Shown here piece after piece: positions 1 to 64,000 of a DNA stretch of 64,000 nucleotides. The position numbers and the translations under genes are program-made. This stretch comes from an uncultured Dehalococcoidia bacterium (GTDB lineage: Bacteria; Chloroflexota; Dehalococcoidia; Lucifugimonadales; UBA3495), in assembly GCA_958296385.1 (NCBI GenBank), contig OY282494.1, forward strand, positions 1,835,537-1,899,536, given 5' to 3'. The notes under the pieces are model-generated. The model was not told where the DNA came from and searched no databases. It saw only the letters and a program-made list of their open reading frames with translations. Each line of letters starts with the position of its first letter. Positions within the stretch are counted from its first letter, which is position 1.

Positions 1-501
1 TGGGATTTCATTCCGCTCACCATCATTCGCGATGGGCCTTACGGCATCGGTTCGGCGCAGCTTTTCGTGGAGCATGACCCACGGGAGAATTACTACACCA
101 TCTCCAAAGAGCTGGACGATGCGGAGGCGGACCAGCTGCGCGCGATCTGCTGCTTTGACCTGGTGGCTAACAATACCGACCGCAAGGCCAATCACGTGCT
201 GCGGGGGTATGATGGCAAACTTTGGGGGATTGACCAGGGGTTGACTTTTCACGCCGATACCAAGATACGCACCGTCATTTGGGATTTTGGCGAGGAGGCG
301 ATTCCCGAACCGCTGCTGGAGCCGCTGCGCCGGTTGTGCGGTGAAATACTGGCGCCCGTTGGCGACGTTGCCGAACTGATGTCGCTGCTGGATTCCGGGG
401 AGGCGGCGGCGCTGCTGCAAAGGTTGCAGTGGGTGTTGCAGGAGGGCGTGTTCCCCGGCGTGCCGGGCTTGCGACGGCGACGGCGGCGGCGGGATGACTA
501 G
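1..501 (+). CDS. SCO1664-family protein (PI3/4-kinase-like fold), 5' truncated by window
   Basis: The open frame runs in from the window edge, so the N-terminus is missing; 166 residues are visible. The stretch RDGPYGIGSAQLFVE, then LVANNTDRKANHVL, then WGIDQGLTFH and a following RTVIWDF match the end of the actinobacterial/Chloroflexota SCO1664 family, whose fold resembles phosphatidylinositol 3-/4-kinases. The D-x(2)-N-like and IDQG segments sit where the kinase catalytic and metal-binding loops lie. The C-terminus ends in a run of about eight arginines, which is unusual. Substrate is unknown. It converges on the HAD gene, and the two stop codons share the palindrome CTAG. An apparent GTG start at 67 is internal. 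Confidence 0.8.
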   Translation, partial: WDFIPLTIIRDGPYGIGSAQLFVEHDPRENYYTISKELDDAEADQLRAICCFDLVANNTDRKANHVLRGYDGKLWGIDQGLTFHADTKIRTVIWDFGEEAIPEPLLEPLRRLCGEILAPVGDVAELMSLLDSGEAAALLQRLQWVLQEGVFPGVPGLRRRRRRRDD

Positions 502-1157
502 CCGTTGGCCAGCAGGCCGTAGTCGAAACTTTCCAGATTCTCGATGATGACGTCGGCATCGGACAGGTCGAGATGGCGGGTTGAGTCGGTCAAGGTGCAA
601 ATCGTGTAGGCGCCGGAGGCGGATGCGGCGGCCAGTCCGATGGGGGAATCCTCGATGGCGATGCACTGGGCCGGTTCCAGTCCGAGCAGGCGGGCGGCTT
701 TAACGTAGATGTCGGGAGCCGGCTTGCCGTGCTCAATGTCATCGCCGCCCAGCCGGACGGGGAAAGCGTCGGTTAAGCCGATGACGGCCAGCTTGAGCTC
801 GACCCACTCGCGCAGGGAGGATGATGCGACGGCGATGGGCAGGCGGCGGCGCTGGGCTTCGGCAATCAGCGCGCGGACGCCGGGGCGCGGCACCAGGTCG
901 GAGCGCAGCACTTCTTTGACCACTTCGTTGTAGCCGGAAAGTAACTCCTCCGGCGTCTGCGGGATGTCCCGCAGCTCTTTGACCCTGGCCCAGGTTTGCC
1001 CAACCGTCGTACCAAGCAGATGGCGGTTGTTTTCCTCCTCGGTGATGGGCGCTGCCCCGCAACGCTCAACCATCACGTTCACGGCTTTGTGAAACAGCGG
1101 CTCGCTGTCCACCAACACGCCGTCCATGTCAAACAAAATGCCCCGGTAACCTGCCAT
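498..1157 (-). CDS. HAD-superfamily hydrolase (beta-phosphoglucomutase-like phosphatase)
   Basis: 219 residues. HAD motif I is FDMDGVLVDSE (Asp10 nucleophile, Asp12 acid/base). The cap domain follows, motif II is near VASSS, the motif III lysine is in HGKPAPDIY, and motif IV is IEDSPIG. The cap position and the DxDGVLVDSE form place it with subfamily I phosphatases and phosphomutases such as beta-phosphoglucomutase or phosphoglycolate-type enzymes; the exact substrate cannot be read. The start is fixed by AAAGGAG seven bases before ATG 1157; the same frame stays open further upstream but lacks coding character. It may follow modABC in the same direction, with about 56 bp between them. Confidence 0.9.
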   Translation of the reverse strand: MAGYRGILFDMDGVLVDSEPLFHKAVNVMVERCGAAPITEEENNRHLLGTTVGQTWARVKELRDIPQTPEELLSGYNEVVKEVLRSDLVPRPGVRALIAEAQRRRLPIAVASSSLREWVELKLAVIGLTDAFPVRLGGDDIEHGKPAPDIYVKAARLLGLEPAQCIAIEDSPIGLAAASASGAYTICTLTDSTRHLDLSDADVIIENLESFDYGLLANG

Positions 1158-1213
1158 GTGATTCGCTCCTTTGCTGTATCGGGTGGCGTTGCATCGTGAA
1201 GCGCCGGCTTGGA

Positions 1214-2347
1214 TTATAGCGGTGGCGATTGGCCGGCTGCATCCGCAATATCGTTCAATAGGAAGCAGGATGATGCCTTGAAGATGGCCCAGAATGAGCG
1301 GCCCGGCGCTACGCCCAAAGCCTCCAGCGACGTGCCGGTGATGTGGCAGCGCAGGGTTATGCCGTTGCAGTCCAGGGCTACCTGGTAGCCGGGGGGACGC
1401 AGTTGGACGCCGGTTACGATGCCGGGCCAGGTGTTGCGGGCTGATGATTGGGGCAGCGGCCCGGCGGCCAGGATGATGTCGGAGGCGCGGATGCCGACGG
1501 TTACCGGGTCGCCCGCGGACAGGCCGTCGGCCAGCGGGGTTTCCAGGGAGTGTTCTCCGGTGCGGCAAACCATCGTGCCATCCTGCGGCCAGCGGGTGGC
1601 AACGCGCATCTGCAACTGGTTCTCTACTCCGACCAGACGGGCGACGCGTCCCTGTCCGGGCTGCTCGAGAACCGACAATGGGGGGCCGCTGGCTACCGTG
1701 CGGCCCTGGTCGATGACCTGCACGGTGTCGCCTAATGCTAACGCTTCCTCGCGGCTGTGGGTTACGAGGATGACGGGGGTTTGGAGGCGGGATACCATCG
1801 CGCGCAGCTCGGCGGCCAACTGCTGGCGCAGTTCCATGTCCAGCGATGCGAAGGGTTCGTCAAGCAGCAGCAGCGATGGGGACGGGGCCAATGCACGGGC
1901 CAGGGCCGTGCGCTGCTGCTGGCCGCCGGACAATTCCCAGACGCGCCGGGATTCTAACCCGTCCAGCCGCAGGCTGCCAATGAGGTCGGCAACACGCTGC
2001 CGGGTGGCCGGGCGGCGGCGGTCTTTGAGGCCATAGGCAATGTTGCCGGCTACCGTCAGATGGGGGAAAAGGTGATTGTGCTGCGTGACGTAGCCGATGC
2101 CCCGGCGATGGGGCGGCGTCCACACGGGCCGTCCGGCGGCGCCATCGCCAGCGCGGAACACGGGGCGGCCGCCGATGGATATGATGCCGGCATCGGGCCG
2201 CACCAGGCCGGCCATGGCGCGCAGGGCAGTAGTCTTGCCTGCGCCCGACGGGCCGAACAGCACCAGAATCTCGCCGGCCGACACGGATAGCGACAAGTCG
2301 AGACGGAAACGGCCAATGTCAACCCGGCACCGGGCCGCGGCGGACAT
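1214..2347 (-). CDS. modC: Molybdate ABC transporter ATP-binding protein
   Basis: 377 residues. Walker A GPSGAGKTT at 32-40, ABC signature LSGGQQQR, Walker B LLLLDEPFASLD and H-loop VTHSREEA are all present; a C-terminal TOBE-like region of about 120 residues follows. It would power molybdate (or tungstate) import with ModB and ModA upstream. Start choice is uncertain. ATG 2347 begins right at the domain but has no clear ribosome site. GTG 2431 overlaps the modB stop (GTGA) and would add a 28-residue Asn/Gln/Ser-rich leader encoded by a short repeat, with translational coupling. Third gene of the modABC operon. Confidence 0.9.
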   Translation of the reverse strand: MSAAARCRVDIGRFRLDLSLSVSAGEILVLFGPSGAGKTTALRAMAGLVRPDAGIISIGGRPVFRAGDGAAGRPVWTPPHRRGIGYVTQHNHLFPHLTVAGNIAYGLKDRRRPATRQRVADLIGSLRLDGLESRRVWELSGGQQQRTALARALAPSPSLLLLDEPFASLDMELRQQLAAELRAMVSRLQTPVILVTHSREEALALGDTVQVIDQGRTVASGPPLSVLEQPGQGRVARLVGVENQLQMRVATRWPQDGTMVCRTGEHSLETPLADGLSAGDPVTVGIRASDIILAAGPLPQSSARNTWPGIVTGVQLRPPGYQVALDCNGITLRCHITGTSLEALGVAPGRSFWAIFKASSCFLLNDIADAAGQSPPL

Positions 2348-2427
2348 GACGGCGCCGGGGTCGGCGCTGCCAGTCTGCTGGTTCGCAGTCCGGTTGTTCA
2401 CGGATTGACTGTTCACGGATTGATTGT

Positions 2428-3261
2428 TCACGGGGCGGGTTTCGCGGCCCGGCCTAATGCTGCGCTTAGCAGTGCCAGCGCCAGTGCGGACATTGCCAGC
2501 AGCAGCACGGACAGGGCTAATGCTGCGCCGAGGCTGGATTCCAGCGCCGTCATTATGGCCAGGGGCATGGTTTGGGTGCGTCCGGTGAGGTTGCCGGCGA
2601 ACATTATGGTGGCGCCGAACTCGGATATGGCTCTGGCCCACGCCAGCGTCAGGCCGGTGAGCAGCGAGGGCCAGGCCAGGGGGATGGTCAGGCGGCGGAA
2701 CGTGGCCCAGGGCGATACGCCGAGCGTTTGGGAGACGTCCTCGTAGGATACGTCCACGCCGGCGAAACCGATGCGGGCGGCCCGCACGTAGAAGGGGGCG
2801 GCGACGAAAATCTGCGCCAGGACGACCGCTCCGGTGGTGAAGGGCAGCGAAATGCCGGCCGACGACAGCGCCGGGCCGAGCAGCCCGCTGCGGCCAAATG
2901 CCATCAGCATCGCCACGCCGGCCACCACCGGGGGCAGTACGATGGGCAGCTCGACGAAGGCGTCAATTATCCGCAGCGCGGGGGAGTTGCGGCGGGCGAG
3001 CAGCAGGGCGAAGGGCGTTCCAATCAGCACGACGATTATCATGCTGATTGCGCTGGTGATTAGGGAGAGGCGCAGGGCTTGCAGCACCAGGGGGCCGGTC
3101 AATCCGGCGACGAATCCATCCTGCTGGCCGGCGCGCACCAGCAGGGCGACGATGGGCAGGCCGATGAACAGTACGTAGATGACGGTTGCGGCGAGGCCGG
3201 CCGGGGCCAGCAGGCCCAGCGTCGGGCCGGAATCACGCTGCCGGAACCAGCGAATCGGCAT
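2428..3261 (-). CDS. modB: Molybdate ABC transporter permease
   Basis: 277 residues with about six hydrophobic helices. The EAA-loop region reads VDVSYEDVSQTLGVSPWATFRRLTIPLAWPS when split over residues ~175-205, ending in the typical binding-protein-dependent permease motif. It forms the membrane channel through which ModA-delivered molybdate passes. It starts 5 bp after modA and its stop overlaps a possible GTG start of modC, so the three genes read as one operon. Family assignment rests on order (A-B-C), the ModA neighbour and the permease motif. Confidence 0.92.
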   Translation of the reverse strand: MPIRWFRQRDSGPTLGLLAPAGLAATVIYVLFIGLPIVALLVRAGQQDGFVAGLTGPLVLQALRLSLITSAISMIIVVLIGTPFALLLARRNSPALRIIDAFVELPIVLPPVVAGVAMLMAFGRSGLLGPALSSAGISLPFTTGAVVLAQIFVAAPFYVRAARIGFAGVDVSYEDVSQTLGVSPWATFRRLTIPLAWPSLLTGLTLAWARAISEFGATIMFAGNLTGRTQTMPLAIMTALESSLGAALALSVLLLAMSALALALLSAALGRAAKPAP

Positions 3262-3266
3262 GGAGG

Positions 3267-4154
3267 TTACCCGTCGCGCCGGAGGGCCGGCGTCGGAGCA
3301 GTCGAGTCGTCCGGAGTCATTGAGCCGCAGGGACAGGCGATGTTGGCGGGCGGGGCGAAGCCGTGTTTGCGGAGGATGGCCAGGCCGTCGTCGCTGAGGG
3401 CGAACTCTACGAACTTGGCGGCGTGGGCCGGCTGGGCGGCGCCGGCCAGCGTTGCGATGGGGTACTGGGCCGCCTCGGTGAGATGCAGGGGGACGGCGAT
3501 GGCGCGCAGGCGGCCGGCGTGCTGGGGCGCGGCGGCGTCGGTTTCGTACACAAAGCCGGCGTCAACCTCGCCGAGGGACACCTTTTGCGCTACGCCGCGC
3601 ACGCTGGTTTCATTAGTGACTACGTTGGCGAGCACGGCGGCGGCGAATCCGGGCGGGAACTCAGCGTCGGCGGCCATCAACTCCAGCGACCGGCGGGTGT
3701 AGGCGCCGGCGGGAACTTCGGCGGCGGCGATGGCAATCTTGACGTCAGCTTTGGCTAAATCGGACAGCGACTGCACGGCGTCGGAATGGGCCGGGGCGAC
3801 GACGGTGATGCGGTTGGCGACGAAATAGACGGGGGTGTCGGCCAGCAGTCCGGCATCCCGCAGGGGGGCCATCTGCTGCCAGTCGGCGGGGGCGAATACG
3901 TCGGCGGATGCGCCCTGCTCCAGCTGGGTACGCAGGGTTTGGCTGCCGGCGAAGTGGGCGGCTACGTTCACGGTGGGATGCTGGGCCTCAAAGGCGTCGG
4001 ATAATTCGGCGAAAGATGCAGCGAGAGATGCGGCGGCGAAAACGGTCAGGGTGTCGGTGTCGGGTGCGCCGGGGGCGGCCGCGCCGGCGCAGCCGCCGAA
4101 CAAACCGGCGATGCTGATGGCGGCGATGGCGGACAGGAAATATCTGGCGAACAT
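3267..4154 (-). CDS. modA: Molybdate-binding lipoprotein
   Basis: 295 residues. An N-terminal signal helix ends in the lipobox LFGGC (Cys ~22), so the protein is anchored outside the membrane. The mature part starts TVFAAASLAASFAEL, then FAGSQTLRTQLEQGASADVFAPAD, the hallmark of ModA-type oxyanion-binding proteins. PEVPAGAYTRRSLE-like and ALSDDGLAILRKHGFAPP segments complete the fold. It captures molybdate for ModBC. A TATAAT box lies 11 bases before the ATG, so the transcript probably has almost no leader. The molybdenum hydroxylase at 59.3-61.6 kb is a likely consumer of the metal. Confidence 0.93.
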   Translation of the reverse strand: MFARYFLSAIAAISIAGLFGGCAGAAAPGAPDTDTLTVFAAASLAASFAELSDAFEAQHPTVNVAAHFAGSQTLRTQLEQGASADVFAPADWQQMAPLRDAGLLADTPVYFVANRITVVAPAHSDAVQSLSDLAKADVKIAIAAAEVPAGAYTRRSLELMAADAEFPPGFAAAVLANVVTNETSVRGVAQKVSLGEVDAGFVYETDAAAPQHAGRLRAIAVPLHLTEAAQYPIATLAGAAQPAHAAKFVEFALSDDGLAILRKHGFAPPANIACPCGSMTPDDSTAPTPALRRDG

Positions 4155-4165
4155 ACTGGCGGGGT

Positions 4166-4171
4166 ATTATA
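4166..4171 (-). promoter_or_regulatory. -10 box of modABC, implying a leaderless transcript
   Basis: TATAAT on the minus strand ends 11 bases before the modA ATG (4154). Transcription normally starts about 7 bases after the -10, which leaves a leader of only a few bases. No convincing -35 is seen 16-18 bp upstream. Confidence 0.55.
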
Positions 4172-4327
4172 GCCGAACCCCGGCGGCGGAAATGGCAGCA
4201 GCGGGTGACATCGTTGGCTTGACTTGCCGGCGGCGCTGCCGTTAAATGGCGGCAGTCGCCGGGGGCTGGCCGGACAGCGGCGGCTTGGGGTTTGCACACT
4301 GCTACCGACGGGACAGGAGGTTTTACG

Positions 4328-4672
4328 ATGGCTTTGGTTCGCTGCGTTACGGAGATGGGGATGGGGGTTGACGTGCATGGGCTGGACTATACTTTGGCGG
4401 CCAAGCGCGCCGTGTTTGACGCCATTCACCACAGCAGCCTGGGGTTTGCCCGGCTGGTGGGTGCGACGGCCGACGATATGACGGTGAACGTAACCATCGG
4501 CGCGCCCCGGCCCGAAAAGGTCAACGCCGACGAGGTTGCCGACTCGCTGCCGCACGGACGGGCCAACGTGGACGTGGTGGTGGGCGGGCTGGAGCTGCTG
4601 AACGACGACGGCAGCGACGGCACGCTGATTGCCAACGCCATCATCACGGTGAGCGTTGACGATGGCAAGTAG
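4328..4672 (+). CDS. Lin0512 family protein, function unknown
   Basis: 114 residues. The N-terminal half carries EMGMGVDVHGLDYTLAAKRAV and DAIHHSSLGF, which match the conserved core of the Lin0512 family (first described in Listeria). The second half shows VTIGAPRPEKVNADEV and DVVVGGLEL, also family features. The role is not known; family members are small single-domain proteins. ACAGGAGG sits seven to eight bases before ATG 4328, which decides the start over an in-frame ATG upstream. It converges on the nitroreductase gene with only 6 bp between stops. Confidence 0.85.
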   Translation: MALVRCVTEMGMGVDVHGLDYTLAAKRAVFDAIHHSSLGFARLVGATADDMTVNVTIGAPRPEKVNADEVADSLPHGRANVDVVVGGLELLNDDGSDGTLIANAIITVSVDDGK

Positions 4673-4678
4673 GAGGCG

Positions 4679-5332
4679 CTAGTCGGCCGGGGCAACCGCC
4701 GGGTAGGACTCGCCCCACTGGTCCAGATACACGAAGTCGCTGAGGGCGCCGCGCCGCACGGGGCCGAAGTTGCCCATGGGGTAGCCGATGGGCAGGATGG
4801 CGTAGGAATGGACGCCGGGGGGCAGGCCCATGATGGCCTCTACTTCGGTCTCGTGGCGCAGGTGGCGGGAGGTAAGCGTGGCGCCGAGGCCGAGGGCGCG
4901 GGCGGCCAGCAGCATATTTTGCACCGCCGGGTAGATGGAGGCTCCGGACGCGCGGTTGGGGGTGTCGCTGCCGTGGTCTTGGCAGGCCACAATCCAAACC
5001 GGGGCATCGTGATAATGGTCGGTGAGATATTCTACGGCGTCGTGCTGGCGGCGGTAGCGGCTGGGGCTTGAGCCCGGAGGCGGTTCGCTGCCCCGATAGC
5101 GGGGGCCTACTACTTCGTCGAAAGCCTTTTTGTACCACCGCTGCACCTGCTCTTTGATGCTGCGGTCTTTGATTACCAGGAACCGCCAGGGCTGATTGTT
5201 GCCGCCGTTGGCGGCGCAAACGCCGGCCTCCAGAATCTGCCGGATGAGTTCGTCCGGCACCGGGTCGGGCTTAAGCCGGCGCATGGCCCGGGTGGTGCGC
5301 ATGATGTGAAACAGCTCAGTTCCTTCGGGCAT
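4679..5332 (-). CDS. Nitroreductase-family FMN oxidoreductase
   Basis: 217 residues. RTTRAMRRLKPDPVPDELIRQILEAG with AANGGNNQPWRFLVI is the classic nitroreductase N-terminal FMN-binding region. GLGATLTSRHLR and a GVHSYAILPIGYPMG segment give the second FMN/NAD(P)H contact region, so the enzyme is likely an NAD(P)H-dependent flavoprotein reductase. The substrate could be nitroaromatics, quinones or another conjugated compound and cannot be told from sequence. GGAGG five bases before ATG 5332 sets the start. It is followed upstream by the first copy of repeat family A. Confidence 0.9.
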   Translation of the reverse strand: MPEGTELFHIMRTTRAMRRLKPDPVPDELIRQILEAGVCAANGGNNQPWRFLVIKDRSIKEQVQRWYKKAFDEVVGPRYRGSEPPPGSSPSRYRRQHDAVEYLTDHYHDAPVWIVACQDHGSDTPNRASGASIYPAVQNMLLAARALGLGATLTSRHLRHETEVEAIMGLPPGVHSYAILPIGYPMGNFGPVRRGALSDFVYLDQWGESYPAVAPAD

Positions 5333-5395
5333 GGTAACCTCCGATTGTGATGGCTTTTGCTTTTGTGGGTGAGTTCTATCGTTGTGATTCCCCCG

Positions 5396-5503
5396 CAATG
5401 TCATTCTGAGCGCAGCGAAGAATCTCGATAGTGTAGGGTACGCTTTGGGGGAAATGTCGCTGCTACGTCATCGAGATTCTTCGCTGCGCTCAGAATGACA
5501 TTG
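5396..5503 (+). repeat. Repeat family A, copy 1 (108 bp inverted repeat)
   Basis: Arms of about 33 bp (5396-5428 and 5471-5503) are nearly perfect inverted copies, starting CAATGTCATTCTGAGCGCAG. The centre of ~42 bp reads GTGTAGGGTACGCTTTGGGG on the plus strand. Intergenic, between nitroreductase and enoyl-CoA hydratase. Confidence 0.95.
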
Positions 5504-5524
5504 GGGCAGAAGGGGTTTCGCAAA

Positions 5525-6328
5525 TCAGGAATCAAACCGGGGCGGGCGTTTTTCGAGGAATGCGGTCATTGCTTCGTTGGGGTGGCCGGTGGTGAAGCAG
5601 AGGGCGAATGACTTTATGCTGTATTCGGCGGCGGCTTCCGCGCCCATTTCAAGCCAGGCGGATACGATGCGTTTTTGAGTGGCAATGACGTAGGGGCTCA
5701 TTCCCTGGAATTGGCGGGCGGTGTCAAGGGCGGCCGGTTGGAGTTGGTCGGGGGGGACTATGTCGTCGATCAGGCCAATTTGGAGGGCGGCGGCGGCGTT
5801 GACGGTTTCGCCGGTGAGGAGCATCTTGCGGGCTCTGCCGAGTCCGATGGTGGGGGGGAGGAGGGAGGCTTCGATTACCGAGGGGAGGCCGACGCGTACT
5901 TCGGGGAGGCCAAAGATGGCATCGTCGGCGGCGATGCGGATGTCGGCGGCTAACGCCAGCTCCAGGGCGCCGCCGAGGCAGGGGCCCTGGATGGCGGCGA
6001 TTACGGGCAGGGGGGCGTTGAGCAATCCGCGGGCGGCGGCGTGCAGGCTGCGGATGAACTGTTCTGCTTGCAGAGGGGCGAGGTCTTTCATCCGGTGTAA
6101 ATCTACGCCGGCGGAGAAGGCGTGGGCGCCGGCGCCCCGGAGGATTATGGCCCGCAGACCGGCGTCATCGGAGCAGTCGTGAACCTGCTGGGCCAGGGCG
6201 GCGAATACTTCCGGGCCAAGCAGGTTCAGATGCGTCCGGCCGGCGATGCTGATGGTGGCAATGCCGTCGGATTTGGTGAGCGGTACGTGGGATGCGATGT
6301 TAGTTGCTGTCATATCAGTTGCTGTCAT
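5525..6328 (-). CDS. Enoyl-CoA hydratase/isomerase (crotonase) family protein
   Basis: 267 residues. The crotonase oxyanion segments are clear: RGAGAHAFSAGVDLHRM at ~65-80, then AIQGPCLGGALELALAADIRIA and FGLPEVRVGLPS. These form the CoA-thioester site of hydratases and isomerases. The usual catalytic Glu in the GLPEV segment is present; which reaction (hydration, isomerisation, retro-Claisen) is unclear. ATG 6328 lies one base after the stop of the alpha/beta hydrolase gene upstream, so the two are translationally coupled. The N-terminus repeats MTATDMTATN, encoded by a short DNA repeat. Confidence 0.9.
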   Translation of the reverse strand: MTATDMTATNIASHVPLTKSDGIATISIAGRTHLNLLGPEVFAALAQQVHDCSDDAGLRAIILRGAGAHAFSAGVDLHRMKDLAPLQAEQFIRSLHAAARGLLNAPLPVIAAIQGPCLGGALELALAADIRIAADDAIFGLPEVRVGLPSVIEASLLPPTIGLGRARKMLLTGETVNAAAALQIGLIDDIVPPDQLQPAALDTARQFQGMSPYVIATQKRIVSAWLEMGAEAAAEYSIKSFALCFTTGHPNEAMTAFLEKRPPRFDS

Positions 6329-6329
6329 G

Positions 6330-7145
6330 TTAGTCGTTGTCCGCGATGGCGGCGGCGGTTGGCGCGGTTTCTGCCTTATCCGATGCGCGCTCGATGAAAC
6401 GCAGTACCTCAAAGTTGAAGACGTCGGGTTTCTCGAAGTACACGGAATGTCCGGCTTCGGGGACGCGCAGCAGGGTTGCGCCGGGGATGGCGTTGGCGCC
6501 GGCGGCGATTACCGGGGGCGGGGAGATGTCGTCGTCCTCGCCGACAAAGAACAGGACGGGTATGTCCAGGGCCGCGAGTTGTGCGGCGTTGGGGCCGGGC
6601 GGGGGGCCGCCGGGGGGATCGCGGCGGGGCGGGTTGGTGCGGGATATTTGGAGGTAAAGATTGGCGAGGTCGGGGTGTCGTTGGACGAATACGGGGGAGA
6701 CGGCCCGGAAACCGATCTCACCGCTGGGGGTGTGGCTCTCTCGCCATTGGCGCTGCCGGTTAAGGACGGCCGGAACGTCCATGCCGCCTACGGTATCGGC
6801 CATGACGAGGCTCTTGACGCGGTGGGGGTGGGCTACGGCAAAGCCGAGCATGGTGCGCCCGCCCATGGACTGGGCTACCAGGTGCGCCGTTGCGATGCCC
6901 AGGTGGTCGAGGAGGGCGCGCAGGTCGTCAACGAAGGCGGCGGAGCCGGGGCCGTCGGCGGCGTCGTAGGAATGTCCAAAGCCCCGGTGGTCGAAGGTGA
7001 CACACTGGTAGCGTTGGGAAAAGAAGGGAATCTGCTGCCACCAGCTGAGAAGGTTGCCGCCGGCGCCGTGGGCGAACACGATGGCGTCGCCGGAGCCGTA
7101 GGTCTGGTAGTGCAGGTCAATGCCGTTGATGCGGGCGCTGCTCAC
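6330..7145 (-). CDS. Alpha/beta hydrolase
   Basis: 271 residues from GTG 7145. The oxyanion loop is FAHGAGGN, the nucleophile elbow is AQSMGG (Ser), and the C-terminal EAGHSVYFEKPD holds the catalytic His. FFVGEDDDISPP supplies the acid. The fold is that of 3-oxoadipate enol-lactonase or C-C hydrolase-like enzymes, and the crotonase directly downstream suggests a shared degradation pathway. GGAGG nine bases before GTG 7145 is the reason for not using an ATG 45 bases upstream. Confidence 0.9.
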   Translation of the reverse strand: MSSARINGIDLHYQTYGSGDAIVFAHGAGGNLLSWWQQIPFFSQRYQCVTFDHRGFGHSYDAADGPGSAAFVDDLRALLDHLGIATAHLVAQSMGGRTMLGFAVAHPHRVKSLVMADTVGGMDVPAVLNRQRQWRESHTPSGEIGFRAVSPVFVQRHPDLANLYLQISRTNPPRRDPPGGPPPGPNAAQLAALDIPVLFFVGEDDDISPPPVIAAGANAIPGATLLRVPEAGHSVYFEKPDVFNFEVLRFIERASDKAETAPTAAAIADND

Positions 7146-7488
7146 GATACGTTGCCTCCGTGGTGGGTGGGCCGAGCGGTTGGCCGGCAACTATCATACA
7201 CAAAAAATGCGGATAGATGCTTGGGGGCGGGCCATTTTGAGCGTGACGCCGAATGACAGCGGGGGAGAACGGCTGGACGGTGGCATGATGGGGTCTCCGG
7301 TTCGTATCGGGCGGTGGGTTCGGTTGTGGGGTGCCGCTGGGGGAAATGATTTCCCCCAGACCCCCTCGGTGTGTCTTCGGGGGTAAGGGGGGTGCTACGG
7401 TGTCGGGATTCAGTGCTGCGCTGGGAATGACTTGGGGGGATGGCGAGGGGGTATGATGTGGGGTGGATTTTGCGGTTTGGAGGGTTTT
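7146..7488. other. Divergent intergenic region with repeat B and G-rich sequence
   Basis: 343 bp between two divergent genes. It holds one copy of repeat family B with its G-rich left flank (about 7261-7369). The flank closely resembles 38281-38395. A TATGAT at about 7452 may be the -10 box of the NTF2-like gene. No gene is visible. Confidence 0.6.
7337..7369 (+). repeat. Repeat family B, copy 1 (23-bp palindrome plus tail)
   Basis: The palindrome 7337-7359 has 11-bp arms, CTGGGGGAAAT and ATTTCCCCCAG, around a single base. It is followed by ACCCCCTCGG as in the two other copies (34424 and 38758). Confidence 0.9.
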
Positions 7489-7890
7489 ATGGCTAGTGGG
7501 CATTGGGCGGACAGTGAGCGGGGGGCGGTGGGTGCGATTGCGGATTTTATGGCGGCGCTGAATGCGCGGGATGAGGGGCGGCTGCTGGATTTGCTGCATT
7601 TGCCGCACGTGCGTATATCGGGGGCGGGGGTGGCAATTTGGGGCAGCCGTGGGGAGCTGGAGGCTACTTATCTGCGGGATTTTTACGACCGGGCCGGGCC
7701 GGACTGGCATCATACGGTGCTGGATTCTGCGGAGGTTTTGCACAGCGCGGAGCGCAAGGTTCACGTGCTGATTCAGTTCACGCGGTGCGACGAATCGGGC
7801 GAGGCTATCGCTACCTATCGGTCGCTTTGGATAATGACGCTGGAGGATGGGCGCTGGGGGGCGCAGGCGCGGTCCAGTTTTGCGCCGTGA
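7489..7890 (+). CDS. NTF2-like / SnoaL-like small protein
   Basis: 133 residues. The start AVGAIADFMAALNARDEGRLLDLL, the central DWHHTVLDSAEVLHSAERKVHVLIQFTR and the end RSLWIMTLEDGRWGAQARSSFAP follow the alpha+beta cone layout of the DUF4440/SnoaL group of the NTF2-like superfamily. Members are ligand-binding or isomerase-type proteins with many substrates, so no reaction can be assigned. GGAGGG four bases before ATG 7489 sets the start. It is the first of a run of plus-strand genes. Confidence 0.75.
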   Translation: MASGHWADSERGAVGAIADFMAALNARDEGRLLDLLHLPHVRISGAGVAIWGSRGELEATYLRDFYDRAGPDWHHTVLDSAEVLHSAERKVHVLIQFTRCDESGEAIATYRSLWIMTLEDGRWGAQARSSFAP

Positions 7891-7964
7891 CGGGTTCATC
7901 CGATGTCGGATGTTTGGCGTCGGGGGCGTACCTGGCGGGCGGAATGGTGTTAGACTGGCGCCGC

Positions 7965-8046
7965 ACAATCACGCTGGACAATCACGCCGGGCAATCAGAC
8001 ACGCTGGACAATCAGACTTGGCAATCACGCTGAACTATCACGCTGT
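7965..8046 (+). repeat. Degenerate tandem repeat of CAATCACGCTGGA-like units
   Basis: About six copies of a 13-17 base unit (CAATCACGCTGGA, CAATCACGCCGGG, CAATCAGACACGCTGGA and so on) fill the space directly before the CMD-like gene. It is not coding in any convincing frame. Confidence 0.8.
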
Positions 8047-8064
8047 ACGCATCGGGAGGCTACT

Positions 8065-8622
8065 ATGGCTCGCACGCCCACCGTTACTCGCCAATCCGTT
8101 CCTGAGAATGAACGCGCTGCTTTTGACGCATTTGTCGCTGACCGGGGCGAGGTGCCGTCGACCGGGCCGGGTTCGGTTATGCTGAATGCTCCGGGGGTGG
8201 CGCAGCGCGCGCTGGGGCTGGCGCTTTATCTGCGAACGGACACGTCGCTGGAGCCGCGCATCCGGGAGCTGGCGATGCTGCTGGCGGCGCGGGAGAACGA
8301 CTGCCAGTTCATCTGGAATGCCCATGCGCCGCCGGCGCGGCGGGCCGGTTTGCGGGACGACATCGTTGACGCATTGCGTGACCGTCGGGAACCGCAGAAT
8401 CTGGCGACGGACGAAATCGCCGTCATTAATTACGGGCGGGAGTTTTTCCGCACGCGGCGGGTTGGAGAGGCGGCTTTTGACGCGGTGGTGAACCACTTTG
8501 GCGTCAACGGGGCGACGGAGCTGACTACGCTGATGGGGTGCTACGCGATGCTGGCGTTTAACGTCAACGCGTTTGGGGTCGATTTGCCTGACGAGCTGTC
8601 CGAGGTGCCGCTGCCTATCTAG
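8065..8622 (+). CDS. Carboxymuconolactone decarboxylase-like (AhpD fold) protein
   Basis: 185 residues, all alpha. The pattern SLEPRIRELAMLLAARENDCQFIWNAHAPPARRAGL, then DEIAVINYGREFFRTRRVGEAAFDAVVNHFGVNGATELTTLMGCYAMLAFNVNAF, is typical of the two-repeat CMD/AhpD fold. There is no CxxC pair; a single Cys sits at the position before the conserved His, so peroxidase-type chemistry is unlikely and the protein is closer to the decarboxylase group. GGGAGG is placed before ATG 8065. The amidohydrolase gene follows after 44 bp in the same direction. Confidence 0.85.
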   Translation: MARTPTVTRQSVPENERAAFDAFVADRGEVPSTGPGSVMLNAPGVAQRALGLALYLRTDTSLEPRIRELAMLLAARENDCQFIWNAHAPPARRAGLRDDIVDALRDRREPQNLATDEIAVINYGREFFRTRRVGEAAFDAVVNHFGVNGATELTTLMGCYAMLAFNVNAFGVDLPDELSEVPLPI

Positions 8623-8666
8623 ATGGGCAAGCCGGCCGATGCCATCATCCGGATGAGGTAAGGGAT

Positions 8667-9671
8667 ATGTCCACATCACGCGCGCAATGGCTGGCTCAGA
8701 CGCCGGAGACGGCGCTGGAACCGGACTTGCCAATCTGCGATCCGCACCATCATTTCTGGGACCGGGCGGGCGACCGCTACTTGCTGGATGAGCTTACTGC
8801 GGACGTTGGCGGGGGGCATAACGTCGTCCGGACGGTGTTTATCGAGTGTCATTCGATGTACCGGGCGGGGGGGCCGGAGGAGCTGCGGTGCGTGGGGGAG
8901 ACGGAGTTTGTGCAGGGGATTGCGGCGCAGAGCGCCAGCGGGCAGTACGGGCCTACCGAAGTCGCCGCCGGCATCGTGGGCAACGCCAACCTGATGCTGG
9001 GCGCGGCGGTGGAGCGGGTGCTGGAGGCGCACCGGGCGGCCAGCGGCAACCGTTTTCGGGGGATACGGTTCTCGTGCGCGTGGGACGGCAGCCCGGAGAT
9101 TGCGCCGGGGAGTACAAACACGCCGGGGATGCTGGCTGATTCACGCTTGCGCACGGGGTTTGCAGTGCTGGCCAAGATGGGGCTGAGCTTTGACGCGCTG
9201 GTCTATCATACTCAGCTGGGCGAACTGGCGGATTTGGCGGCGGCGTTTCCGGATGCGACTATCATCTTGAATCACGTTGGGCGGCCGCTGGGGGTCGGGC
9301 CTTACGCCGGGCGGCGGGATGCGGTGTTTGCGGACTGGCGGGCGGGGATGGCGGCGCTGGCGCAGCGGGAGAACGTGCTGGTGAAGCTGGGCGGTTTTGG
9401 GAATACTATCAGCGGGTACGACTGGCACCGGCGGGACGTGCCGCCGGCGTCGGCTGAGCTGGCGGAGACTATTGGGCCGTGGGTGATGCACTGCATCGAG
9501 CAGTTTGGGCCGGAGCGGTGTATGTTTGAGAGCAACTTTCCGGTGGATAAGGCGTCGTATGCCTATACCGTCGGGTGGAACGCTTTTAAGCGGGTGACCG
9601 GGGGGTTCTCGGAATCCGAGAAGGCCGCGCTGTATCACGATACGGCGGCGCGGGCCTACCGGCTGGAATGA
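8667..9671 (+). CDS. Amidohydrolase-family metal hydrolase (COG3618 type)
   Basis: 334 residues. The metal-binding HxH is in ICDPHHHFWD near residue 30. ALVYHTQLGELADLAAAFPDATIILNHVGRP holds further His ligands, and MFESNFPVDK has the region of the last acid ligand (Glu/Asn form). This is the amidohydrolase-2 group that includes lactonases and decarboxylases acting on cyclic or aromatic acids. The CMD-like gene before it and the flavin monooxygenase after it suggest a catabolic unit. A second copy of the family lies at 19598-20614 with the same N- and C-terminal signatures. Confidence 0.9.
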   Translation: MSTSRAQWLAQTPETALEPDLPICDPHHHFWDRAGDRYLLDELTADVGGGHNVVRTVFIECHSMYRAGGPEELRCVGETEFVQGIAAQSASGQYGPTEVAAGIVGNANLMLGAAVERVLEAHRAASGNRFRGIRFSCAWDGSPEIAPGSTNTPGMLADSRLRTGFAVLAKMGLSFDALVYHTQLGELADLAAAFPDATIILNHVGRPLGVGPYAGRRDAVFADWRAGMAALAQRENVLVKLGGFGNTISGYDWHRRDVPPASAELAETIGPWVMHCIEQFGPERCMFESNFPVDKASYAYTVGWNAFKRVTGGFSESEKAALYHDTAARAYRLE

Positions 9672-9721
9672 ATGACGGGTTGGGGATTATCTGAAACTCA
9701 CACCGGACTTGCAGGGCGCTG

Positions 9722-10774
9722 ATGCGATTTGGACATTTTTTCTATCCGATGAAGTTTGACGACTCGGACGACGGGGGGGCGATACGGGAATGTTTGGATG
9801 AGGCGGCGCTGGTGGAGGCGGTGGGGTACGATGCCATCTGGTTTGCGGAGCATTACTTTACGGGCGAATGTGTGTACGGCGATCCGCTGGTGTTTGCCAG
9901 CGCGGTTGCGGTGCTGACGCGGCGGGTGATGCTGGGGTTTGGGATTCTGGAATTGCCCTTGCACAACCCGGTTCGGGTGGCGATGCAGACGGCTTTGCTG
10001 GATAATTTGTCCGGCGGGCGGCTGGTGGTGGGTACGGCGAAAGGGTCGAATTACAACGCGTTTGAGTACGTGGGGTTTGGCAGCGACCCGGCGTTAGGCG
10101 CGCGGCAGATGGAGGAGGCGGAGGCGCTGCTGGTGAAGGCGTGGACTACCGACAACGTGGAGTTTCGGGGGGAGCATTATCAGGTTTCGTTTCCGTCGGT
10201 GCGGCCCCGGCCCTATCAAAAGCCGCATCCGCCGCTGGCGCGGGCGTGCATCAACCGGGAGTCTATTATGGAGATGGCGCGCATCGGGCGGCCGATTTTG
10301 CTGCGGGGGCGTTCTACCAACGGCACGGGGGCCGACATTGCGTTGTATCGGGATACGATGGCGGAGGCGGGGTTTGACGAGGCGGCGATAGAACGCTGTC
10401 TGGATAACATCTGGGTTTGGCGGGAGACGCATCTGGCGGAAAGCGACGACCAGGCGATGGACGAGTTTTTACCGGCGAATCTGAAAGCGTGGGCGATTAT
10501 GCAGGATTACCGGGAACGCTGGAATCCGAAGGAATATCCGATGTCCCGGCAGGCGCCGCCGGCGCAGCGGGAGGGGTACGCGGAGGCGCCGGACGCGGAC
10601 GCGTCGGAGAATCTGGTGGGCAGCCCAAAGCGGGTTGCGGAACAGCTGGCGCAGATGCGGGAGGTGGGCATCCGCAACCTGATGCTTACTAACCGGGGGC
10701 TGGTGCCGCAAGAGGCGGCTGTCCGGTCAATCAAGCTGTTTAGCGAGCAGGTGATGCCCAAGTTTCGGGGGTGA
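9722..10774 (+). CDS. Luciferase-like (LLM) flavin-dependent monooxygenase
   Basis: 350 residues in a TIM-barrel layout. It opens MRFGHFFYPMKFDDSD; AVGYDAIWFAEHYF is the conserved bacterial-luciferase segment, followed by RVMLGFGILELPLHNPVRVAMQTALLDNLSGGRLVVGTAKG. C-terminal VGSPKRVAEQLAQMREVGIRNLML is also standard. It would use reduced flavin (FMNH2 or F420H2) and oxygen to oxidise an organic substrate. Such flavin monooxygenases are strongly expanded in SAR202-type Chloroflexota. It lies 50 bp after the amidohydrolase gene, probably in the same transcript. Confidence 0.9.
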   Translation: MRFGHFFYPMKFDDSDDGGAIRECLDEAALVEAVGYDAIWFAEHYFTGECVYGDPLVFASAVAVLTRRVMLGFGILELPLHNPVRVAMQTALLDNLSGGRLVVGTAKGSNYNAFEYVGFGSDPALGARQMEEAEALLVKAWTTDNVEFRGEHYQVSFPSVRPRPYQKPHPPLARACINRESIMEMARIGRPILLRGRSTNGTGADIALYRDTMAEAGFDEAAIERCLDNIWVWRETHLAESDDQAMDEFLPANLKAWAIMQDYRERWNPKEYPMSRQAPPAQREGYAEAPDADASENLVGSPKRVAEQLAQMREVGIRNLMLTNRGLVPQEAAVRSIKLFSEQVMPKFRG

Positions 10775-10819
10775 TACGCCGTTACCGACGTCGTTATGAG
10801 TGGGGTAATTCGTCACCTT

Positions 10820-10926
10820 AATGTCATTATCGGCGCAGCGAATAATCTCGATAACGTGGGGTACGCTTTGGGGGGAACGCCGTTGCTACGCCGTCGAGAT
10901 TCTTCGCTACGCTCAGAATGACATTG
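10820..10926 (+). repeat. Repeat family A, copy 2 (degenerate left arm)
   Basis: The same 107-bp inverted-repeat element; the left arm has several changes (ATTATCGGCGCAGCGAATAA instead of ATTCTGAGCGCAGCGAAGAA) while the right arm is nearly intact. The centre is in the same orientation as copy 1. Confidence 0.92.
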
Positions 10927-10940
10927 GGGGAGGGGCGGGG

Positions 10941-11054
10941 GTGGTACGAATGACGTTGGGGGGCGGGACACGTTGGGGGTGGTACGAATGACGTTGGGGA
11001 CGGTATGAGTGACATTGGCGGTATGAGTGACGTTGGGGGAATGACAGTTGGGGC
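10941..11054 (+). repeat. Tandem GTACGAATGACGTTGGGG-like units next to repeat A
   Basis: Five or so irregular units (GTACGAATGACGTTGGGG, GTATGAGTGACATTGG and variants) follow the right arm of repeat A. The unit resembles the last bases of that arm (CAGAATGACATTGGGG), so it may be a decayed expansion of the repeat end. Confidence 0.7.
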
Positions 11055-11062
11055 GGGGGATG

Positions 11063-11068
11063 TATAAT
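11063..11068 (+). promoter_or_regulatory. -10 box of epoxide hydrolase gene
   Basis: TATAAT lies 30 bases before ATG 11098 and is followed by a ribosome site GGGGAGG. No clear -35 is seen at the right distance. Confidence 0.45.
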
Positions 11069-11097
11069 GCGGTGAATTAGCGTTTGGGGAGGATTTT

Positions 11098-12252
11098 ATG
11101 GACGTGAGGCCGTTTGAGATTGCGGTTGCGCCGGGGGCGCTGGATGATTTGCGGGCGCGGCTGGATTTGACGCGCTGGCCGGATGAGGTTGCCGGTGCGG
11201 GGTGGGAGTACGGCAGCAATTTGGACTATATGCGGGAGCTGGTGGAGTACTGGCGCACGGGGTTTGACTGGCGGGCGCAGGAAAGGCGGCTGAACGAGTT
11301 TCAGCATTTCAAGAGCGCGGTTGACGGGCTGGACGTGCACTTTATCCACGAGCGGGGGGTGGGGCCGAATCCGATGCCGCTGGTGATTACGCACGGGTGG
11401 CCAAGCTGCTTTTTTGAGATGACCAAGATTATTCCGCTGCTGGCGGATCCGGGGAGTCATGGCGGGGATCCGGCGGATGCTTTTGACGTGGTGGCGCCGT
11501 CGCTGCCGGGGTTTGGGTTCTCGGAGGCGTCTAACGAGCCGGGGATGCAAGTGCACAAGGTGGCGGATATGTGGGCGCGGCTGATGACGGAGAACTTGGG
11601 GTATCCCCGGTTTGCGGCGCAAGGGGGGGACATCGGCGCCGGGGTTACGGCGTGCCTGGGCCACGCGCACAGCGACAAAATGTACGGGATTCACCTTACG
11701 TCGGTGACGCGTCCGACGCCGTATCTGGGGGCGGGTGCGCGTCCGCTGACGGAGGCGGAGGATGCGCTGGTTACGCAGCGGGACCGCTGGTTTATGGCGG
11801 AGGGGGGATACAATCACATCCAGGGCACCAAGCCGCAAACGCTGTCGTATGGGCTGAACGACTCGCCGGCGGGGCTGGCGGCGTGGATTATCGAGAAGTA
11901 TCGCACCTGGAGCGATTGTCACGGCGACATTGAAAGCCGGTACACCAAGGATGAATTGCTGACCATCGTTACCATCTATTGGGTCACCAATTCCATCGGG
12001 TCGTCGGTGCGGATGTACAAAGAAAATCAGAGCAGCGTTTGGACGATGGGGGAGGGGGAGCAGGTGACGGCGCCGGCGGGGATGGCGCTGTTTCCGCAGG
12101 AAATCTCGCGGCCGCCCCGGGAGTGGGCGGAACGGTCGTATGACGTGCGGCGGTGGGAGGAGATGCCGCGGGGCGGGCACTTTGCGGCTTTGGAGGAGCC
12201 GGAGCTGCTGGCCGGCGAAGTGCGCGCGTTCTTTCGCAGTTTCCGGGGCTGA
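11098..12252 (+). CDS. Epoxide hydrolase (EHN-type alpha/beta hydrolase)
   Basis: 384 residues. The N-terminal lid DVRPFEIAVAPGALDDLRARLDLTRWPDEV is the epoxide hydrolase N-terminal domain. The oxyanion motif HGWPSCFFEM and the nucleophile elbow QGGDIGA (Asp) follow. The lid contains RYTKDELLTIVTIYWVTNSIGSS, and the catalytic His lies in MPRGGHFAALEEPELL. It would hydrolyse an organic epoxide to a diol; microsomal-type enzymes share all these features. GGGGAGG ahead of ATG 11098 fits the start. Confidence 0.93.
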   Translation: MDVRPFEIAVAPGALDDLRARLDLTRWPDEVAGAGWEYGSNLDYMRELVEYWRTGFDWRAQERRLNEFQHFKSAVDGLDVHFIHERGVGPNPMPLVITHGWPSCFFEMTKIIPLLADPGSHGGDPADAFDVVAPSLPGFGFSEASNEPGMQVHKVADMWARLMTENLGYPRFAAQGGDIGAGVTACLGHAHSDKMYGIHLTSVTRPTPYLGAGARPLTEAEDALVTQRDRWFMAEGGYNHIQGTKPQTLSYGLNDSPAGLAAWIIEKYRTWSDCHGDIESRYTKDELLTIVTIYWVTNSIGSSVRMYKENQSSVWTMGEGEQVTAPAGMALFPQEISRPPREWAERSYDVRRWEEMPRGGHFAALEEPELLAGEVRAFFRSFRG

Positions 12253-12253
12253 A

Positions 12254-12313
12254 CCAGCCCTTAAAGCGTACCCTACGCCGTCGAGATTCTTCGCTGCGCT
12301 CAGAATGACATTG
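12254..12313 (-). repeat. Repeat family A, copy 3 (half element, inverted)
   Basis: Only one arm (12281-12313) plus part of the centre (AAAGCGTACCCTACG at ~12264-12278) is present. The centre piece is the reverse complement of that in the other copies, so this is a truncated left half in the opposite orientation. Confidence 0.85.
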
Positions 12314-12358
12314 GGAATGGCAGAATGACCGTAGGCATGATGACAGTGGGTATAGTGG

Positions 12359-13204
12359 ATGGCTAACGTGCCGGCGTCAGGGGAGGCTATTCTGCAAGTC
12401 CGCAACCTCGTCAAGGATTTTGGCGGGGTGCGGGCGGTGGATCATTGCTCGCTGGAGGTCGGGGCGGGGGCGATTACCGGGCTGATTGGGCCGAACGGGG
12501 CGGGCAAGACTACGCTGTTTAATCTGGTATCGGGGGCGCTGCCGCCGACAGCGGGGCGCATCGTGTTTGACGGGCGGCGCATTGACGGGATGGGGCTGCA
12601 TCAGACGTTTGGGCGGGGGCTGGTGCGGACGTTTCAGATTCCGCGGGAGATGAAACGGATGACGGTGCTGGAGAACCTGATGCTGCCGCCGGGGGGGCAG
12701 CTGGGCGAGCGGCTGTGGGCGTCGTGGTTCTTGCCGTGGCAAATTAAGCGGCAGGAACGGCGGATTGAAACGGCGGCATTGGAAGTTTTGGAATTCGTCA
12801 GGCTGGCGCATCTGGCTGACGAGTACGCCGGGAATTTGTCGGGGGGGCAAAAGAAGCTGCTGGAATTGGCGCGGACGCTGATGGCGGAGCCCAAAATGGT
12901 GCTGCTGGACGAGCCGGCGGCCGGGGTGAATCGGACGCTGCTGCGGGATTTGTCGGACAGCATACTGGCGGCCAGCGTGGAGCGGGGGATTACGTTTATC
13001 ATCATTGAGCACGATATGCAGTTTGTGATGCGGATGTGCGATCCGGTAATCGTGATGGCAAACGGGGCGGTTATCGCAGAGGGCACGCCGGCGCAGGTGC
13101 AGCAGAATCCGGAGGTTCTGGAGGCGTATCTGGGCGGTACGGTGCAAGGGGGCGCAGTGAATGGGGGCGCAGTGCAAGGGGGGGCGGCTGTTGGCGCTGC
13201 TTGA
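12359..13204 (+). CDS. livG: Branched-chain amino acid-type ABC transporter ATP-binding protein
   Basis: 281 residues. Walker A GPNGAGKTT at ~44-52, signature LSGGQKKLLELARTLM, Walker B VLLDEPAAGVN and H-loop IIEHDMQFVM are intact. LivG-type features are present (TFQIPREMKRMTVLENLM). It energises import with LivF, LivH and LivM. The C-terminus ends in a low-complexity tail (TVQGGAVNGGAVQGGAA) made by a GGGGGCGCAGTG-like DNA repeat, which is not part of the family. Its end overlaps livF. Confidence 0.93.
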   Translation: MANVPASGEAILQVRNLVKDFGGVRAVDHCSLEVGAGAITGLIGPNGAGKTTLFNLVSGALPPTAGRIVFDGRRIDGMGLHQTFGRGLVRTFQIPREMKRMTVLENLMLPPGGQLGERLWASWFLPWQIKRQERRIETAALEVLEFVRLAHLADEYAGNLSGGQKKLLELARTLMAEPKMVLLDEPAAGVNRTLLRDLSDSILAASVERGITFIIIEHDMQFVMRMCDPVIVMANGAVIAEGTPAQVQQNPEVLEAYLGGTVQGGAVNGGAVQGGAAVGAA

Positions 13205-13895
13205 GGCGTTGGACGTGGTGGCCGGGTATGGGGAAACGGAGATATTGCACGGGGTTTCCCTGACGGTGGGCGACGGCGAAATCGTTACGATAATCGGGCC
13301 GAACGGCTGCGGGAAGTCAACGCTGCTGAAGGCGATTGTGGGGCTGGTGCGGGTGCGGACGGGGCGGGTGACGTTTCGGGGGTCGGCAATAGCGGGCTGG
13401 CCGCCGGAGCGGATTGTGCGGGGCGGGCTGTGCTACGTGCCGCAGACCAGCAACGTGTTCGCGTCGCTGTCAATACGGGAGAATCTGGAGATGGGGGCGT
13501 TCGTGCGGCGGGACGACTACCGGGGGCGCATTGACGAGATGTTCCGGCTGTTTCCCGATTTGGGGTTGCGTCCGGGCCAAAAGGCCGGGAGTTTGTCGGG
13601 GGGGCAGCGGCAAATGCTGGCGATTGCGCGGGCGCTGATGCTGGACCCGTCGTTAGTCTTGCTGGACGAGCCGTCGGCGGGGCTCTCGCCGGCGATGGTG
13701 GGGATGGTGTTTGAGCGGATTCGGGAGGTGAATCAGTCCGGCGTGGCGGTGGTTCTGGTGGAGCAGAACGCGCGGGAGGCGCTGAGTATGTCGAATCGGG
13801 GGTACGTGCTGGTGGCCGGGGAGAACCGGCTGGAGGACGCGGGGGAGGATTTGCTGAACAATCCCGAAGTCGCCAGCCTGTATCTGGGCGGGTGA
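13161..13895 (+). CDS. livF: Branched-chain amino acid-type ABC transporter ATP-binding protein
   Basis: 244 residues if ATG 13161 is used; TTG 13191 is equally possible, preceded by AAGGGGGGG, and would shorten it by 10 residues and reduce the overlap with livG from 44 to 14 bases. Walker A GPNGCGKST, signature LSGGQRQMLAIARALM, Walker B LVLLDEPSAGLSP and H-loop VLVEQNAREAL are all present. The SAGLSP form and short length are LivF-like. It pairs with LivG in the import complex. Confidence 0.93.
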   Translation: MGAQCKGGRLLALLEALDVVAGYGETEILHGVSLTVGDGEIVTIIGPNGCGKSTLLKAIVGLVRVRTGRVTFRGSAIAGWPPERIVRGGLCYVPQTSNVFASLSIRENLEMGAFVRRDDYRGRIDEMFRLFPDLGLRPGQKAGSLSGGQRQMLAIARALMLDPSLVLLDEPSAGLSPAMVGMVFERIREVNQSGVAVVLVEQNAREALSMSNRGYVLVAGENRLEDAGEDLLNNPEVASLYLGG

Positions 13896-13902
13896 GGCAG
13901 CC

Positions 13903-14946
13903 GTGAATCAGTCAGCATTGAATCCGGGATTGCGGGACATCGTGCGGCGCATCGCGCTGGGGTGGACGCCGGCGCATACTACCATTGCAATCGTGGTGAT
14001 TGCGGCGGCCATCGGGTTTCTGCCGTTTGTCAAGATGGGGCTGGTGGTCAACGGGGTTTTTCTGGGGGCGATAATCGCGCTGGGGGCGGTGGGGCTGACG
14101 CTCATCTACGGGATTCTCAACTTTGCGAACGTTGCGCACGGCGATTATATGACGATGGGGGCTTACGCAACGCTGTTTGTGGTGGGGAGTTTGCTGCCCC
14201 GGCTGGGAATTGAGAGCAGCGGGCTGGGGCCGTTCTCGTTCGGGTACTCGCTGCTGATTGCGCTGCCGATTGGGGTTGCGGCCATCGTGATACTGGCGAT
14301 TGCGCTGGAGGTGGCAGTGTACCGGCGGCTGCGGAACCGGGGGGTTAACGCGGTAGTGCTGGCGATGGCGTCGCTGGGCGTTGCGATTGCGCTGCGGGGG
14401 CTGGTGCAGATGATATGGGGGGGCGCTACGTATCAGTATCCGAGGGAATCGCGGCAGGTGTTTCAGCTGCCGATGGACGTGCGGGTGCCGCCGGACGCCA
14501 TCTTTATCATGGTGGTGACGGTGGTTCTGGTGGCTGGCGTGTATCTGGTGCTGAACCGGACGCGGATGGGCAAGGCGATGCGGGCGACGGCGGACAATCC
14601 CGATTTGGCGCTGGTGTCGGGCATTGACACGCGGCGGGTGGTGTGGTGGACGTGGGCGATGGGGGCGGCGCTGGCGGCGACGGCCGGCATCCTGCTGGCG
14701 GTGTTTCAGGCGCAGTTGCAGCCGATAATGGGATGGCGGTTTCTGATACCGCTGTTCGCCGCCGTGATACTGGGGGGTATCGGGAATCCCTACGGGGCAT
14801 TGGTGGCGGCGTTTTTGATTGGGGTTACATCCGAAGTATCTACGCAGTGGATTAACCCGAGCTACAAGCCGGCGGTGGCATTTGCGATGATGATTGGGAT
14901 GCTGCTGGTGCGCCCGAGGGGGATATTCGGCGGGGGCAGGAACTGA
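13903..14946 (+). CDS. livH: Branched-chain amino acid-type ABC transporter permease
   Basis: 347 residues with about eight hydrophobic segments from GTG 13903. GAVGLTLIYGILNFANVAHGDYMTMGAYATL is the LivH signature region, and the C-terminal AVILGGIGNPYGALVAAFLIG is also conserved. It starts 7 bp after livF. The permease belongs to the HAAT family; the actual substrate may be amino acids, amides, urea or aromatic acids and is not fixed by sequence. Confidence 0.93.
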   Translation: MNQSALNPGLRDIVRRIALGWTPAHTTIAIVVIAAAIGFLPFVKMGLVVNGVFLGAIIALGAVGLTLIYGILNFANVAHGDYMTMGAYATLFVVGSLLPRLGIESSGLGPFSFGYSLLIALPIGVAAIVILAIALEVAVYRRLRNRGVNAVVLAMASLGVAIALRGLVQMIWGGATYQYPRESRQVFQLPMDVRVPPDAIFIMVVTVVLVAGVYLVLNRTRMGKAMRATADNPDLALVSGIDTRRVVWWTWAMGAALAATAGILLAVFQAQLQPIMGWRFLIPLFAAVILGGIGNPYGALVAAFLIGVTSEVSTQWINPSYKPAVAFAMMIGMLLVRPRGIFGGGRN

Positions 14947-14972
14947 CGCCGGGGACGCGGCGGGATGACGCT

Positions 14973-15959
14973 ATGGACGTAATCGGGATTTTTAATTATG
15001 GCGTGGGGTTTGTCATTATGGCGGGCATCTACGCTATTTTTGCGCTGGGGCTGAACATTCACTGGGGCTTTACGGGGCTGTTTAACATTGGGATTGCCGG
15101 GTTTTTTGCGCTGGGGGCTTACACGGCGGCGCTGCTGACGACGCAGCCGCCGGACCCGGCGCAGTTTGAGGATTTCCGGTTTGGGGGGAACTGGTCGGAA
15201 ATCGGGTATCTGGACTTGGGGTTTGACCTGTGGTTTTTTCTGGGGATTGCGGCGGCGGCGGTGGTGTGCGGGGTGATTGCGCTGGTGATTGGGTACGTTA
15301 CGCTGCGGCTGCGGGACGACTACCTGGCGATTGCGACGCTGGGGATTGCGGAGACGGTGCGGCTGTTTTTTCTGAACGAGAAGTGGGTTGCCAACGGGTC
15401 AAAGGGGCTGTACCGGATACCGGAGTTTTTGGGGCACGTGGTGTCGCCGGAGAACTACGACTATCTGTATCTGGCGGTGGTGCTGGCTGCGCTGGGGGTG
15501 GTCTTTCTGGCGGCGCAGCGGGCGGTGCAGTCGCCGTGGGGCAGAGTGCTGCGGGGGATACGGGAGGACGAAACGGCGGCGGCGGCCAGCGGGAAGGACG
15601 TGTTCCGGTTCAAGTTGCAGGCGTTCATCCTGGGGGCGGTGATAATGGGAATCGGGGGAGCGCTGTTTGCGCATCACATCCGGTTTCTATCGCCGCTGAC
15701 ATTTGACCCGCTGCTGGCGACGTTCGTGATTTGGGCGATGCTGATGGTGGGGGGTTCGGGCAACAACCGGGGCGCCGTGCTGGGGGCGTTTGTGGTGTGG
15801 GGGATTTGGACGGGGACGCAGTTTTTGCCGGGGTTTTTTGCGGATCCAAACTTGCGGTTCTTTATGATTGGAGTGCTGATTGTGGCGGCGATACTGCTGC
15901 GGCCGGGGGGGATATTGGGGGAAACGCGGCGGATTGCGCGGGGGGCGGATAGGGAGTAG
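14973..15959 (+). CDS. livM: Branched-chain amino acid-type ABC transporter permease
   Basis: 328 residues with about nine hydrophobic segments. It shows ALGLNIHWGFTGLFNIGIAGFFALGAYTAALL and the LivM loop YLAIATLGIAETVRLFFLNE, and LMVGGSGNNRGAVLGAFVVW near the end. It forms the second half of the membrane channel with LivH. It is the last gene of the livGFHM operon; a hairpin and a convergent livK follow. Confidence 0.93.
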   Translation: MDVIGIFNYGVGFVIMAGIYAIFALGLNIHWGFTGLFNIGIAGFFALGAYTAALLTTQPPDPAQFEDFRFGGNWSEIGYLDLGFDLWFFLGIAAAAVVCGVIALVIGYVTLRLRDDYLAIATLGIAETVRLFFLNEKWVANGSKGLYRIPEFLGHVVSPENYDYLYLAVVLAALGVVFLAAQRAVQSPWGRVLRGIREDETAAAASGKDVFRFKLQAFILGAVIMGIGGALFAHHIRFLSPLTFDPLLATFVIWAMLMVGGSGNNRGAVLGAFVVWGIWTGTQFLPGFFADPNLRFFMIGVLIVAAILLRPGGILGETRRIARGADRE

Positions 15960-15981
15960 GGGGCAACGCTATTTCTGGCCT

Positions 15982-16087
15982 AATGTCATTCTGAGCGCAG
16001 CGAAGAATCTCGACGGGGTAACGCACACTTTGGGGGCAACGCCGTTGCTACGTCATCGAGATTCTTCGCTGCGCTCAGAATGACATT
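15982..16087 (+). repeat. Repeat family A, copy 4
   Basis: Two intact ~32-bp inverted arms with the centre CACACTTTGGGGGCAACGCC in the usual orientation. It lies between livM and the terminator-like hairpin. An extra GCAGAATGACATTGGGGGG follows at about 16101. Confidence 0.95.
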
Positions 16088-16155
16088 GGGGGGAGGGGGT
16101 GCAGAATGACATTGGGGGGAGAGGGGGCGCCCGGAGTGTGGCCGGGGTATGCAAG

Positions 16156-16183
16156 AGGGGCGGCTCCGGTTGGGGCCGCCCCT
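16156..16183. terminator. Hairpin between convergent livM and livK
   Basis: AGGGGCGGC pairs with GCCGCCCCT (9 bp, 10-base loop). It can end transcription from either side, although the T-run after it is weak on both strands. Confidence 0.5.
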
Positions 16184-16210
16184 GATGTTTGCCGGTGTTT
16201 GGGCTGGTGG

Positions 16211-17623
16211 TTAGGGCAGCTCGAAGCGGCCGGTGGATTGGATTTCGCCGTCTTTGACGGTCCAGATTTCGATGGTGCCGAATACGTCGCCGTTGTCGTC
16301 GAAGTCAACGTTGCCGCCGGCGCCTTCGTAGTTGATGTCTTTGCCTTCGGCGATGAGGCGGAGGGCTTTGGCGATGCCGTCGCGTCCGGGGCCGACTACT
16401 TCGCCGGGGGCGTTGGCGACTTTGCGGAGGGCGTCGCGGATGGCGGCGGAGTCGGTGGTGCTGCCGGCTTCGGCGGCGGCCAGGGCGACGAGGACGGTAG
16501 CGTCGTAATGCTCGGCCATGAAGGGGTGGGACACGGGGTAGCCGTAGGTTTCCAGGTAGGCGTCCTCAAAGGCGCCCTTTTCGGGGCGGCCGGGGCTGCC
16601 CTGCACGGTGCCGAGGGTGCCGTCGAGGGCGTCCCAGGCGTCAATTTCCTCAATCCAGGCCGGGCCTTTGACGCCGTCCACGAAGAGGAACTGGTCAATG
16701 TACGCGCCCTCCAGGGCCTCGCGGATATAGACCTGGGCTTGTCCGGTGTAGCTGATGGTGAGCAGGACGTCAGGGTCGCCGTCGGTGGCTTTTTCCAGCT
16801 CGGATACGTAGGTGGGCTGGGCGTCCTCGTGGGGGACTTTGGCGGTTACGGTGCCGCCGAGGGCGGTAAAGGTTTCCTCGAACTGGTTGGCCAGTCCCTC
16901 GCCGTAGGCGTTGTTGATGTACATGATGCCGACGGTCTCATATTCCTGCTCGTCGGCGAGGCGGGCGAGGACGACACCCTGTGCGGCGTCGGAGGGAGTG
17001 GTGCGGAAGAGGAAATCGTTGTCCTCCAGCACGGTGATGCTGGGGGCGGTGGAGGCGCCGGAGATGATGATGCGCTCTTTGGGGATGGCGACGGACTGGG
17101 CGACGGCGATGGTGACGCCGCTGGAAAGGGCGCCGACCAGGGCGACGGCGTTCTCGACTTCGACCAGGGCGCGGGCGGAGTCAACACCCTGGACGGGGTT
17201 GACGGCGGTATCGCGGCTGATGACGATGGCGGAGGCGCCCTGGATGCCGCCGGCACGGTTGACGTGGTTGGCGGCCAGCTCGACGGAATTACGCAGGGGG
17301 CGTCCGAACTCGGTTAGTGCGCCGGTAAAGGCGTTGAGGTTGCCGATGACCAGCGGGGGCAGCGGCTCCATCATCACTTCGACCTCAACCTCAACCGGCA
17401 CTTCCACTTCTACTTCTTTGGTGACGACCTGGGTTACGGGAACCTCTTTGACGACTTCGACTTCCTGGGTAACGATTTTTTCGACTTCCACCTCCTGGGT
17501 GACGATTTGAGTCACCGGGACTTCCCGCACGGTGGGTTCGGCGGGCTGGCAGGCGAGGGCGGCCAGGGCAAGGGCCAGGGCCAGCATCACGACAATCGGG
17601 GGAAAGGCTCTTTTCAGGGGCAT
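16211..17623 (-). CDS. livK: ABC transporter substrate-binding lipoprotein (LivK-like)
   Basis: 470 residues from ATG 17623, set by GAGGTG. A signal helix ends at the lipobox LAALAC (Cys ~25). A linker of about 55 residues follows, built of Val/Glu/Gln/Thr repeats (VEVEKIVTQEVEVV and similar), as often seen in Chloroflexota binding proteins. The mature domain has VIGNLNAFTGALTEFG, then GVTIAVAQSVAIPKERIIISGASTAP and YNNAYGEGL-like segments typical of type I periplasmic binding proteins. It most likely delivers ligand to LivHM, although it lies convergent to livGFHM rather than inside the operon. Confidence 0.92.
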   Translation of the reverse strand: MPLKRAFPPIVVMLALALALAALACQPAEPTVREVPVTQIVTQEVEVEKIVTQEVEVVKEVPVTQVVTKEVEVEVPVEVEVEVMMEPLPPLVIGNLNAFTGALTEFGRPLRNSVELAANHVNRAGGIQGASAIVISRDTAVNPVQGVDSARALVEVENAVALVGALSSGVTIAVAQSVAIPKERIIISGASTAPSITVLEDNDFLFRTTPSDAAQGVVLARLADEQEYETVGIMYINNAYGEGLANQFEETFTALGGTVTAKVPHEDAQPTYVSELEKATDGDPDVLLTISYTGQAQVYIREALEGAYIDQFLFVDGVKGPAWIEEIDAWDALDGTLGTVQGSPGRPEKGAFEDAYLETYGYPVSHPFMAEHYDATVLVALAAAEAGSTTDSAAIRDALRKVANAPGEVVGPGRDGIAKALRLIAEGKDINYEGAGGNVDFDDNGDVFGTIEIWTVKDGEIQSTGRFELP

Positions 17624-17677
17624 ACAACACCTCAATAGTGACCAACGGGCGGGCCACGCGTTCAATTTGCATCAGTA

Positions 17678-17683
17678 ATTATA
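17678..17683 (-). promoter_or_regulatory. -10 box of livK
   Basis: TATAAT on the minus strand, 54 bases before the livK ATG; no clear -35. Confidence 0.45.
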
Positions 17684-17826
17684 GCAGGCCGGGCGGGGGT
17701 TTCGGCGGGCCGGCCGTTGCGTCATTGCCCGGTCGTTGGGACTGGGCCCGGAGGACTGGGCCCGGCTGGAATTGCATCTTGCGTTGCAGTATGATGGGGC
17801 GAAATGATGGCGTGAGGAGCGGCGTT

Positions 17827-19374
17827 ATGAAGTACGACGTGATTGTGATTGGCGCCGGGTCGGCCGGCTCTATTGTTGCTACCCGGCTTAGCGAGGATCC
17901 GAACCGTTCGGTTTTGCTGCTGGAGGCGGGGCCGGATTATCCGAACTTTGACCATCTGCCGGATGAGGTGAAGTTTGGGTACGCTACGACTACGGACGTG
18001 ATGACCAGCGACCATAACTGGCAGTTCACGGGGTTTGGGACGGAGGAGAACCCGGAGATTATGGTGCCGCGGGGGCGGGTTACGGGCGGTTCCAGCGCCA
18101 TTAACGGGCAGATGTTTTTGCGGGGGGTGCCGGAGGATTACGACGGCTGGGCGGCGCAGGGCAACGACGAGTGGACGTTCCAGAATCTGCTGGGGTGTTT
18201 CCGGCGGCTGGAAACGGATACGGACTTTAGCGATGATTTTCACGGCAGCGACGGGCCGATTATCGCGCGGCGGTTCAAGCGGGAGGACTGGCTGCCGGCG
18301 CAGTCGGCGTTCTTTAATGCTTGCCGGGCGGCAGGATTTCCGGAGACGGCTGACCACAACAGTCCGGACTCTACGGGCATCGGGGCAACGCCGTTTAATA
18401 ATCCTAACGGCATCCGGTGGAGTACGGCGCTGGGGTATCTGGACCCGGCGCGGAACCGGCTTAACCTGACGCTGCGACCGAACTGCACGGTGCATCGGGT
18501 GCTGTTTGACGGGAACCGGGCGACCGGGGCGCTGGTGGAGAGCGGGGGGGAGATTTTTACGGTTGAGGGGGAGCAGGTGATTTTGAGCGGCGGGGCGATT
18601 GCCTCTCCGCAGCTGCTGATGCTGTCGGGGGTGGGGCCGACGGCGCATCTGCGGAGCCTGGGTATTCCGACGGTGCACGATGCGCCGGGGGTGGGGCAGA
18701 ATCTGCGCGACCATCCGCTGGTGCCGGTGACGTGGCGCACCAAGCCGGGGTTTGAGCTGGACGGGCTGGCGCCGCGCAGCCAGCTTTGCCTGCGGTACAC
18801 CGCCGAGGGTTCGCACCTGCGCAACGACATGATTATGATTTTCTCGTCGTATGCCACCGAGCAGGTGCTGCGGGGGGGCAACCGGATGGAGCCGATGGGT
18901 ATTCGCGCGTCGGTGTCAATCTACCTGGCGGCGGGGGCCGGGGAGCTGACGCTGCAATCAAACGATCCGCACCAGCAGCCTTATCTGAACTACAACTATC
19001 TGCGGGAGGAGTTTGACCGGCAGCGGCTGCGGGACGGGGTGCGTATTGCCGCCGGGCTGGGGGAGCATGGGGATTTTGCCAACATCATTGAGGAACGCAT
19101 CGAGCCGCTGGATTCCGATCTGGCGTCGGATGAGGCACTGGACAAGTGGCTGCGGGGGATAGTGTCAACGGCACAGCACATCTCAGGCACCTGCAAAATG
19201 GGGCCGGCGTCAGACCCGATGGCGGTGGTTGACCAGTATGGCAAGGTGCACGGGCTGGAGGGCATCAGGGTGGTTGACGCATCAATAATGCCCGACTGCA
19301 TACGGGCCAACACCAACGTAACGACGATGATGATTGGGGAGCGGGTGTCGGAGTTTATCTTGCAAGGGCGGTAG
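17827..19374 (+). CDS. GMC-family FAD oxidoreductase (choline dehydrogenase-like)
   Basis: 515 residues. The N-terminal FAD motif is DVIVIGAGSAGSIVATRLSED, followed by LLLEAGPD and the GMC signature 1 region PRGRVTGGSSAINGQMFLRG. GMC signature 2 is seen as LSGGAIASPQLLMLSGVGP. The C-terminal part has STAQHISGTCKMG (active-site His) and GIRVVDASIMPDCIRANTNVTTMMIGE. It would oxidise an alcohol to an aldehyde. GAGGAG seven bases before ATG 17827 sets the start; two in-frame upstream ATGs are less likely. Confidence 0.93.
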   Translation: MKYDVIVIGAGSAGSIVATRLSEDPNRSVLLLEAGPDYPNFDHLPDEVKFGYATTTDVMTSDHNWQFTGFGTEENPEIMVPRGRVTGGSSAINGQMFLRGVPEDYDGWAAQGNDEWTFQNLLGCFRRLETDTDFSDDFHGSDGPIIARRFKREDWLPAQSAFFNACRAAGFPETADHNSPDSTGIGATPFNNPNGIRWSTALGYLDPARNRLNLTLRPNCTVHRVLFDGNRATGALVESGGEIFTVEGEQVILSGGAIASPQLLMLSGVGPTAHLRSLGIPTVHDAPGVGQNLRDHPLVPVTWRTKPGFELDGLAPRSQLCLRYTAEGSHLRNDMIMIFSSYATEQVLRGGNRMEPMGIRASVSIYLAAGAGELTLQSNDPHQQPYLNYNYLREEFDRQRLRDGVRIAAGLGEHGDFANIIEERIEPLDSDLASDEALDKWLRGIVSTAQHISGTCKMGPASDPMAVVDQYGKVHGLEGIRVVDASIMPDCIRANTNVTTMMIGERVSEFILQGR

Positions 19375-19414
19375 GGGAAAGGCGCTGCTCCCCCTGCGGT
19401 CATTTCCCCATCCC

Positions 19415-19523
19415 CAATGTCATTCTGAGCGCAGCGAAGAATCTCGATAGCGTAGGGCCCACTTTGGGGGCGAGGCCGTTGCTACGCCGTCGAGATTCTT
19501 CGCTTGCGCTCAGAATGACATTA
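19415..19523 (+). repeat. Repeat family A, copy 5
   Basis: 109 bp; the right arm carries one extra base (CGCTTGCGCTC). The centre GTAGGGCCCACTTTGGGGG is intermediate between the two centre types. Degenerate CAGAGTGACGGCGGGG-like units follow to about 19580. Confidence 0.93.
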
Positions 19524-19597
19524 GGGGGGAAGGGCTCCTCAGAGTGACGGCGGGGAAAGGCCCTCAGAACGACGGCAGGGGGAACCAGTCGGCATCG

Positions 19598-20614
19598 TTA
19601 GGCGTTGATGCTGTACACGCGGACGGCGTTGTCGTGGAACAGGGCGGCGCGTTCGGTGGGGGAGTAGGCGCTGCTGAGGCGCTTGAAGGCGTTGTACATT
19701 ACGTTGTACGAGTAGGAAACTTTGTCGGGGGGGAAGTTGCTTTCGAAGAGGGCGCGCTGCGGGCCGAAGCGGTCGATGCAGTAGGTGAGCAGGGGGGAGA
19801 GGGCTTCGGCCAGTTCCGGGGAGCCGATGGGGGTGTCGCGGAGGTGCCAGTCGAAACCGTAGCGGGGCTGGCCGACGCCGCCGAGCTTGATTACTACGTT
19901 GGGGCATTGGGCCAGGCGGTCGATGCCGGCGCGCCATTGGGGGAGCACTTCGTCATCGCGGTTGCCGTAGGGGCCAACGCGCATCAGGCCGCCGATGTGG
20001 TTGGAGATGATGGTCAGGTCGGGTACGGCGTCGGCGAAGTCGGCCAGTTCGCTGAGCTGGGGGAAGTACACGGTGTTTTCGTACACCAGGCCGCGCCGGG
20101 CCAGGGCTTGCGCGCCGGCGCGGAATTGGGGGTCGGCCAGCTGGCCCTCGGCGCCGCGATTTTCGATTTCGGGGTGCGGGTCCCAGCCTACGGAGTGGCG
20201 GATGCCGCGGAAACGGTTGGGGCTGGCCTGCTGCAAGGCGTCCAGGACGCGGTTGACGTCATCGCCGAGGCCGAGGTTGGCGTGACCGATGATGGCGGCG
20301 GCGGCTTTGGCGGGGCCGTAGAGTCCGGTGGCGCTGGCGGCGGCGAGGCCCTGGACGAACTCCACTTCGCCTACCGAACGCAGCTCCGGCGGGCCGTCGG
20401 GGCGGTACATGGCGCGGGCTTCGAGGAACACGGTGGAGCGGACGTTATGGCCGCTGTTCAGGTCGTCGGCCAGTTCGTGGAGCAGGTAGCGGTGGTAGGG
20501 AATCCGCTCCATGCGGAAGTCCCAGAAGTGATGGTGGGCGTCGCAGATGGGCAGCTCCGGCTCGAGGGTTTCCTCAGTGGTCAGGGCCAGCCAAGTGTTG
20601 TCTCCGTAGGGCAT
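19598..20614 (-). CDS. Amidohydrolase-family metal hydrolase, paralogue of 8667-9671
   Basis: 338 residues. The HxH metal site is in ICDAHHHFWDF, further ligands are in FADAVPDLTIISNHIGG, and the end has LFESNFPPDKVSYSYNVMYNAFKRL. Compared with the first copy, most conserved blocks line up (SGHNVRSTVFLEARAMYR, FVQGLAAASATGLYGP, ANLGLGDDVNRVL), so the two are paralogues within one window. It would act on a lactone or cyclic acid. A protein with a galactose-binding-like fold is encoded just upstream on the same strand. Confidence 0.9.
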   Translation of the reverse strand: MPYGDNTWLALTTEETLEPELPICDAHHHFWDFRMERIPYHRYLLHELADDLNSGHNVRSTVFLEARAMYRPDGPPELRSVGEVEFVQGLAAASATGLYGPAKAAAAIIGHANLGLGDDVNRVLDALQQASPNRFRGIRHSVGWDPHPEIENRGAEGQLADPQFRAGAQALARRGLVYENTVYFPQLSELADFADAVPDLTIISNHIGGLMRVGPYGNRDDEVLPQWRAGIDRLAQCPNVVIKLGGVGQPRYGFDWHLRDTPIGSPELAEALSPLLTYCIDRFGPQRALFESNFPPDKVSYSYNVMYNAFKRLSSAYSPTERAALFHDNAVRVYSINA

Positions 20615-20690
20615 AACCGCGCCTCCGTGTTCAGTTGGGTTGCGGGTATCCTAGCACAACGCGCGTGGCACAACGCGCGCACGCTGGCGG

Positions 20691-21209
20691 TCAGGCGCCG
20701 GTCCACTCGAAGCCGAGGTTGGCGTAGCGGACGAATACGGTGCCAAAGGGGGCGCCGAGGGGGCCGTTGACGGCGAGGATTGCGATGGTGTGACGGCTGC
20801 CGGGCTGGGCGTTGTCGGTGAGCTGGACGCGCTGGGGGACGTTGAAACCCTGCACGGCGCCCCGGTCGCGGTTGCACTCGCCGTCAATCCAGATTTCGCC
20901 GTAGTCGTCAACGCAGGTTTCGAACTGGACGCGCATCCCGGCGGTGGGATGGCCGTGTACGGTTGCGGGGATGGTTACGGTGGCGCGATACCAGACGAAG
21001 GTAAAGCCGTGGGAAACGCGGGCGGGCAGGTCGTGGCAGATTTCCCAAGCGGAGTCGTCGTAGTCGGGCAAGCGGGCGGGGCTGCCGGTGGAGTGCTCCA
21101 CCAGTCCCTCGTTGGGTTCGCCGGGGACGTAGCCGCGGGCGTACTTCCACGTGACGCCGGCAATGGCCTGGCCGTCGGGTTCGCCGATGTTGATGGTTGC
21201 TCTGGGCAT
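20691..21209 (-). CDS. Galactose-binding-like (jelly-roll) domain protein
   Basis: 172 residues, no signal peptide. ARLPDYDDSAWEICHDLPARVSHGFTFVWYRATVTIP resembles the sugar-binding N-terminal domain of glycoside hydrolase family 2 enzymes (the D-S-x-W and WYR elements). DDYGEIWIDGECN and HTIAILAVNGPLG continue the jelly roll. No catalytic domain is attached, so it is probably a stand-alone carbohydrate- or ligand-binding module. GAGGTG before ATG 21209 sets the start. It is likely co-transcribed with the amidohydrolase 76 bp downstream. Confidence 0.7.
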   Translation of the reverse strand: MPRATINIGEPDGQAIAGVTWKYARGYVPGEPNEGLVEHSTGSPARLPDYDDSAWEICHDLPARVSHGFTFVWYRATVTIPATVHGHPTAGMRVQFETCVDDYGEIWIDGECNRDRGAVQGFNVPQRVQLTDNAQPGSRHTIAILAVNGPLGAPFGTVFVRYANLGFEWTGA

Positions 21210-21555
21210 ATCGTTCACCTCACGGGCGTATGGTACAGCAAAAGGAGTAGGTAGTGGGGAATAAAATTGCTAAACTCGCGATGCGCAGGAGCGAGGGCAG
21301 AATTCGTCAAAAGTACGACGTAATTCGTTTCAGATCTCCACCAGCTACAGCATCCGTAGTCGGGTCTCTGGCAGACCAACGCCGGCGTATGTTCGGCTTG
21401 CTAGCGCCGCGCTGGCGGCAGTTGCACCGTCATGCGTAGCATCCCGGTGCAGTCGTCGGATTTCAGGCGGGCGAGCGACGTGGCATGGTAGGCTACTGTA
21501 ACAACGTGGCCAGTTGTCAAACACACGCCGACCGCCAGGGGTCTAAGGGACGAAC
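21210..21555. other. Intergenic region upstream of the restriction island
   Basis: 346 bp with lower GC than its surroundings up to about 21350. No gene, tRNA or repeat was recognised. It is the likely left boundary and promoter region of the helicase/methylase pair. Confidence 0.5.
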
Positions 21556-24500
21556 ATGAACATCATACACGCCACCAGTGTCCCCACTTTTACTGATGAT
21601 TTCAAGGCTATACTCACCGAGGCCACGTCGTCTGATATTGCCGTGGGCTATTTTTTTATGTCCGGCTTCACCGAAGTCGCTCACGAGCTTTCCGGTGTTG
21701 CCAAAATCCGCATTCTGGTGGGACGCACTGACCGGGCCGTGCTGGACGATGTAGCCGCTGCTATTAACCACAATGACACTCTGGCCGAATACCTGGCGGC
21801 GCACACGCCGATCCGCCGAGCCGACAACGAGCGCCTCCGGGATGATGCCGCCCGGCAAGTAGGCAACTCTGCCGGCGCGGCTCCCCAAACCGACGGCGAA
21901 CAGCAGGCCATAGTCCGTATCCGCGACCTCATCGCTGCCGGCCGGCTGGAAATACGCGCCTACCTTAAAGAGCGACTCCACGCCAAAGCCTATATCTGCC
22001 ACTACGACCATGTGGCAGTCCGAAGTTCCGCAATCGTCGGGTCGTCCAACTTCTCCCTGGCCGGATTCTCGGGCAACACAGAGCTGAATGTCCGCTTTGA
22101 CGGACGGGAGGTTGACCAGCTGGACGCCTGGTTCGAAAACCTCTGGCAGGACGCCGCTGACATCACCGAAATGGCCCTGGTCGAACTAAACCGTTCCTGG
22201 GCAGTAGCCGAAAATCGGCCCTATGACATTTACCTCAAAGCTCTTTACGAACTCTACCATAGCGAAACCGGCAGCACGTCGATTGATCCGAGTGGGCGAG
22301 GGCCGCAACTGGCTAACTTCCAGCTGGACGCCGTCAAGCGTGGCCTGGACATCATCGCTGAACACGGCGGCTGTTATATTGGCGATGTTGTTGGACTGGG
22401 CAAGACCTTCATCGGCGCCAAGATTCTGGAACAGCTCAAGCATATCGAGCCCAGGGCCGGCAACCCGCTAATTATTTGCCCGGCGCCGCTGGTTCCAATG
22501 TGGAACGAGGTGAACCAAATCTACCAGTTGGGGGCCGACATCGTTTCGCAGAGCAACATCGCCATACCCGCGCATACGGAATGGGACGAAGAACAGGACG
22601 ACTGGGTTTTCACCGACGAATCCGTCCGGGGCGAGTCTCTGTCCGAGGAATACCGCAACAACGGCCCCGTACTGATTGATGAGGCGCACCACTTCCGCAA
22701 CAGCGCCTCCAATCGTTACAAGGGTGTTGAGGGGTATCTACGAGAGGGCGACCATAAGGTTATCCTGCTCAGCGCCACACCGCAGAACTTGTCTCCCATG
22801 GACATTTACCACCAGATTAGTACCTTTATGGATGATGACGACCACGGGCTGGCTATCGAGCCGTCGAATTTGCAGAGTTACTTCCGCACCCACAGCAAAG
22901 ACGCGGCGAACAGCGAGGCAGCCCGTCGCGCCATCCAGCGCGCATTGACGCCGATATTCATCCGGCGGCGGCGGCGGGACATTATCGAAATTTACGGCGA
23001 CAGCGCGGAAGTCAACGGACAGCCCGTCAAGTTCCCTACGCCCCGGCTGGACAACCTGACCTACCAACTTGATAGCGTGTACGCCCAGGCCGGCGGCTCT
23101 GAAGCTCTGTTCAAGTTGCTGGCGATGCACAAAGGCGCCCGGTACCAGCCGCTGGACTATCTGAAACGGGCGCATTGGGACGAACGGCGCTACGATGCCA
23201 TCAAGCGCAGCCGGGGCCGCATCGCCGGCCTCATCAAAACGCTGACCCTGAAACGGCTGGAGTCCAGTGTTTATGCCTTCCGCAACACGCTGGACACCCT
23301 GGCTACAAGCAACGAACGTTTCCGCAGTGCGTTGGCAAGCGGCTATGTTCCCACCGGCCGCCTGTCCACCCGTCTGCTCAATGACCCGGAGTTTGACCCG
23401 GACGCAATGCTGGATGCCCTGGCTAACGACGAGGCGGAGAGTGGCCGTCACAACGCCCATCCGGTTGAGCATTTCAACATCAAGCAATGGCGGGATGACC
23501 TGGAAGCTGACCATGCTCTGCTTACCGCCATCAGGGACCGCATCGCCGGCATTGCTGCCCAAGACGATGACAAGCTGTCCGGCCTGCGCGAATTCCTGTC
23601 CTCTGCCGCAGTGCGGGACGGAAAGGCGCTGGTGTTTTCCGAATCCCGCGATACGGTGGAATACCTGTACCGGGAGCTCAACCCCGGCGGCGCCAATCCC
23701 GAAATCGCCATGCTGACCAGCCGCAACAACGACAACCAGGCGGAAATCATCGCGCGCTTTTCGCCAGTGTCTAATCAGGCCCACCACCGCGCCATTCTGG
23801 ACAATCCCATCCGCATCCTGCTGGCGACCGACGTGGTGTCCGAAGGCCAGAACTTGCAGGATTGCAACCGGGTGGTTAACTATGACCTGCACTGGAACCC
23901 GGTCAAGCTCATCCAGCGCTTCGGGCGTGTTGACCGCATTGGGGCCGCTGCCGACACGGTGTATCTGCATAATATGTGGCCCGACACGGGCATTGACGAA
24001 ACACTGTCCCTTACCGACCGGGTGGGGGCGCGCATCCAGTCTTTCCACAATGTCATTGGCCACGACAGCCAGGTTTTGTCGACCGATGAAAAGCTGAACA
24101 CCGAGGCGATGTATCGCATTTATGCCCAGGGTGAGATGCCGGAGTACGAAACGGACGACCTGCTGGCCGAGGGCGCGGCTACCCAAAACAACATTGCCCT
24201 GTTGCAGCGGCTCCGGGACGAAGACCCCGATTTGTACGACCGGGCGGCCCACCTGCCCGACGGCATCCGCGCTGCCCTCAGCACGCCGCAAGGCCCGCAC
24301 CAGGGCAAGACCATCGTGATGCTGGCGCGGGGACATATCCGAGCTTGCTATGCCGTCGGCGACGACCTGCAAGCCACGCCCATTGAGCCGGACGAGTTCC
24401 TGGCTCTGGCCAAGTGCGACGGGCACACCCCGGCCCGGCGTCTGCCCGCAAACACCAACGACCGGGTGATGGCCGCCTATCACGCTTTCCGCAATATCCC

Positions 24501-24834
24501 CGCGGCCCGTCTGCTGGACGCGCCCCGGCGCACCGAAAACCAGCGCTACATCAACCGGGAACTGAACCGGGCCCTGGGAGATGCCGGCGGAGATGCCGAC
24601 TATCGCCGCACAGTGGAACGGGTGCGCCGCATCTACCGCAACCGCGATTATTCCCTGACTGTCGATAACGCCATCACCGGAATGCGCCGGGAGAGCATTG
24701 CGGGACGCGAGATAGTACACCGGCTGAACCGCCTGGCCGACTTGTACAGCCTGCGGCCGGCCCGTGAAACCGAAACCGCCGCCGCTGAACTGCCCCATCC
24801 CGTGCGTACCGTCTGCTCCGACGGGCTAATCTAG
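21556..24834 (+). CDS. PLD-nuclease/SNF2-type helicase fusion (restriction or defence subunit)
   Basis: 1092 residues. A phospholipase-D-like nuclease domain occupies ~1-200, with one HKD-type motif: His142 and Lys144 in RLHAKAYIC, then GSSNFSLAG at 162-170 and NTELN. A superfamily 2 helicase of SNF2 type follows: Walker A GDVVGLGKT (276-284), DEAH box at 375-378, SAT at 406-408, and motif VI QRFGRVDRIG at 787-796. The last ~290 residues match nothing I recognise. The methylase gene follows after 91 bp. The pair looks like an ATP-dependent restriction system in which this protein translocates on and cuts DNA. Codons favour GGC/GCC/CGC, unlike neighbours rich in GGG. Confidence 0.9.
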   Translation: MNIIHATSVPTFTDDFKAILTEATSSDIAVGYFFMSGFTEVAHELSGVAKIRILVGRTDRAVLDDVAAAINHNDTLAEYLAAHTPIRRADNERLRDDAARQVGNSAGAAPQTDGEQQAIVRIRDLIAAGRLEIRAYLKERLHAKAYICHYDHVAVRSSAIVGSSNFSLAGFSGNTELNVRFDGREVDQLDAWFENLWQDAADITEMALVELNRSWAVAENRPYDIYLKALYELYHSETGSTSIDPSGRGPQLANFQLDAVKRGLDIIAEHGGCYIGDVVGLGKTFIGAKILEQLKHIEPRAGNPLIICPAPLVPMWNEVNQIYQLGADIVSQSNIAIPAHTEWDEEQDDWVFTDESVRGESLSEEYRNNGPVLIDEAHHFRNSASNRYKGVEGYLREGDHKVILLSATPQNLSPMDIYHQISTFMDDDDHGLAIEPSNLQSYFRTHSKDAANSEAARRAIQRALTPIFIRRRRRDIIEIYGDSAEVNGQPVKFPTPRLDNLTYQLDSVYAQAGGSEALFKLLAMHKGARYQPLDYLKRAHWDERRYDAIKRSRGRIAGLIKTLTLKRLESSVYAFRNTLDTLATSNERFRSALASGYVPTGRLSTRLLNDPEFDPDAMLDALANDEAESGRHNAHPVEHFNIKQWRDDLEADHALLTAIRDRIAGIAAQDDDKLSGLREFLSSAAVRDGKALVFSESRDTVEYLYRELNPGGANPEIAMLTSRNNDNQAEIIARFSPVSNQAHHRAILDNPIRILLATDVVSEGQNLQDCNRVVNYDLHWNPVKLIQRFGRVDRIGAAADTVYLHNMWPDTGIDETLSLTDRVGARIQSFHNVIGHDSQVLSTDEKLNTEAMYRIYAQGEMPEYETDDLLAEGAATQNNIALLQRLRDEDPDLYDRAAHLPDGIRAALSTPQGPHQGKTIVMLARGHIRACYAVGDDLQATPIEPDEFLALAKCDGHTPARRLPANTNDRVMAAYHAFRNIPAARLLDAPRRTENQRYINRELNRALGDAGGDADYRRTVERVRRIYRNRDYSLTVDNAITGMRRESIAGREIVHRLNRLADLYSLRPARETETAAAELPHPVRTVCSDGLI

Positions 24835-24925
24835 ACGGCTGCTGCTTTTTATCAGGGGAGCGCCGGCGGCTGTCTCAGTTGTGTTACCCTGACGAACTAC
24901 GTAGAATCCAAGCGAAGACGCTGCC

Positions 24926-27900
24926 ATGATTGCTAACGAAAGCCAATACCAAGTCACGCAAGAACGAGAACGCACTTTCTCGCGGTTAGTGGAGCGTATG
25001 GAAAGCGGCGACGCGGAAAGCATCCCTGACGAGTCCCCGGTGTTGCGCAAGGCCAAATTGGACGCGGCGAAAAGCGTGTTGCAGGAACTCCGGGATGATC
25101 TCCGAGGCTGGGAAGACGGCCAATATGTTAGCGAGCCCCCAGACCTGGCAAAGGACGGAATAACTGTGACGAGCACTACAACCGACGCTGACCGCGTAGC
25201 CGCTGCTATCGCGCGTATCTTTGCCGATGGGGACGCCGGGGGCCGCGCTGACTTTCTGCGTACTCTGTTTGCGGAAACCCTGGACTTTGAGCCGGCTAAC
25301 GGCGTTATCCCGCTGCCGGCCAATGCCAATTTGCCGGGCCAGGCGCACCGCATCGCGGGCCGCGACGGTATCGCAGTGGCCTACATTGCTTTTGCCGACT
25401 CCGGAAAAATCCGCGTCAACCAAGGGGACGCGAGGGCGGCGGTCGACGCTGTTGGCGACCACACCGGCGATGACTGCTTGTTGGTGTTCAGCAACGGCCC
25501 CAATGACCGGCTGGAGTTTGTCTGGCCGATCCAGTCCGGCGACCGGAAGGAGCTGCGGAGAATAGTCATCAACCGGGATATGCCGCAGCGCACCGCTCCG
25601 GAGTTGGTCGCCGACATCTACGCCCGGACGCAGGAAACGGGGAGCGTGCACGAGGCGCTGTATCAAATCTTTACCGACGACGCGGTAGCGCGGCCGGCGA
25701 TTCCGGCTAACCCGACGGACATTTTTGAGCCGCACCTGGCGCCCCTGCGCCGGCTTTACGCCGCGCTGCAAGACGAACCCGCTACGCAGACCAAGCGCGA
25801 GCTCTGGCTGGATATGCTGCGTGGTTCCGGCTGCGCCCCGGAAAACCCGGATGAGGAAACCGAACTGTTCATCAGCCATACCCTGCTGGTCACTATCGCC
25901 CGCGCCGTGATTGCGACGATGAGTGAGTGGGAACGGCCGGAGGACCCGGCCAGCGTGATGGCCGAGGGCTTTGCCTCATGGCCCCAAAACCGGAACGAAA
26001 GCGGCCCTACCTATGCCGCCGGCGTCAGCTGGACGCGGGAGGTGTTCCGTACTGCCGACACTTACGACTGGCGTCCCCGCACCCGCGACGTGCTGCGCGC
26101 CATCTACCAGGATTTGATTCCCAGGGCCCAGCGCAAGGCTTTCGGCGAGTACTATACCCCCGACTGGCTGGCCGGGATGCTGGCCGACCGCATCATTGAC
26201 GAGGCGTGGATTGAGCGGGCCGTGAAACGTTACCTCCGCAGCGGAGACGCGCCGTCCGGCGTGGGCGTACTGGATCCGGCCTGCGGGTCGGGAACCTTTC
26301 TGTATCACGCCGCCTTGCGTATCGGCAACAGCGCCGCGCTGCAACGGGCTGGCGCTACGCCGGTTGAGCAGGCGGACTTTATCGCCCGGATGGTCAACGG
26401 CATTGATATTCACCCCATCGCCGCCGAAATCAGCCGCGCCACTCTGATGCGCGCCCTGCCGGCCGCGCCCTCCGGCGGCAGCGACGCCTTGCAAATCTAC
26501 CAGGGCGACGCGCTAATCTACACTCACCGGGGTATGGAACTCGCCAACAACGCGGGGCTGTCTTACCACACGCTGGAATCCCGGGACGGACGCTATCTGC
26601 GGATACCCACGCAATGGGCCGCCCGTCCCGGCTTTGGCCCCAACGTGATGCGTTTTGTTGCCGCCGCCAACTTGGGCGAACCCCTGCCGGCCGACACCCT
26701 GGACGGCCTGCTGGAATCCGACCGTCAAACCCTGGCCAGTACCTACGATACCCTGAAAGAGGTTATCCGGGAGGAGGGCAACAGCGTTTGGGCCTGGTAC
26801 ATTTTTAACAGCGTTTCCCCGGCCGCCCTGAAAGAGCGTAAGGTGGACCGCATCCTGGCCAACCCGCCCTGGGTGCGGATGAGCAACATCCAGGTAGAAA
26901 GCCGCAAACGGGAACTGGAACGGCTGACCAGCGAACTAGACCTGTGGCCCGGCGGCAAGGCCAACACCGGCTTCGACATCGGCGGATTGTTCGTCATCCG
27001 CTGCCGCGAGCAATATCTGCGGGCCAACGCCGACAACCGGGCAGCGTGGGCGCTGAACAACGCCGCTATCAAGGGCAGCAACTGGGAACAGGTACGGCAG
27101 GAAAGCCGGCAGTGGAACACGGAGTTTCTGGACTTTGGCGAACTGAAAGACGCCCCCTTTACCGGAGCCAAATCCTGCGCCCTGATACAAGGCACCGCCT
27201 CGGCCAGTGGCCCGGCGCAAACCAGAATGGTCAACCGGGACGGCTTGCGGGTACGCCGTTCCGATGACACGGCTACTGCGTTGGCGAATACCGAAATTAT
27301 GTCCAAGCCGGCCGGTTTTCCAGTAGAAAAGTCGGCCTACTTCACTGGTGACAAACCCGACTTCCGAATGGGTGCAACGCTAGTTCCGCACAGTCTGGTC
27401 AAAATCGCCGCATTTACGGGTAAAAGCGACGGCAACATTAGCTTCGTGACTGCTAATGCGAGGCATCAGCCCTGGACGCAGTTCAATGCAACACAGGGCG
27501 TAGTGCCGGAACATTACATCAGCATCGTTGCGTTTTCGGGTGACTTGTTGAGCTTCGCTACCCGACATGAACTCACCAACGTGATAATCCCGCTGGGGCC
27601 TGATGGAACTCTGGACGAGAACCGAGATGCTGTTGAATACTGGCGCTGGGCAGAATCTTGCTACCGAGCGAACCGTGGGCTAGGCAAGAGTACACCGGAA
27701 ACTCTTTGGGGAACTTTGGATTCTCTTGGCAAACTGCGCCGGCAAATTCAAAATACTGCCCGCCGGCGAGGATTGACGAAAGTAATATACAACACTGCCG
27801 GCCAGAATCTCAGAGCAGCGCGGGCAAGCAGTGATGCAGTTGCTGAATCCGGCCTGTACCACGCCGAATTGGGTACGGAGGATGAAGCATCATACCTTAC

Positions 27901-28213
27901 TGCAATCCTTAACGCCGACTGCTTGCAGCCGGCATACCAAGGAAGCAGGAAGTCTGACAAACACTTTCACCATCACATCTGGCGTGCGGTGCCAATCCCG
28001 CGCTACGATGCGGGGAATGAGCATCACCGGGCGCTGGCGGCGCTGTGTGGGGATGCGGAAAAGGTGGCGGCTGGCGTGCGGGATGGGTTTCCGGGCGACA
28101 CCGGGCAAATCAGGCTGTGCGATGCCATCCGCCAGGAGCTGCGCGCCGCCGGAGTTGCCGGGGAGATTGACGAGCAGGCGCGGGCCATACTGCCGCGGCA
28201 CAGCACGCCGTGA
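24926..28213 (+). CDS. N6-adenine DNA methyltransferase with extra N-terminal domain
   Basis: 1095 residues. The methylase core has FGEYYTPDWLAGMLADRI, motif I DPACGSGTF (450-458), DIHPIAAEISRATL, and motif IV NPPW (646-649), the Eco57I/type I-like adenine methylase pattern. The C-terminal ~400 residues probably hold the DNA target recognition part; no separate specificity gene is present. Residues 1-65 (IANESQYQVTQERERTF, then DAAKSVLQELRDDLRGWED) resemble the short coiled helical segment of HigA/XRE-type antitoxin-like proteins, an unexpected fusion. It would protect host sites from the PLD-helicase. Foreign codon use and strand skew suggest transfer. Confidence 0.9.
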   Translation: MIANESQYQVTQERERTFSRLVERMESGDAESIPDESPVLRKAKLDAAKSVLQELRDDLRGWEDGQYVSEPPDLAKDGITVTSTTTDADRVAAAIARIFADGDAGGRADFLRTLFAETLDFEPANGVIPLPANANLPGQAHRIAGRDGIAVAYIAFADSGKIRVNQGDARAAVDAVGDHTGDDCLLVFSNGPNDRLEFVWPIQSGDRKELRRIVINRDMPQRTAPELVADIYARTQETGSVHEALYQIFTDDAVARPAIPANPTDIFEPHLAPLRRLYAALQDEPATQTKRELWLDMLRGSGCAPENPDEETELFISHTLLVTIARAVIATMSEWERPEDPASVMAEGFASWPQNRNESGPTYAAGVSWTREVFRTADTYDWRPRTRDVLRAIYQDLIPRAQRKAFGEYYTPDWLAGMLADRIIDEAWIERAVKRYLRSGDAPSGVGVLDPACGSGTFLYHAALRIGNSAALQRAGATPVEQADFIARMVNGIDIHPIAAEISRATLMRALPAAPSGGSDALQIYQGDALIYTHRGMELANNAGLSYHTLESRDGRYLRIPTQWAARPGFGPNVMRFVAAANLGEPLPADTLDGLLESDRQTLASTYDTLKEVIREEGNSVWAWYIFNSVSPAALKERKVDRILANPPWVRMSNIQVESRKRELERLTSELDLWPGGKANTGFDIGGLFVIRCREQYLRANADNRAAWALNNAAIKGSNWEQVRQESRQWNTEFLDFGELKDAPFTGAKSCALIQGTASASGPAQTRMVNRDGLRVRRSDDTATALANTEIMSKPAGFPVEKSAYFTGDKPDFRMGATLVPHSLVKIAAFTGKSDGNISFVTANARHQPWTQFNATQGVVPEHYISIVAFSGDLLSFATRHELTNVIIPLGPDGTLDENRDAVEYWRWAESCYRANRGLGKSTPETLWGTLDSLGKLRRQIQNTARRRGLTKVIYNTAGQNLRAARASSDAVAESGLYHAELGTEDEASYLTAILNADCLQPAYQGSRKSDKHFHHHIWRAVPIPRYDAGNEHHRALAALCGDAEKVAAGVRDGFPGDTGQIRLCDAIRQELRAAGVAGEIDEQARAILPRHSTP

Positions 28214-28350
28214 AACCGGCGCCGGCATCGGCAACACGCGCATAGTCTGCTCAATGGGCATCGTTGCCGCATAATCCGAAACCGTGCTTGCCCGTAGCGC
28301 AGCACAGTCCGGCGGGTATAATCCGCGCGCGTCAGGGTTCGGGATAGGCA

Positions 28351-28356
28351 TATAAT
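28351..28356 (+). promoter_or_regulatory. -10 box of the acyl-CoA carboxylase genes
   Basis: TATAAT followed by AGGGGC, 50 bases before ATG 28406. No good -35 is visible. Confidence 0.4.
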
Positions 28357-28405
28357 AGGGGCAAGACGGGGGCGGCCGGCGGGCGCTGCTTTGGGGGTTG
28401 GTTTT

Positions 28406-30013
28406 ATGGATGTTATTGGGGGTGACCTGGTTGGTGAGGAGCGGGGGGTTTTGGATAACAGGGCGCGGATGGAGGGGCTGGTTCAGGAGATGCGGGGGCG
28501 GTTGGGTGTGGTGCGGGGCGGTGGGGGGGCGCGGGCGGTGGAGTTGCATCGCAGCCGGGGTAAGCTGCTGGCTCGGGAGCGGATTGATGGGCTGGTGGAT
28601 GCCAATACGCCGTTTCTGGAGCTGAGCCCTTTGGCGGCTTGGGGTATGTACGATGGGGAGGTGGCGTCGGCCGGGATTGTTACCGGCGTGGGCGTGGTGC
28701 GGGGTAAGGAGGTGGTGATTCTGGCTAATGATGCTACCGTCAAGGGCGGGACGTATTATCCGATTACCGTCAAGAAGCACCTGCGGGCTCAGGAAATTGC
28801 GCTGGAGAATCATCTGCCTTGCATCTATCTGGTGGATTCCGGGGGGGCTTTTTTGCCGTTGCAGGCGGAGGTGTTTCCGGACCGGGAGCATTTTGGGCGC
28901 ATCTTTTACAATCAGGCGCAGATGTCGGCGCTGGGGATTCCGCAGGTGGCAGTGGTGATGGGGTCGTGTACCGCCGGGGGGGCGTATATTCCGGCGATGA
29001 GCGATGAGGTGGTGATGGTGCGGCAGCAGGGCACCATCTTTCTGGGCGGGCCGCCGCTGGTGCGGGCGGCTACCGGCGAGGAGGTTGACCCGGAAACGCT
29101 GGGCGGCGCCGAGGTGCATACGCGGGTGTCCGGGGTGGCTGACCATCAGGCCGCCGATGACGCGGATGCTTTGGCCATCACCCGCGACATCGTGGAGAAC
29201 TTTGTGCGACGACGCGCGCCGCCTTTTGAGGTGGCCAGTCCGGAGCCGCCGGCCTACGATCCGGCAGAGCTGTACGGCATCGTGTCGCCGGACAACCGGC
29301 GGCAGTACGACGTGCGGCAGGTGATTGCGCGCATCGTGGACGGCAGCCGGTTTCACGAGTTCAAGGCCGGGTACGGGGAGACGCTGGTTTGCGGGTTTGC
29401 GCGCATCTGGGGGTATCCGGTGGGCGTGGTTGCCAACAACGGGGTGCTGTTTTCGGAGAGCGCGCTGAAAGGGACGCACTTCATCGAGCTGTGCAGTCAG
29501 CGGGGGATACCACTGCTGTTTTTGCAAAACATTACCGGCTTTATGGTGGGGCGGCAGTACGAGGCCGGGGGCATCGCCAAAGACGGCGCCAAGATGGTGA
29601 TGGCGGTGTCCAACGCCGCCGTCCCCAAGTTCACGGTAATCATCGGCAACTCTTTCGGGGCGGGCAATTACGGGATGTGCGGGCGGGCGTACCAGCCGCG
29701 TTTCCTGTGGGCGTGGCCGAACGCGCGCATCTCGGTGATGGGCGGGCAGCAGGCGGCGGAGGTGCTGCTGACTATCCGGCTGCAACAGCTGGAGCGGCAG
29801 GGGCGGACGATGGCGCAGGATGAGCGGGATGACCTGCAACGGCCCATCCTGGAAAAATACGAGGCGGAGGGCGACCCGTATTACAGCACGGCCCGCCTGT
29901 GGGACGACGGCATCATTGACCCGGTGGACACGCGGACGGTGGTAGGACTGGGCATCGCCGCATCAATCAACGCCCCATTCCCGGAGCGGAAACAGGGCGT
30001 ATTCCGGATGTGA
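28406..30013 (+). CDS. mccB: Acyl-CoA carboxylase carboxyltransferase (methylcrotonoyl-CoA type beta subunit)
   Basis: 535 residues. N-terminal [14 protein letters not shown] and [27 protein letters not shown] are typical of the carboxyltransferase family. [20 protein letters not shown] and the acyl-CoA/biotin pocket [31 protein letters not shown] match methylcrotonoyl- or geranyl-CoA carboxylase beta subunits better than propionyl-CoA ones. It transfers CO2 from carboxybiotin to an enoyl-CoA. The biotin carboxylase and carrier genes follow downstream, separated by repeat A copy 6. Start ATG 28406 lacks a strong ribosome site. Confidence 0.9.
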
Positions 30014-30068
30014 AAGCCTGTGATGGGTGTACGATGGCGTTCCGTTTCAGGTGGTTTAAATCATTCCC

Positions 30069-30176
30069 CAATGTCATTCTGAGCGCAGCGAAGAATCTCG
30101 GCGACGTAGCGCACACTTTGGGGGAAACGCCGTTGCTACGCTATCGAGATTCTTCGCTGCGCTCAGAATGACATTA
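30069..30176 (+). repeat. Repeat family A, copy 6
   Basis: 108 bp with near-perfect arms, centre CACACTTTGGGGGAAACGCC in the usual orientation. It sits between the two halves of the carboxylase operon. Confidence 0.95.
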
Positions 30177-30205
30177 GGGGTAGTGTGAATGGCGGATGGT
30201 TGCTG

Positions 30206-31732
30206 ATGTTTGCTAAAGTTTTGGTTGCTAATCGGGGGGAGATTGCGGTTCGGGTTAGCCAGACGCTGCGGGCGTTGGGGGTGGCGCCGGTGGCGGTTTA
30301 TTCGGAGGCGGACGCGGGGGCGCCGCACGTGGCGGCGGCGGTGGAGGCGGTGCTGCTGCCGGGGCGGGCGGCTGAGGAAACTTATTTGAACATTGACCGG
30401 ATTGTGCAAGTCGCTTTGGATTGCGGGGCTGAGGCGGTACATCCGGGGTACGGGTTTTTGTCGGAGAATCCGGCGTTTGCGCTGGCTTGCGGCGCGGCGG
30501 GGCTGTCCTTTATTGGGCCGACTGCGGAGAGTATGGCGGCTTTGGGGGACAAGGTTCGGGCCAAGGATATGGCCCGGCGGGCCGGTATTCCGGTGGCGCC
30601 AAGTTCGCCGGTGTGCCGTCCGGGGGATGCGGCGGTTGGGGAGTTTGTGGAGCAGTGGGGGTTTCCTTTGCTGGTCAAGGCGGCGGCCGGCGGCGGCGGG
30701 CGGGGGATGCGCCTGGTGAACCGGCGGCGGGATTTGGACGGCGCTATGGAGCTGGCCGGGCGGGAGGCGCTGGCGGCTTTCGGCGATGGGCGGGTGTTTC
30801 TGGAGCATTACATCGCCAATCCGCGCCACGTGGAGGTGCAGGTGCTGGCCGACGGGTTTGGGCATACTATCCATCTGGGGGAGCGGGAATGCAGCATACA
30901 GCGTCGTCATCAAAAGATAATCGAGGAAACACCATCGCCGGCGTTGACGCCGGAGCTGCGCCGGCAGATGGGCGCGGCGGCTATCGCCGTGGCCCGCGCG
31001 GCAGGGTACGTCAATGCCGGTACGGTGGAGTTTTTGCTGGACGGGCAGAGCGGGGAGTTTTACTTTCTGGAGATGAACGCCCGGCTCCAGGTGGAGCATC
31101 CAATCACTGAGGCCGTGCTGGGGCTGGATTTGGTGGAGTGGCAGGTGCGCATCGCCAGCGGGGAGTCGCTGACGCTGGTGCAGGATGACATCTTGCCGCG
31201 AGGCCATGCTATCGAGTGCCGCATCTACGCTGAGGACCCGTACCGGGATTTTGCGCCGTCAACCGGAAGGCTGCTGCGCTGGCGGCCGCCAAGCGGGCCG
31301 GGACTGCGGCTGGACAGCGGCGTGGTTCAAGGGCAAGAGGTGTCAATCTATTACGACCCGATGCTGGCCAAGCTCATCGCGTGGGCGCCGGGGCGGGAGT
31401 TGAGCTTGCGGCGGATGGAGGTTGCGCTGGCGCAGTTTGTGGCGCTGGGGGTGGCAACGAACCTACCGCTGCTGCGGGCGGTGGTGGGGCATCCGCAGTT
31501 TCAGCGGGGGGAATACGACACGGGGTTTCTGGAGTGGAACCCGGCGGTTACCAGCCCGGCGACGTCCGACGAATTACGCACGATGGCCCGGGCGCTGGCG
31601 GCGTGGGCGGCGGGACAGTCGGCGGGGGCGGTGTCGTCATCGTCGTCATCCCTGGCAGCTCCGGGGGACGGCGCCGCTGGCCGGGCTGCCGTCAATCCCT
31701 GGCAATCCGCCGGGGCGCGGAGGCTGCCATGA
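30206..31732 (+). CDS. Biotin carboxylase subunit of acyl-CoA carboxylase
   Basis: 508 residues. KVLVANRGEIAVRVSQTLRALG opens the biotin carboxylase N-domain, AVHPGYGFLSENPAFA follows, and the ATP-grasp glycine loop is KAAAGGGGRGMRLV. EMNARLQVEHPITEAVLGLDLVEWQ is the metal/bicarbonate site region. It carboxylates the biotin on the carrier protein using ATP and bicarbonate. The end of the protein (DELRTMARALAAWAAG, then an Ser/Ala run and NPWQSAGARRLP) is what normally leads into the linker domain of a fused alpha subunit, but here a stop overlaps the ATG of the carrier gene (ATGA). Confidence 0.92.
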   Translation: MFAKVLVANRGEIAVRVSQTLRALGVAPVAVYSEADAGAPHVAAAVEAVLLPGRAAEETYLNIDRIVQVALDCGAEAVHPGYGFLSENPAFALACGAAGLSFIGPTAESMAALGDKVRAKDMARRAGIPVAPSSPVCRPGDAAVGEFVEQWGFPLLVKAAAGGGGRGMRLVNRRRDLDGAMELAGREALAAFGDGRVFLEHYIANPRHVEVQVLADGFGHTIHLGERECSIQRRHQKIIEETPSPALTPELRRQMGAAAIAVARAAGYVNAGTVEFLLDGQSGEFYFLEMNARLQVEHPITEAVLGLDLVEWQVRIASGESLTLVQDDILPRGHAIECRIYAEDPYRDFAPSTGRLLRWRPPSGPGLRLDSGVVQGQEVSIYYDPMLAKLIAWAPGRELSLRRMEVALAQFVALGVATNLPLLRAVVGHPQFQRGEYDTGFLEWNPAVTSPATSDELRTMARALAAWAAGQSAGAVSSSSSSLAAPGDGAAGRAAVNPWQSAGARRLP

Positions 31733-32325
31733 CGCAGGGGCAGGGACAGGGACACGGCGAGATGCGGGAGACGTACCCGTCGGCGGGGGAAGTCTATCGC
31801 TACCGGACGGCCGAGGGGGAAAGCGGTTTCACTTTCAGCCTGGACGGGGCACCGCTGGACGGGGCACCGCTGGAAAGCGCAGCGGCGGGTTTGGAATCCG
31901 CTATCACGCTGGACATCGAATCGCGGGAAACCGGAGAGGGGTTGTGCCGCACTGCATCGGGGCGGGCGTATGCCTTTGCGTGGGCCTGGGTTGGGGCGGA
32001 ATTGCATTTGTGGCTGGATGGCGATTTGTTCGTGTTTCAGCGAGCAGAGGGGCGGCGACGGGGCGGGGCGGCGGGCGGCGAATCGGCGGCGGCGGACGTG
32101 CTGGCGCCGATGCCGGGGGCGGTGCTGGAGGTGCTGGTTGCGGAGGGGGAACGGGTGGAGCGCAACCAGACGGTGGTGATAATGGAATCGATGAAAATGG
32201 AGCTGGTGATAACGGCGGCGCGCGGCGGCATCGTGCGGCGGGTAGCGGTGCAGCCGGGGCAGCAGGTGGAACGGGGGATGCGGCTTTTGGAGCTGGCGCC
32301 GGAGAACGAATCCGGGAACGACTAG
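31729..32325 (+). CDS. Biotin carboxyl carrier protein of acyl-CoA carboxylase
   Basis: 198 residues. The C-terminal biotinyl domain reads DVLAPMPGAVLEVLVAEGERVERNQTVVIMESMKMEL; the biotinylated Lys is in ESMKMEL, where most proteins have EAMKM. The N-terminal 110 residues (GEVYRYRTAEGESGFTF and onward) resemble the biotin-transfer linker domain of fused methylcrotonoyl-CoA carboxylase alpha chains. The start overlaps the biotin carboxylase stop by four bases, so the two are one split alpha subunit. It converges on the RidA gene with the stops sharing CTAG. Confidence 0.9.
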   Translation: MTQGQGQGHGEMRETYPSAGEVYRYRTAEGESGFTFSLDGAPLDGAPLESAAAGLESAITLDIESRETGEGLCRTASGRAYAFAWAWVGAELHLWLDGDLFVFQRAEGRRRGGAAGGESAAADVLAPMPGAVLEVLVAEGERVERNQTVVIMESMKMELVITAARGGIVRRVAVQPGQQVERGMRLLELAPENESGND

Positions 32326-32789
32326 CCGCCGTCCACTTCGATAACGCAGTCGCAGATTACGGCGGTGTTGCCGGGGAGGGCGGCCATTCCGGGTGCGGAA
32401 CGGGCGTGGCGGCCCCGGTCGCCGTAGAGGGCTACGAACAGGTCGGATGCGCCGTCGACTACCGCGGCCTGCTGGGTGAAGGTGGGGGCGCTGTTGACCA
32501 TGCCGACCACTTTGAGGATGCGGGTGACGCGGTCGAGGTCGCCGAGTTCGGCTTTGATGCGGGCGAGCAGGTTCAGGGCGGCCCAGCGGGCGGCCGCGTA
32601 GCCTTGCTCAACCGTGAGGTCGTCGCCGAGCTTGCCGGCGATGCTGGCGCCGTCGGCCATGCGGGAGCCGACGCCGGCGAGCCACATTACGTTGCCGCTG
32701 CGGGTGATGGGGAGGTAGTTGCCCACCGGCTCCGGCGGGGGCGGCAGCTCGCAGCCCAACTCGAGTAGTTTTGCTTCAACTTTGGCCAT
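32322..32789 (-). CDS. RidA/YjgF/YER057c family protein
   Basis: 155 residues. GNYLPITRSGNVMWLAGVGSRMADG, then EQGYAAARWAALNLLARIKAELGDLDRVTRILKVVGMVNSAPTF, and RHARSAPGMAALPGNTAVICDCVIEV cover the whole RidA fold, which forms a trimer and removes reactive enamine/imine intermediates. The Arg normally used to bind the imine carboxylate (the R-SA-PG region) is present in ARSAPGMAALP. It belongs to the longer, YjgH-like subgroup; substrate unknown. It converges on the biotin carrier gene. Confidence 0.9.
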   Translation of the reverse strand: MAKVEAKLLELGCELPPPPEPVGNYLPITRSGNVMWLAGVGSRMADGASIAGKLGDDLTVEQGYAAARWAALNLLARIKAELGDLDRVTRILKVVGMVNSAPTFTQQAAVVDGASDLFVALYGDRGRHARSAPGMAALPGNTAVICDCVIEVDGG

Positions 32790-32832
32790 CTTGGTTTGCC
32801 TCCGTAGGGTTTCGTTTCAGTCTGTCCCACTT

Positions 32833-32936
32833 CTGTCATTCTGAGCGCAGCGAAGAATCTCGATGGGATAGCGCACACTTTGGGGGAAAGTCGTTGCTAC
32901 GCTTTCGAGATTCTTCGCTGCGCTCAGAATGACATT
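32833..32936 (+). repeat. Repeat family A, copy 7
   Basis: 104 bp with the left arm starting CTGTCATTCTGAGCGCAG and the centre CACACTTTGGGGGAAAGTCG in the usual orientation; followed by GAATGACGGGTGGGG and GAATGACAGATGG-like units. Confidence 0.95.
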
Positions 32937-32996
32937 GGGGGGGGGGCGGTGGAATGACGGGTGGGGATGGTGGGAATGACAGATGGTATGGAGGGG

Positions 32997-34310
32997 CTAC
33001 GCCGTTTCCGCGGCTAGCCGGCGGCGCTCCGGGCGGCGGGCCAGCAGCATCAGGCACATTGCGATGGCTTGTACTGCTGATGAGAATATTATCAGGATGG
33101 TGTAGCTGCCGGTGATGTCGTACACGAGGGGGCCGACGATTTGGCCGAGGCCGAGGCCGCCGGCTTCGAAGGGGCGCATTGCGCCGGCGATGGCGCCGTA
33201 GGAGTTGCGTCCGAAGTAGTCGGCCAGCACCATGTAGAGCAGGACTTCCAGGGCGCTGTGGAACAGGCCCCAGAATATGCCGAAGGCGTAGGCGGCGGCC
33301 AGTGAGTGAACTTGCAGCAGGGCCAGGGTGGCCAGGGCGGACACCGCCATTGCGCCGACGATGCACCAGCGGGGGGTGAGCTTGCCGGCTACTTGGCCCC
33401 ATACCAGGCTGCTCAACGCCAGAAAGGTGCTGACGCTCAGCACGCCGGCGGCCTGCGGGATGGTCAATCCGGCGAACTCGTGGAGGTAGGGAACCAGGCT
33501 GAAACCCAGGCCGGAGCTGCCGGTTACGTTGAGGAACGCCACCATTGAAACCATCCAGAAGGCTTTGGAACGCATTGCCTCTTTGGATGTCCAGCTCACT
33601 TCTGACGCCGGCCGGGCCGCCGTCTCGCGGGAGGCATCGCTCCGGCCTGGCGCCGTTGCGGGCGGCGCGCGGGCGCCGTCGGGGAGCAGGCCGATGTCCT
33701 CCGGGCGGCGGCGCATTATGACTAGCATGGGGACGGCCAGCAGGAGGCTGAAAACGCCGAGGAGCCGGAATACCGCGCGCCAGTCGGCCAGCAGGGTGAT
33801 GACGGAGAATGCCTGGATTATCAGGGCGCCGCTGATGGGGCGATAGACGCCGGTGAGGGCGAGGGCGATGTTGCGGCGACGGTTGAAGAAGTTGACGGCC
33901 ATCGTGCGGGGGACGACGCCGATGAGGAAGGGCTGGCTGATGGAGCGTCCGATGATGGCGGCGATGAGGAACTGCCAGGCAGCGTTGACCCCGCCAATGG
34001 CAATCATGGACAGGCCCAGGACGACTACGCCGACGGGCATGAGCCAGCGGGGGCCGTAGCGGTCGGCGAGGCGCCCGGCAAAGGGGGCGCAGACGCCGGA
34101 CATCCAGACGCCGCAGCTGGCGGCCAGGCCGATGCTGGTGCGGGGCCAGCCGGTGTCCTCGAGGATGTAGCTTTGGACGCCGCCCAGCACGACGCCGGCG
34201 ACCGCCGTGGCCACGAAAGCCCCGGCGCCGGCCAGCCCAAGCACCAGCCAGCCGTAGTAAAAGGGGGTGTTGGGACGCCAGTTGAGGAAAGCCGATAAAG
34301 ATGAGGCCAT
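32997..34310 (-). CDS. Major facilitator superfamily transporter
   Basis: 437 residues with about 12 hydrophobic helices in two halves joined by a loop around 205-240. FAGRLADRYGPRWLMPVG is the MFS loop 2-3 motif, and GQVAGKLTPRWCIVGAMAVSAL is its counterpart in the second half. It resembles the oxalate/formate and monocarboxylate group of MFS carriers, but the substrate cannot be given. A -35/-10 pair with 17 bp spacing ends 8 bases before the ATG, so it is probably read from a leaderless mRNA. Confidence 0.9.
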   Translation of the reverse strand: MASSLSAFLNWRPNTPFYYGWLVLGLAGAGAFVATAVAGVVLGGVQSYILEDTGWPRTSIGLAASCGVWMSGVCAPFAGRLADRYGPRWLMPVGVVVLGLSMIAIGGVNAAWQFLIAAIIGRSISQPFLIGVVPRTMAVNFFNRRRNIALALTGVYRPISGALIIQAFSVITLLADWRAVFRLLGVFSLLLAVPMLVIMRRRPEDIGLLPDGARAPPATAPGRSDASRETAARPASEVSWTSKEAMRSKAFWMVSMVAFLNVTGSSGLGFSLVPYLHEFAGLTIPQAAGVLSVSTFLALSSLVWGQVAGKLTPRWCIVGAMAVSALATLALLQVHSLAAAYAFGIFWGLFHSALEVLLYMVLADYFGRNSYGAIAGAMRPFEAGGLGLGQIVGPLVYDITGSYTILIIFSSAVQAIAMCLMLLARRPERRRLAAETA

Positions 34311-34318
34311 AGGGCGCC

Positions 34319-34347
34319 GTTATAGCAGACCGCCGCAATGGGGACAA
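34319..34347 (-). promoter_or_regulatory. Promoter of the MFS gene (leaderless)
   Basis: TTGTCC - 17 bp - TATAAC on the minus strand. The -10 ends 8 bases before ATG 34310, so the predicted start of RNA falls at or next to the start codon. Confidence 0.65.
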
Positions 34348-34423
34348 GCGGGCGGAGCTTGCGGGCAAAGGAGGTTGGCGTCGCTGATTTTGGATTTGGC
34401 GGTGGAACGTATAGGGGGCTACG

Positions 34424-34456
34424 CTGGGGGAAATCATTTCCCCCAGACCCCCTCGG
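34424..34456 (+). repeat. Repeat family B, copy 2
   Basis: The palindrome 34424-34446 differs from copies 1 and 3 only in its central base (C instead of G) and is again followed by ACCCCCTCGG. The left flank GTCGCTGATTTTGGATTTGG is shared with copy 3. Confidence 0.9.
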
Positions 34457-34539
34457 CGTATCCTTGAGGGCTAGGGCGCTGCTACGTCCTGCGCGGCCGC
34501 GGCGGCCGGGTTGCGAAAAATTGTACTTATGGGATGCTC

Positions 34540-34680
34540 TTATAAACGTTCCAGCCGGGCGCCGTTAACCAGGTCTTTCGCCGGCTGGCTCTCGAAATCG
34601 TGGACGATGACTCGGATCGTCCTATTGGTCACATCGTCCCACTGGTGGTAGCGGAGGTCAAGCGGGCAGTGGTCACTCCT
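34540..34680 (-). pseudogene. Possible C-terminal coding fragment, unrecognised
   Basis: An open minus-strand frame ends at TAA 34542-34540 and reads LRYHQWDDVTNRTIRVIVHD, then FESQPAKDLVNGARLERL. Composition looks protein-like, but there is no start and a stop lies just upstream, so it is at best a remnant. I do not recognise the family. Confidence 0.3.
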
Positions 34681-34710
34681 CTACGTCCGGAGGGGTATCG
34701 GGGTAATCGT

Positions 34711-34870
34711 AGTTGGGGTTGGTTAGATTGGCGAAACGGTGGGGGTGGCTTGGGTTACGCCGACGCCGGCGCGGGCCAGATAGTAGGCAACCGCGCAGCC
34801 GACTACGCCGGCGCCGATTACTACTACGTCCGCAGTTTCAGGCAAACCGTTGCTTACTGCCGTTGATTTA
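34711..34870 (-). pseudogene. Remnant of an FAD-dependent oxidoreductase N-terminus
   Basis: The minus strand reads GLPETADVVVIGAGVVGCAV then AYYLARAGVGVT before running out of homology at a stop about ten codons later. This is the Rossmann FAD motif (GxGxxG) of the D-amino-acid/sarcosine oxidase (DAO) family. No start codon and no further domain are present, so it is a truncated relic next to repeat B. Confidence 0.6.
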
Positions 34871-34903
34871 GCAGGCGTTCGTTGCGCTGCCGGGGTTATC
34901 GGA

Positions 34904-35668
34904 TTATCCGGCGGTGGCGGGGGCCGGGGCGTGGGTTTTGAGGAAACGGCGGGCGTGGGCTACTACTTCGGCGATGTGCTCCGGGGAATCTTTCCAGGGG
35001 TAGATGGTTACTTCGGAGTTGGGGGCTAGGCTGGCGACTTCCATTGCGCACTCGTAGGGGTGGGCCGGCACGTCGTCGGGGGCGGTCAGCAGGGGCGTTT
35101 GCAGGGTGCGGACGAAATCGCGGGACACGGTGAACACGAAATCGGCGCGGTCGGTGTACATACTGGTCAGGAAGTCGTGCACCATGTCCATAGTGATTTC
35201 CGGGCGGCGCTCACAGAGGGGCGGGCCCCAGCCCTTGATGTTGTTCTGATAAAAGATGTCGGGGGACTCCGGGCGGAAGCCGCTGGGCTGCATCAGCGCG
35301 GCCGCTTTGATGCGGCCGGGGGCCAGGCGGAGCAGGTTGTGCACCATCGGGCCGCCGATGCAAAAGCCCATGACCATGAACTCGTCGATGCCAAGATGGT
35401 CAAGCAGGCCAAGCTGGTCGTCGGAGTAGGCGTCCCAGGGGCGGTCGATTTCCAGCGGGCCGGTGGACTGGCCGAGATTGGCGTTGCGCAAGTCGGCGGC
35501 GATGCAGCGGAAGTCGTTCCGGTAGGTGTCCATCGGGTTGAAAGGCACCGAGGTTTGCAGGGACGCGACGGTGGAGTTGAGGCCGCCGCCGGGGATAATC
35601 AGGAGGGGAAAGCCGGAACCGGCCTCCTCGTAGTAGATGCGGGTGGCGCCTCTTTCGTAGAACGGCAT
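34904..35668 (-). CDS. Alpha/beta hydrolase with Cys nucleophile elbow
   Basis: 254 residues. The oxyanion region is IIPGGGLNS, RNDFRCIAADLRNANLGQSTGP follows, and the nucleophile elbow is MGFCIGGPMV, with Cys in place of the usual Ser, as in dienelactone hydrolase. The His candidate lies in DSPEHIAEVVAHARRFL, where the motif is spaced as in other hydrolases. The reaction may be opening of a lactone ring, which would suit the catabolic genes in the window, but this is an inference. Confidence 0.85.
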   Translation of the reverse strand: MPFYERGATRIYYEEAGSGFPLLIIPGGGLNSTVASLQTSVPFNPMDTYRNDFRCIAADLRNANLGQSTGPLEIDRPWDAYSDDQLGLLDHLGIDEFMVMGFCIGGPMVHNLLRLAPGRIKAAALMQPSGFRPESPDIFYQNNIKGWGPPLCERRPEITMDMVHDFLTSMYTDRADFVFTVSRDFVRTLQTPLLTAPDDVPAHPYECAMEVASLAPNSEVTIYPWKDSPEHIAEVVAHARRFLKTHAPAPATAG

Positions 35669-35923
35669 AGCGATACTCCTCCATCCAGCAATCCATCCGG
35701 CATCCCGTCAGCAATCCATTAAACGGGATTGCGCCGGGGCCGCCGGTTGCGGAGGTGAATATAACCCACGACGGGCCGGCGGTCAACATAACGGGGGGCC
35801 GGTATGACGGCGGGCGGCATTTTCCCCCAAACTTGCATTGTTTGCGCTGTGCCGCCGCCGGCCGGCTTTGGCTATGATTAATCCGTCGCAACACACGGAC
35901 ACGGAGATGACAGGAGCCGGGTT

Positions 35924-36682
35924 ATGCTGCTAGTAGGTTTGGGCCGGCGGGCCGGCAAGATGTTTATGATGGCGGCGGTGGCGCTGCTGCTGCTGGCGAC
36001 GCTGGCCGGGGCGGTTGGCGCCGGGCCGGATGAGCCGGACGCGCAGGCCGCCGTGCAGACCGACGCGGGCCCGGGCGCGGAGGCGGCCGGCTGGGACGTA
36101 TTTGAGGGTCATGCTTTTACCGTGGGGCGCCTGGCTCCGGTGGGGTTCCCGCTGGTGGCGTGTCTGGGCGGCTGCGAGCAGGGGTACATCAGCGCTCCGG
36201 TGGAGGTGGGCAGCGATGGGCGCTACGAGGGTCTGCGGGTCAATCGCGATGACGCCCGCGCGGAACTGGGTGGGAATGGCGACGTTGTTACGTTCTGGCT
36301 GGTGGGCGAGGCTGCCGACAGTTGGGAGCGGGCCGACCAGGCGGTGCTGTTCATGGGCAGCGCCGGCGCCCGCGAGCTGCATCTCAGCTTTGAGCAGTTT
36401 CCCCAGCTGCCCGAGGCGGCCGGAACGACGGACGACACAGTAACTGACGATGCGCCGGCGCCGGCGGTTGACGAACTCCCCGGCTGGCACACTACCGACC
36501 TGACGCTGCCTGCGGCAACGGAGCTGGGGCTGGTGCCGCGGGACTCGGCGGCGAACATCGTCGCTGATACGTTCCGCTACGGCGGGCTGCCGCTGCTGCC
36601 GGGGTTCGGAATGGTGCTGGGGCTGCTGCTGCTGGTCATCGGCGCATCCCTGCTCATCTATCGCCGCCGCATCATCTGGTAA
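35924..36682 (+). CDS. Secreted, membrane-anchored protein of unknown function
   Basis: 252 residues. An N-terminal signal helix (MMAAVALLLLATLAGAVGAG) and a C-terminal membrane helix (GMVLGLLLLVIGASLLIY) followed by RRRIIW suggest an extracellular domain held by one C-terminal anchor. The middle part is acidic and has one CLGGC motif at ~88 that may bind metal or form a disulphide. I do not recognise the family. AGGAG before ATG 35924 sets the start. It converges on the MBL-fold gene across a strong hairpin. Confidence 0.65.
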   Translation: MLLVGLGRRAGKMFMMAAVALLLLATLAGAVGAGPDEPDAQAAVQTDAGPGAEAAGWDVFEGHAFTVGRLAPVGFPLVACLGGCEQGYISAPVEVGSDGRYEGLRVNRDDARAELGGNGDVVTFWLVGEAADSWERADQAVLFMGSAGARELHLSFEQFPQLPEAAGTTDDTVTDDAPAPAVDELPGWHTTDLTLPAATELGLVPRDSAANIVADTFRYGGLPLLPGFGMVLGLLLLVIGASLLIYRRRIIW

Positions 36683-36724
36683 ATCCGGGGGTAAAACCGG
36701 CGGCCCCGCCGGTCCCCAATAACG

Positions 36725-36753
36725 ACGCCCCCGGCCATTGGGACCGGGGGCGT
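36725..36753. terminator. Bidirectional hairpin terminator
   Basis: ACGCCCCCGG (36725-36734) pairs perfectly with CCGGGGGCGT (36744-36753) around a 9-base loop, between convergent genes ending at 36682 and 36772. T-runs on either side are short. Confidence 0.6.
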
Positions 36754-36771
36754 TGCTTTGGGCTGGCCCGG

Positions 36772-37449
36772 CTAGTTGGGGCGGTATTGGGGGGTGAGGA
36801 GGGCGATTTGCAGGTTGGGGGGGAGGTTGTTGCGGGTTACCTGCAAGCGGCCCTGCGGTTCCAGCGCGCCCTCGGCTACGCCTAATTCGCGCAGAAAGGC
36901 TTGCGGGCTGTCGGGCGCAATGTCCGACGGCTCGCCGGCGGCCCGGTAGTGCATGGGAATCAGCCAGCGGGCGTCCAGCTGCTGCGCGGTCTGGTTGATG
37001 GCCCGGTAGGAGAGCAGGTTGTGTTCGGCGCCGCCGGCGGGGGCCAGCACTACGTCGGCGGGGCCGACGAGGTCGATTTGCTGGGCGGTTAGCGGTTGGG
37101 CGATGTTTCCCAGATGGCAGATGTTGATGCCGTCGATGGTTACGGTGTAGGCCACGTTGCGGCGCGCGCGGGGGGTGTCCGGCGGCAGCGGCGACATCAC
37201 GGCGCGGATGATGATGCCCTGGAACTCGTACTCGCCGGGTGCGGAGAACACGCGGGGACTGCCGGGCAGCGCGGCGGCGCTGTTGTGCAGCGGGTCATCG
37301 TGGCTCACCGTCACCGCCGCCACGTCCTGGGTTTGACGGGGGTCAATGTGCACGCCCAGCGCCTGGGCGTAAGGGTCGGTGATGACCGACAGGCCGCTGG
37401 TCGCGGAGCGCAGTCGGAAGCAGGCGTGTCCCAGCCAGTAAATGTCCAT
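36772..37449 (-). CDS. UlaG-like metallo-beta-lactamase-fold protein
   Basis: 225 residues. MDIYWLGHACFRL opens as in UlaG/YddR-type hydrolases, and LIPMHYRAAGE is the C-terminal metal-site region. However, the central HxHxDH motif is replaced by VSHDDPLHN, so one or two metal ligands are missing or moved. Either it binds metal in an altered way or it has lost hydrolase activity. It lies 15 bp after bioY in the same direction and could be cotranscribed. Confidence 0.8.
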   Translation of the reverse strand: MDIYWLGHACFRLRSATSGLSVITDPYAQALGVHIDPRQTQDVAAVTVSHDDPLHNSAAALPGSPRVFSAPGEYEFQGIIIRAVMSPLPPDTPRARRNVAYTVTIDGINICHLGNIAQPLTAQQIDLVGPADVVLAPAGGAEHNLLSYRAINQTAQQLDARWLIPMHYRAAGEPSDIAPDSPQAFLRELGVAEGALEPQGRLQVTRNNLPPNLQIALLTPQYRPN

Positions 37450-37464
37450 AAGCCGATAGCCAGT

Positions 37465-38154
37465 CTATGCCGTGTCGTTGGAATGTTGCGGGCCGGGATT
37501 GTGCCGGCCGGATGCGCCGGGGGTGAAACGGTCGAGCAGGGCCCATCCGGCGGGAATCGCCAGGCTGGCTACTACCAGCTTGGCCAGGTCGCCGGGGATG
37601 AACGGCAGCAGGCCGCACTGCCAGACATCGGCGCAGCCCCAGGCAGCAGCGACGTCGGCGGGTAGAAAGAGGCTGAGCTGGAGCAGGCCGGGGACGTACA
37701 GAACGACGTTGCCCAGCAGCAGGGCGGCCAGAATCCAGGGGCGGCGGTTCCATCCGAGCTGGCAGAGGAAACCGACCAGGGCGGCCGCCGGGATGAACCC
37801 GACGATGTAGCCGCCGGAGGGCAGCAGCCAGAACCAGCCGGACGCGCCGCCGGCGAAAAAGGGCAGGAACGCGCCCTCCACTGCATAGAGCGCCAGCGCC
37901 AGGCCGCCGCGCCAGCCGCCGAGCAGGGCGCCGACCAGCAGCACCGCAAAGGTCTGGCCGGTGATGGGCACCGGGGTGAACCCCAGGGGAATCTTAATCT
38001 GGGCGAACAGCGCGACCAGCAGGCTGCCGGCGATAATCAGCGCAATGTCCCGGGCGTACCGGGAGGCGCCGGCTGAGCCGGGCATAATCAAGTCGGCCAG
38101 CGTGCTGGCGGCCAGCGGCGGGGCGCGGCGGGCAGATGTTGAGGGGGACTGCAT
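37465..38154 (-). CDS. bioY: Biotin transporter substrate-specificity subunit
   Basis: 229 residues with about six hydrophobic helices. GFTPVPITGQTFAVLLVGALLGGWRGGLALALY is the BioY signature, and GGYIVGFIPAAALVGFL follows. It binds biotin and imports it, alone or with an energy-coupling factor module, which is not in this window. The link with the biotin-dependent carboxylase at 28-32 kb is functional rather than operonic. The start ATG 38154 lacks a good ribosome site and no BirA box is seen. Confidence 0.93.
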   Translation of the reverse strand: MQSPSTSARRAPPLAASTLADLIMPGSAGASRYARDIALIIAGSLLVALFAQIKIPLGFTPVPITGQTFAVLLVGALLGGWRGGLALALYAVEGAFLPFFAGGASGWFWLLPSGGYIVGFIPAAALVGFLCQLGWNRRPWILAALLLGNVVLYVPGLLQLSLFLPADVAAAWGCADVWQCGLLPFIPGDLAKLVVASLAIPAGWALLDRFTPGASGRHNPGPQHSNDTA

Positions 38155-38387
38155 AGCCGGTCAATAGCAGGCAAGCATAAAAATCGGCATCGCAGACGCC
38201 GCTCACCCGGCGCCATCTATCTTATATCATCATGGCGATTCTGTCCTGCGGATTCCGTGCGGGAGCGTGCCGTTTTAGTGGGGGGGGAGCGCGGCTGGAC
38301 GGTGGCATGGTGGATTCTCCGGTTGTATCGGGTGGGTGTCGTATCGGGCTATCGGTATCGGGCGGTGGGTTCGGTTGGGTTTGGTGT

Positions 38388-38597
38388 CGGAGATTCAAGT
38401 CGTTGTCAGCCCTACGGCCGGAGGTTGGTACGCAACTATTTTGGACCTTCATTTTACGTGTCCTACCCTTTTTAGGGGGCTGCACGCGGGCTGAAGCTCG
38501 ATACCCAGCGGAGGCAGCCCGCGCCGTGGAAGCGGGGTCGGGACTACCCTTGCCGATTGCGGTTTTGCTGACTGGCCGTTTTTGACTTGAATCTCCG
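38388..38597. mobile_element. 210-bp element with 14-bp terminal inverted repeats (MITE-like)
   Basis: Ends CGGAGATTCAAGTC (38388-38401) and GACTTGAATCTCCG (38584-38597) are perfect inverted copies. Inside, CGCGGGCTG (38485-38493) and CAGCCCGCG (38515-38523) form a 9-bp stem with a 21-base loop. No transposase frame and no obvious target duplication are seen, so the call as a miniature element is tentative; a structured RNA is the alternative. Confidence 0.5.
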
Positions 38598-38757
38598 GCG
38601 GTTGTGCTAGCGATGTGGTGTCCCCGATTCCCCAAGAGCGTCCTCTGGCTGGTAGCGGGGGTTGGTTGATTTGCCCGATGGATGTATCTTACACGAACGG
38701 GTGTACCGTTTGGCAATAGGGGGAGTGTCGCTGATTTTTGGGATTTGGGGGGGGACG

Positions 38758-38790
38758 CTGGGGGAAATGATTTCCCCCAGACCCCCTCGG
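38758..38790 (+). repeat. Repeat family B, copy 3
   Basis: The palindrome 38758-38780 is identical to copy 1, followed by ACCCCCTCGG. The left flank TCGCTGATTTTTGGGATTTG matches copy 2. Confidence 0.9.
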
Positions 38791-38849
38791 GTATTGGGCG
38801 TTCGGGGTGGCTGGCGTTGCGGATTGGCGTTGGGGGGTTGCGGTTTTGC

Positions 38850-38879
38850 TTGCCGGTGTGTGTGGGGCGGTGGTATGGT
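38850..38879 (+). promoter_or_regulatory. Promoter of polX (leaderless)
   Basis: TTGCCG - 18 bp - TATGGT; the -10 ends 8 bases before ATG 38888. Confidence 0.5.
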
Positions 38880-38887
38880 GGGGGGCG

Positions 38888-40678
38888 ATGAATATGCGGA
38901 TTAATAACGAGGACATCGTGCGGCTGTTCAACGAGATGGCGGCGATGCTGGAGATTAAGGGCGATTCGGCGTTCAAGATACGGGCGTATCAGCGGGCGGC
39001 CAGCACGATTGAGCAGCTGAGCTGGTCGCTGGCGGCGGCTGCGGCGGCGGGGGATGACCTGCGCAAGATTCCGGGGGTGGGCAAGGCCATCAGCGAAAAG
39101 GTGCAGGAGTACGTGTCAACCGGCCGGGTTGCCGCTTACGAGCGGCTGGCGGAGGAGCTGCCGCCCAACGTGCTGTCGCTGCTGGAAGTTCCGGGTATGG
39201 GGCCGAAAACCGTCAAGGCGGCTACCGCCGAGCTGGGCATTACGTCGGTGGCGGAGCTGGAGCAGGCGGCGCTGGATGGCCGGCTGGCCCAACTGCCCCG
39301 GATGGGCAAACGGTCGGCGGAGAACATCCTGCGTCACATCCGGGCGCAGCGGATGCGCTCGGACCGGACGCCGCTGGGCATCGCCACCGAAACTTGCGAC
39401 GCAGTGACGGCGGCGCTGTTTGAGGCGTGCGCCAATCTGGTCAGCATCACTCCGGCCGGCTCACTGCGCCGCTGGGAGGAAACCATCGGGGATCTGGACC
39501 TCATCGCGGTATCGGAACGCCCGGAGGAAACCGGGCCGGCGCTGGCGGCTTTGCCATCCGTCCGGGAGGTTCTGGTTGCCGGCGATGCCAAGACATCGGT
39601 GGTCGTCGACCCCGGAATCCAGATTGACCTGCGGATTGGCGAGCCGGATGCGATGGGGGCGATGCTGCAATACTTTACGGGCAGCCAGCAGCACAACATA
39701 CGGCTGCGGGATTACGCCAACCGGCGGGGGCTGTCGCTGAACGAGTACGGGATTACGGCGGTGGACGGCGGGGCGACGGAGCGGTTTGCGAACGAGGAAA
39801 TGTTTTACGCCCGGCTGGGGCTGCCCTGGATTGCGCCGGAGCTGCGGCGGGGCGCCGAGGAGCTGGACGCCGCCCGCAACGGCACGCTGCCGGAGCTGCT
39901 GGTTGAATCCGACTTGCGGGGCGATTTGCACCTGCACAGCGACTGGAGCGACGGCAAGTTTCCGCTGGAGGAGATGGTGGAGGCCGTGGCCGCGCTGGGC
40001 TACGAGTACATGGCCATCACCGACCACTCGCAAGGGCTGGGCGTGGCCAACGGGCTTACGCCGGAGCGCCTGGAGCGTCAAGTCGGCATCCTGAAAAGCC
40101 TGCAAGAACGGTACGGGATGACTATTCTGTGCGGCTCCGAGGTGGATATTCGGGCCGACGGCGCAATGGATTTTCCGGATGACGTGCTGGCGATGCTGGA
40201 TTGGGTGATTGCGTCGGTGCATAACGCGATGGGGCAGGAGCGGGGGGTGATGACGGCGCGGATTGCGCGGGCGATGGAGAACCCATACGTTACCGCCATC
40301 GGCCACGCGTCAGCCCGGCTGCTGGGGCGGCGCGACCCGGTGGACTTTGACATTGAGGCGCTGCTGCAACAGGCCCGCGACACCGGCACCGCCATGGAAA
40401 TCAACGCGGCTCCGGAACGGCTGGACTTGAAAGACACGCACGCCGCCCGGGCCCGGGAGCTGGGCATTCCGCTGGTCATCAACACCGATTCGCACCACGT
40501 GGACGGGCTGGCGAACCGGCGCTTTGGGGTTGCCGTGGCCCGGCGGGCCTGGTGCGGGCCGCAGCACGTGCTGAACGCCTATCCCCGTGCGGAGTTTCTG
40601 GCCTGGCTGCGCACGCCCAAGCCGGAACGCACCGCCCGCTTTGCGGCGATGGCCGGCGGGCCGACGGCCGGATTCTGA
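38888..40678 (+). CDS. polX: DNA polymerase X family protein with PHP exonuclease domain
   Basis: 596 residues. Residues 1-170 hold helix-hairpin-helix repeats (RKIPGVGKAISEK, LLEVPGMGPKTVKA, LPRMGKRSAENI). The polymerase X palm follows, with GSLRRWEETIGDLDLIAVS carrying the two catalytic Asp residues and a third Asp in GIQIDLRIG. The C-terminal PHP domain has DLHLHSDWSDG, ITDHSQG and NTDSHH as metal ligands, giving 3'-5' exonuclease or AP-repair activity. This is the standard bacterial PolX layout used in base-excision repair and gap filling. An upstream in-frame extension was rejected because the promoter lies inside it. Confidence 0.95.
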   Translation: MNMRINNEDIVRLFNEMAAMLEIKGDSAFKIRAYQRAASTIEQLSWSLAAAAAAGDDLRKIPGVGKAISEKVQEYVSTGRVAAYERLAEELPPNVLSLLEVPGMGPKTVKAATAELGITSVAELEQAALDGRLAQLPRMGKRSAENILRHIRAQRMRSDRTPLGIATETCDAVTAALFEACANLVSITPAGSLRRWEETIGDLDLIAVSERPEETGPALAALPSVREVLVAGDAKTSVVVDPGIQIDLRIGEPDAMGAMLQYFTGSQQHNIRLRDYANRRGLSLNEYGITAVDGGATERFANEEMFYARLGLPWIAPELRRGAEELDAARNGTLPELLVESDLRGDLHLHSDWSDGKFPLEEMVEAVAALGYEYMAITDHSQGLGVANGLTPERLERQVGILKSLQERYGMTILCGSEVDIRADGAMDFPDDVLAMLDWVIASVHNAMGQERGVMTARIARAMENPYVTAIGHASARLLGRRDPVDFDIEALLQQARDTGTAMEINAAPERLDLKDTHAARARELGIPLVINTDSHHVDGLANRRFGVAVARRAWCGPQHVLNAYPRAEFLAWLRTPKPERTARFAAMAGGPTAGF

Positions 40679-40694
40679 CGGCCGGGTTATAACG

Positions 40695-41540
40695 ATGACT
40701 ACCGTTGCCGACGCGGTGGGCTATTTGACGGTAATCCCGGACGGGGCGGTAATCCCGGATGGGGCCGTAATCCCGGACGGGGCCGTAATCCCGGATGAGA
40801 GTAATGCCGATGCCCGGCTGGAATGTCGGGGGGTGATTGACCGGCTGCGGGCGAACGCGGGGCGGGCGGAGCCGTGGCACGAGGCTTTGCTGCGGGCAAT
40901 CCGGGATTGGCCGCTGGACGCCGCATCCGTTGACCGCAAGCGGTGGCACTATCTGATTGGCGGCGAGGCGCTGGACTGGGTGACTTTGGCCCACCGGCTG
41001 TCAGTTGAGATACCGGACGCTATTCCCGCCGCTGAACTGACGGACTTGCTGTTCCGGGGCCGGTTGCCGGGCCACATGGACGCGGAACGGTTCCGCAGTC
41101 TGATTGGGGCGTACCGCTACACCGCGCATCTGAACTTCTGGTACGGCGTGACGGTGGAGGAGGCGCTGCAACTGGCGGTGGAGGATGCCATCCGCAAGCG
41201 GCAGCTGGCCTGCTGCTACCAGGACGGCGACGCGGCGATGCAGGAAACGTTCCGGCATCTGTACGGCGATACGCAATCCGCGCTGGTGGAGCAGTTTATG
41301 GCCGACGCAGGGGGGGCGTGGGGGTACGACCCGGAGGCGTTGTCGCTGGCGGCGTACCACGAGTTCACGTACTGGCTGTTCAAGCGGCGCATCCGCAAGT
41401 GGCACCCGGCCCGCGTGGCCAGCGACACGCGGCGGGGGCTGGACCAGCTGCGTATGCTCAATGCCGAATCCGGGCCGGACGGGCAGCAGGGCTGGCTTAC
41501 AGCCGACTACGCCGTTGCGCCGGCGCTGACGGCCGGCTGA
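40695..41540 (+). CDS. Unknown protein with VIPDGA tandem repeat near N-terminus
   Basis: 281 residues. After MTTVADAVGYLT there are four copies of VIPDGA/VIPDES encoded by an exact 18-base tandem repeat. The rest is mainly helical and soluble (HYLIGGEALDWVTLAHRL, LNFWYGVTVEEALQLAVEDAIRKRQL, HEFTYWLFKRRIRKWHPARV). No family is recognised. The start ATG 40695 is 16 bp after the polX stop, so the two are probably cotranscribed. The repeat may be a length-variable region. Confidence 0.75.
   Translation: MTTVADAVGYLTVIPDGAVIPDGAVIPDGAVIPDESNADARLECRGVIDRLRANAGRAEPWHEALLRAIRDWPLDAASVDRKRWHYLIGGEALDWVTLAHRLSVEIPDAIPAAELTDLLFRGRLPGHMDAERFRSLIGAYRYTAHLNFWYGVTVEEALQLAVEDAIRKRQLACCYQDGDAAMQETFRHLYGDTQSALVEQFMADAGGAWGYDPEALSLAAYHEFTYWLFKRRIRKWHPARVASDTRRGLDQLRMLNAESGPDGQQGWLTADYAVAPALTAG
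40731..40802 (+). repeat. In-frame 18-base tandem repeat (4 units)
   Basis: Four units of GTAATCCCGGACGGGGCG type, differing at three positions, code VIPDGA x3 and VIPDES. Confidence 0.95.
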
Positions 41541-41563
41541 TTGCCAGCTGCTCCCGAAAATCA

Positions 41564-41595
41564 AAAGCCCGGCGCCGTTGAACGCGCCGGGCTTT
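41564..41595. terminator. Bidirectional rho-independent-type terminator
   Basis: AAAGCCCGGCGC (41564-41575) pairs perfectly with GCGCCGGGCTTT (41584-41595); 8-base loop. It separates the convergent gene ending at 41540 from rpsA ending at 41616. The A/T ends of the stem act as the U-run in both directions. Confidence 0.8.
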
Positions 41596-41615
41596 GTTGC
41601 GTCGGGCGAGCCGGA

Positions 41616-42710
41616 TTACAGGCCGTACACCTTGCGATAGCTCAGGCTCATACGCTTGCGCTCGATGTCAATGCTCAAGATTTGCACCTTGATTTGCTGG
41701 CCCTGATAGACAATCTCTTTGGGGTGTTCCATCCGGCGGGCGGACAGCTCGGAGATGTGAACCAGGCCCTCGACCCAATCCTCCAGTTTGACGAAAGCGC
41801 CAAAGTCCATCAGCCGGGTGACGGTGCCGTCCACGACATCACCGACTTGATAGCGCTCCGGCACGGAGTCCCAGGGTTCCGGCTGGGTGCGCTTGAGGCT
41901 GAGGGAAATCTTGCTGTTCTCCTTGTCAACCCGCAGCACTTTGAGGGTAAGCTCGTCGCCGATGCTGACGACTTCCTCGGGGGACTTGACCATGGCCCAA
42001 GACAGTTCGGAGATGGGCACCAGTCCCTCGGCGTCGCCCAGGTCAACAAAGGCGCCGAAACCGCGCATTGAGCGGACGGTGCCTTGCACGATTTGGCCTT
42101 CCTCGAGGACTTCCAGCAGGCGCTCTTTGGCCCGGTTGCGGAGTTGACGCCAGATGCGGCGCTCGGTGAGCACCAGCTTCTCGCGCTGGGCGTCCAGCTC
42201 AAGGATGTTGAACCGGGCATCCTCGCCGATGCGGGCGTCCAGATGCTCGACGCGGCCCTCTTTGGGCACGGGGGCCATCTGGGAGAAAGGCACAAAGCCG
42301 CGCACGCCGTTCCAGTCAACGACGAGGCCGCCCTTGTTGTGCTGGACGACTTTGGCGTCGAGTTCGGCGTCTTTCTGATGCAGGTCGATGAGGTCTTCCC
42401 AAATCTGCTTTTCCTGGGCCTGGTCGTAGGAGAAAACGGCCATGCCGCCGGGCCCGCGGTTGTTGATGTGGATGACCATAACGCGGGTGCCGGGCTGCAT
42501 CTGCTCGCGCTTTTCGTCGGTGAGGGTGCGCATTTCCTGCGGGGGAACGATGCCCTCGGTTTTGAGGCCGGCGCTGATGACCATGCCTTCGGCGTCAATG
42601 CGCACAATTTCCCCAGTCACCAGATCGCCCCTGCGGTACTCCCGCGGCGAAAACGCCGACTCGGGGAGTTCCGACATATCGGTGACTGCGTAAGGGTCCT
42701 GGGTTACCAT
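41616..42710 (-). CDS. rpsA: S1 RNA-binding domain protein (ribosomal protein S1 type)
   Basis: 364 residues with four S1 domains: starts at ~27 (GDLVTGEIVRIDAEGMVISAG), ~110 (degenerate, ELDAKVVQHNKGGLVVDWNGVRGFVP), ~200 (GQIVQGTVRSMRGFGAFVDLGDAEGLVPISELS) and ~285 (GDVVDGTVTRLMDFGAFVKLEDWVEGLVHISELS). It would help load mRNAs on the 30S subunit. Four domains rather than the six of E. coli is usual for Gram-positive-like and Chloroflexota S1. It has a near-consensus promoter and a ~98-base leader, where S1 autoregulation could act. AAGGAG precedes ATG 42710 by 11 bases. Confidence 0.93.
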   Translation of the reverse strand: MVTQDPYAVTDMSELPESAFSPREYRRGDLVTGEIVRIDAEGMVISAGLKTEGIVPPQEMRTLTDEKREQMQPGTRVMVIHINNRGPGGMAVFSYDQAQEKQIWEDLIDLHQKDAELDAKVVQHNKGGLVVDWNGVRGFVPFSQMAPVPKEGRVEHLDARIGEDARFNILELDAQREKLVLTERRIWRQLRNRAKERLLEVLEEGQIVQGTVRSMRGFGAFVDLGDAEGLVPISELSWAMVKSPEEVVSIGDELTLKVLRVDKENSKISLSLKRTQPEPWDSVPERYQVGDVVDGTVTRLMDFGAFVKLEDWVEGLVHISELSARRMEHPKEIVYQGQQIKVQILSIDIERKRMSLSYRKVYGL

Positions 42711-42815
42711 CAGATTAGTTGCTCCTTACAATAGCTAACGGCCTGAGTGTCGGCCGCACCGGCGGAGCATGGAAAGGCCACGAGCGTGACTGCTGTACCA
42801 CAATGCGCCTGCCTA

Positions 42816-42844
42816 ATAATACTTATGCCGGGGATAATTTGCAA
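42816..42844 (-). promoter_or_regulatory. Promoter of rpsA
   Basis: TTGCAA - 17 bp - TATTAT on the minus strand, the best match to a housekeeping promoter in the window. It predicts a leader of about 98 bases. Confidence 0.75.
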
Positions 42845-42904
42845 GGGCAAGGGGCGGGGCGTTTTTGACGGGGCGGCGCTGTACCCGGCGGGGCTGGCGG
42901 CGGC

Positions 42905-42910
42905 TATAAT
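42905..42910 (+). promoter_or_regulatory. -10 box of the gamma-carbonic anhydrase gene
   Basis: TATAAT, 33 bases before TTG 42944, divergent from the rpsA promoter. No clear -35. Confidence 0.45.
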
Positions 42911-42943
42911 GGGGGGTGGTATTTCATCTTGGGGAGGCTTGGT

Positions 42944-43483
42944 TTGATTCGCAGTATTGATGGCAAGACGCCGCAGATTCATCCTTCGGTGTTCGTTAGT
43001 GAGGCGGCTTACGTGGTGGGCGACGTTATCATTGGCGAGGGCAGCAGCATTTGGCCGGGGGCGGTGATTCGGGCCGACTATGGCCGCATCATCATCGGCA
43101 AGAATTGTTCGATTCAGGACAATTGCGTGCTGCATACGGACGACTATCTGGAGCTGGGGGACAACGTGCTGATGACGCACGGGGCGGTGATTCACGGGGG
43201 CAAGGTGGGCAGCAACGTGATGATTGGCGTGAATGCCGTTTGCCTGGAGGATTGCGACGTGGGGGATTACGTGCTGATTGGCGCGGGGGCTATCGTGACC
43301 GGGACGGCGATACCGTCGGAGTCGCTGGTCATCGGGGTGCCGGGGCGCATCCGGGAGCTGCCGGCGGTGCACCGGCAGCGGCTGGAGAATCCGACGGCGC
43401 GGTATCAGGAGAACGGGCGCAAGTTTATTGCCGCCGGGCTGGGGCTGCAAATACCGGCCAGCGACGGGGGGGAAACGGGCTGA
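42944..43483 (+). CDS. Gamma-carbonic anhydrase family protein (left-handed beta helix)
   Basis: 179 residues from TTG 42944, chosen because GGGGAGG lies six bases upstream. Hexapeptide repeats run through VVGDVIIGEGSSIWPGAVIRADYGRIIIGKNCSIQDNCVLH. The three zinc-ligand His positions correspond to CVLHTDD and MTHGAVIHG. The end has ESLVIGVPGRIREL. This is the YrdA/PaaY-like gamma-carbonic anhydrase type; carbonic anhydrase activity is possible but unproven for many members. It converges on dnaE with a 5-bp gap. Confidence 0.92.
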   Translation: MIRSIDGKTPQIHPSVFVSEAAYVVGDVIIGEGSSIWPGAVIRADYGRIIIGKNCSIQDNCVLHTDDYLELGDNVLMTHGAVIHGGKVGSNVMIGVNAVCLEDCDVGDYVLIGAGAIVTGTAIPSESLVIGVPGRIRELPAVHRQRLENPTARYQENGRKFIAAGLGLQIPASDGGETG

Positions 43484-43488
43484 CCGGG

Positions 43489-46400
43489 TTAGGCTACGGG
43501 GGCGGCGTTGCCCTCGCCCAATAGCTCCTGGAGGCGGTGTTCCAGCTCCGGGCAGGCTCTGGTGGAGACGGTTGGTATTTCCATCAGCACCCGGCGGCCT
43601 TGCTGGAGCAGCAGCTCTACGTACACTTTGTCGTCGCCGGTGTATTCCAGCATTACCCGGATGGCCTGGCGCAGCAGGTAGCGGTCGCTGTCCGGGTCGT
43701 TGGTTTCGGTCATGCGGATTTGCAGGCCCGGTTCGCGGGCGGCGGCGGGTTCGGGGGGCGCGGGGGCGGGGGATGCGGCGCCGTTGCCGTTGGCATTGCC
43801 GTTGCGACGGGGGCGCTGCCGGGCGGCGCCGTCGGCATCGGGGGGCGGGTTGGCTGACGGGGCGGGCGCTGGGGTTGGCGCCGGTTCGGATGCGGGCGGG
43901 TCAATCTGGAATTCCTGGGCGTCGTAGCAGCTTATGGAGTAGTCATCGCCGCGTACTTGCAGGCGGCCGGTTACTTTTACGGCGCTGCCGGGCTGCCAGA
44001 CGTGGGCCATTTTGTCCAGGTTGTCGGGCCAGACCATGGCTTCCATCTGGCCGCCGAGGAGGGCCAGGTCAACCCGCAGGAACTTGCGGTTGTCGCGGGT
44101 GTAGCGCTCCGCTACGTCGTTCACGTAGCCCAGGACGGTTACGGTGGAGCCGACGGCGTCGTCGTCCAGCTGCTCAATGGAGTTGAACGCGTTGCCGGGG
44201 TCGACGGCGGCCAGGGCGAGGATGGGGTTGTAGGAGATGGCGAAGCCGAGGAGTTCTTTCTCCAGGGCGGCCTTTTCCTGAGGGAGGTAGTCGGATTGGC
44301 CGGCGTCCAGCTCCAGCAGGGTGCCGCCGGAGCTGCTGTCCATGTCGCTGCCGAACATACCGACTTGACCGGAATGGCGGTTGCGGGTTTCCTGCTGCGC
44401 TACGGCCCAGATGCGGTCGAGGGCGGCTGCTACGGCGGCGCGGGGGGCCAGGGAATCAAAGGCGCCGGCTTTGGCCAGGGCTTCCAGCGTGCGGCGGTTG
44501 AGGTTGGATACGTCAACGCGGTTGCAGAAATCGCCTACGGAGGCGTAGGGGCCGTTGGCGTCGCGCTCGGTGACGATGGGCTGGACGGCGGCTTCGCCGA
44601 GGGATTTTATCGCCGCCAGGCCGATGCGGAGCTGGCCGGGGCCGGTGGATTTCTCGGCTGACTTATCTATGGTGTAATGGACGCCGGAGCTGTTGACGTC
44701 GGGCAGGGCGATGGTGATGCCCATGCGGGTACATTCATTAATGGAGGCGACGTAGCGGTCGGCGTGGTCGAGGCGGCAGTTGAGCACGGAGGCCATGTAT
44801 TCCAGCGGGTGGTGGGTCTTGAAGTAGGCCGTCCAGTAGGAGATGAGGCCGTAGCTGACGCTGTGGGCTTTGTTGAAGGCGTAGCCGGCGAAGGGTTCGA
44901 TGAGGTTGAAAATGTCGGCGCCCATCTGCTCGGTGTAGCCTTGCTGGACGGAGCCGGAGATGAAACGCTGGCGTTCCTCGGCCATCAGCTCGGGGATTTT
45001 TTTGCCCATGGCCTTGCGCACGGTGTCGGCCTCGCCCAGCGAGTAGCCGGCGAAGTTTTGCAGGATTTGCAGCACTTGGTCCTGATAGACGATGACGCCG
45101 TAGGTTTCGTCCAGCAGTTCTTTCATGCTGGGGTGGGGGTAGGTGACCTGCTCGCGCCCGTGCTTGGAGCGGATGAAACGGTCGATGTGTTCCATGGGAC
45201 CCGGGCGGTAGAGGGCAATCATGGCGGCGATGTCGTTCAGGTTGGAGGGTTTCAGTTCTTTGATGTAACGCTGCATACCGGAGGATTCCAGCTGGAACAG
45301 GTCGGAGGTGTTGCCGGTGGCCAGCAGCTGGTAGGCGTCATCATCGTTAAGGGGCAGGCGGCTCAGGTCGATGCGGATGCCCTGCTCGGCGTCGAGCAGC
45401 TTGATGGTGCGGTCGAGGATGGTGAGGTTGGTCAGGCCGAGGAAGTCCATTTTGAGCAGGCCCAGTTTGGCTACGGGGTCCATGGAGAACTGGGTCATCA
45501 TCACCGGGCTGTTCTCGTCGCCGCGGGCGGGGCGTTGCAGGGGGACGGTTTCGGTGAGGGGTTCGTCGGCGATGAGGACGCCGGCGGCGTGGGTGCTGAC
45601 GTGGTGGACGATGCCTTCCAGTGCCTGGGCGTTGTCCACCAGTTGCTGGATGGCCTGGTCGCTGCGGTAGGACTGCTCCAGTTCGGCGTTGGCGGCCAGT
45701 GCGTCGGAAAGGGTGCGGGAGCGGGTGGGCACCATGCGGGCGATGCGGTCAACGTCGCCGTAGCTCATGCCGAGGCCGCGCCCGACGTCGCGCAGGGCGG
45801 CTTTGGGGCCCATGGTGCCAAAGGTGATAATCTGGGCTACCTTGTCGCTGCCGTAGCGGTCAATGACGTAGCGCAGCACTTCATCGCGCCGGTCATCCTG
45901 GAAGTCCATGTCGATGTCGGGCATCTCTTTGCGCTCGAAGTTGAGGAAACGCTCAAAGACGAGGCGGTACTCCATGGGGTCGATTTCGGTGATGCCGAGG
46001 CAGTAGAGGACGATGCTGGCGGCGGCGCTGCCCCGCACGCCGAAGAGGATTTGCCGCTCGCGCACGAAGGATATGATGTCCCAGACGACGAGGAAGTAGT
46101 TGGCGAAACTGGTTTGCCTGACTACCTCCAGCTCGTATTCCATGCGGACGCGGGCGGTTTCGTTGTTGTTGCCGTAGCGTTTGCGAAAGCCCTCCCAGCA
46201 GATGCGGCCCAGGTAGGCGTCGGCGTCCTCGTCGTTGGGGGTGGGATAGCGGGGGAGGTGCATCTGGCCAAAGCCCAGCGACACGTTGCAGCCCTGGGCG
46301 ACTTCGCCGGTGATGTCCAGGGCGCGGGGGAAATCGGGGAACAGGGCGGCCATTTCGGACGGGGACTTGATGAAGTAGGATGAGTCCTCCATCCGCAGGC

Positions 46401-47094
46401 GTTTCTCGTCGTTGACGTTGGTGCCGGTCTGGATGCAGATGTACACGTCCTGATAGGGATGGTCCTCTTTGCGGACGTAGTGGGCGTCGTTGGTTATCAG
46501 CAGGGGGATTCCGGTATCCTGATTCAGTCGGATGAGGCCGTCGTTGATTTGGGGCAGCTGGGGCACGTGTTCGTGGCGCTGCAACTCCAGGTAGTAGTCG
46601 CTGCCGAACAGCTCGCGATACCAGCCGACCATCTGTTTGGCGGCGTCGTAATTGCCGTCGGCCAGCAGGATGGGCACTTCGGCGGACGGGCAGCCGGAGA
46701 GGCAAATCAGGCCCTGGCGGTGCTCCTCCAGCAGCTCTTTGTCGATGCGGGGGCGGTAGTGGAAGCCCTCCAGGTGGGAGCGGGTGACGAGTTGCAGGAG
46801 GTTGCGGTAGCCGGTGTTGTCTTTGGCGATAAGCACCAGATGGTTGGCGGTGCGTTCGTTGGGCGTGCGGTCGTGGCGGCTGTTGTGAGCGACGTACATC
46901 TCGCAGCCGATGATGGGCTTGATGCCGGCGTCTTTGCACTCGGAGTAGAAATCAACGGCGCCGTAGAGGGAACCGTGGTCGGTGATGCTCATGGCATCCA
47001 TCCCCAACTCCCGCGTCCGGTTCACCAGATCGGGAATACGGCTGATGCCGTCCAGCAGACTGTATTCGGTGTGGGTGTGGAGGTGGGTGAACAC
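43489..47094 (-). CDS. dnaE: DNA polymerase III subunit alpha
   Basis: 1201 residues. The PHP domain begins at once with FTHLHTHTEYSLLDG, and SITDHGSLYG follows. The palm has PDIDMDF near residue 390 with the catalytic Asp pair, and ISAFNKAH-like GYAFNKAHSVSYGLISYWTAYFK follows. C-terminal helix-hairpin-helix and OB-fold (TVTVLGYVNDVAERYTRDNRKFLRV) are present. After the OB domain comes a Pro/Ala-rich linker and an extra ~80-residue tail not in the core family. GTG 47094 is chosen because it gives the family's usual N-terminus; a TATCAT box upstream supports it. This is the replicative polymerase. Confidence 0.95.
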   Translation of the reverse strand: MFTHLHTHTEYSLLDGISRIPDLVNRTRELGMDAMSITDHGSLYGAVDFYSECKDAGIKPIIGCEMYVAHNSRHDRTPNERTANHLVLIAKDNTGYRNLLQLVTRSHLEGFHYRPRIDKELLEEHRQGLICLSGCPSAEVPILLADGNYDAAKQMVGWYRELFGSDYYLELQRHEHVPQLPQINDGLIRLNQDTGIPLLITNDAHYVRKEDHPYQDVYICIQTGTNVNDEKRLRMEDSSYFIKSPSEMAALFPDFPRALDITGEVAQGCNVSLGFGQMHLPRYPTPNDEDADAYLGRICWEGFRKRYGNNNETARVRMEYELEVVRQTSFANYFLVVWDIISFVRERQILFGVRGSAAASIVLYCLGITEIDPMEYRLVFERFLNFERKEMPDIDMDFQDDRRDEVLRYVIDRYGSDKVAQIITFGTMGPKAALRDVGRGLGMSYGDVDRIARMVPTRSRTLSDALAANAELEQSYRSDQAIQQLVDNAQALEGIVHHVSTHAAGVLIADEPLTETVPLQRPARGDENSPVMMTQFSMDPVAKLGLLKMDFLGLTNLTILDRTIKLLDAEQGIRIDLSRLPLNDDDAYQLLATGNTSDLFQLESSGMQRYIKELKPSNLNDIAAMIALYRPGPMEHIDRFIRSKHGREQVTYPHPSMKELLDETYGVIVYQDQVLQILQNFAGYSLGEADTVRKAMGKKIPELMAEERQRFISGSVQQGYTEQMGADIFNLIEPFAGYAFNKAHSVSYGLISYWTAYFKTHHPLEYMASVLNCRLDHADRYVASINECTRMGITIALPDVNSSGVHYTIDKSAEKSTGPGQLRIGLAAIKSLGEAAVQPIVTERDANGPYASVGDFCNRVDVSNLNRRTLEALAKAGAFDSLAPRAAVAAALDRIWAVAQQETRNRHSGQVGMFGSDMDSSSGGTLLELDAGQSDYLPQEKAALEKELLGFAISYNPILALAAVDPGNAFNSIEQLDDDAVGSTVTVLGYVNDVAERYTRDNRKFLRVDLALLGGQMEAMVWPDNLDKMAHVWQPGSAVKVTGRLQVRGDDYSISCYDAQEFQIDPPASEPAPTPAPAPSANPPPDADGAARQRPRRNGNANGNGAASPAPAPPEPAAAREPGLQIRMTETNDPDSDRYLLRQAIRVMLEYTGDDKVYVELLLQQGRRVLMEIPTVSTRACPELEHRLQELLGEGNAAPVA

Positions 47095-47146
47095 GGGGCG
47101 AAAACCTGGCGGGGGAGATTGGGGTTGGGGCGGTGCGCGCCGGGTA

Positions 47147-47152
47147 ATGATA
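47147..47152 (-). promoter_or_regulatory. -10 box of dnaE
   Basis: TATCAT on the minus strand, 52 bases before GTG 47094, which argues against any longer N-terminus. Confidence 0.4.
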
Positions 47153-47285
47153 GCAGTTGGGACGGCGGGCGGCCGGCTGTTATGTAACCTGCGGGGGGAA
47201 TTGCAAAAACTGCGCGCCCGGCGGCCATTGTGCCATTGGGGGGCGGGGCAATGACGGTGGGGGAATAGCGAATTCCCCGGACGGG

Positions 47286-48359
47286 TTACCCCGGAACTTC
47301 GATTTGCTGGGTTACGACGCGGGTTACGCCCCAGCCGGCGAGCCATGCGGAATGGCGTCCATCTCCGCCGGCTACTACGATTACGATGTCCTCGGCGCGG
47401 GGGGCGATGGGAACCATGGTATCGGGTTTGGTGTCGTCAATCCAGGCGGGGTAGTTGCGGTTGCCCCAGTGGGCGAGGCCGGAGAGTTCGGCGATGGACA
47501 TACGGGCGTTGGCGTAGATGTACTCGCGGACGTCGCGCTTGGTGAGGCCGTCGGCGGCGATTTCGGCGGCGTGTTCGGGGCTGATGACCAGCGTGACTTG
47601 GGCGCCGGTGCCAATCTGGTAGTAGTTGGAGAAGCCGGTGGCGCGGGTGGCCTGCACCAGCGTGTTGAGAACTTCAATGCCGCGGGAAACGGTGGTTTCC
47701 ATGATGGGGTAGAAGGCGCGGATGGCGTGGAGGGTTACCATGCTGTCGTCGGGGTTCAGGCCGAGTTCGACGTGGCGGGGTTCCCAGGGGCTGCGGGCTT
47801 CGTTCTCGGCAAAGCAGAACGAGTAGCGGCCGGGCATGGCCAGGGTTGCCTTGTCCATGTCGCCGATGATGAGGCCGGCGACGTTGCGGACGAAAAGGCG
47901 GAGGGCGCGTCCGATGGTGGCGTTGGCGCGGTAGCCGGGGCCGAAAGCGCCGGAATCGCCGTTGATGCCGAGGCGTTGGGCGATGGGGCCGTTGATGATG
48001 ACGACCGGGGCGGCGCCGCCGGTGGTGGCCTGGCAGCCGGCCAGGTTGAACGGGGTTTGCAAAGCGGCCTTGACGCAGGCGACTACTACCGGGAAATACT
48101 CCGGGCGGCAGCCGGACATCACGGCGTTAATCGCCACTTTCTCCAGGGTAACTTCCTGATTGGAGGGCTGGGCGATGCCTAACGACTGCGACGGGTCCTC
48201 GCCCCAGGGGCCAAGCATCCGGCGCACGGAATCCTCGGTGGCTGGCACGACGGGCATACCGTCCGTCCAGCCCTGCTCCTCGTAGTAATCCTGAATGGCG
48301 TCATAAGAATCGGGGACGGCGATGCGGCGGGACGTGAGGGCGGGGGTGTTGGCAGTCAT
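47286..48359 (-). CDS. Conserved protein of unknown function, partner of the UGSC selenoprotein gene
   Basis: 357 residues, soluble. Conserved-looking blocks are YYEEQGWTDGMPVVPATEDSVRRML, NAVMSGCRPEYFPVVVACVKA, LAGCQATTGGAAPVVIINGP, and YSFCFAENEARSPWEP. Two of its Cys lie in MSGC and LAGC next to small residues, which could suit redox or metal chemistry. I cannot name the family. It is the last gene of the guaB3 - UGSC - small gene - this gene series, starting 24 bp after the read-through end of the small gene. The shared operon with a selenoprotein hints at a redox or thiol-linked function. Confidence 0.75.
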   Translation of the reverse strand: MTANTPALTSRRIAVPDSYDAIQDYYEEQGWTDGMPVVPATEDSVRRMLGPWGEDPSQSLGIAQPSNQEVTLEKVAINAVMSGCRPEYFPVVVACVKAALQTPFNLAGCQATTGGAAPVVIINGPIAQRLGINGDSGAFGPGYRANATIGRALRLFVRNVAGLIIGDMDKATLAMPGRYSFCFAENEARSPWEPRHVELGLNPDDSMVTLHAIRAFYPIMETTVSRGIEVLNTLVQATRATGFSNYYQIGTGAQVTLVISPEHAAEIAADGLTKRDVREYIYANARMSIAELSGLAHWGNRNYPAWIDDTKPDTMVPIAPRAEDIVIVVAGGDGRHSAWLAGWGVTRVVTQQIEVPG

Positions 48360-48383
48360 AAGCGTTACTCGTATGGAAAGGGG

Positions 48384-48776
48384 CTAGTCGGACGGATTTT
48401 TGATGGATATGCTGGGGCGCACGGCGCGGGGGGTATGGCCTGGCCAGCAGGGGGCGAGGCCGGCGTGGTATTCCCGGTGGTCGCGCCAGCGTCGGCGGGC
48501 GCCCCGGTTGGGCGGCGTGCGGGAGCCGAATCAGGGGATGCCGGCGCCGATGACTGGCACCGGGCCGATTGAGGTTTGGGTGACGCCGGAGATGAAACGG
48601 CAGTCGGGCCGGGCGGCGCTGGCGTGGCCCCCGAATTCGTCGCGCAAACCGGCGTCGGTTTCGGTGCGGCAGACGATTTCGGGGGCGTGGAACCGGATGC
48701 GCTGCCGGATTGCCGAGCCTTGCGGGGTTCGGGGTTTAGCCCACAGCACATTCCAGTTGACCACTGGCACGGGCAT
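48384..48776 (-). CDS. Small unknown protein; stop TGA at 48531 may be read through (possible second selenoprotein)
   Basis: From ATG 48776 (AAAGGA six bases upstream) the frame codes 81 residues to a TGA at 48533-48531, including WNVLWAKPRTPQGSAIRQRI and GPVPVIGAGIP. The same frame stays open 48 more codons to TAG at 48384, ending RPSISIKNPSD. In that extension 41 of 48 codons end in G or C, against about 33 of 49 in the two other frames, which is the pattern of true coding sequence in this genome. Read through, the gene fits snugly between its neighbours (24 bp to the next start). A 5-bp hairpin follows the TGA but lacks the GGUC loop. Ordinary termination at 48531 remains possible. Confidence 0.5.
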
Positions 48777-48824
48777 AGCACGTCCTTTGGCGCTCGGCAA
48801 CGATTGGCGCTCGGCAACGCTGGT

Positions 48825-49364
48825 TTAGCCGTCGTTGGTGAGCATATTGGCGATGCGGCCGGCGTACTCGTGGGCCAGCTCCTGAACCTGGGGAATGGTG
48901 CGGGGGGCCAGGGGGCTGGGGAGGGCAAGTATCTGGACGGTGGGCATACCCAGAGAGGACGCCCGGGCGTGGGCGGCGCGGGTAAAGCTTTCGGTGATGA
49001 CGCTGACCGAGGGGATGCCGCGGGTTTCGGTTACTACTGTGTCGTGGAGACCCCACGCCGTGCAGCTCCCTCAATCCGCGATGCCGTGCACCACCGCATC
49101 GCACTGGGCCACCAGCTCGTCGATGGTTTCGTCGGAGCAGGGGGCGCTGAAGCTGAACTTTTGCAGGTAGATTACCCGGTCAACGGCGTAGTCATCCTGG
49201 AGGATGGTTTGGAGTTCCTTGAGGAAGTTGTCGGAGTGGTACTTGCGGTTCTCCAGCAGGCCGATGGTCTTGCCGGCCAGAGTGGGCAGACGGCCGGCGG
49301 AGGCGCGTTCCGCGGTTTGCTGCTCCGGCCTGGGGTCGAGGATTTGGATGGTGGCAGTGGTCAT
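48825..49364 (-). CDS. UGSC-family selenoprotein (in-frame TGA = selenocysteine 98)
   Basis: 179 residues counting selenocysteine. The frame reads GKTIGLLENRKYHSDNFL, then CDAVVHGIAD, then TGA (49073-49071), then GSCTAWGLHDTVVTETRGIPSV and ITESFTRAAHARASSLGM, to TAA at 48825. D-U-G-S-C is the defining motif of the UGSC (seleno)protein family, and the U-x-x-C pair looks like a redox site. A hairpin after the TGA has its GGUCU loop at nucleotides 19-23, as in E. coli fdhF. Ordinary gene callers will cut it at residue 97. ATG 49364 is 57 bp after guaB3. The reaction is unknown. Confidence 0.92.
49043..49073 (-). promoter_or_regulatory. Bacterial SECIS element with UGA codon
   Basis: On the minus strand the UGA is followed 13 bases later by CGUGG, loop GGUCU, CCACG. 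The loop begins at nucleotide 19 after UGA, as in the E. coli fdhF SECIS (loop also GGUCU), which SelB recognises. Confidence 0.85.
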
Positions 49365-49421
49365 TGGTTACCTCCGGTTAGTTCTGCGGATTGTCTTTCC
49401 GGCACGGGCCGAAAGGCGGGG

Positions 49422-50558
49422 CTATGCTTGCATCTGGTAGTGTTTGCCCTCGGTTTTGATGGCGGGGGCGATTACCATTTCGGCTTTGTGGAAGTCGGGG
49501 ACGGTGTAGGCGCCGCACATTCCCATGGCGACGCGGAGTGCGCCGACGAGGTTTTGGGTGCCGTTGGTTACGTTGGAGGGGCCGTGCATGAGCTGTTGCA
49601 GGGTGCCTTTGGTGCCGACGGAGATGCGGGTGCCGCGGGGGAGTTCGGGGTGGGCGTTGGCCATGCCCCAGTTGTAGCCCCGGCCCGGGGCCTCGGCGGC
49701 CTGGGCAAAGGGGGTGCCGAGCATCACGCCGTCGGCGCCGCTGGCGATGGCCTTGCAGAGGTCGCCGCCGGTGCGGATGCCGCCGTCGGTGATGATGCTG
49801 ACGTAGCGGCCGGTGCGCTGGTAGTAGTCGGCGCGGGCGGCGGCGCACTCCAGGGTAGCGGTGACCTGGGGGACGCCGACGCCGGTTACTTCGCGGGTGG
49901 TGCAGGCGGCGCCGGGGCCAACGCCGACCAGCACGGCGTCAATGCCGGTTTCCATCAGTTCGGTGGCTACGTCGTAGCTGACGCAGTTGCCGACGACGAC
50001 GGGGACTTTCAGGGCGCTAATCATTTCGGAGAAAATCAGGCCCCGGTCGCTGTTGGAGAAATGGCGGGCGGTGGTTACGGTGGACTGCACGACGATGATG
50101 TCGGCGCCGGCTTCGACGGCCAGCGGGCTGTAACGCTTGGTGGCGGCCGGGGTGAAGGCGATGGCGGCGACGGAACCGGACTGCTTGATTTCCTGCACGC
50201 GCTCGCCGATGAGGTGTTCCTGCACGGGGGCGCTGTACGCCTGCTGGAGGTACTCGGTGACTTCGGCCTGGGGCATGGAGATGATTTCCTCCAGCACCGA
50301 GTAGGGGTCGGCGTAGCGGGAGTAGAGGCCCTCGCCGTTGAGGACGCCGAGGCCGCCCATTTCGTGCATCAGGGCGGCGAAACGGGGGGAGACGGAGCCG
50401 TCCATGGCGGAGGCCAGCACGGGGGACTCAAAGGCGAACTCGCCGATGCTCATTTGGGTAGAGGTCATTTCCGGGTTGATGGTAACCGTGCCGGGAACGA
50501 TGGCAACTTCGTCGAACCCGTAAGACCGCTCCAGTTCTTTCAACAGTCGTCTGGCCAT
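49422..50558 (-). CDS. guaB3: GuaB3-family IMP dehydrogenase-related protein
   Basis: 378 residues from ATG 50558, set by GAGGTG. It is an IMPDH-like TIM barrel without CBS domains. The catalytic Cys loop is [20 protein letters not shown], and [32 protein letters not shown] follows. The N-terminal part ([63 protein letters not shown]) is the GuaB3 form seen in actinobacteria, cyanobacteria and Chloroflexota. It oxidises IMP to XMP or salvages related nucleotides. It may be the first gene of the selenoprotein cluster. Confidence 0.93.
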
Positions 50559-50697
50559 CAGTGTCACCTCAATCTCCGTTGTGGCGGGCGTAAAATTTAG
50601 CAAGGACGCAGCCCATCGTCAACCGGCGGCGGGGTTTGGTTCGGCGGTGGGCAATCCCGGTATTTTGGCTAATGCCGTGTGGGTGAAACGGTAGCAC

Positions 50698-50723
50698 AAA
50701 GGGGCGCCAATTGCTGACGCCCC
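50698..50723 (-). terminator. Terminator of clpC
   Basis: On the minus strand GGGGCG (paired from 50723) and CGCCCC (to 50701) form the stem around an 11-base loop, followed by TTTGTG, directly after the clpC stop. Confidence 0.6.
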
Positions 50724-50750
50724 CGTGTTCGTTTTGCGGCCTGATTTGCC

Positions 50751-53225
50751 TTACGCCGTGGGCAAGGCGGCCAGTTCCCGGGTGCGTACCTTGACGCAGA
50801 CGTTGCCGTCCTCGTCCAGGTCAACGATGGCGGTGTCGCCCTCCTCAATTTTGCCGCCCAGCAGTTCGTCGGACAGCTTGTCCTCAACTTCGTTCTGGAT
50901 GAGGCGGCGCAGGGGGCGGGCGCCCAGCACGGGGTCAAAGCCCTTCTCGCCGAGGAACTCGCGGGCGGCTTCGGTCAGCTCGATGTCAATGTTCTTGTCC
51001 TTGAGCTCCAGGCGCACCATGTTCATCATCAGGTCAACGATCTGGTGAATCTCGCCTTTGCTGAGGGCGTGGAACACGATGGTGGCATCCAGGCGGTTGA
51101 GGAATTCGGGGCGGAAAAAGCGTTTGACTTCCTCCATAACCTTGTCTTTCATCCGCTCGTAGGCTTGATGGTCGGTTTGGGCCTGGTCGGACTTGACCGC
51201 AAAGCCGAGGCTGGTGTCCCGTTTGATGAGGTCGGAGCCGAGGTTGCTGGTCATTACGATGATGGAGTTGCGGAAGTCAACGCGGCGGCCGCGGGCGTCG
51301 GTGAGCTGGCCGGCGTCAAAGATTTGGAGCAGGATGTTGAAAACTTCCGGGTGGGCTTTCTCGATTTCGTCCAGCAGGATGGCGCAGTAGTTCTTGCGGC
51401 GGACGCCCTCGGTGAGCTGGCCGCCCTCGTCGTAGCCGACGTAGCCGGGGGGTGCGCCGATGAGGCGGGCGGTGGTGTGCCGTTCCTGGAATTCGGACAT
51501 ATCCAGGCGAATCATGTTGTCCTCGTGGCCGAACAGGAATTCGGCCATGGCACGCACCAGCTCGGTTTTGCCGACGCCGGTGGGGCCGAGGAACAGGAAT
51601 ACGCCGATGGGATGGCGGGGGTCTTTGAGGCCGGCGCGGGCGCGGCGGACGGCGCGGGCGATGCCGATGATGGCTTCGTCCTGGCCGATGATGCGCTTGT
51701 GCAGGTCTTCTTCCATGTGGAGCAGGCGCTCGGTTTCTTCCTTGGCCAGGCGGGTTACCGGGATGCCGGTCCACATACTGACCACTTCGGCGATGTCTTC
51801 TTCGGTGACCTGGGTGCGTTCCTTGCTGCGGTCTTCGCGCCAGTCGCGTTCCAGGTCGCCGACGTTCTCGGTGAGGTGCAGTTCCCGGTCGCGGAGTTCG
51901 GCAGCGACTTCGTACTGCTGGGAGGCGATGGCTTCGTCTTTCTCCTTGCGGACGCGTTCCAGCATTGCCATGGCGTCGCGGACTTCCTGGGGGGCGTGGC
52001 TGCCGCGCAGACGGACGCGGGAGCCGGCTTCGTCCAGCAGGTCGATGGCCTTGTCGGGCAGGAAACGGTCGGGGAGGTAGCGGGTGGAGAGGTTGGCGGC
52101 GGCCTGCACCGCTTCATCGGTGATGTCCACGTTGTGGTGGTCTTCGTACTGGACTTTGACGCCGCGGAGGATGTCAACGGTCATGTCGGCGTCGGGTTCT
52201 TCCACCTTGACGGGTTGGAGGCGGCGTTCCAGGGCGGGGTCGCGCTCCACGTACTTGCGGTAGTCGTCCAGGGTGGTGGCGCCGATACACTGGATTTCGC
52301 CGCGGGCCAGGGAGGGCTTGAGGATGTTGGAGGCGTCAACCGCGCCCTCGGCAGCGCCGGCGCCGACGATGGTGTGAATCTCGTCGATGAACAGGACGCA
52401 GTTGCCGGAGGATTTGATTTCTTCGATGACCTTTTTGAGTCGTTCCTCAAACTCGCCCCGGTACTTGGTGCCGGCGACGAGGGCGCCCATGTCGAGGGTG
52501 ACGAGGCGCTTGCCTTGCAGGGTTTCGGGCACGGAGCCGGAGGAAATCTGCTGGGCCATGGCTTCGACGATGGCGGTTTTGCCGACGCCGGGTTCGCCGA
52601 CGAGGACGGGGTTGTTCTTGGTGCGGCGGCTGAGGATTTGGGTGACGCGTTCGATTTCGGTATCGCGTCCGATGACCGGGTCGAGCTTGCCGCCGAGAGC
52701 GGCGTTGGTCAGGTCAACGCCGAGCTGGTCGAGGGTGGGGGTGCGGGTGCGGGTGCTGGAGCTGCCGGAGCCGCCGGTGGAGGTGTTGCTGAGGATGCGG
52801 TGGGTTTCGGCCCGGACTTTCTCCAGGTTGACGCCGAGGCTTTCGAGGACGCCGGCAGCGACGCCTTCGCCTTCGCGGAGGAGGCCAATGAGCAGGTGTT
52901 CGGTGCCGATGTAGGTGTGGTTCATGCGGCGGGCTTCGTCAACGGCGAGCTCGACGACTTTCTTGGCCCGTGGGGTCAAGCCGATTTCGCCCTGAGCGGG
53001 GCGTTCGCCGCGTCCGATGATGAACTCAACGGCGGAGCGAACCTTGCTGAGGTCAACGCTGAGTCCGGACAGGACTCGGGCGGCGACGCCTTCGGTTTCA
53101 CGTACCAGGCCCAGGAGGATGTGTTCGGTGCCGATGTAGTTGTGGTTGAAGCGCTGCGCTTCTTCCTGGGCGAGGGAGAGCACCCGCCGCGCCCGTTCTG
53201 AGAATTTCTCGAATCTGCTGCCCAT
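50751..53225 (-). CDS. clpC: ATP-dependent Clp protease ATP-binding subunit ClpC
   Basis: 824 residues. Two Clp_N repeats at 1-145 start [33 protein letters not shown]. The first AAA+ module has Walker A GEPGVGKT near 209 and the Walker B region [22 protein letters not shown]/middle domain ([21 protein letters not shown]) separates it from the second AAA+ module, with Walker [10 protein letters not shown] near 545. The C-terminal D2-small domain ends [23 protein letters not shown]. It unfolds substrates for ClpP. AGGAG before ATG 53225, a TACAAT box at 53273-53278, and a terminator downstream make it a single-gene transcript. Confidence 0.96.
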
Positions 53226-53530
53226 GAGTTTCTCCTGGGGTGATGTCAGACTGCCGCCCGGTTGATGCCGCTATTGTACCGCAATCGGGCAAAAATAAAA
53301 GCGGCTGTGACGCCGATTTGCACCGACGGGGCCGCTGGAACCTTTACCGAATTGGGATTTTTAGTGGGTCTAAGCCGTCGTTTGTCGTCAGGAGCGTCAT
53401 TACGCGTACCCCTACCGTCGGCAACGTCAACGGGCTGCCGCCGCCGGCCGGTTGCCGGGACATTCGCGCGTCTGACGGGGGCTGGACAGACGGGCGACGG
53501 GTTGGGTCGCCGTGGTCAGTCCAGGTAAGT
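53226..53530. other. Region between clpC and 5S rRNA
   Basis: 305 bp: clpC ribosome site and -10 box (53273-53278, minus strand), the 5S terminator, then about 195 bp of 3' trailer to the 5S gene with no feature recognised. Confidence 0.5.
53291..53336 (-). terminator. Terminator downstream of 5S rRNA
   Basis: On the minus strand AGCGGC (53336-53331) pairs with GCCGCT (53305-53300), followed by TTTATTTTTG. It would end the 5S transcript about 195 bases after the mature 3' end. Confidence 0.6.
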
Positions 53531-53652
53531 CTTTCCGGCGGTGACCTATTTTCCCACTCCGTTGCCAGAGCAGTATCGTCGGCGCTGGGGCGTTTCACTT
53601 CCGTGTTCGGGATGGGAACGGGTGGGGCCACCCCGCTTGAACCACCAGAAAG
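53531..53652 (-). rRNA. rrf: 5S ribosomal RNA (orphan)
   Basis: The minus strand contains ACCCGTTCCCATCCCGAACA, GGAAGTGAAACGCCCCAGCG and AAATAGGTCACCGCCGG, the conserved loop B, loop C and helix IV-V parts of 5S rRNA. The ends CTTTCTGGTGG and CCGCCGGAAAG pair as helix I. No 16S or 23S lies within reach, and a dedicated promoter precedes it. Confidence 0.95.
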
Positions 53653-53662
53653 ACGTAGGGGG

Positions 53663-53691
53663 ATTATGCACCACTTTGCCGCCGTTGGCAA
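53663..53691 (-). promoter_or_regulatory. Promoter of the orphan 5S rRNA
   Basis: TTGCCA - 17 bp - CATAAT, ending 10 bases before the mature 5' end of the 5S RNA. Confidence 0.75.
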
Positions 53692-53842
53692 GGGTATGGG
53701 CCGGGTATTTTTGGAAAATTGCCAAACTGCGTTTGGGCGATGGCGATTACCGGCAAAGGGAATGGCCATTCCGGGCGATGGGGCACCCGGAATGGCCGGG
53801 GCCAATATACCGGCCCGAACTCTTGCAATCAAGGGCCTGTGC

Positions 53843-53848
53843 TATACT
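53843..53848 (+). promoter_or_regulatory. -10 box before tRNA-Lys
   Basis: TATACT, 72 bases before the tRNA. A TTGCAA 14 bp upstream is too close for a normal -35, so this is only a candidate. Confidence 0.35.
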
Positions 53849-53920
53849 TGCAGGCAGGCTACCGTTTTCGTCGGGCGATTTCGGTCGGATGGAACCGGAT
53901 TCAACGAGCCGTTTGCGCAG

Positions 53921-53996
53921 GGGCCGTTAGCTCAGCTGGCAGAGCACCGGACTTTTAATCCGGGTGTCGTGGGTTCGATCCCCACACGGCCCACCA
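53921..53996 (+). tRNA. tRNA-Lys, anticodon UUU
   Basis: 76 bases with CCA encoded. GGGCCGT pairs with ACGGCCC; D arm GCTCAGCTGGCAGAGC; anticodon arm CCGGACTTTTAATCCGG with UUU; T arm GTGGGTTCGATCCCCAC. Confidence 0.97.
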
Positions 53997-54090
53997 CCGC
54001 TATTGACTGGATTGGGGCCCGCTAGACAGGGGCCCGCCGCAGTGATGGCCCCATTGAATTGGGGCGCGATAAGTTTAATGGAGGCAGGAT

Positions 54091-54780
54091 ATGCAGGCCG
54101 AAACGGAGTTCAATCCCAGCTTTGCGCTGTTGACCATTAGCCTGATGCCGGGGGAGTCGATTAAGGCGGAGACGGGGGCGATGGCGGCGCAGCAGGGGGT
54201 GGCGATGAAAACCGGGGTGGGCAGCGGCGGGCTGTTTGGGGGCATCCGGCGGATGATAGGCGGCGAATCGTTTTTTATGAACACCTTTACCGCCGAGGCC
54301 GGCGGCGGGTGGGTCAGCCTGGCCCCGCCATCGCCGGGGGACGTCAGCTCTTTTGCGCTGGAGCCGGGCAAGAACCTGTTTATCCAGTCGGCATCGTTTC
54401 TGGCCTGCACGGAGAACGTGGAGATTGACACCAAGTTTCAGGGGTTTCGCGGGTTTTTCAGCGGCGAAAGCCTGTTTTTCATCCGGGCCTACACGGAACG
54501 GGGCGCCGGCACGGTGTATTACAACTCTTTTGGGGCCATCAAGCAGATTGACGTGACGCCGGAGCAGGAGCTGGTGGTGGACACGGGGCATCTGGTGGCT
54601 TTCAGCGATGACGTGAACTATTCCATCGGCAAGGTGGGCGGCATTGGGTCGCTGATTGCCGGCGGCGAGGGGCTGGTCATGAAATTCCGGGGCAACGGGC
54701 AGGTGTGGATACAAACCCGGAACCTGGCGTCGCTGGCCGACAAGCTGACGCCGTTTTTGCCTACTACTAAAGGAAAGTGA
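54091..54780 (+). CDS. AIM24/TIGR00266 family protein
   Basis: 229 residues, predicted mostly beta. SLMPGESIKAETGAMAAQQGVAMKTGVGSGGLFGGIRRMIGGESFFMNTF and the end GEGLVMKFRGNGQVWIQTRN follow the TIGR00266 (AIM24, TNF-like) family from start to end. Family members are cytosolic trimer-forming proteins with no certain biochemical role in bacteria; the mitochondrial relative affects inner-membrane organisation. Its stop overlaps the GTG start of the kinase gene (GTGA), so the two are coupled. Confidence 0.92.
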   Translation: MQAETEFNPSFALLTISLMPGESIKAETGAMAAQQGVAMKTGVGSGGLFGGIRRMIGGESFFMNTFTAEAGGGWVSLAPPSPGDVSSFALEPGKNLFIQSASFLACTENVEIDTKFQGFRGFFSGESLFFIRAYTERGAGTVYYNSFGAIKQIDVTPEQELVVDTGHLVAFSDDVNYSIGKVGGIGSLIAGGEGLVMKFRGNGQVWIQTRNLASLADKLTPFLPTTKGK

Positions 54781-55841
54781 GCAAACCGCCGCCTTTCTCG
54801 CTCACTGCGGATAACGCCGTCGGGTATCTGCGCGCGCAGGGCGTTTTGACCGCGGCGGCAGCGGGGGCTGCGTCGGCCCGGCTGCTGGGCGGGGGCGTGT
54901 CTAACATTGTGGTGCGGGTTGACGTTGGGGGTGGCCCGGCGGGCGCGCTGGTGGTAAAGCAATCGCTGCCGCAGCTGCGGGTGGAGCAGGACTGGTTCGC
55001 CGACCGCAGCCGCATCTATCGGGAATGGGCCAGCATCCGGTATCTGGCCGGCGTGCTGCCGGCGGGGGCGATTCCGGAGGTCATCTATTCTAATGAGGAT
55101 GATTACCTTTACGTGATGACGCCGGCGCCGCCGGGCGGGGTTAATTGGAAAGAGGCTTTGCTGGGCGGGCAAGTTGATGCCGCCGTTGCCGGCAAGGTTG
55201 GGGAGATGCTGGGGCAAATACACCGGGCTACGCGCAGCGCCGCCGGGGGAGCGCCGGCGGAGCTGGGGGACTTTGCGGACCAGACCTGTTTCGTGCAGCT
55301 CCGCATTGACCCGTATCACCGGGCTACGGCCGCCGTCCATCCGGATCTGGCCGGCGTAATTGAAACGGAGGCGCAGCGGATGCTGGGCCGGCCGCTGGTG
55401 ATGGTGCACGGCGATTACAGCCCCAAGAACGTAATCGTGGCCGGCGCCGGCGCAGCGGCGCAAGTTTTTCTGCTGGATTTTGAGGTGGTGCACCTGGGAC
55501 ATCCGGCGTTTGACCTGGCCTTTATGCTGAATCATCTGACGCTTAAGGCGATACACCGGCCGGAGCTGGCGGGGGCGTACAACGGGGCGGCGCTGGCGTT
55601 TTGGGACGGTTATGTTGCTGCCGGCGATACGGCGGCACTAATGGATGGGCTGGAGGCGGATACCGTCCGGCAGCTGGGCGTTTTGCTGCTGGCACGGGTG
55701 GATGGCAAATCGCCGGCCGAGTACATCCGGACGGATGCGGACAAGGGCCGGGTGCGTAATCTAGGCCGGGCCATCCTGAACGGTGCGGTGACGCGGTTGG
55801 GCCAGGTGCGGGAGTGGCTGGCGGGCCCGGCGAACCGCTGA
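54777..55841 (+). CDS. Aminoglycoside-phosphotransferase-type small-molecule kinase
   Basis: 354 residues from GTG 54777. ARLLGGGVSNIVVRVDV is the glycine-rich nucleotide loop, and ALVVKQSLPQLR holds the ATP-binding Lys. The catalytic motif is MVHGDYSPKNVIV (Brenner motif H-G-D-x-x-x-x-N), and LLDFEVVHLGHPAFDLAF has the metal-binding Asp. The layout resembles methylthioribose kinase and choline kinase-like enzymes more than antibiotic resistance enzymes. The substrate is not known. It is coupled to the AIM24 gene by a four-base overlap. Confidence 0.88.
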   Translation: MSKPPPFSLTADNAVGYLRAQGVLTAAAAGAASARLLGGGVSNIVVRVDVGGGPAGALVVKQSLPQLRVEQDWFADRSRIYREWASIRYLAGVLPAGAIPEVIYSNEDDYLYVMTPAPPGGVNWKEALLGGQVDAAVAGKVGEMLGQIHRATRSAAGGAPAELGDFADQTCFVQLRIDPYHRATAAVHPDLAGVIETEAQRMLGRPLVMVHGDYSPKNVIVAGAGAAAQVFLLDFEVVHLGHPAFDLAFMLNHLTLKAIHRPELAGAYNGAALAFWDGYVAAGDTAALMDGLEADTVRQLGVLLLARVDGKSPAEYIRTDADKGRVRNLGRAILNGAVTRLGQVREWLAGPANR

Positions 55842-55912
55842 CAGTGGGGGGTTGCCCAATCGGGGGGGCGCTCATTAGGCTTTGACGCAATCAGTCTGGC
55901 CTGGGGGTTGCA

Positions 55913-56668
55913 ATGGTTGCCGACTTGGGTTCGTTCCTTATTAATGATGCCGCTATTTACGCGGCCGGCGATGCGGGGGGCGCCGTTCCGGACAGCGCGG
56001 CGCTGCCGGGCGGGTTTGCCGGCGGGCCGGGGGCCGTGCTGCCGGCGGTGTTTTATCCCCGGCACACGGCGGAGAGTTTGCGGGAGTTTCTGGGGGTTTT
56101 GGCGTCGGCCGGGGGGCGGGGAGGGCCGGCGCTGACTGCGATGCGGGAGCCGCCGCTCTATACGCTGGCGGCGGCGCTGTATCAGTTTGGGCGGGATTCC
56201 CGCGCCGGGCTGGACGCGGCCCTGGCTGATGCGGGGTTTGTCGCCGGCGATGCGGATGCTACGGTGGTGGAGACTTGGCAGTCCGGGTTTATGCCCAAGC
56301 TGCAAGATGAGCTGCGTTGGCGGGATTGCCGGATGATGGGGCGGGACCCGGCCGGGCCGGTGCGGCGGGGGCGTTTGCTGCAACTAGTGGGCAGTTTTAC
56401 CGAGCTGGCGGTTTGGAGCGCATCGCCGCTGCACCGGCACAAGCTGATTGGAGATTGCCCGTTTTGCGGCGCAACGGCGTCGCTGGCCGTCCTGCTGGCC
56501 AACGTGCAGTGGCACTGCTTCGGCTGCCAGCGACGGGGCGGGCTGGTTGAGTTTGCTGCGGAACTGATTGGGCAGGCTATTTCCGAATCTGCGGCCAGCG
56601 CCGGGCAGAACCGGGCCAACGCCGGGCCGTATGGGGATGGGGATGCCGGCGTCGGGCCTACTCCGTAA
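55913..56668 (+). CDS. Unknown protein with C-terminal DnaG-like CHC2 zinc finger
   Basis: 251 residues. The last third has DCPFCGATASLAVLLANVQWHCFGCQRRGGLVEFAAEL, a zinc ribbon with spacing CxxC...CxxC like the CHC2 finger at the N-terminus of DnaG primases. No TOPRIM or primase core follows; the first 180 residues match nothing I recognise. A stand-alone CHC2 protein may bind DNA or have a structural role. ATG 55913 lies 71 bp after the kinase gene. The gene overlaps the convergent metalloprotease by 11 bases. Confidence 0.7.
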   Translation: MVADLGSFLINDAAIYAAGDAGGAVPDSAALPGGFAGGPGAVLPAVFYPRHTAESLREFLGVLASAGGRGGPALTAMREPPLYTLAAALYQFGRDSRAGLDAALADAGFVAGDADATVVETWQSGFMPKLQDELRWRDCRMMGRDPAGPVRRGRLLQLVGSFTELAVWSASPLHRHKLIGDCPFCGATASLAVLLANVQWHCFGCQRRGGLVEFAAELIGQAISESAASAGQNRANAGPYGDGDAGVGPTP

Positions 56669-58685
56669 TCCAGAGCCGGTACTGGCCCGGTTCGGTGGTG
56701 GCCGGGGCTGCGGGGGATACGGCAATCGTCAGCTCGCCGGTTGCGCCGGGGGGCGGTTTCAGGGAACCGTACAGCATATCGGTGGACGGGTCGTAGTTGA
56801 GGGACATTCTGGTTGCGGTGGGGGGTTCGCCATCGGTAATCAGCCAGACTATCCAATCCTGCCGGACGCGGTTGTTGACCAGCACGAAACCGTCGGGCTG
56901 CCACTGGGTATCGCCGGCGTTCTGTCCGGTAGTCAGGCCGGCAATCCGCAAGTCGCGGACGCAGAAGCCGGGGGCGTGGATGGCGTCGTCGGTTACGTAG
57001 TGGAAACGGAGGATGGTTTCCCGGCCGGCGTAGGCATCCAGGGGTACGGCAATCGTCTGCCAGTCGCTGTAGCCGGTGAAACCGTGGCCGTAGCTGTTGC
57101 CCATGGGGTTGTAATCGGTGGTGCCGTCGGCGGGGAGGACATCCCAGGTGGCGCCGCCGTCGGTGGAGGCTTGCAGGTAGGCGTAGTCCCAATCCTCCTC
57201 GATGTGGCGCCAGTATTGGAACGACAGGGTGGGGGATGCGCCGTCGGGCCCGGCGTGGGGCAGGGCAAAGGATTGGGACAGCGTAGCCGATATGGAATCG
57301 CCCCGGTTGCTCCACCAGCAGGCGGCGCCGGGGAGTTCGGTGGGCAGCAGGGGGGCCGTTGCGGTGCCGGTGAAGTGTATCTCCGGCGGGTTTGACGTTG
57401 CGGCAACGCGGACGTAGCGGGCGCCATACTGGTTCAGCGACACGGTTTCGGGGCTGTCGTTGGGCTTGAGGCGGCCGGGGATGCGCGCGGCGCGCGGGGC
57501 CAGGTTGTCGTAGCCCCAGCGGGTGTTATCCCAATCGAGAAAGTTGGCGACAATCCAGTCGGCAAAGACGGTGTGGAAAGTGGCCGGGGCGCCGGATTGG
57601 GCGGTGGCGCCCTGGGCGGCGAGAAAGGCGTTGATGCCGGCGATGCCGTCGGCGGGTTCCAGCAGCAGGTCGCGCAGGGATGCGCCGGGGGCGTAATGCT
57701 CGCGCAAGTAGTGGGCGAACAGGGATGAGGCGCCGTAGCTGAATCCGGAATCGCCGGACAGTTCGGGGGGCCAGTTGACCAGGGATATATCGGGGCGTTG
57801 CAGGAATCGGTACAGGCTGAAGGATGGAAAGCCGGCCTCGGTAACCGCCAGTTCCGACAGTCCCTCGTTCAGCCAGGAATCCTCGGATGCGTCGGCGCGT
57901 TCGTGTATCACGTGCTGCAACTCGTGGGCCAGCACGTCCAGGTACACTTCGTCGGATACGGAAACATCCCGGACGTTGATGTAGATGGCGTCGACTTCGT
58001 TGCTGTAAGGCACGACTTCACGCCCGAAAGCATCGGAGCCCGACACGTAGCCGCCAACGCCGGGTATATCGCCGTTGATGACGTGGAGGCGGGGCGGCGG
58101 GCCGCTGTCGCTGGCATTGCCGTCGGCCAAAACCGGGCCGAAAACGGCGGCGATGCTGGGGAACACCTGCCCCTCGGCGACGTCGGCGGCCTGGCGCATC
58201 GCGTCGTCGTTGATGCGGAGGCCATCCTCAACCCACCAGTAGGCGCTATCGGAGATGACCGCCAGCCGGAACGTTTGGGACAGGATTTTAAGATTCCAGA
58301 GGTCTGCAATCCAGAACTCGGCGGTATCGCCAATTGCCGGGGGCTGGCCGGCGAACCGTCGGGGGCGGGATTCCGGCGTTTCGCCTTGCCAGCGCAGCTG
58401 CCGGGCCAGCGCCGGCAAATCACGCGGCGGCGGCTGGGGGAAATCGGCGGCGGTCATGGCGGCGGTTGGGATGACGGCCGGCGGCGGCGTTGGCGTGGGC
58501 GCGGTTGACGCTGGCGCGGCCGTTTTGGTGGGGGCCGGCGTTGGCGTGGGAGTGGGGAGGGCAGTGGGGAGCGACGATTGCGCCGGCGGCGGGATGGCGG
58601 GTGCGTCGGCGGCGCAGGCCAGGCCGAGTAGAGCCAACAGCAGCGCCAGACCGACGGCGGCGAGCAGCGGCCTAATCGTTAGCAT
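56658..58685 (-). CDS. Secreted lipoprotein metalloprotease (HExxH, immune-inhibitor-A-like)
   Basis: 675 residues. A signal helix ends at the lipobox LLGLAC (Cys ~24), followed by a Pro/Thr-rich linker to about residue 75. The zinc motif is HELQHVIH near 258 and NEGLSELA supplies the third ligand Glu about 20 residues on. The C-terminal half has repeated beta-sandwich features (YWRHIEEDWDYAYLQASTDGGATWDVL, then GFTGYSDWQTIAVPLDAYAG) as in M6-type peptidases. It would be anchored outside the cell and digest protein. ATG 58685 overlaps the pth stop by 14 bases. Confidence 0.87.
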   Translation of the reverse strand: MLTIRPLLAAVGLALLLALLGLACAADAPAIPPPAQSSLPTALPTPTPTPAPTKTAAPASTAPTPTPPPAVIPTAAMTAADFPQPPPRDLPALARQLRWQGETPESRPRRFAGQPPAIGDTAEFWIADLWNLKILSQTFRLAVISDSAYWWVEDGLRINDDAMRQAADVAEGQVFPSIAAVFGPVLADGNASDSGPPPRLHVINGDIPGVGGYVSGSDAFGREVVPYSNEVDAIYINVRDVSVSDEVYLDVLAHELQHVIHERADASEDSWLNEGLSELAVTEAGFPSFSLYRFLQRPDISLVNWPPELSGDSGFSYGASSLFAHYLREHYAPGASLRDLLLEPADGIAGINAFLAAQGATAQSGAPATFHTVFADWIVANFLDWDNTRWGYDNLAPRAARIPGRLKPNDSPETVSLNQYGARYVRVAATSNPPEIHFTGTATAPLLPTELPGAACWWSNRGDSISATLSQSFALPHAGPDGASPTLSFQYWRHIEEDWDYAYLQASTDGGATWDVLPADGTTDYNPMGNSYGHGFTGYSDWQTIAVPLDAYAGRETILRFHYVTDDAIHAPGFCVRDLRIAGLTTGQNAGDTQWQPDGFVLVNNRVRQDWIVWLITDGEPPTATRMSLNYDPSTDMLYGSLKPPPGATGELTIAVSPAAPATTEPGQYRLWITE

Positions 58686-59319
58686 TGACGGCGGGGCCGG
58701 AATGGGCATCGGGCGCGGGTTCGGGCGGTTTGGGGTCGGTGTTGTAGCGGTTCATTGCGGTGTTGATGCCATCGGACAGGAGGCAGTCCACGGCGGCGGC
58801 GGCGCGGGAGATGCTGTTCTGGGCGGCGGGTTGTTCGTCGGGGGAGAACCGGCCCAGGACGTGGTTGACGCTGCCGGCGCCGCCGTCGGGGGGGCCGATG
58901 CCGATGCGGAGGCGGGGGAACTGGACGGTGCGTATGGCGCGGATGATGTCCTTAATGCCGTTGTGTCCGGCGTCGGAGCCTTGCGCGCGCAGCCGGATGC
59001 GGCCCAGGGGCAAGGCCATCTCGTCGTACACGATGACCAGCTCGGCGGGCCGGGAGCCGAATCTGGCCATCAGATAGGCTACCGACTCGCCGGACAGATT
59101 CATAAAGGTGCGGGGTTTGGCCAGCACTACCGGCTTGCCAGCGCAAAAGCCCTGTCCCAAAACCGTCGTGCGGCGGCGGTCGTTGACGCTGATGCGCCAG
59201 CGTTCGGCCAGCAGGTCGATGCACGCAAAGCCGACGTTGTGGCGGGTCGCGCGGTAGCGGGGGCCGGGGTTGCCCAAGCCGATAATCAGCCGGGGCCTTT
59301 TGTCGTCATCCTGCGGCAT
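58672..59319 (-). CDS. pth: Peptidyl-tRNA hydrolase
   Basis: 215 residues. IIGLGNPGPRYRATRHNVGF has the catalytic His in RHNVGF. VVLAKPRTFMNLSGESV, then VIVYDEMALPLGRIRLR and GSDAGHNGIKDII are the remaining motifs of the Pth family. It frees tRNA from stalled peptidyl-tRNA. The last 30 residues (DPKPPEPAPDAHSGP) form a Pro-rich tail beyond the usual end of ~190 residues. It lies between the molybdenum hydroxylase and the metalloprotease genes and overlaps the latter. Confidence 0.95.
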   Translation of the reverse strand: MPQDDDKRPRLIIGLGNPGPRYRATRHNVGFACIDLLAERWRISVNDRRRTTVLGQGFCAGKPVVLAKPRTFMNLSGESVAYLMARFGSRPAELVIVYDEMALPLGRIRLRAQGSDAGHNGIKDIIRAIRTVQFPRLRIGIGPPDGGAGSVNHVLGRFSPDEQPAAQNSISRAAAAVDCLLSDGINTAMNRYNTDPKPPEPAPDAHSGPAVNAND

Positions 59320-59352
59320 AGGTTTGGGGGCGGGCGGCGCCGGGTTACGCGC

Positions 59353-61644
59353 CTAGTCGGCGGCCTCCTGAATGGCCTCCAGCACGGCGGTTGGGGAGAG
59401 GGGAAGTTTGTTGACCCGCACGCCGGTGGCGTGGTAGATGGCGTTGTGCAGGGCGGCCAGCGGGGGGATGATGGGGGCTTCGCCAACCCCGCGCAGGCCG
59501 TAGGGGTGCCGGGGGTTGGGCACTTCCACCATCACGGTGTCAATCATGGGCAAGTCCAGCGCGGTGGGCATCCGGTAGTCGAGGAAACTGGAGTTGAGCA
59601 TCCGGCCGTCGTCGGCGTAGGTGTAGTCCTCGGAGAGGGCCCAGCCCAGGCCCTGGACGGTGCCGCCCTGCATTTGGCCCTCCACGTAGCTGGGGTGGAC
59701 GGCGGTGCCGGCGTCGATAAAGGCGGTGCAGCGGAGGATGTCCACCTTGCCGGTGTCGGGGTCAACCTCAACGTCAATGATGTTGCCGGCAAAGACGGGG
59801 CCAACGCCGGTGGAGTTGGCGGAGGCGGAGGCGGTGAGGGGGCCGCCGGTGCGCATCATGCGGCTGGCAACTTCGGCGATGGTCATGCGGTCTTCGGTGC
59901 TGGTGCAGGTGAACGCGCCGTCGGCGAAATGGACGTCAGCGGGCTGGACTTCCCAGACGAGGGCGCAGCGCTGGGCCATCTGGCCGCGCAAGTCCTCGGC
60001 GGCGGCGATGGCGGCGAGGCCGGTGTCAAAGGCGATGCGGCTGCCGCCGGTGGTAGCCGTCCAGCCGACGGTATCGGTGTCAACGACGGTGGGGGCGATT
60101 TGGTCGACGTCGATGCCGAGGGTTTCGGCAACCTGCATGGCAACGGCGGTGCGGGTGCCGCCGATGTCAACGGAGCCGGTAATCAGATTGAGGGTGCCGT
60201 TGGCGTTGACGTTGATGGTGGCTGACGATGCCTGGCCGCCCTGCCAGCGGAACCCGACAGCAACGCCGCGGCCCCGGTTGGGGCCTTCCAGCGGGGTGCG
60301 GCTGTGGTCGCTGTTGACCATGGCCTCCTCCATTTCGCGGCAGCCGAACACGCGGTGGGGGACGCCGTTGGGCATCCGGTCGCCCTCTTGCACGGCGTTT
60401 TGCAAGCGGAATTGCATGGGGTCGATGCCGAGGAGGTCGGCGAGTTCGTCAACGACGGCTTCCACGGCAAAGGCAACCTGGGGCTGGCCGGGGGCGCGGT
60501 AGGCTTGAACCTTTTGCTTGTTGCACACGACGTCCAGGCCGTCAACCAGCATATGCTCCATCTTGTAGGGGCCAAAGCCGGAGAGGGCGCCGCCGCCGAC
60601 GGGGGAGCCGGGGTAGGCGCCGGCCTCGTACACCATATAAAGCTGGCCGGCAACCATGGTGCCGTCGTGCTTGACGCCCATCTTGCAGCGGAGGAAAGTG
60701 GCCGAGGTGGGGCCGCTGCCCTCAAAGACTTCTTTGCGGTCCATGGCGATTTTGACGGGGCGGCCGGTTTTGCGGGAGAGGACGGCGGCCACAGGGTCGA
60801 GGTAGGCGATGGCTTTGGCGCCGAAGCCGCCGCCGATTTCCATAGGCACGACTTTGACCTGGGATTCGGGAACGCCGATGATGGCGGCAGTTTGGGCCCG
60901 GATGTTGAACAGGCCCTGAGTGCTGGTCCAGACGGTGACGCGCCCGTCGGCCGACCACATGGCAGTGGATACGTGGGGTTCAATGTAGCCCTGATGCACC
61001 GTCTGGGTCTCAAACTCGCGCTCGATGACGATGTCCGATTCGGCAAAGCCGGCCTCGACGTCGCCGACCTTGTGCTGGATGTGGCCGGCCACGTTGCTCT
61101 TGACGCCGGTGTCATCGCCCCGGGCGAAACGCTCCATCCGGAAGTAGGTAGTCATGTCGTCGTGGAGCAGGGTGGGGTTATCGGCCATGGCCTCGCGCCA
61201 GGTGAGGACGGTGGGGAGGACTTCGTAATCTACTTTGACGAGGGCCAGGGCTTCCTCGGCGACGTGCTGGCTGGTGGCGCAGACGGCGGCGACGGCGTGG
61301 CCGACGTAGAGGGCTTTGTCTTTGGCGAGCATATTCTCGGCAATCATGCGGGCGTTGCCCTGCACTTCGGCAAAGTCCAGCATCCGGTCTTGCACGATGG
61401 GGAAATCGGCGGAGGTTGCTACGGCGACGACGCCGGGGAGGGCTTCGGCCTGGCTGGTGTCAATGCTGCGGATGCGGGCGTGGGAGTGGGGGCTGCGCAG
61501 CACTTTGGCGTGCAGCATACCGGGGAGGTTGATGTCGGCGCCGTAGCGGGCGGCGCCGGTAACCTTGTCCACCCCATCGTGGCGCACCGGGCGGGTGCCG
61601 ATAACGCGGTACTGGCCGGACTGTGTGGCAGTGGTAGTAGTCAT
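59353..61644 (-). CDS. Molybdenum hydroxylase large subunit (xanthine dehydrogenase/CO dehydrogenase family)
   Basis: 763 residues. RPVRHDGVDKVTGAARYGADI is the family start; IGGGFGAKAIAYLDPVAAVLSRKTGRPVKI is the cofactor-binding loop. QAYRAPGQPQ and, near the end, LRGVGEAPIIPPLAALHNAIYHATGVR carry the catalytic Glu in GVGEAP. It would bind molybdopterin and hydroxylate an aldehyde or N-heterocycle. The usual FAD and 2Fe-2S partner genes are not adjacent; they may lie elsewhere. GGAGG before ATG 61644 sets the start. The modABC operon in this window could supply molybdate. Confidence 0.92.
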   Translation of the reverse strand: MTTTTATQSGQYRVIGTRPVRHDGVDKVTGAARYGADINLPGMLHAKVLRSPHSHARIRSIDTSQAEALPGVVAVATSADFPIVQDRMLDFAEVQGNARMIAENMLAKDKALYVGHAVAAVCATSQHVAEEALALVKVDYEVLPTVLTWREAMADNPTLLHDDMTTYFRMERFARGDDTGVKSNVAGHIQHKVGDVEAGFAESDIVIEREFETQTVHQGYIEPHVSTAMWSADGRVTVWTSTQGLFNIRAQTAAIIGVPESQVKVVPMEIGGGFGAKAIAYLDPVAAVLSRKTGRPVKIAMDRKEVFEGSGPTSATFLRCKMGVKHDGTMVAGQLYMVYEAGAYPGSPVGGGALSGFGPYKMEHMLVDGLDVVCNKQKVQAYRAPGQPQVAFAVEAVVDELADLLGIDPMQFRLQNAVQEGDRMPNGVPHRVFGCREMEEAMVNSDHSRTPLEGPNRGRGVAVGFRWQGGQASSATINVNANGTLNLITGSVDIGGTRTAVAMQVAETLGIDVDQIAPTVVDTDTVGWTATTGGSRIAFDTGLAAIAAAEDLRGQMAQRCALVWEVQPADVHFADGAFTCTSTEDRMTIAEVASRMMRTGGPLTASASANSTGVGPVFAGNIIDVEVDPDTGKVDILRCTAFIDAGTAVHPSYVEGQMQGGTVQGLGWALSEDYTYADDGRMLNSSFLDYRMPTALDLPMIDTVMVEVPNPRHPYGLRGVGEAPIIPPLAALHNAIYHATGVRVNKLPLSPTAVLEAIQEAAD

Positions 61645-61687
61645 GGGGTTCCTCCGATTGGACAGGGGGTTACGTGATGGACAGGGC

Positions 61688-62464
61688 TTAAGTATCCCGG
61701 TCGCTGGCAAAGTTGGGCAGGAAGTATTCGCGGCTGGGGTCGGGGGGCATTCCGGGCATATTGGCGGGCATGATGCCGTCGCTTTCCAGGGCGGAGCGGA
61801 CGATGCCTTTGTTGAAGGGGCTGATGTCGTCGTCGGCCATGAATTGACGGACGGGCATCCAGAGACATTCCTCAATCTCGTGCTCGCCCATCTTGATGTC
61901 GGTGGTGAGGGCGCGCAAGCGGCAGACGAAGTAGATGTCGGACTTGCCGTAGCGGTAGCCGTGCCAGTGCCGGAAGCAGGTCAGGGCCTCAAACCGGGCG
62001 TCAACGCCGGTTTCCTCCAGCACCTCGCGGACGATGGAATCAACGATGTTCTCGCCGGGTTCCAGCGCGCCGCCGGGCAGCTTGTAAAAGGGCGGGCGGT
62101 TGTCGATGCGGTAGCGTTCGCAGACTACCAGCAGCTCATCGTGGTCGTTGACGACTACGCCGCCGGCGCCGACGTAGTGGGTAGCGTAGTTGGGGATGTA
62201 GGAACCGGGGACTAGCGACAGGGTGGCAGTGAGGTAGTCGGCGCCGGCGTGGTGGTAGGCGAAGCCGCGCGCGGCGGCGATGGGGACGTGAGAGGCCAGG
62301 GCGATGGGCAGGTCAACCCAGGCGACTTCGTAGCCGGCGGCGCGCCATTCGGCGATGGAGGCATCCAGCCGGGCGGTGAATTCGGCCGGGTCGGTGGGGA
62401 GTTCAGCGGTATTGACCACCACCCCGCGAAAAGGGTTGGGAGCAGCGGCAAGCGGAGCAGCCAA
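61688..62464 (-). CDS. Nudix hydrolase with N-terminal extension
   Basis: 258 residues from TTG 62464, chosen because GAGG lies five to six bases upstream; TTG 62479 and GTG further in are alternatives. The Nudix box is GGALEPGENIVDSIVREVLEETGV (GX5EX7REUXEEXGU pattern) near residue 134. The first ~95 residues (FTARLDASIAEWRAAGYEVAWVDLPIALASHVPIAAARGF) match the pre-Nudix domain of plant and animal NUDT6-like enzymes. It hydrolyses a nucleoside diphosphate linked to another group; the substrate is unknown. Operon with the molybdenum hydroxylase. Confidence 0.9.
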   Translation of the reverse strand: MAAPLAAAPNPFRGVVVNTAELPTDPAEFTARLDASIAEWRAAGYEVAWVDLPIALASHVPIAAARGFAYHHAGADYLTATLSLVPGSYIPNYATHYVGAGGVVVNDHDELLVVCERYRIDNRPPFYKLPGGALEPGENIVDSIVREVLEETGVDARFEALTCFRHWHGYRYGKSDIYFVCRLRALTTDIKMGEHEIEECLWMPVRQFMADDDISPFNKGIVRSALESDGIMPANMPGMPPDPSREYFLPNFASDRDT

Positions 62465-62608
62465 AACGTACCTCGTCAAGCAGTAAGCGTTGCCGGTTCA
62501 GCAGGCCCGTATCGCGCTAAGCGACGGGCCGGTGAGCCGGCGGCAGTATAGCACAACGGCGGCGGCGTTCCGTATGACGGGGAACGGAATGATGGGGGAT
62601 GGACGGGG

Positions 62609-62983
62609 CTAATACTCAAAGCCGGTTTCGGCGGCCCAAGCCTGGACGCCGCGGCGGAAGGCCAGGGCGCCCATGGGGGCGATTACGGCTTGCATGGCTT
62701 CCAGTATTTCCCGGGGGGTGGCGCCTTCGTTGAGGGCGACGCGGATGTGGGCCTGGATTTGCTCCTGGTCGGCGCGGAGGGCGGTTTCGACGCAGATTTG
62801 GAGGAGCTCTTTGGTTTTGCGGTCCAGCAGGCGCTGGCCGGTGTAGGTGGCTTCGATGAACTCGCCGTACTTGCGCGTCCATTCGGGGTCGGCGAGGGCG
62901 TTGATGCGGTGCATCTCGAGGGTGTAGCCGCGGGTCTGGGCGGCTTCGTCGATGAGGCGTTGGGCGTCGGTGTTGTCGGGCAT
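62609..62983 (-). CDS. Carboxymuconolactone decarboxylase family protein
   Basis: 124 residues. EWTRKYGEFIEATYTGQRLLDRKTKELLQICVETALRADQEQIQAHIRVALNEGATPREILEAMQAVIAPMGALAF is the single-repeat CMD fold. The CxxxH proton-relay region of AhpD is replaced: one Cys (ICVETALRAD) and a His in QAHIRVAL. It is the second CMD-like gene in the window. It may be in an operon with the SIS gene 50 bp upstream. Confidence 0.9.
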   Translation of the reverse strand: MPDNTDAQRLIDEAAQTRGYTLEMHRINALADPEWTRKYGEFIEATYTGQRLLDRKTKELLQICVETALRADQEQIQAHIRVALNEGATPREILEAMQAVIAPMGALAFRRGVQAWAAETGFEY

Positions 62984-63033
62984 GGTTTAAAGTTCTCCGT
63001 GATATGCGGGATGGGAGCGGGATTGATTGGCGG

Positions 63034-64000
63034 TTAGAGGTCGTAGTGGGCGCGGGCGGCGGCCTGGCGGGGGTCGTCTTGCTGGAATAAATCGGGATGG
63101 CGGCCCCGGGCCAGGGCCAGGTGGTAGGTGAACAGCTGGAGGGGGATTACGCTGACGATGGGCATTAGCTCCGGCCGGCAGCGGGGCAGGGTGAAAATGC
63201 GCGCGCCGGTGGCGGCGATTGCGCCGGCGGTTTGGCGTTCCGCATCGGTGACGGGTTCGGACATTAGCGCCCACACCGGGGCGCCAAGTTCGGCGGCGGC
63301 GTGGGCCAGGTTGAGGGTGCGCTGGCGGTCGTCGCCGGGCGGGGCAATCAGGGTCAGCAGGCAATCGGCGTCCAGGGCGCAAAAGGGGCCGTGGAGCAGC
63401 TGCTCAATCTGAAAACCCTCGCAGTCGGCGCGGCTGGTTTCCTTGATTTTGAGGGCAACCTCGTAGGCGTTGGCGCGGTGGGCGCCCCAGCCGGCGGATA
63501 CGAACCGGCGGCGGGCGTGGTGCTCCTGGGCTACGGCTTTGATGTCAGCCTCGGCGTCTAACACTTGCTGCACGGGGGCGCACAAGTCGTCGTCCCAATC
63601 GGCATCGGCAGCGCCAGCGCCGGCCAGCGCGCGGTTGAGGATGGCGATGGCGGTCAGGGCGGTGGTGTAGCTGACGGTGAAGGCCGACGACAGCTCCGGC
63701 GGGACGGTGTGAATCAGGTCGTGGGCGGCCTGGATGCGGGGGCCGGGGTCGGTGGACGTGATGGCGACGGTGTAGGCGCCGGCGGCCAGGGCAGCGTCCA
63801 GGGCGTCGTAAGAGGAACGCTTGGTACCGCGATGGCTGAACACGATAACGGCGTCGTCGGGGGTGACGCGGGGCGGGGCGGTGCAGAACTCAAAGGAGTT
63901 GTACGCAAAAGTCTCCGGGCCGCTGGCCAGCATCCGCTGGCCGGCCAGAGCAGCGTGCCACGAGGTGCCAATGCCCACCAGATAGATGCGCCGCCGCCCG
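63034..64000 (-). CDS. SIS-domain protein (GlmS isomerase-like), N-terminus outside window
   Basis: The frame runs through the window's right edge, so at least 321 residues are present and the start is missing. YLVGIGTSWHAALAGQRML is the first SIS domain start, VIVFSHRGTKRSSYDALDAALAAGAYTVAITS follows, and the second SIS domain has RRFVSAGWGAHRANAYEVALKIKETSR. The C-terminal layout resembles the isomerase half of glucosamine-6-phosphate synthase or an AgaS-type sugar isomerase. Whether a glutaminase domain precedes it is unknown. It ends the window. Confidence 0.85.
   Translation of the reverse strand, partial: GRRRIYLVGIGTSWHAALAGQRMLASGPETFAYNSFEFCTAPPRVTPDDAVIVFSHRGTKRSSYDALDAALAAGAYTVAITSTDPGPRIQAAHDLIHTVPPELSSAFTVSYTTALTAIAILNRALAGAGAADADWDDDLCAPVQQVLDAEADIKAVAQEHHARRRFVSAGWGAHRANAYEVALKIKETSRADCEGFQIEQLLHGPFCALDADCLLTLIAPPGDDRQRTLNLAHAAAELGAPVWALMSEPVTDAERQTAGAIAATGARIFTLPRCRPELMPIVSVIPLQLFTYHLALARGRHPDLFQQDDPRQAAARAHYDL

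Follow-up and report, generated by a model that had tools for sequence, protein, structure and literature searches.

A UGSC-family selenoprotein of an uncultured Dehalococcoidia bacterium and its putative partner in a proposed two-subunit selenoenzyme

The 64,000-nucleotide stretch of an uncultured Dehalococcoidia genome analysed here (the window) contains a gene that, as established at the level of sequence, encodes a UGSC-family selenoprotein with an in-frame UGA. The evidence as a whole is best explained if this protein and a protein encoded just downstream form a two-subunit selenoenzyme resembling GrdB, in which UGA98 is read as selenocysteine (Sec) with a bSECIS hairpin; we put the probability of this reading at about 0.6.

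Few selenoprotein families are as abundant in aquatic metagenomes as UGSC, which had 255 copies in a 2008 survey (PMC2398784) and accounted for 8.2% of selenoprotein genes in a 2021 study. Membership of the family is in itself ordinary: the family has been known since 2008 and the literature found gives it no function. A preliminary description of this locus had held that no chemistry was established for the family, which is true of the literature that could be searched. What goes beyond the known family is a near-constant coupling to an uncatalogued partner of about 350 residues, together with kinship to GrdB and PrdB, the Sec subunits of glycine and D-proline reductase. Given the near-constant partner and the kinship with that Sec domain, an 'unknown redox protein', whose gene ordinary annotation cuts at the UGA, becomes a concrete enzyme of two subunits, open to co-expression and assay.

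Table 1. Features of the UGSC locus (window positions) and the SelD gene of the same genome
Feature	Coordinates	Strand	Basis or remark
UGSC family selenoprotein gene, 179 residues, Sec98 in D-U-G-S-C	48825..49364	-	PF24696 E 2.9e-49; NF041046 127 bits; 32-sequence alignment
Sec codon TGA, in frame, at residue 98	49071..49073	-	direct reading; TGA kept in 65/68 UGSC matches of the phylum; aligned with Cys in four outside homologues
Shine-Dalgarno-like GGAGG, six bases before ATG	49371..49375	-	read directly
bSECIS apical hairpin CGUGG-GGUCU-CCACG	49043..49057	-	nucleotides 17-31 from the U of UGA; covariation
Partner protein, 357 aa	47286..48359	-	beside or fused to UGSC; no Pfam/NCBIfam family
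Decayed endonuclease/exonuclease/phosphatase gene between UGSC and partner	48402..48800	-	intact in sister locus, broken here
SelD, selenoprotein with in-frame TGA in CAG-U-AAK	L047, G000:C1:1766127-1767047	-	

Decoding of the in-frame UGA

The UGSC frame begins with ATG at 49364 on the minus strand and ends at a TAA stop (48827-48825); its 179 codons include one internal TGA, around which the sequence translates as AD-U-GSC. The preliminary description had given this frame with figures that are all right (TGA at 49073-49071, residue 98 of 179, 81 further codons to a normal stop), and had correctly anticipated truncation by standard gene prediction, since ordinary calling ends the frame at the UGA and leaves an ORF of 97 aa. 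Its family assignment, drawn from the D-U-G-S-C motif, is confirmed by two profiles: the read-through protein matches the whole PF24696 domain (167.9 bits against a curated cut-off of 25) and exceeds the cut-off of NCBIfam NF041046, 'UGSC family (seleno)protein' (127 bits versus 125). The parts before and after the TGA, searched separately, each match PF24696 (E 3e-20 in both cases), so the read-through frame is not a product of chance, and the homology downstream of the UGA that had been named as a check is present. Residues U98, C101, F127 and G139 are invariant in the alignment of 32 sequences.

The family occurs in 26 of 251 genomes of the phylum, and exactly one TGA is found in 65 of its 68 matches there. 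The host genome (complete, one contig, 3.3 Mb) has six UGSC genes, the window copy and five paralogues, with one TGA each. It also encodes SelA, SelB, SelD and tRNA-Sec (selC, anticodon UCA), the machinery that the preliminary description had suggested looking for elsewhere in the genome; the SelD gene carries an in-frame TGA of its own. General recoding of TGA is ruled out, as this codon is an ordinary stop elsewhere, ending about 10 of 29 long window ORFs picked by codon bias.

The bSECIS element has a 5-bp stem and the loop GGUCU, 18 nt after the UGA, with the hairpin spanning 14-28 nt after it. Loop and distance are presumably the same as in E. coli fdhF. Nucleotides 17-21 pair with 27-31, and all five pairs are present in 25 of 25 distinct UGSC sequences, a first set from which the fusions with the motif U-S-T-C (L035, L037, L039-L042) were excluded. 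Within this set 17 cells are altered on both sides of the stem, a degree of covariation equalled by none of 500 shuffles, and sliding the register destroys the stem. An independent set has all five pairs in 68 of 76 sequences and the G23-U24 loop in 69 of 76. The window hairpin agrees in spacing and loop with the published bSECIS model (PMC13188914). In the excluded fusions, which form a subfamily, the SECIS hairpin lies about one base earlier.

Outside homologues were fetched through the partner protein, so that sampling was blind to Sec or Cys at the motif; they comprise 80 loci from many phyla, the best-scoring 80 of more than 580 candidates, and rates derived from them apply to the better-conserved part of the family. 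In four of these best 80 loci (L086, L091, L102 and L111, from two sphingomonads, Natrialba asiatica and a Binatia bacterium) Cys takes the place of Sec, the motif reading C-G-S-C. These supply the Cys homologues of residue 98 that the preliminary description had asked after, and in all four Cys-type genes loop positions 23-24 read GC, not GU. SelA scores above cut-off in 10 of 11 UGA-bearing genomes tested, versus none of the four Cys genomes; the eleventh UGA-bearing genome is a MAG of 1.9 Mb, perhaps incomplete. The Cys form of UGSC thus co-segregates with absence of SelA. Other variants were observed: L127, L129 and L106 read U-G-S-S, having lost the second Cys of UxxC with the UGA kept, and L134 is a UGSC-like gene with neither Sec nor Cys (GEGGNPT at the motif), still near a partner gene, in a genome where SelA is represented by a fragment at a contig end and nothing scores above cut-off.

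Ordinary gene calling, with its 97-aa ORF, would fit a TGA that really ends translation or that arose by nonsense mutation in a truncated gene or pseudogene, but this is very improbable given retention of the TGA in 65 of 68 matches in the phylum, family constraint on the sequence after it and covariation of the SECIS hairpin. Judged by sequence evidence (full machinery, conserved TGA, covarying bSECIS and Cys homologues), SelB and tRNA-Sec evidently insert Sec at UGA98, aided by the bSECIS hairpin, in line with the proposal of the preliminary description that this UGA codes for Sec.

The partner protein

The product of the downstream gene has no Pfam or NCBIfam family match, 29 of its homologues gave nothing of significance against Pfam, and a sequence search of the PDB returned chance-level matches only. 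The host genome has six partner copies, matching its six UGSC genes: four adjoin a UGSC gene, one is fused to another in a 599-codon frame (L018), and one lies about 5 kb from the sixth UGSC gene (L014/L051). Further natural fusions of the two are L035 and L037-L042. Among the best 80 of more than 580 outside partner loci, UGSC is present at 75, across many phyla, and is on the partner's strand in all 75; it is the upstream gene at 58 of these loci, and the matched regions lie a median of 130 nt apart. Three of the five loci lacking UGSC lie at or near contig ends. It is therefore well supported, by one pair per UGSC copy, a common strand and natural fusions, that UGSC acts together with the 357-aa protein. 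A structure model of the fusion (pTM 0.89) suggests a fixed arrangement of the two domains; structural search with this model gave matches confined to the UGSC domain. Identity of the partner with GrdE/PrdA was considered and rejected, there being no profile similarity to PF09338.

The decayed endonuclease/exonuclease/phosphatase gene between the two window genes has an intact counterpart in a sister locus (L075:3236-3976, PF03372 E 2.7e-13), and at L076 UGSC and partner are too close together to hold such a gene; it is not part of the UGSC-partner system. In the region of the host genome where UGSC and partner are about 5 kb apart (L162, G000:C1:3078500-3098000), a phage portal gene, a HerA-like helicase and a DNA methylase are also found, which suggests a mobile island.

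Fold, kinship with GrdB and PrdB, and possible function

The structure model of UGSC (pLDDT 93.8) consists of five alternating strand-helix units, with UxxC starting the helix after the third strand. Its best structural matches are flavodoxin-like and unspecific (Z 9-11). UGSC is thus predicted to be flavodoxin-like rather than thioredoxin-like as published; review literature, including a 2026 listing, places it among the thioredoxin-fold selenoproteins. If the published assignment were right, UGSC might be a thioredoxin-type Sec thiol/disulfide oxidoreductase or a peroxidase acting on proteins or peroxides, loosely linked to the partner, along the lines suggested in the 2008 marine survey. 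In favour of this, UxxC is a redox motif when it begins a helix, and the family is described as likely thioredoxin-like in that survey (PMC2398784) and as having a thioredoxin fold in the 2026 listing. We consider this unlikely, because a thioredoxin-type core would carry CxxC or UxxC after its first core strand, whereas the confident model predicts an alternating alpha/beta protein with UxxC after the third; moreover, the top structural matches are flavodoxin-like, the profile match is to GrdB/PrdB, and the partner seen at 75 of the best 80 outside loci of more than 580 would be superfluous for a general redox protein.

Relatives of GrdB/PrdB supplied the C-terminal Sec domain used for the profile match. 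Compared with it in either direction, the UGSC profile gives hhalign probabilities of 92.4 and 91.8 (about 92-93%) with UxxC aligned on UxxC, versus 0.9% for the reversed profile and 2.1% for the best of 60 column shuffles; with the motif masked on both sides the match is still 70%, and unrelated profiles score 0.2-0.3. The single window protein does not match PF07355 at E up to 0.1, and UGSC is accordingly classed as related to the GrdB/PrdB family PF07355 without belonging to it. No statement of this link was found in the literature, and no solved GrdB/PrdB structure was found by sequence. GrdE/PrdA (PF09338) is absent from the host genome; as the partner is also unlike GrdE/PrdA, the analogy with GrdB/PrdB rests on one domain. 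A complex of UGSC and partner might be real and its likeness to GrdB a matter of shared fold only, with Sec binding a metal or metalloid or serving another non-reductase role. The commonness of flavodoxin-like folds and the unspecific structural Z of 9-11 would agree with this, but persistence of the profile match under motif masking, far above shuffled controls, makes it rather improbable, slightly more so than the thioredoxin-type alternative. The host genome also encodes a short PrdB-like protein (L059, G000:C1:3061078-3061503, minus strand) with U-P-L-C just past its PF07355 match; such short proteins (UGLC, UPLC, UPVC) are many in the phylum, mostly in genomes lacking GrdE/PrdA.

In the GrdB-like enzyme proposed here, the UGSC chain would be a flavodoxin-like domain, a homologue of the Sec domain found at the C-terminus of GrdB/PrdB, U98 at the helix N-terminus would be a nucleophile of low pKa, and C101 the resolving thiol, with the substrate pocket most likely supplied by the partner. 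The pair may work like protein B of glycine or proline reductase, in that a small organic substrate would be attacked by the selenolate or reduced, and the resulting U-C selenenylsulfide would be re-reduced by cellular thiols. Neighbouring genes in other bacteria include TctC carboxylate receptors (25 of 124 ORFs), CoA-transferases, enoyl-CoA hydratases and TPP enzymes, which point to catabolism of small organic acids, or may just mirror the commonness of these genes in Betaproteobacteria; neighbours of the UGSC genes in the host genome have no common theme and are not consistently catabolic. Stickland reductases are not expected in aerobes, which many UGSC carriers apparently are, and this counts against the GrdB-like reading. 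Tentatively, and at somewhat less than even odds, UGSC and its partner of about 350 residues may be the subunits of a selenoenzyme that is widespread among Chloroflexota, Proteobacteria and others with an apparently aerobic life. It would put a Sec domain of the GrdB/PrdB type to use in a setting other than Stickland fermentation, its substrates being small organic acids taken up by the cell, or similar compounds.

Comparison with known systems

The window protein is like the described UGSC family (PF24696/NF041046) in length, in both halves, in D-U-G-S-C, in having Cys homologues and in its bSECIS. It differs from the family in no notable respect: residue 104 is Trp, as in most members, whereas a minority have a third Cys there (UxxCxxC).

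With GrdB/PrdB (PF07355), UGSC shares the C-terminal domain profile, the position of UxxC and the following E..GIPTV strand region, and a Chloroflexota GrdB (L056) likewise reads U-G-S-C. In contrast to GrdB/PrdB, UGSC has no N-terminal GrdB half, and its partner is unrelated to GrdE/PrdA.

The 2008 GOS survey (PMC2398784) describes UGSC fused to a conserved unnamed domain, 'Unknown_1', which is probably of the same family as the partner. That system resembles the one in the window in linking UGSC with an uncatalogued domain, but is a fusion, whereas the window has two separate genes. Unknown_1 is called limited to a few aquatic organisms in the survey (PMC2398784), whereas here UGSC accompanies the partner at 75 of the best 80 of more than 580 outside loci, in many phyla.
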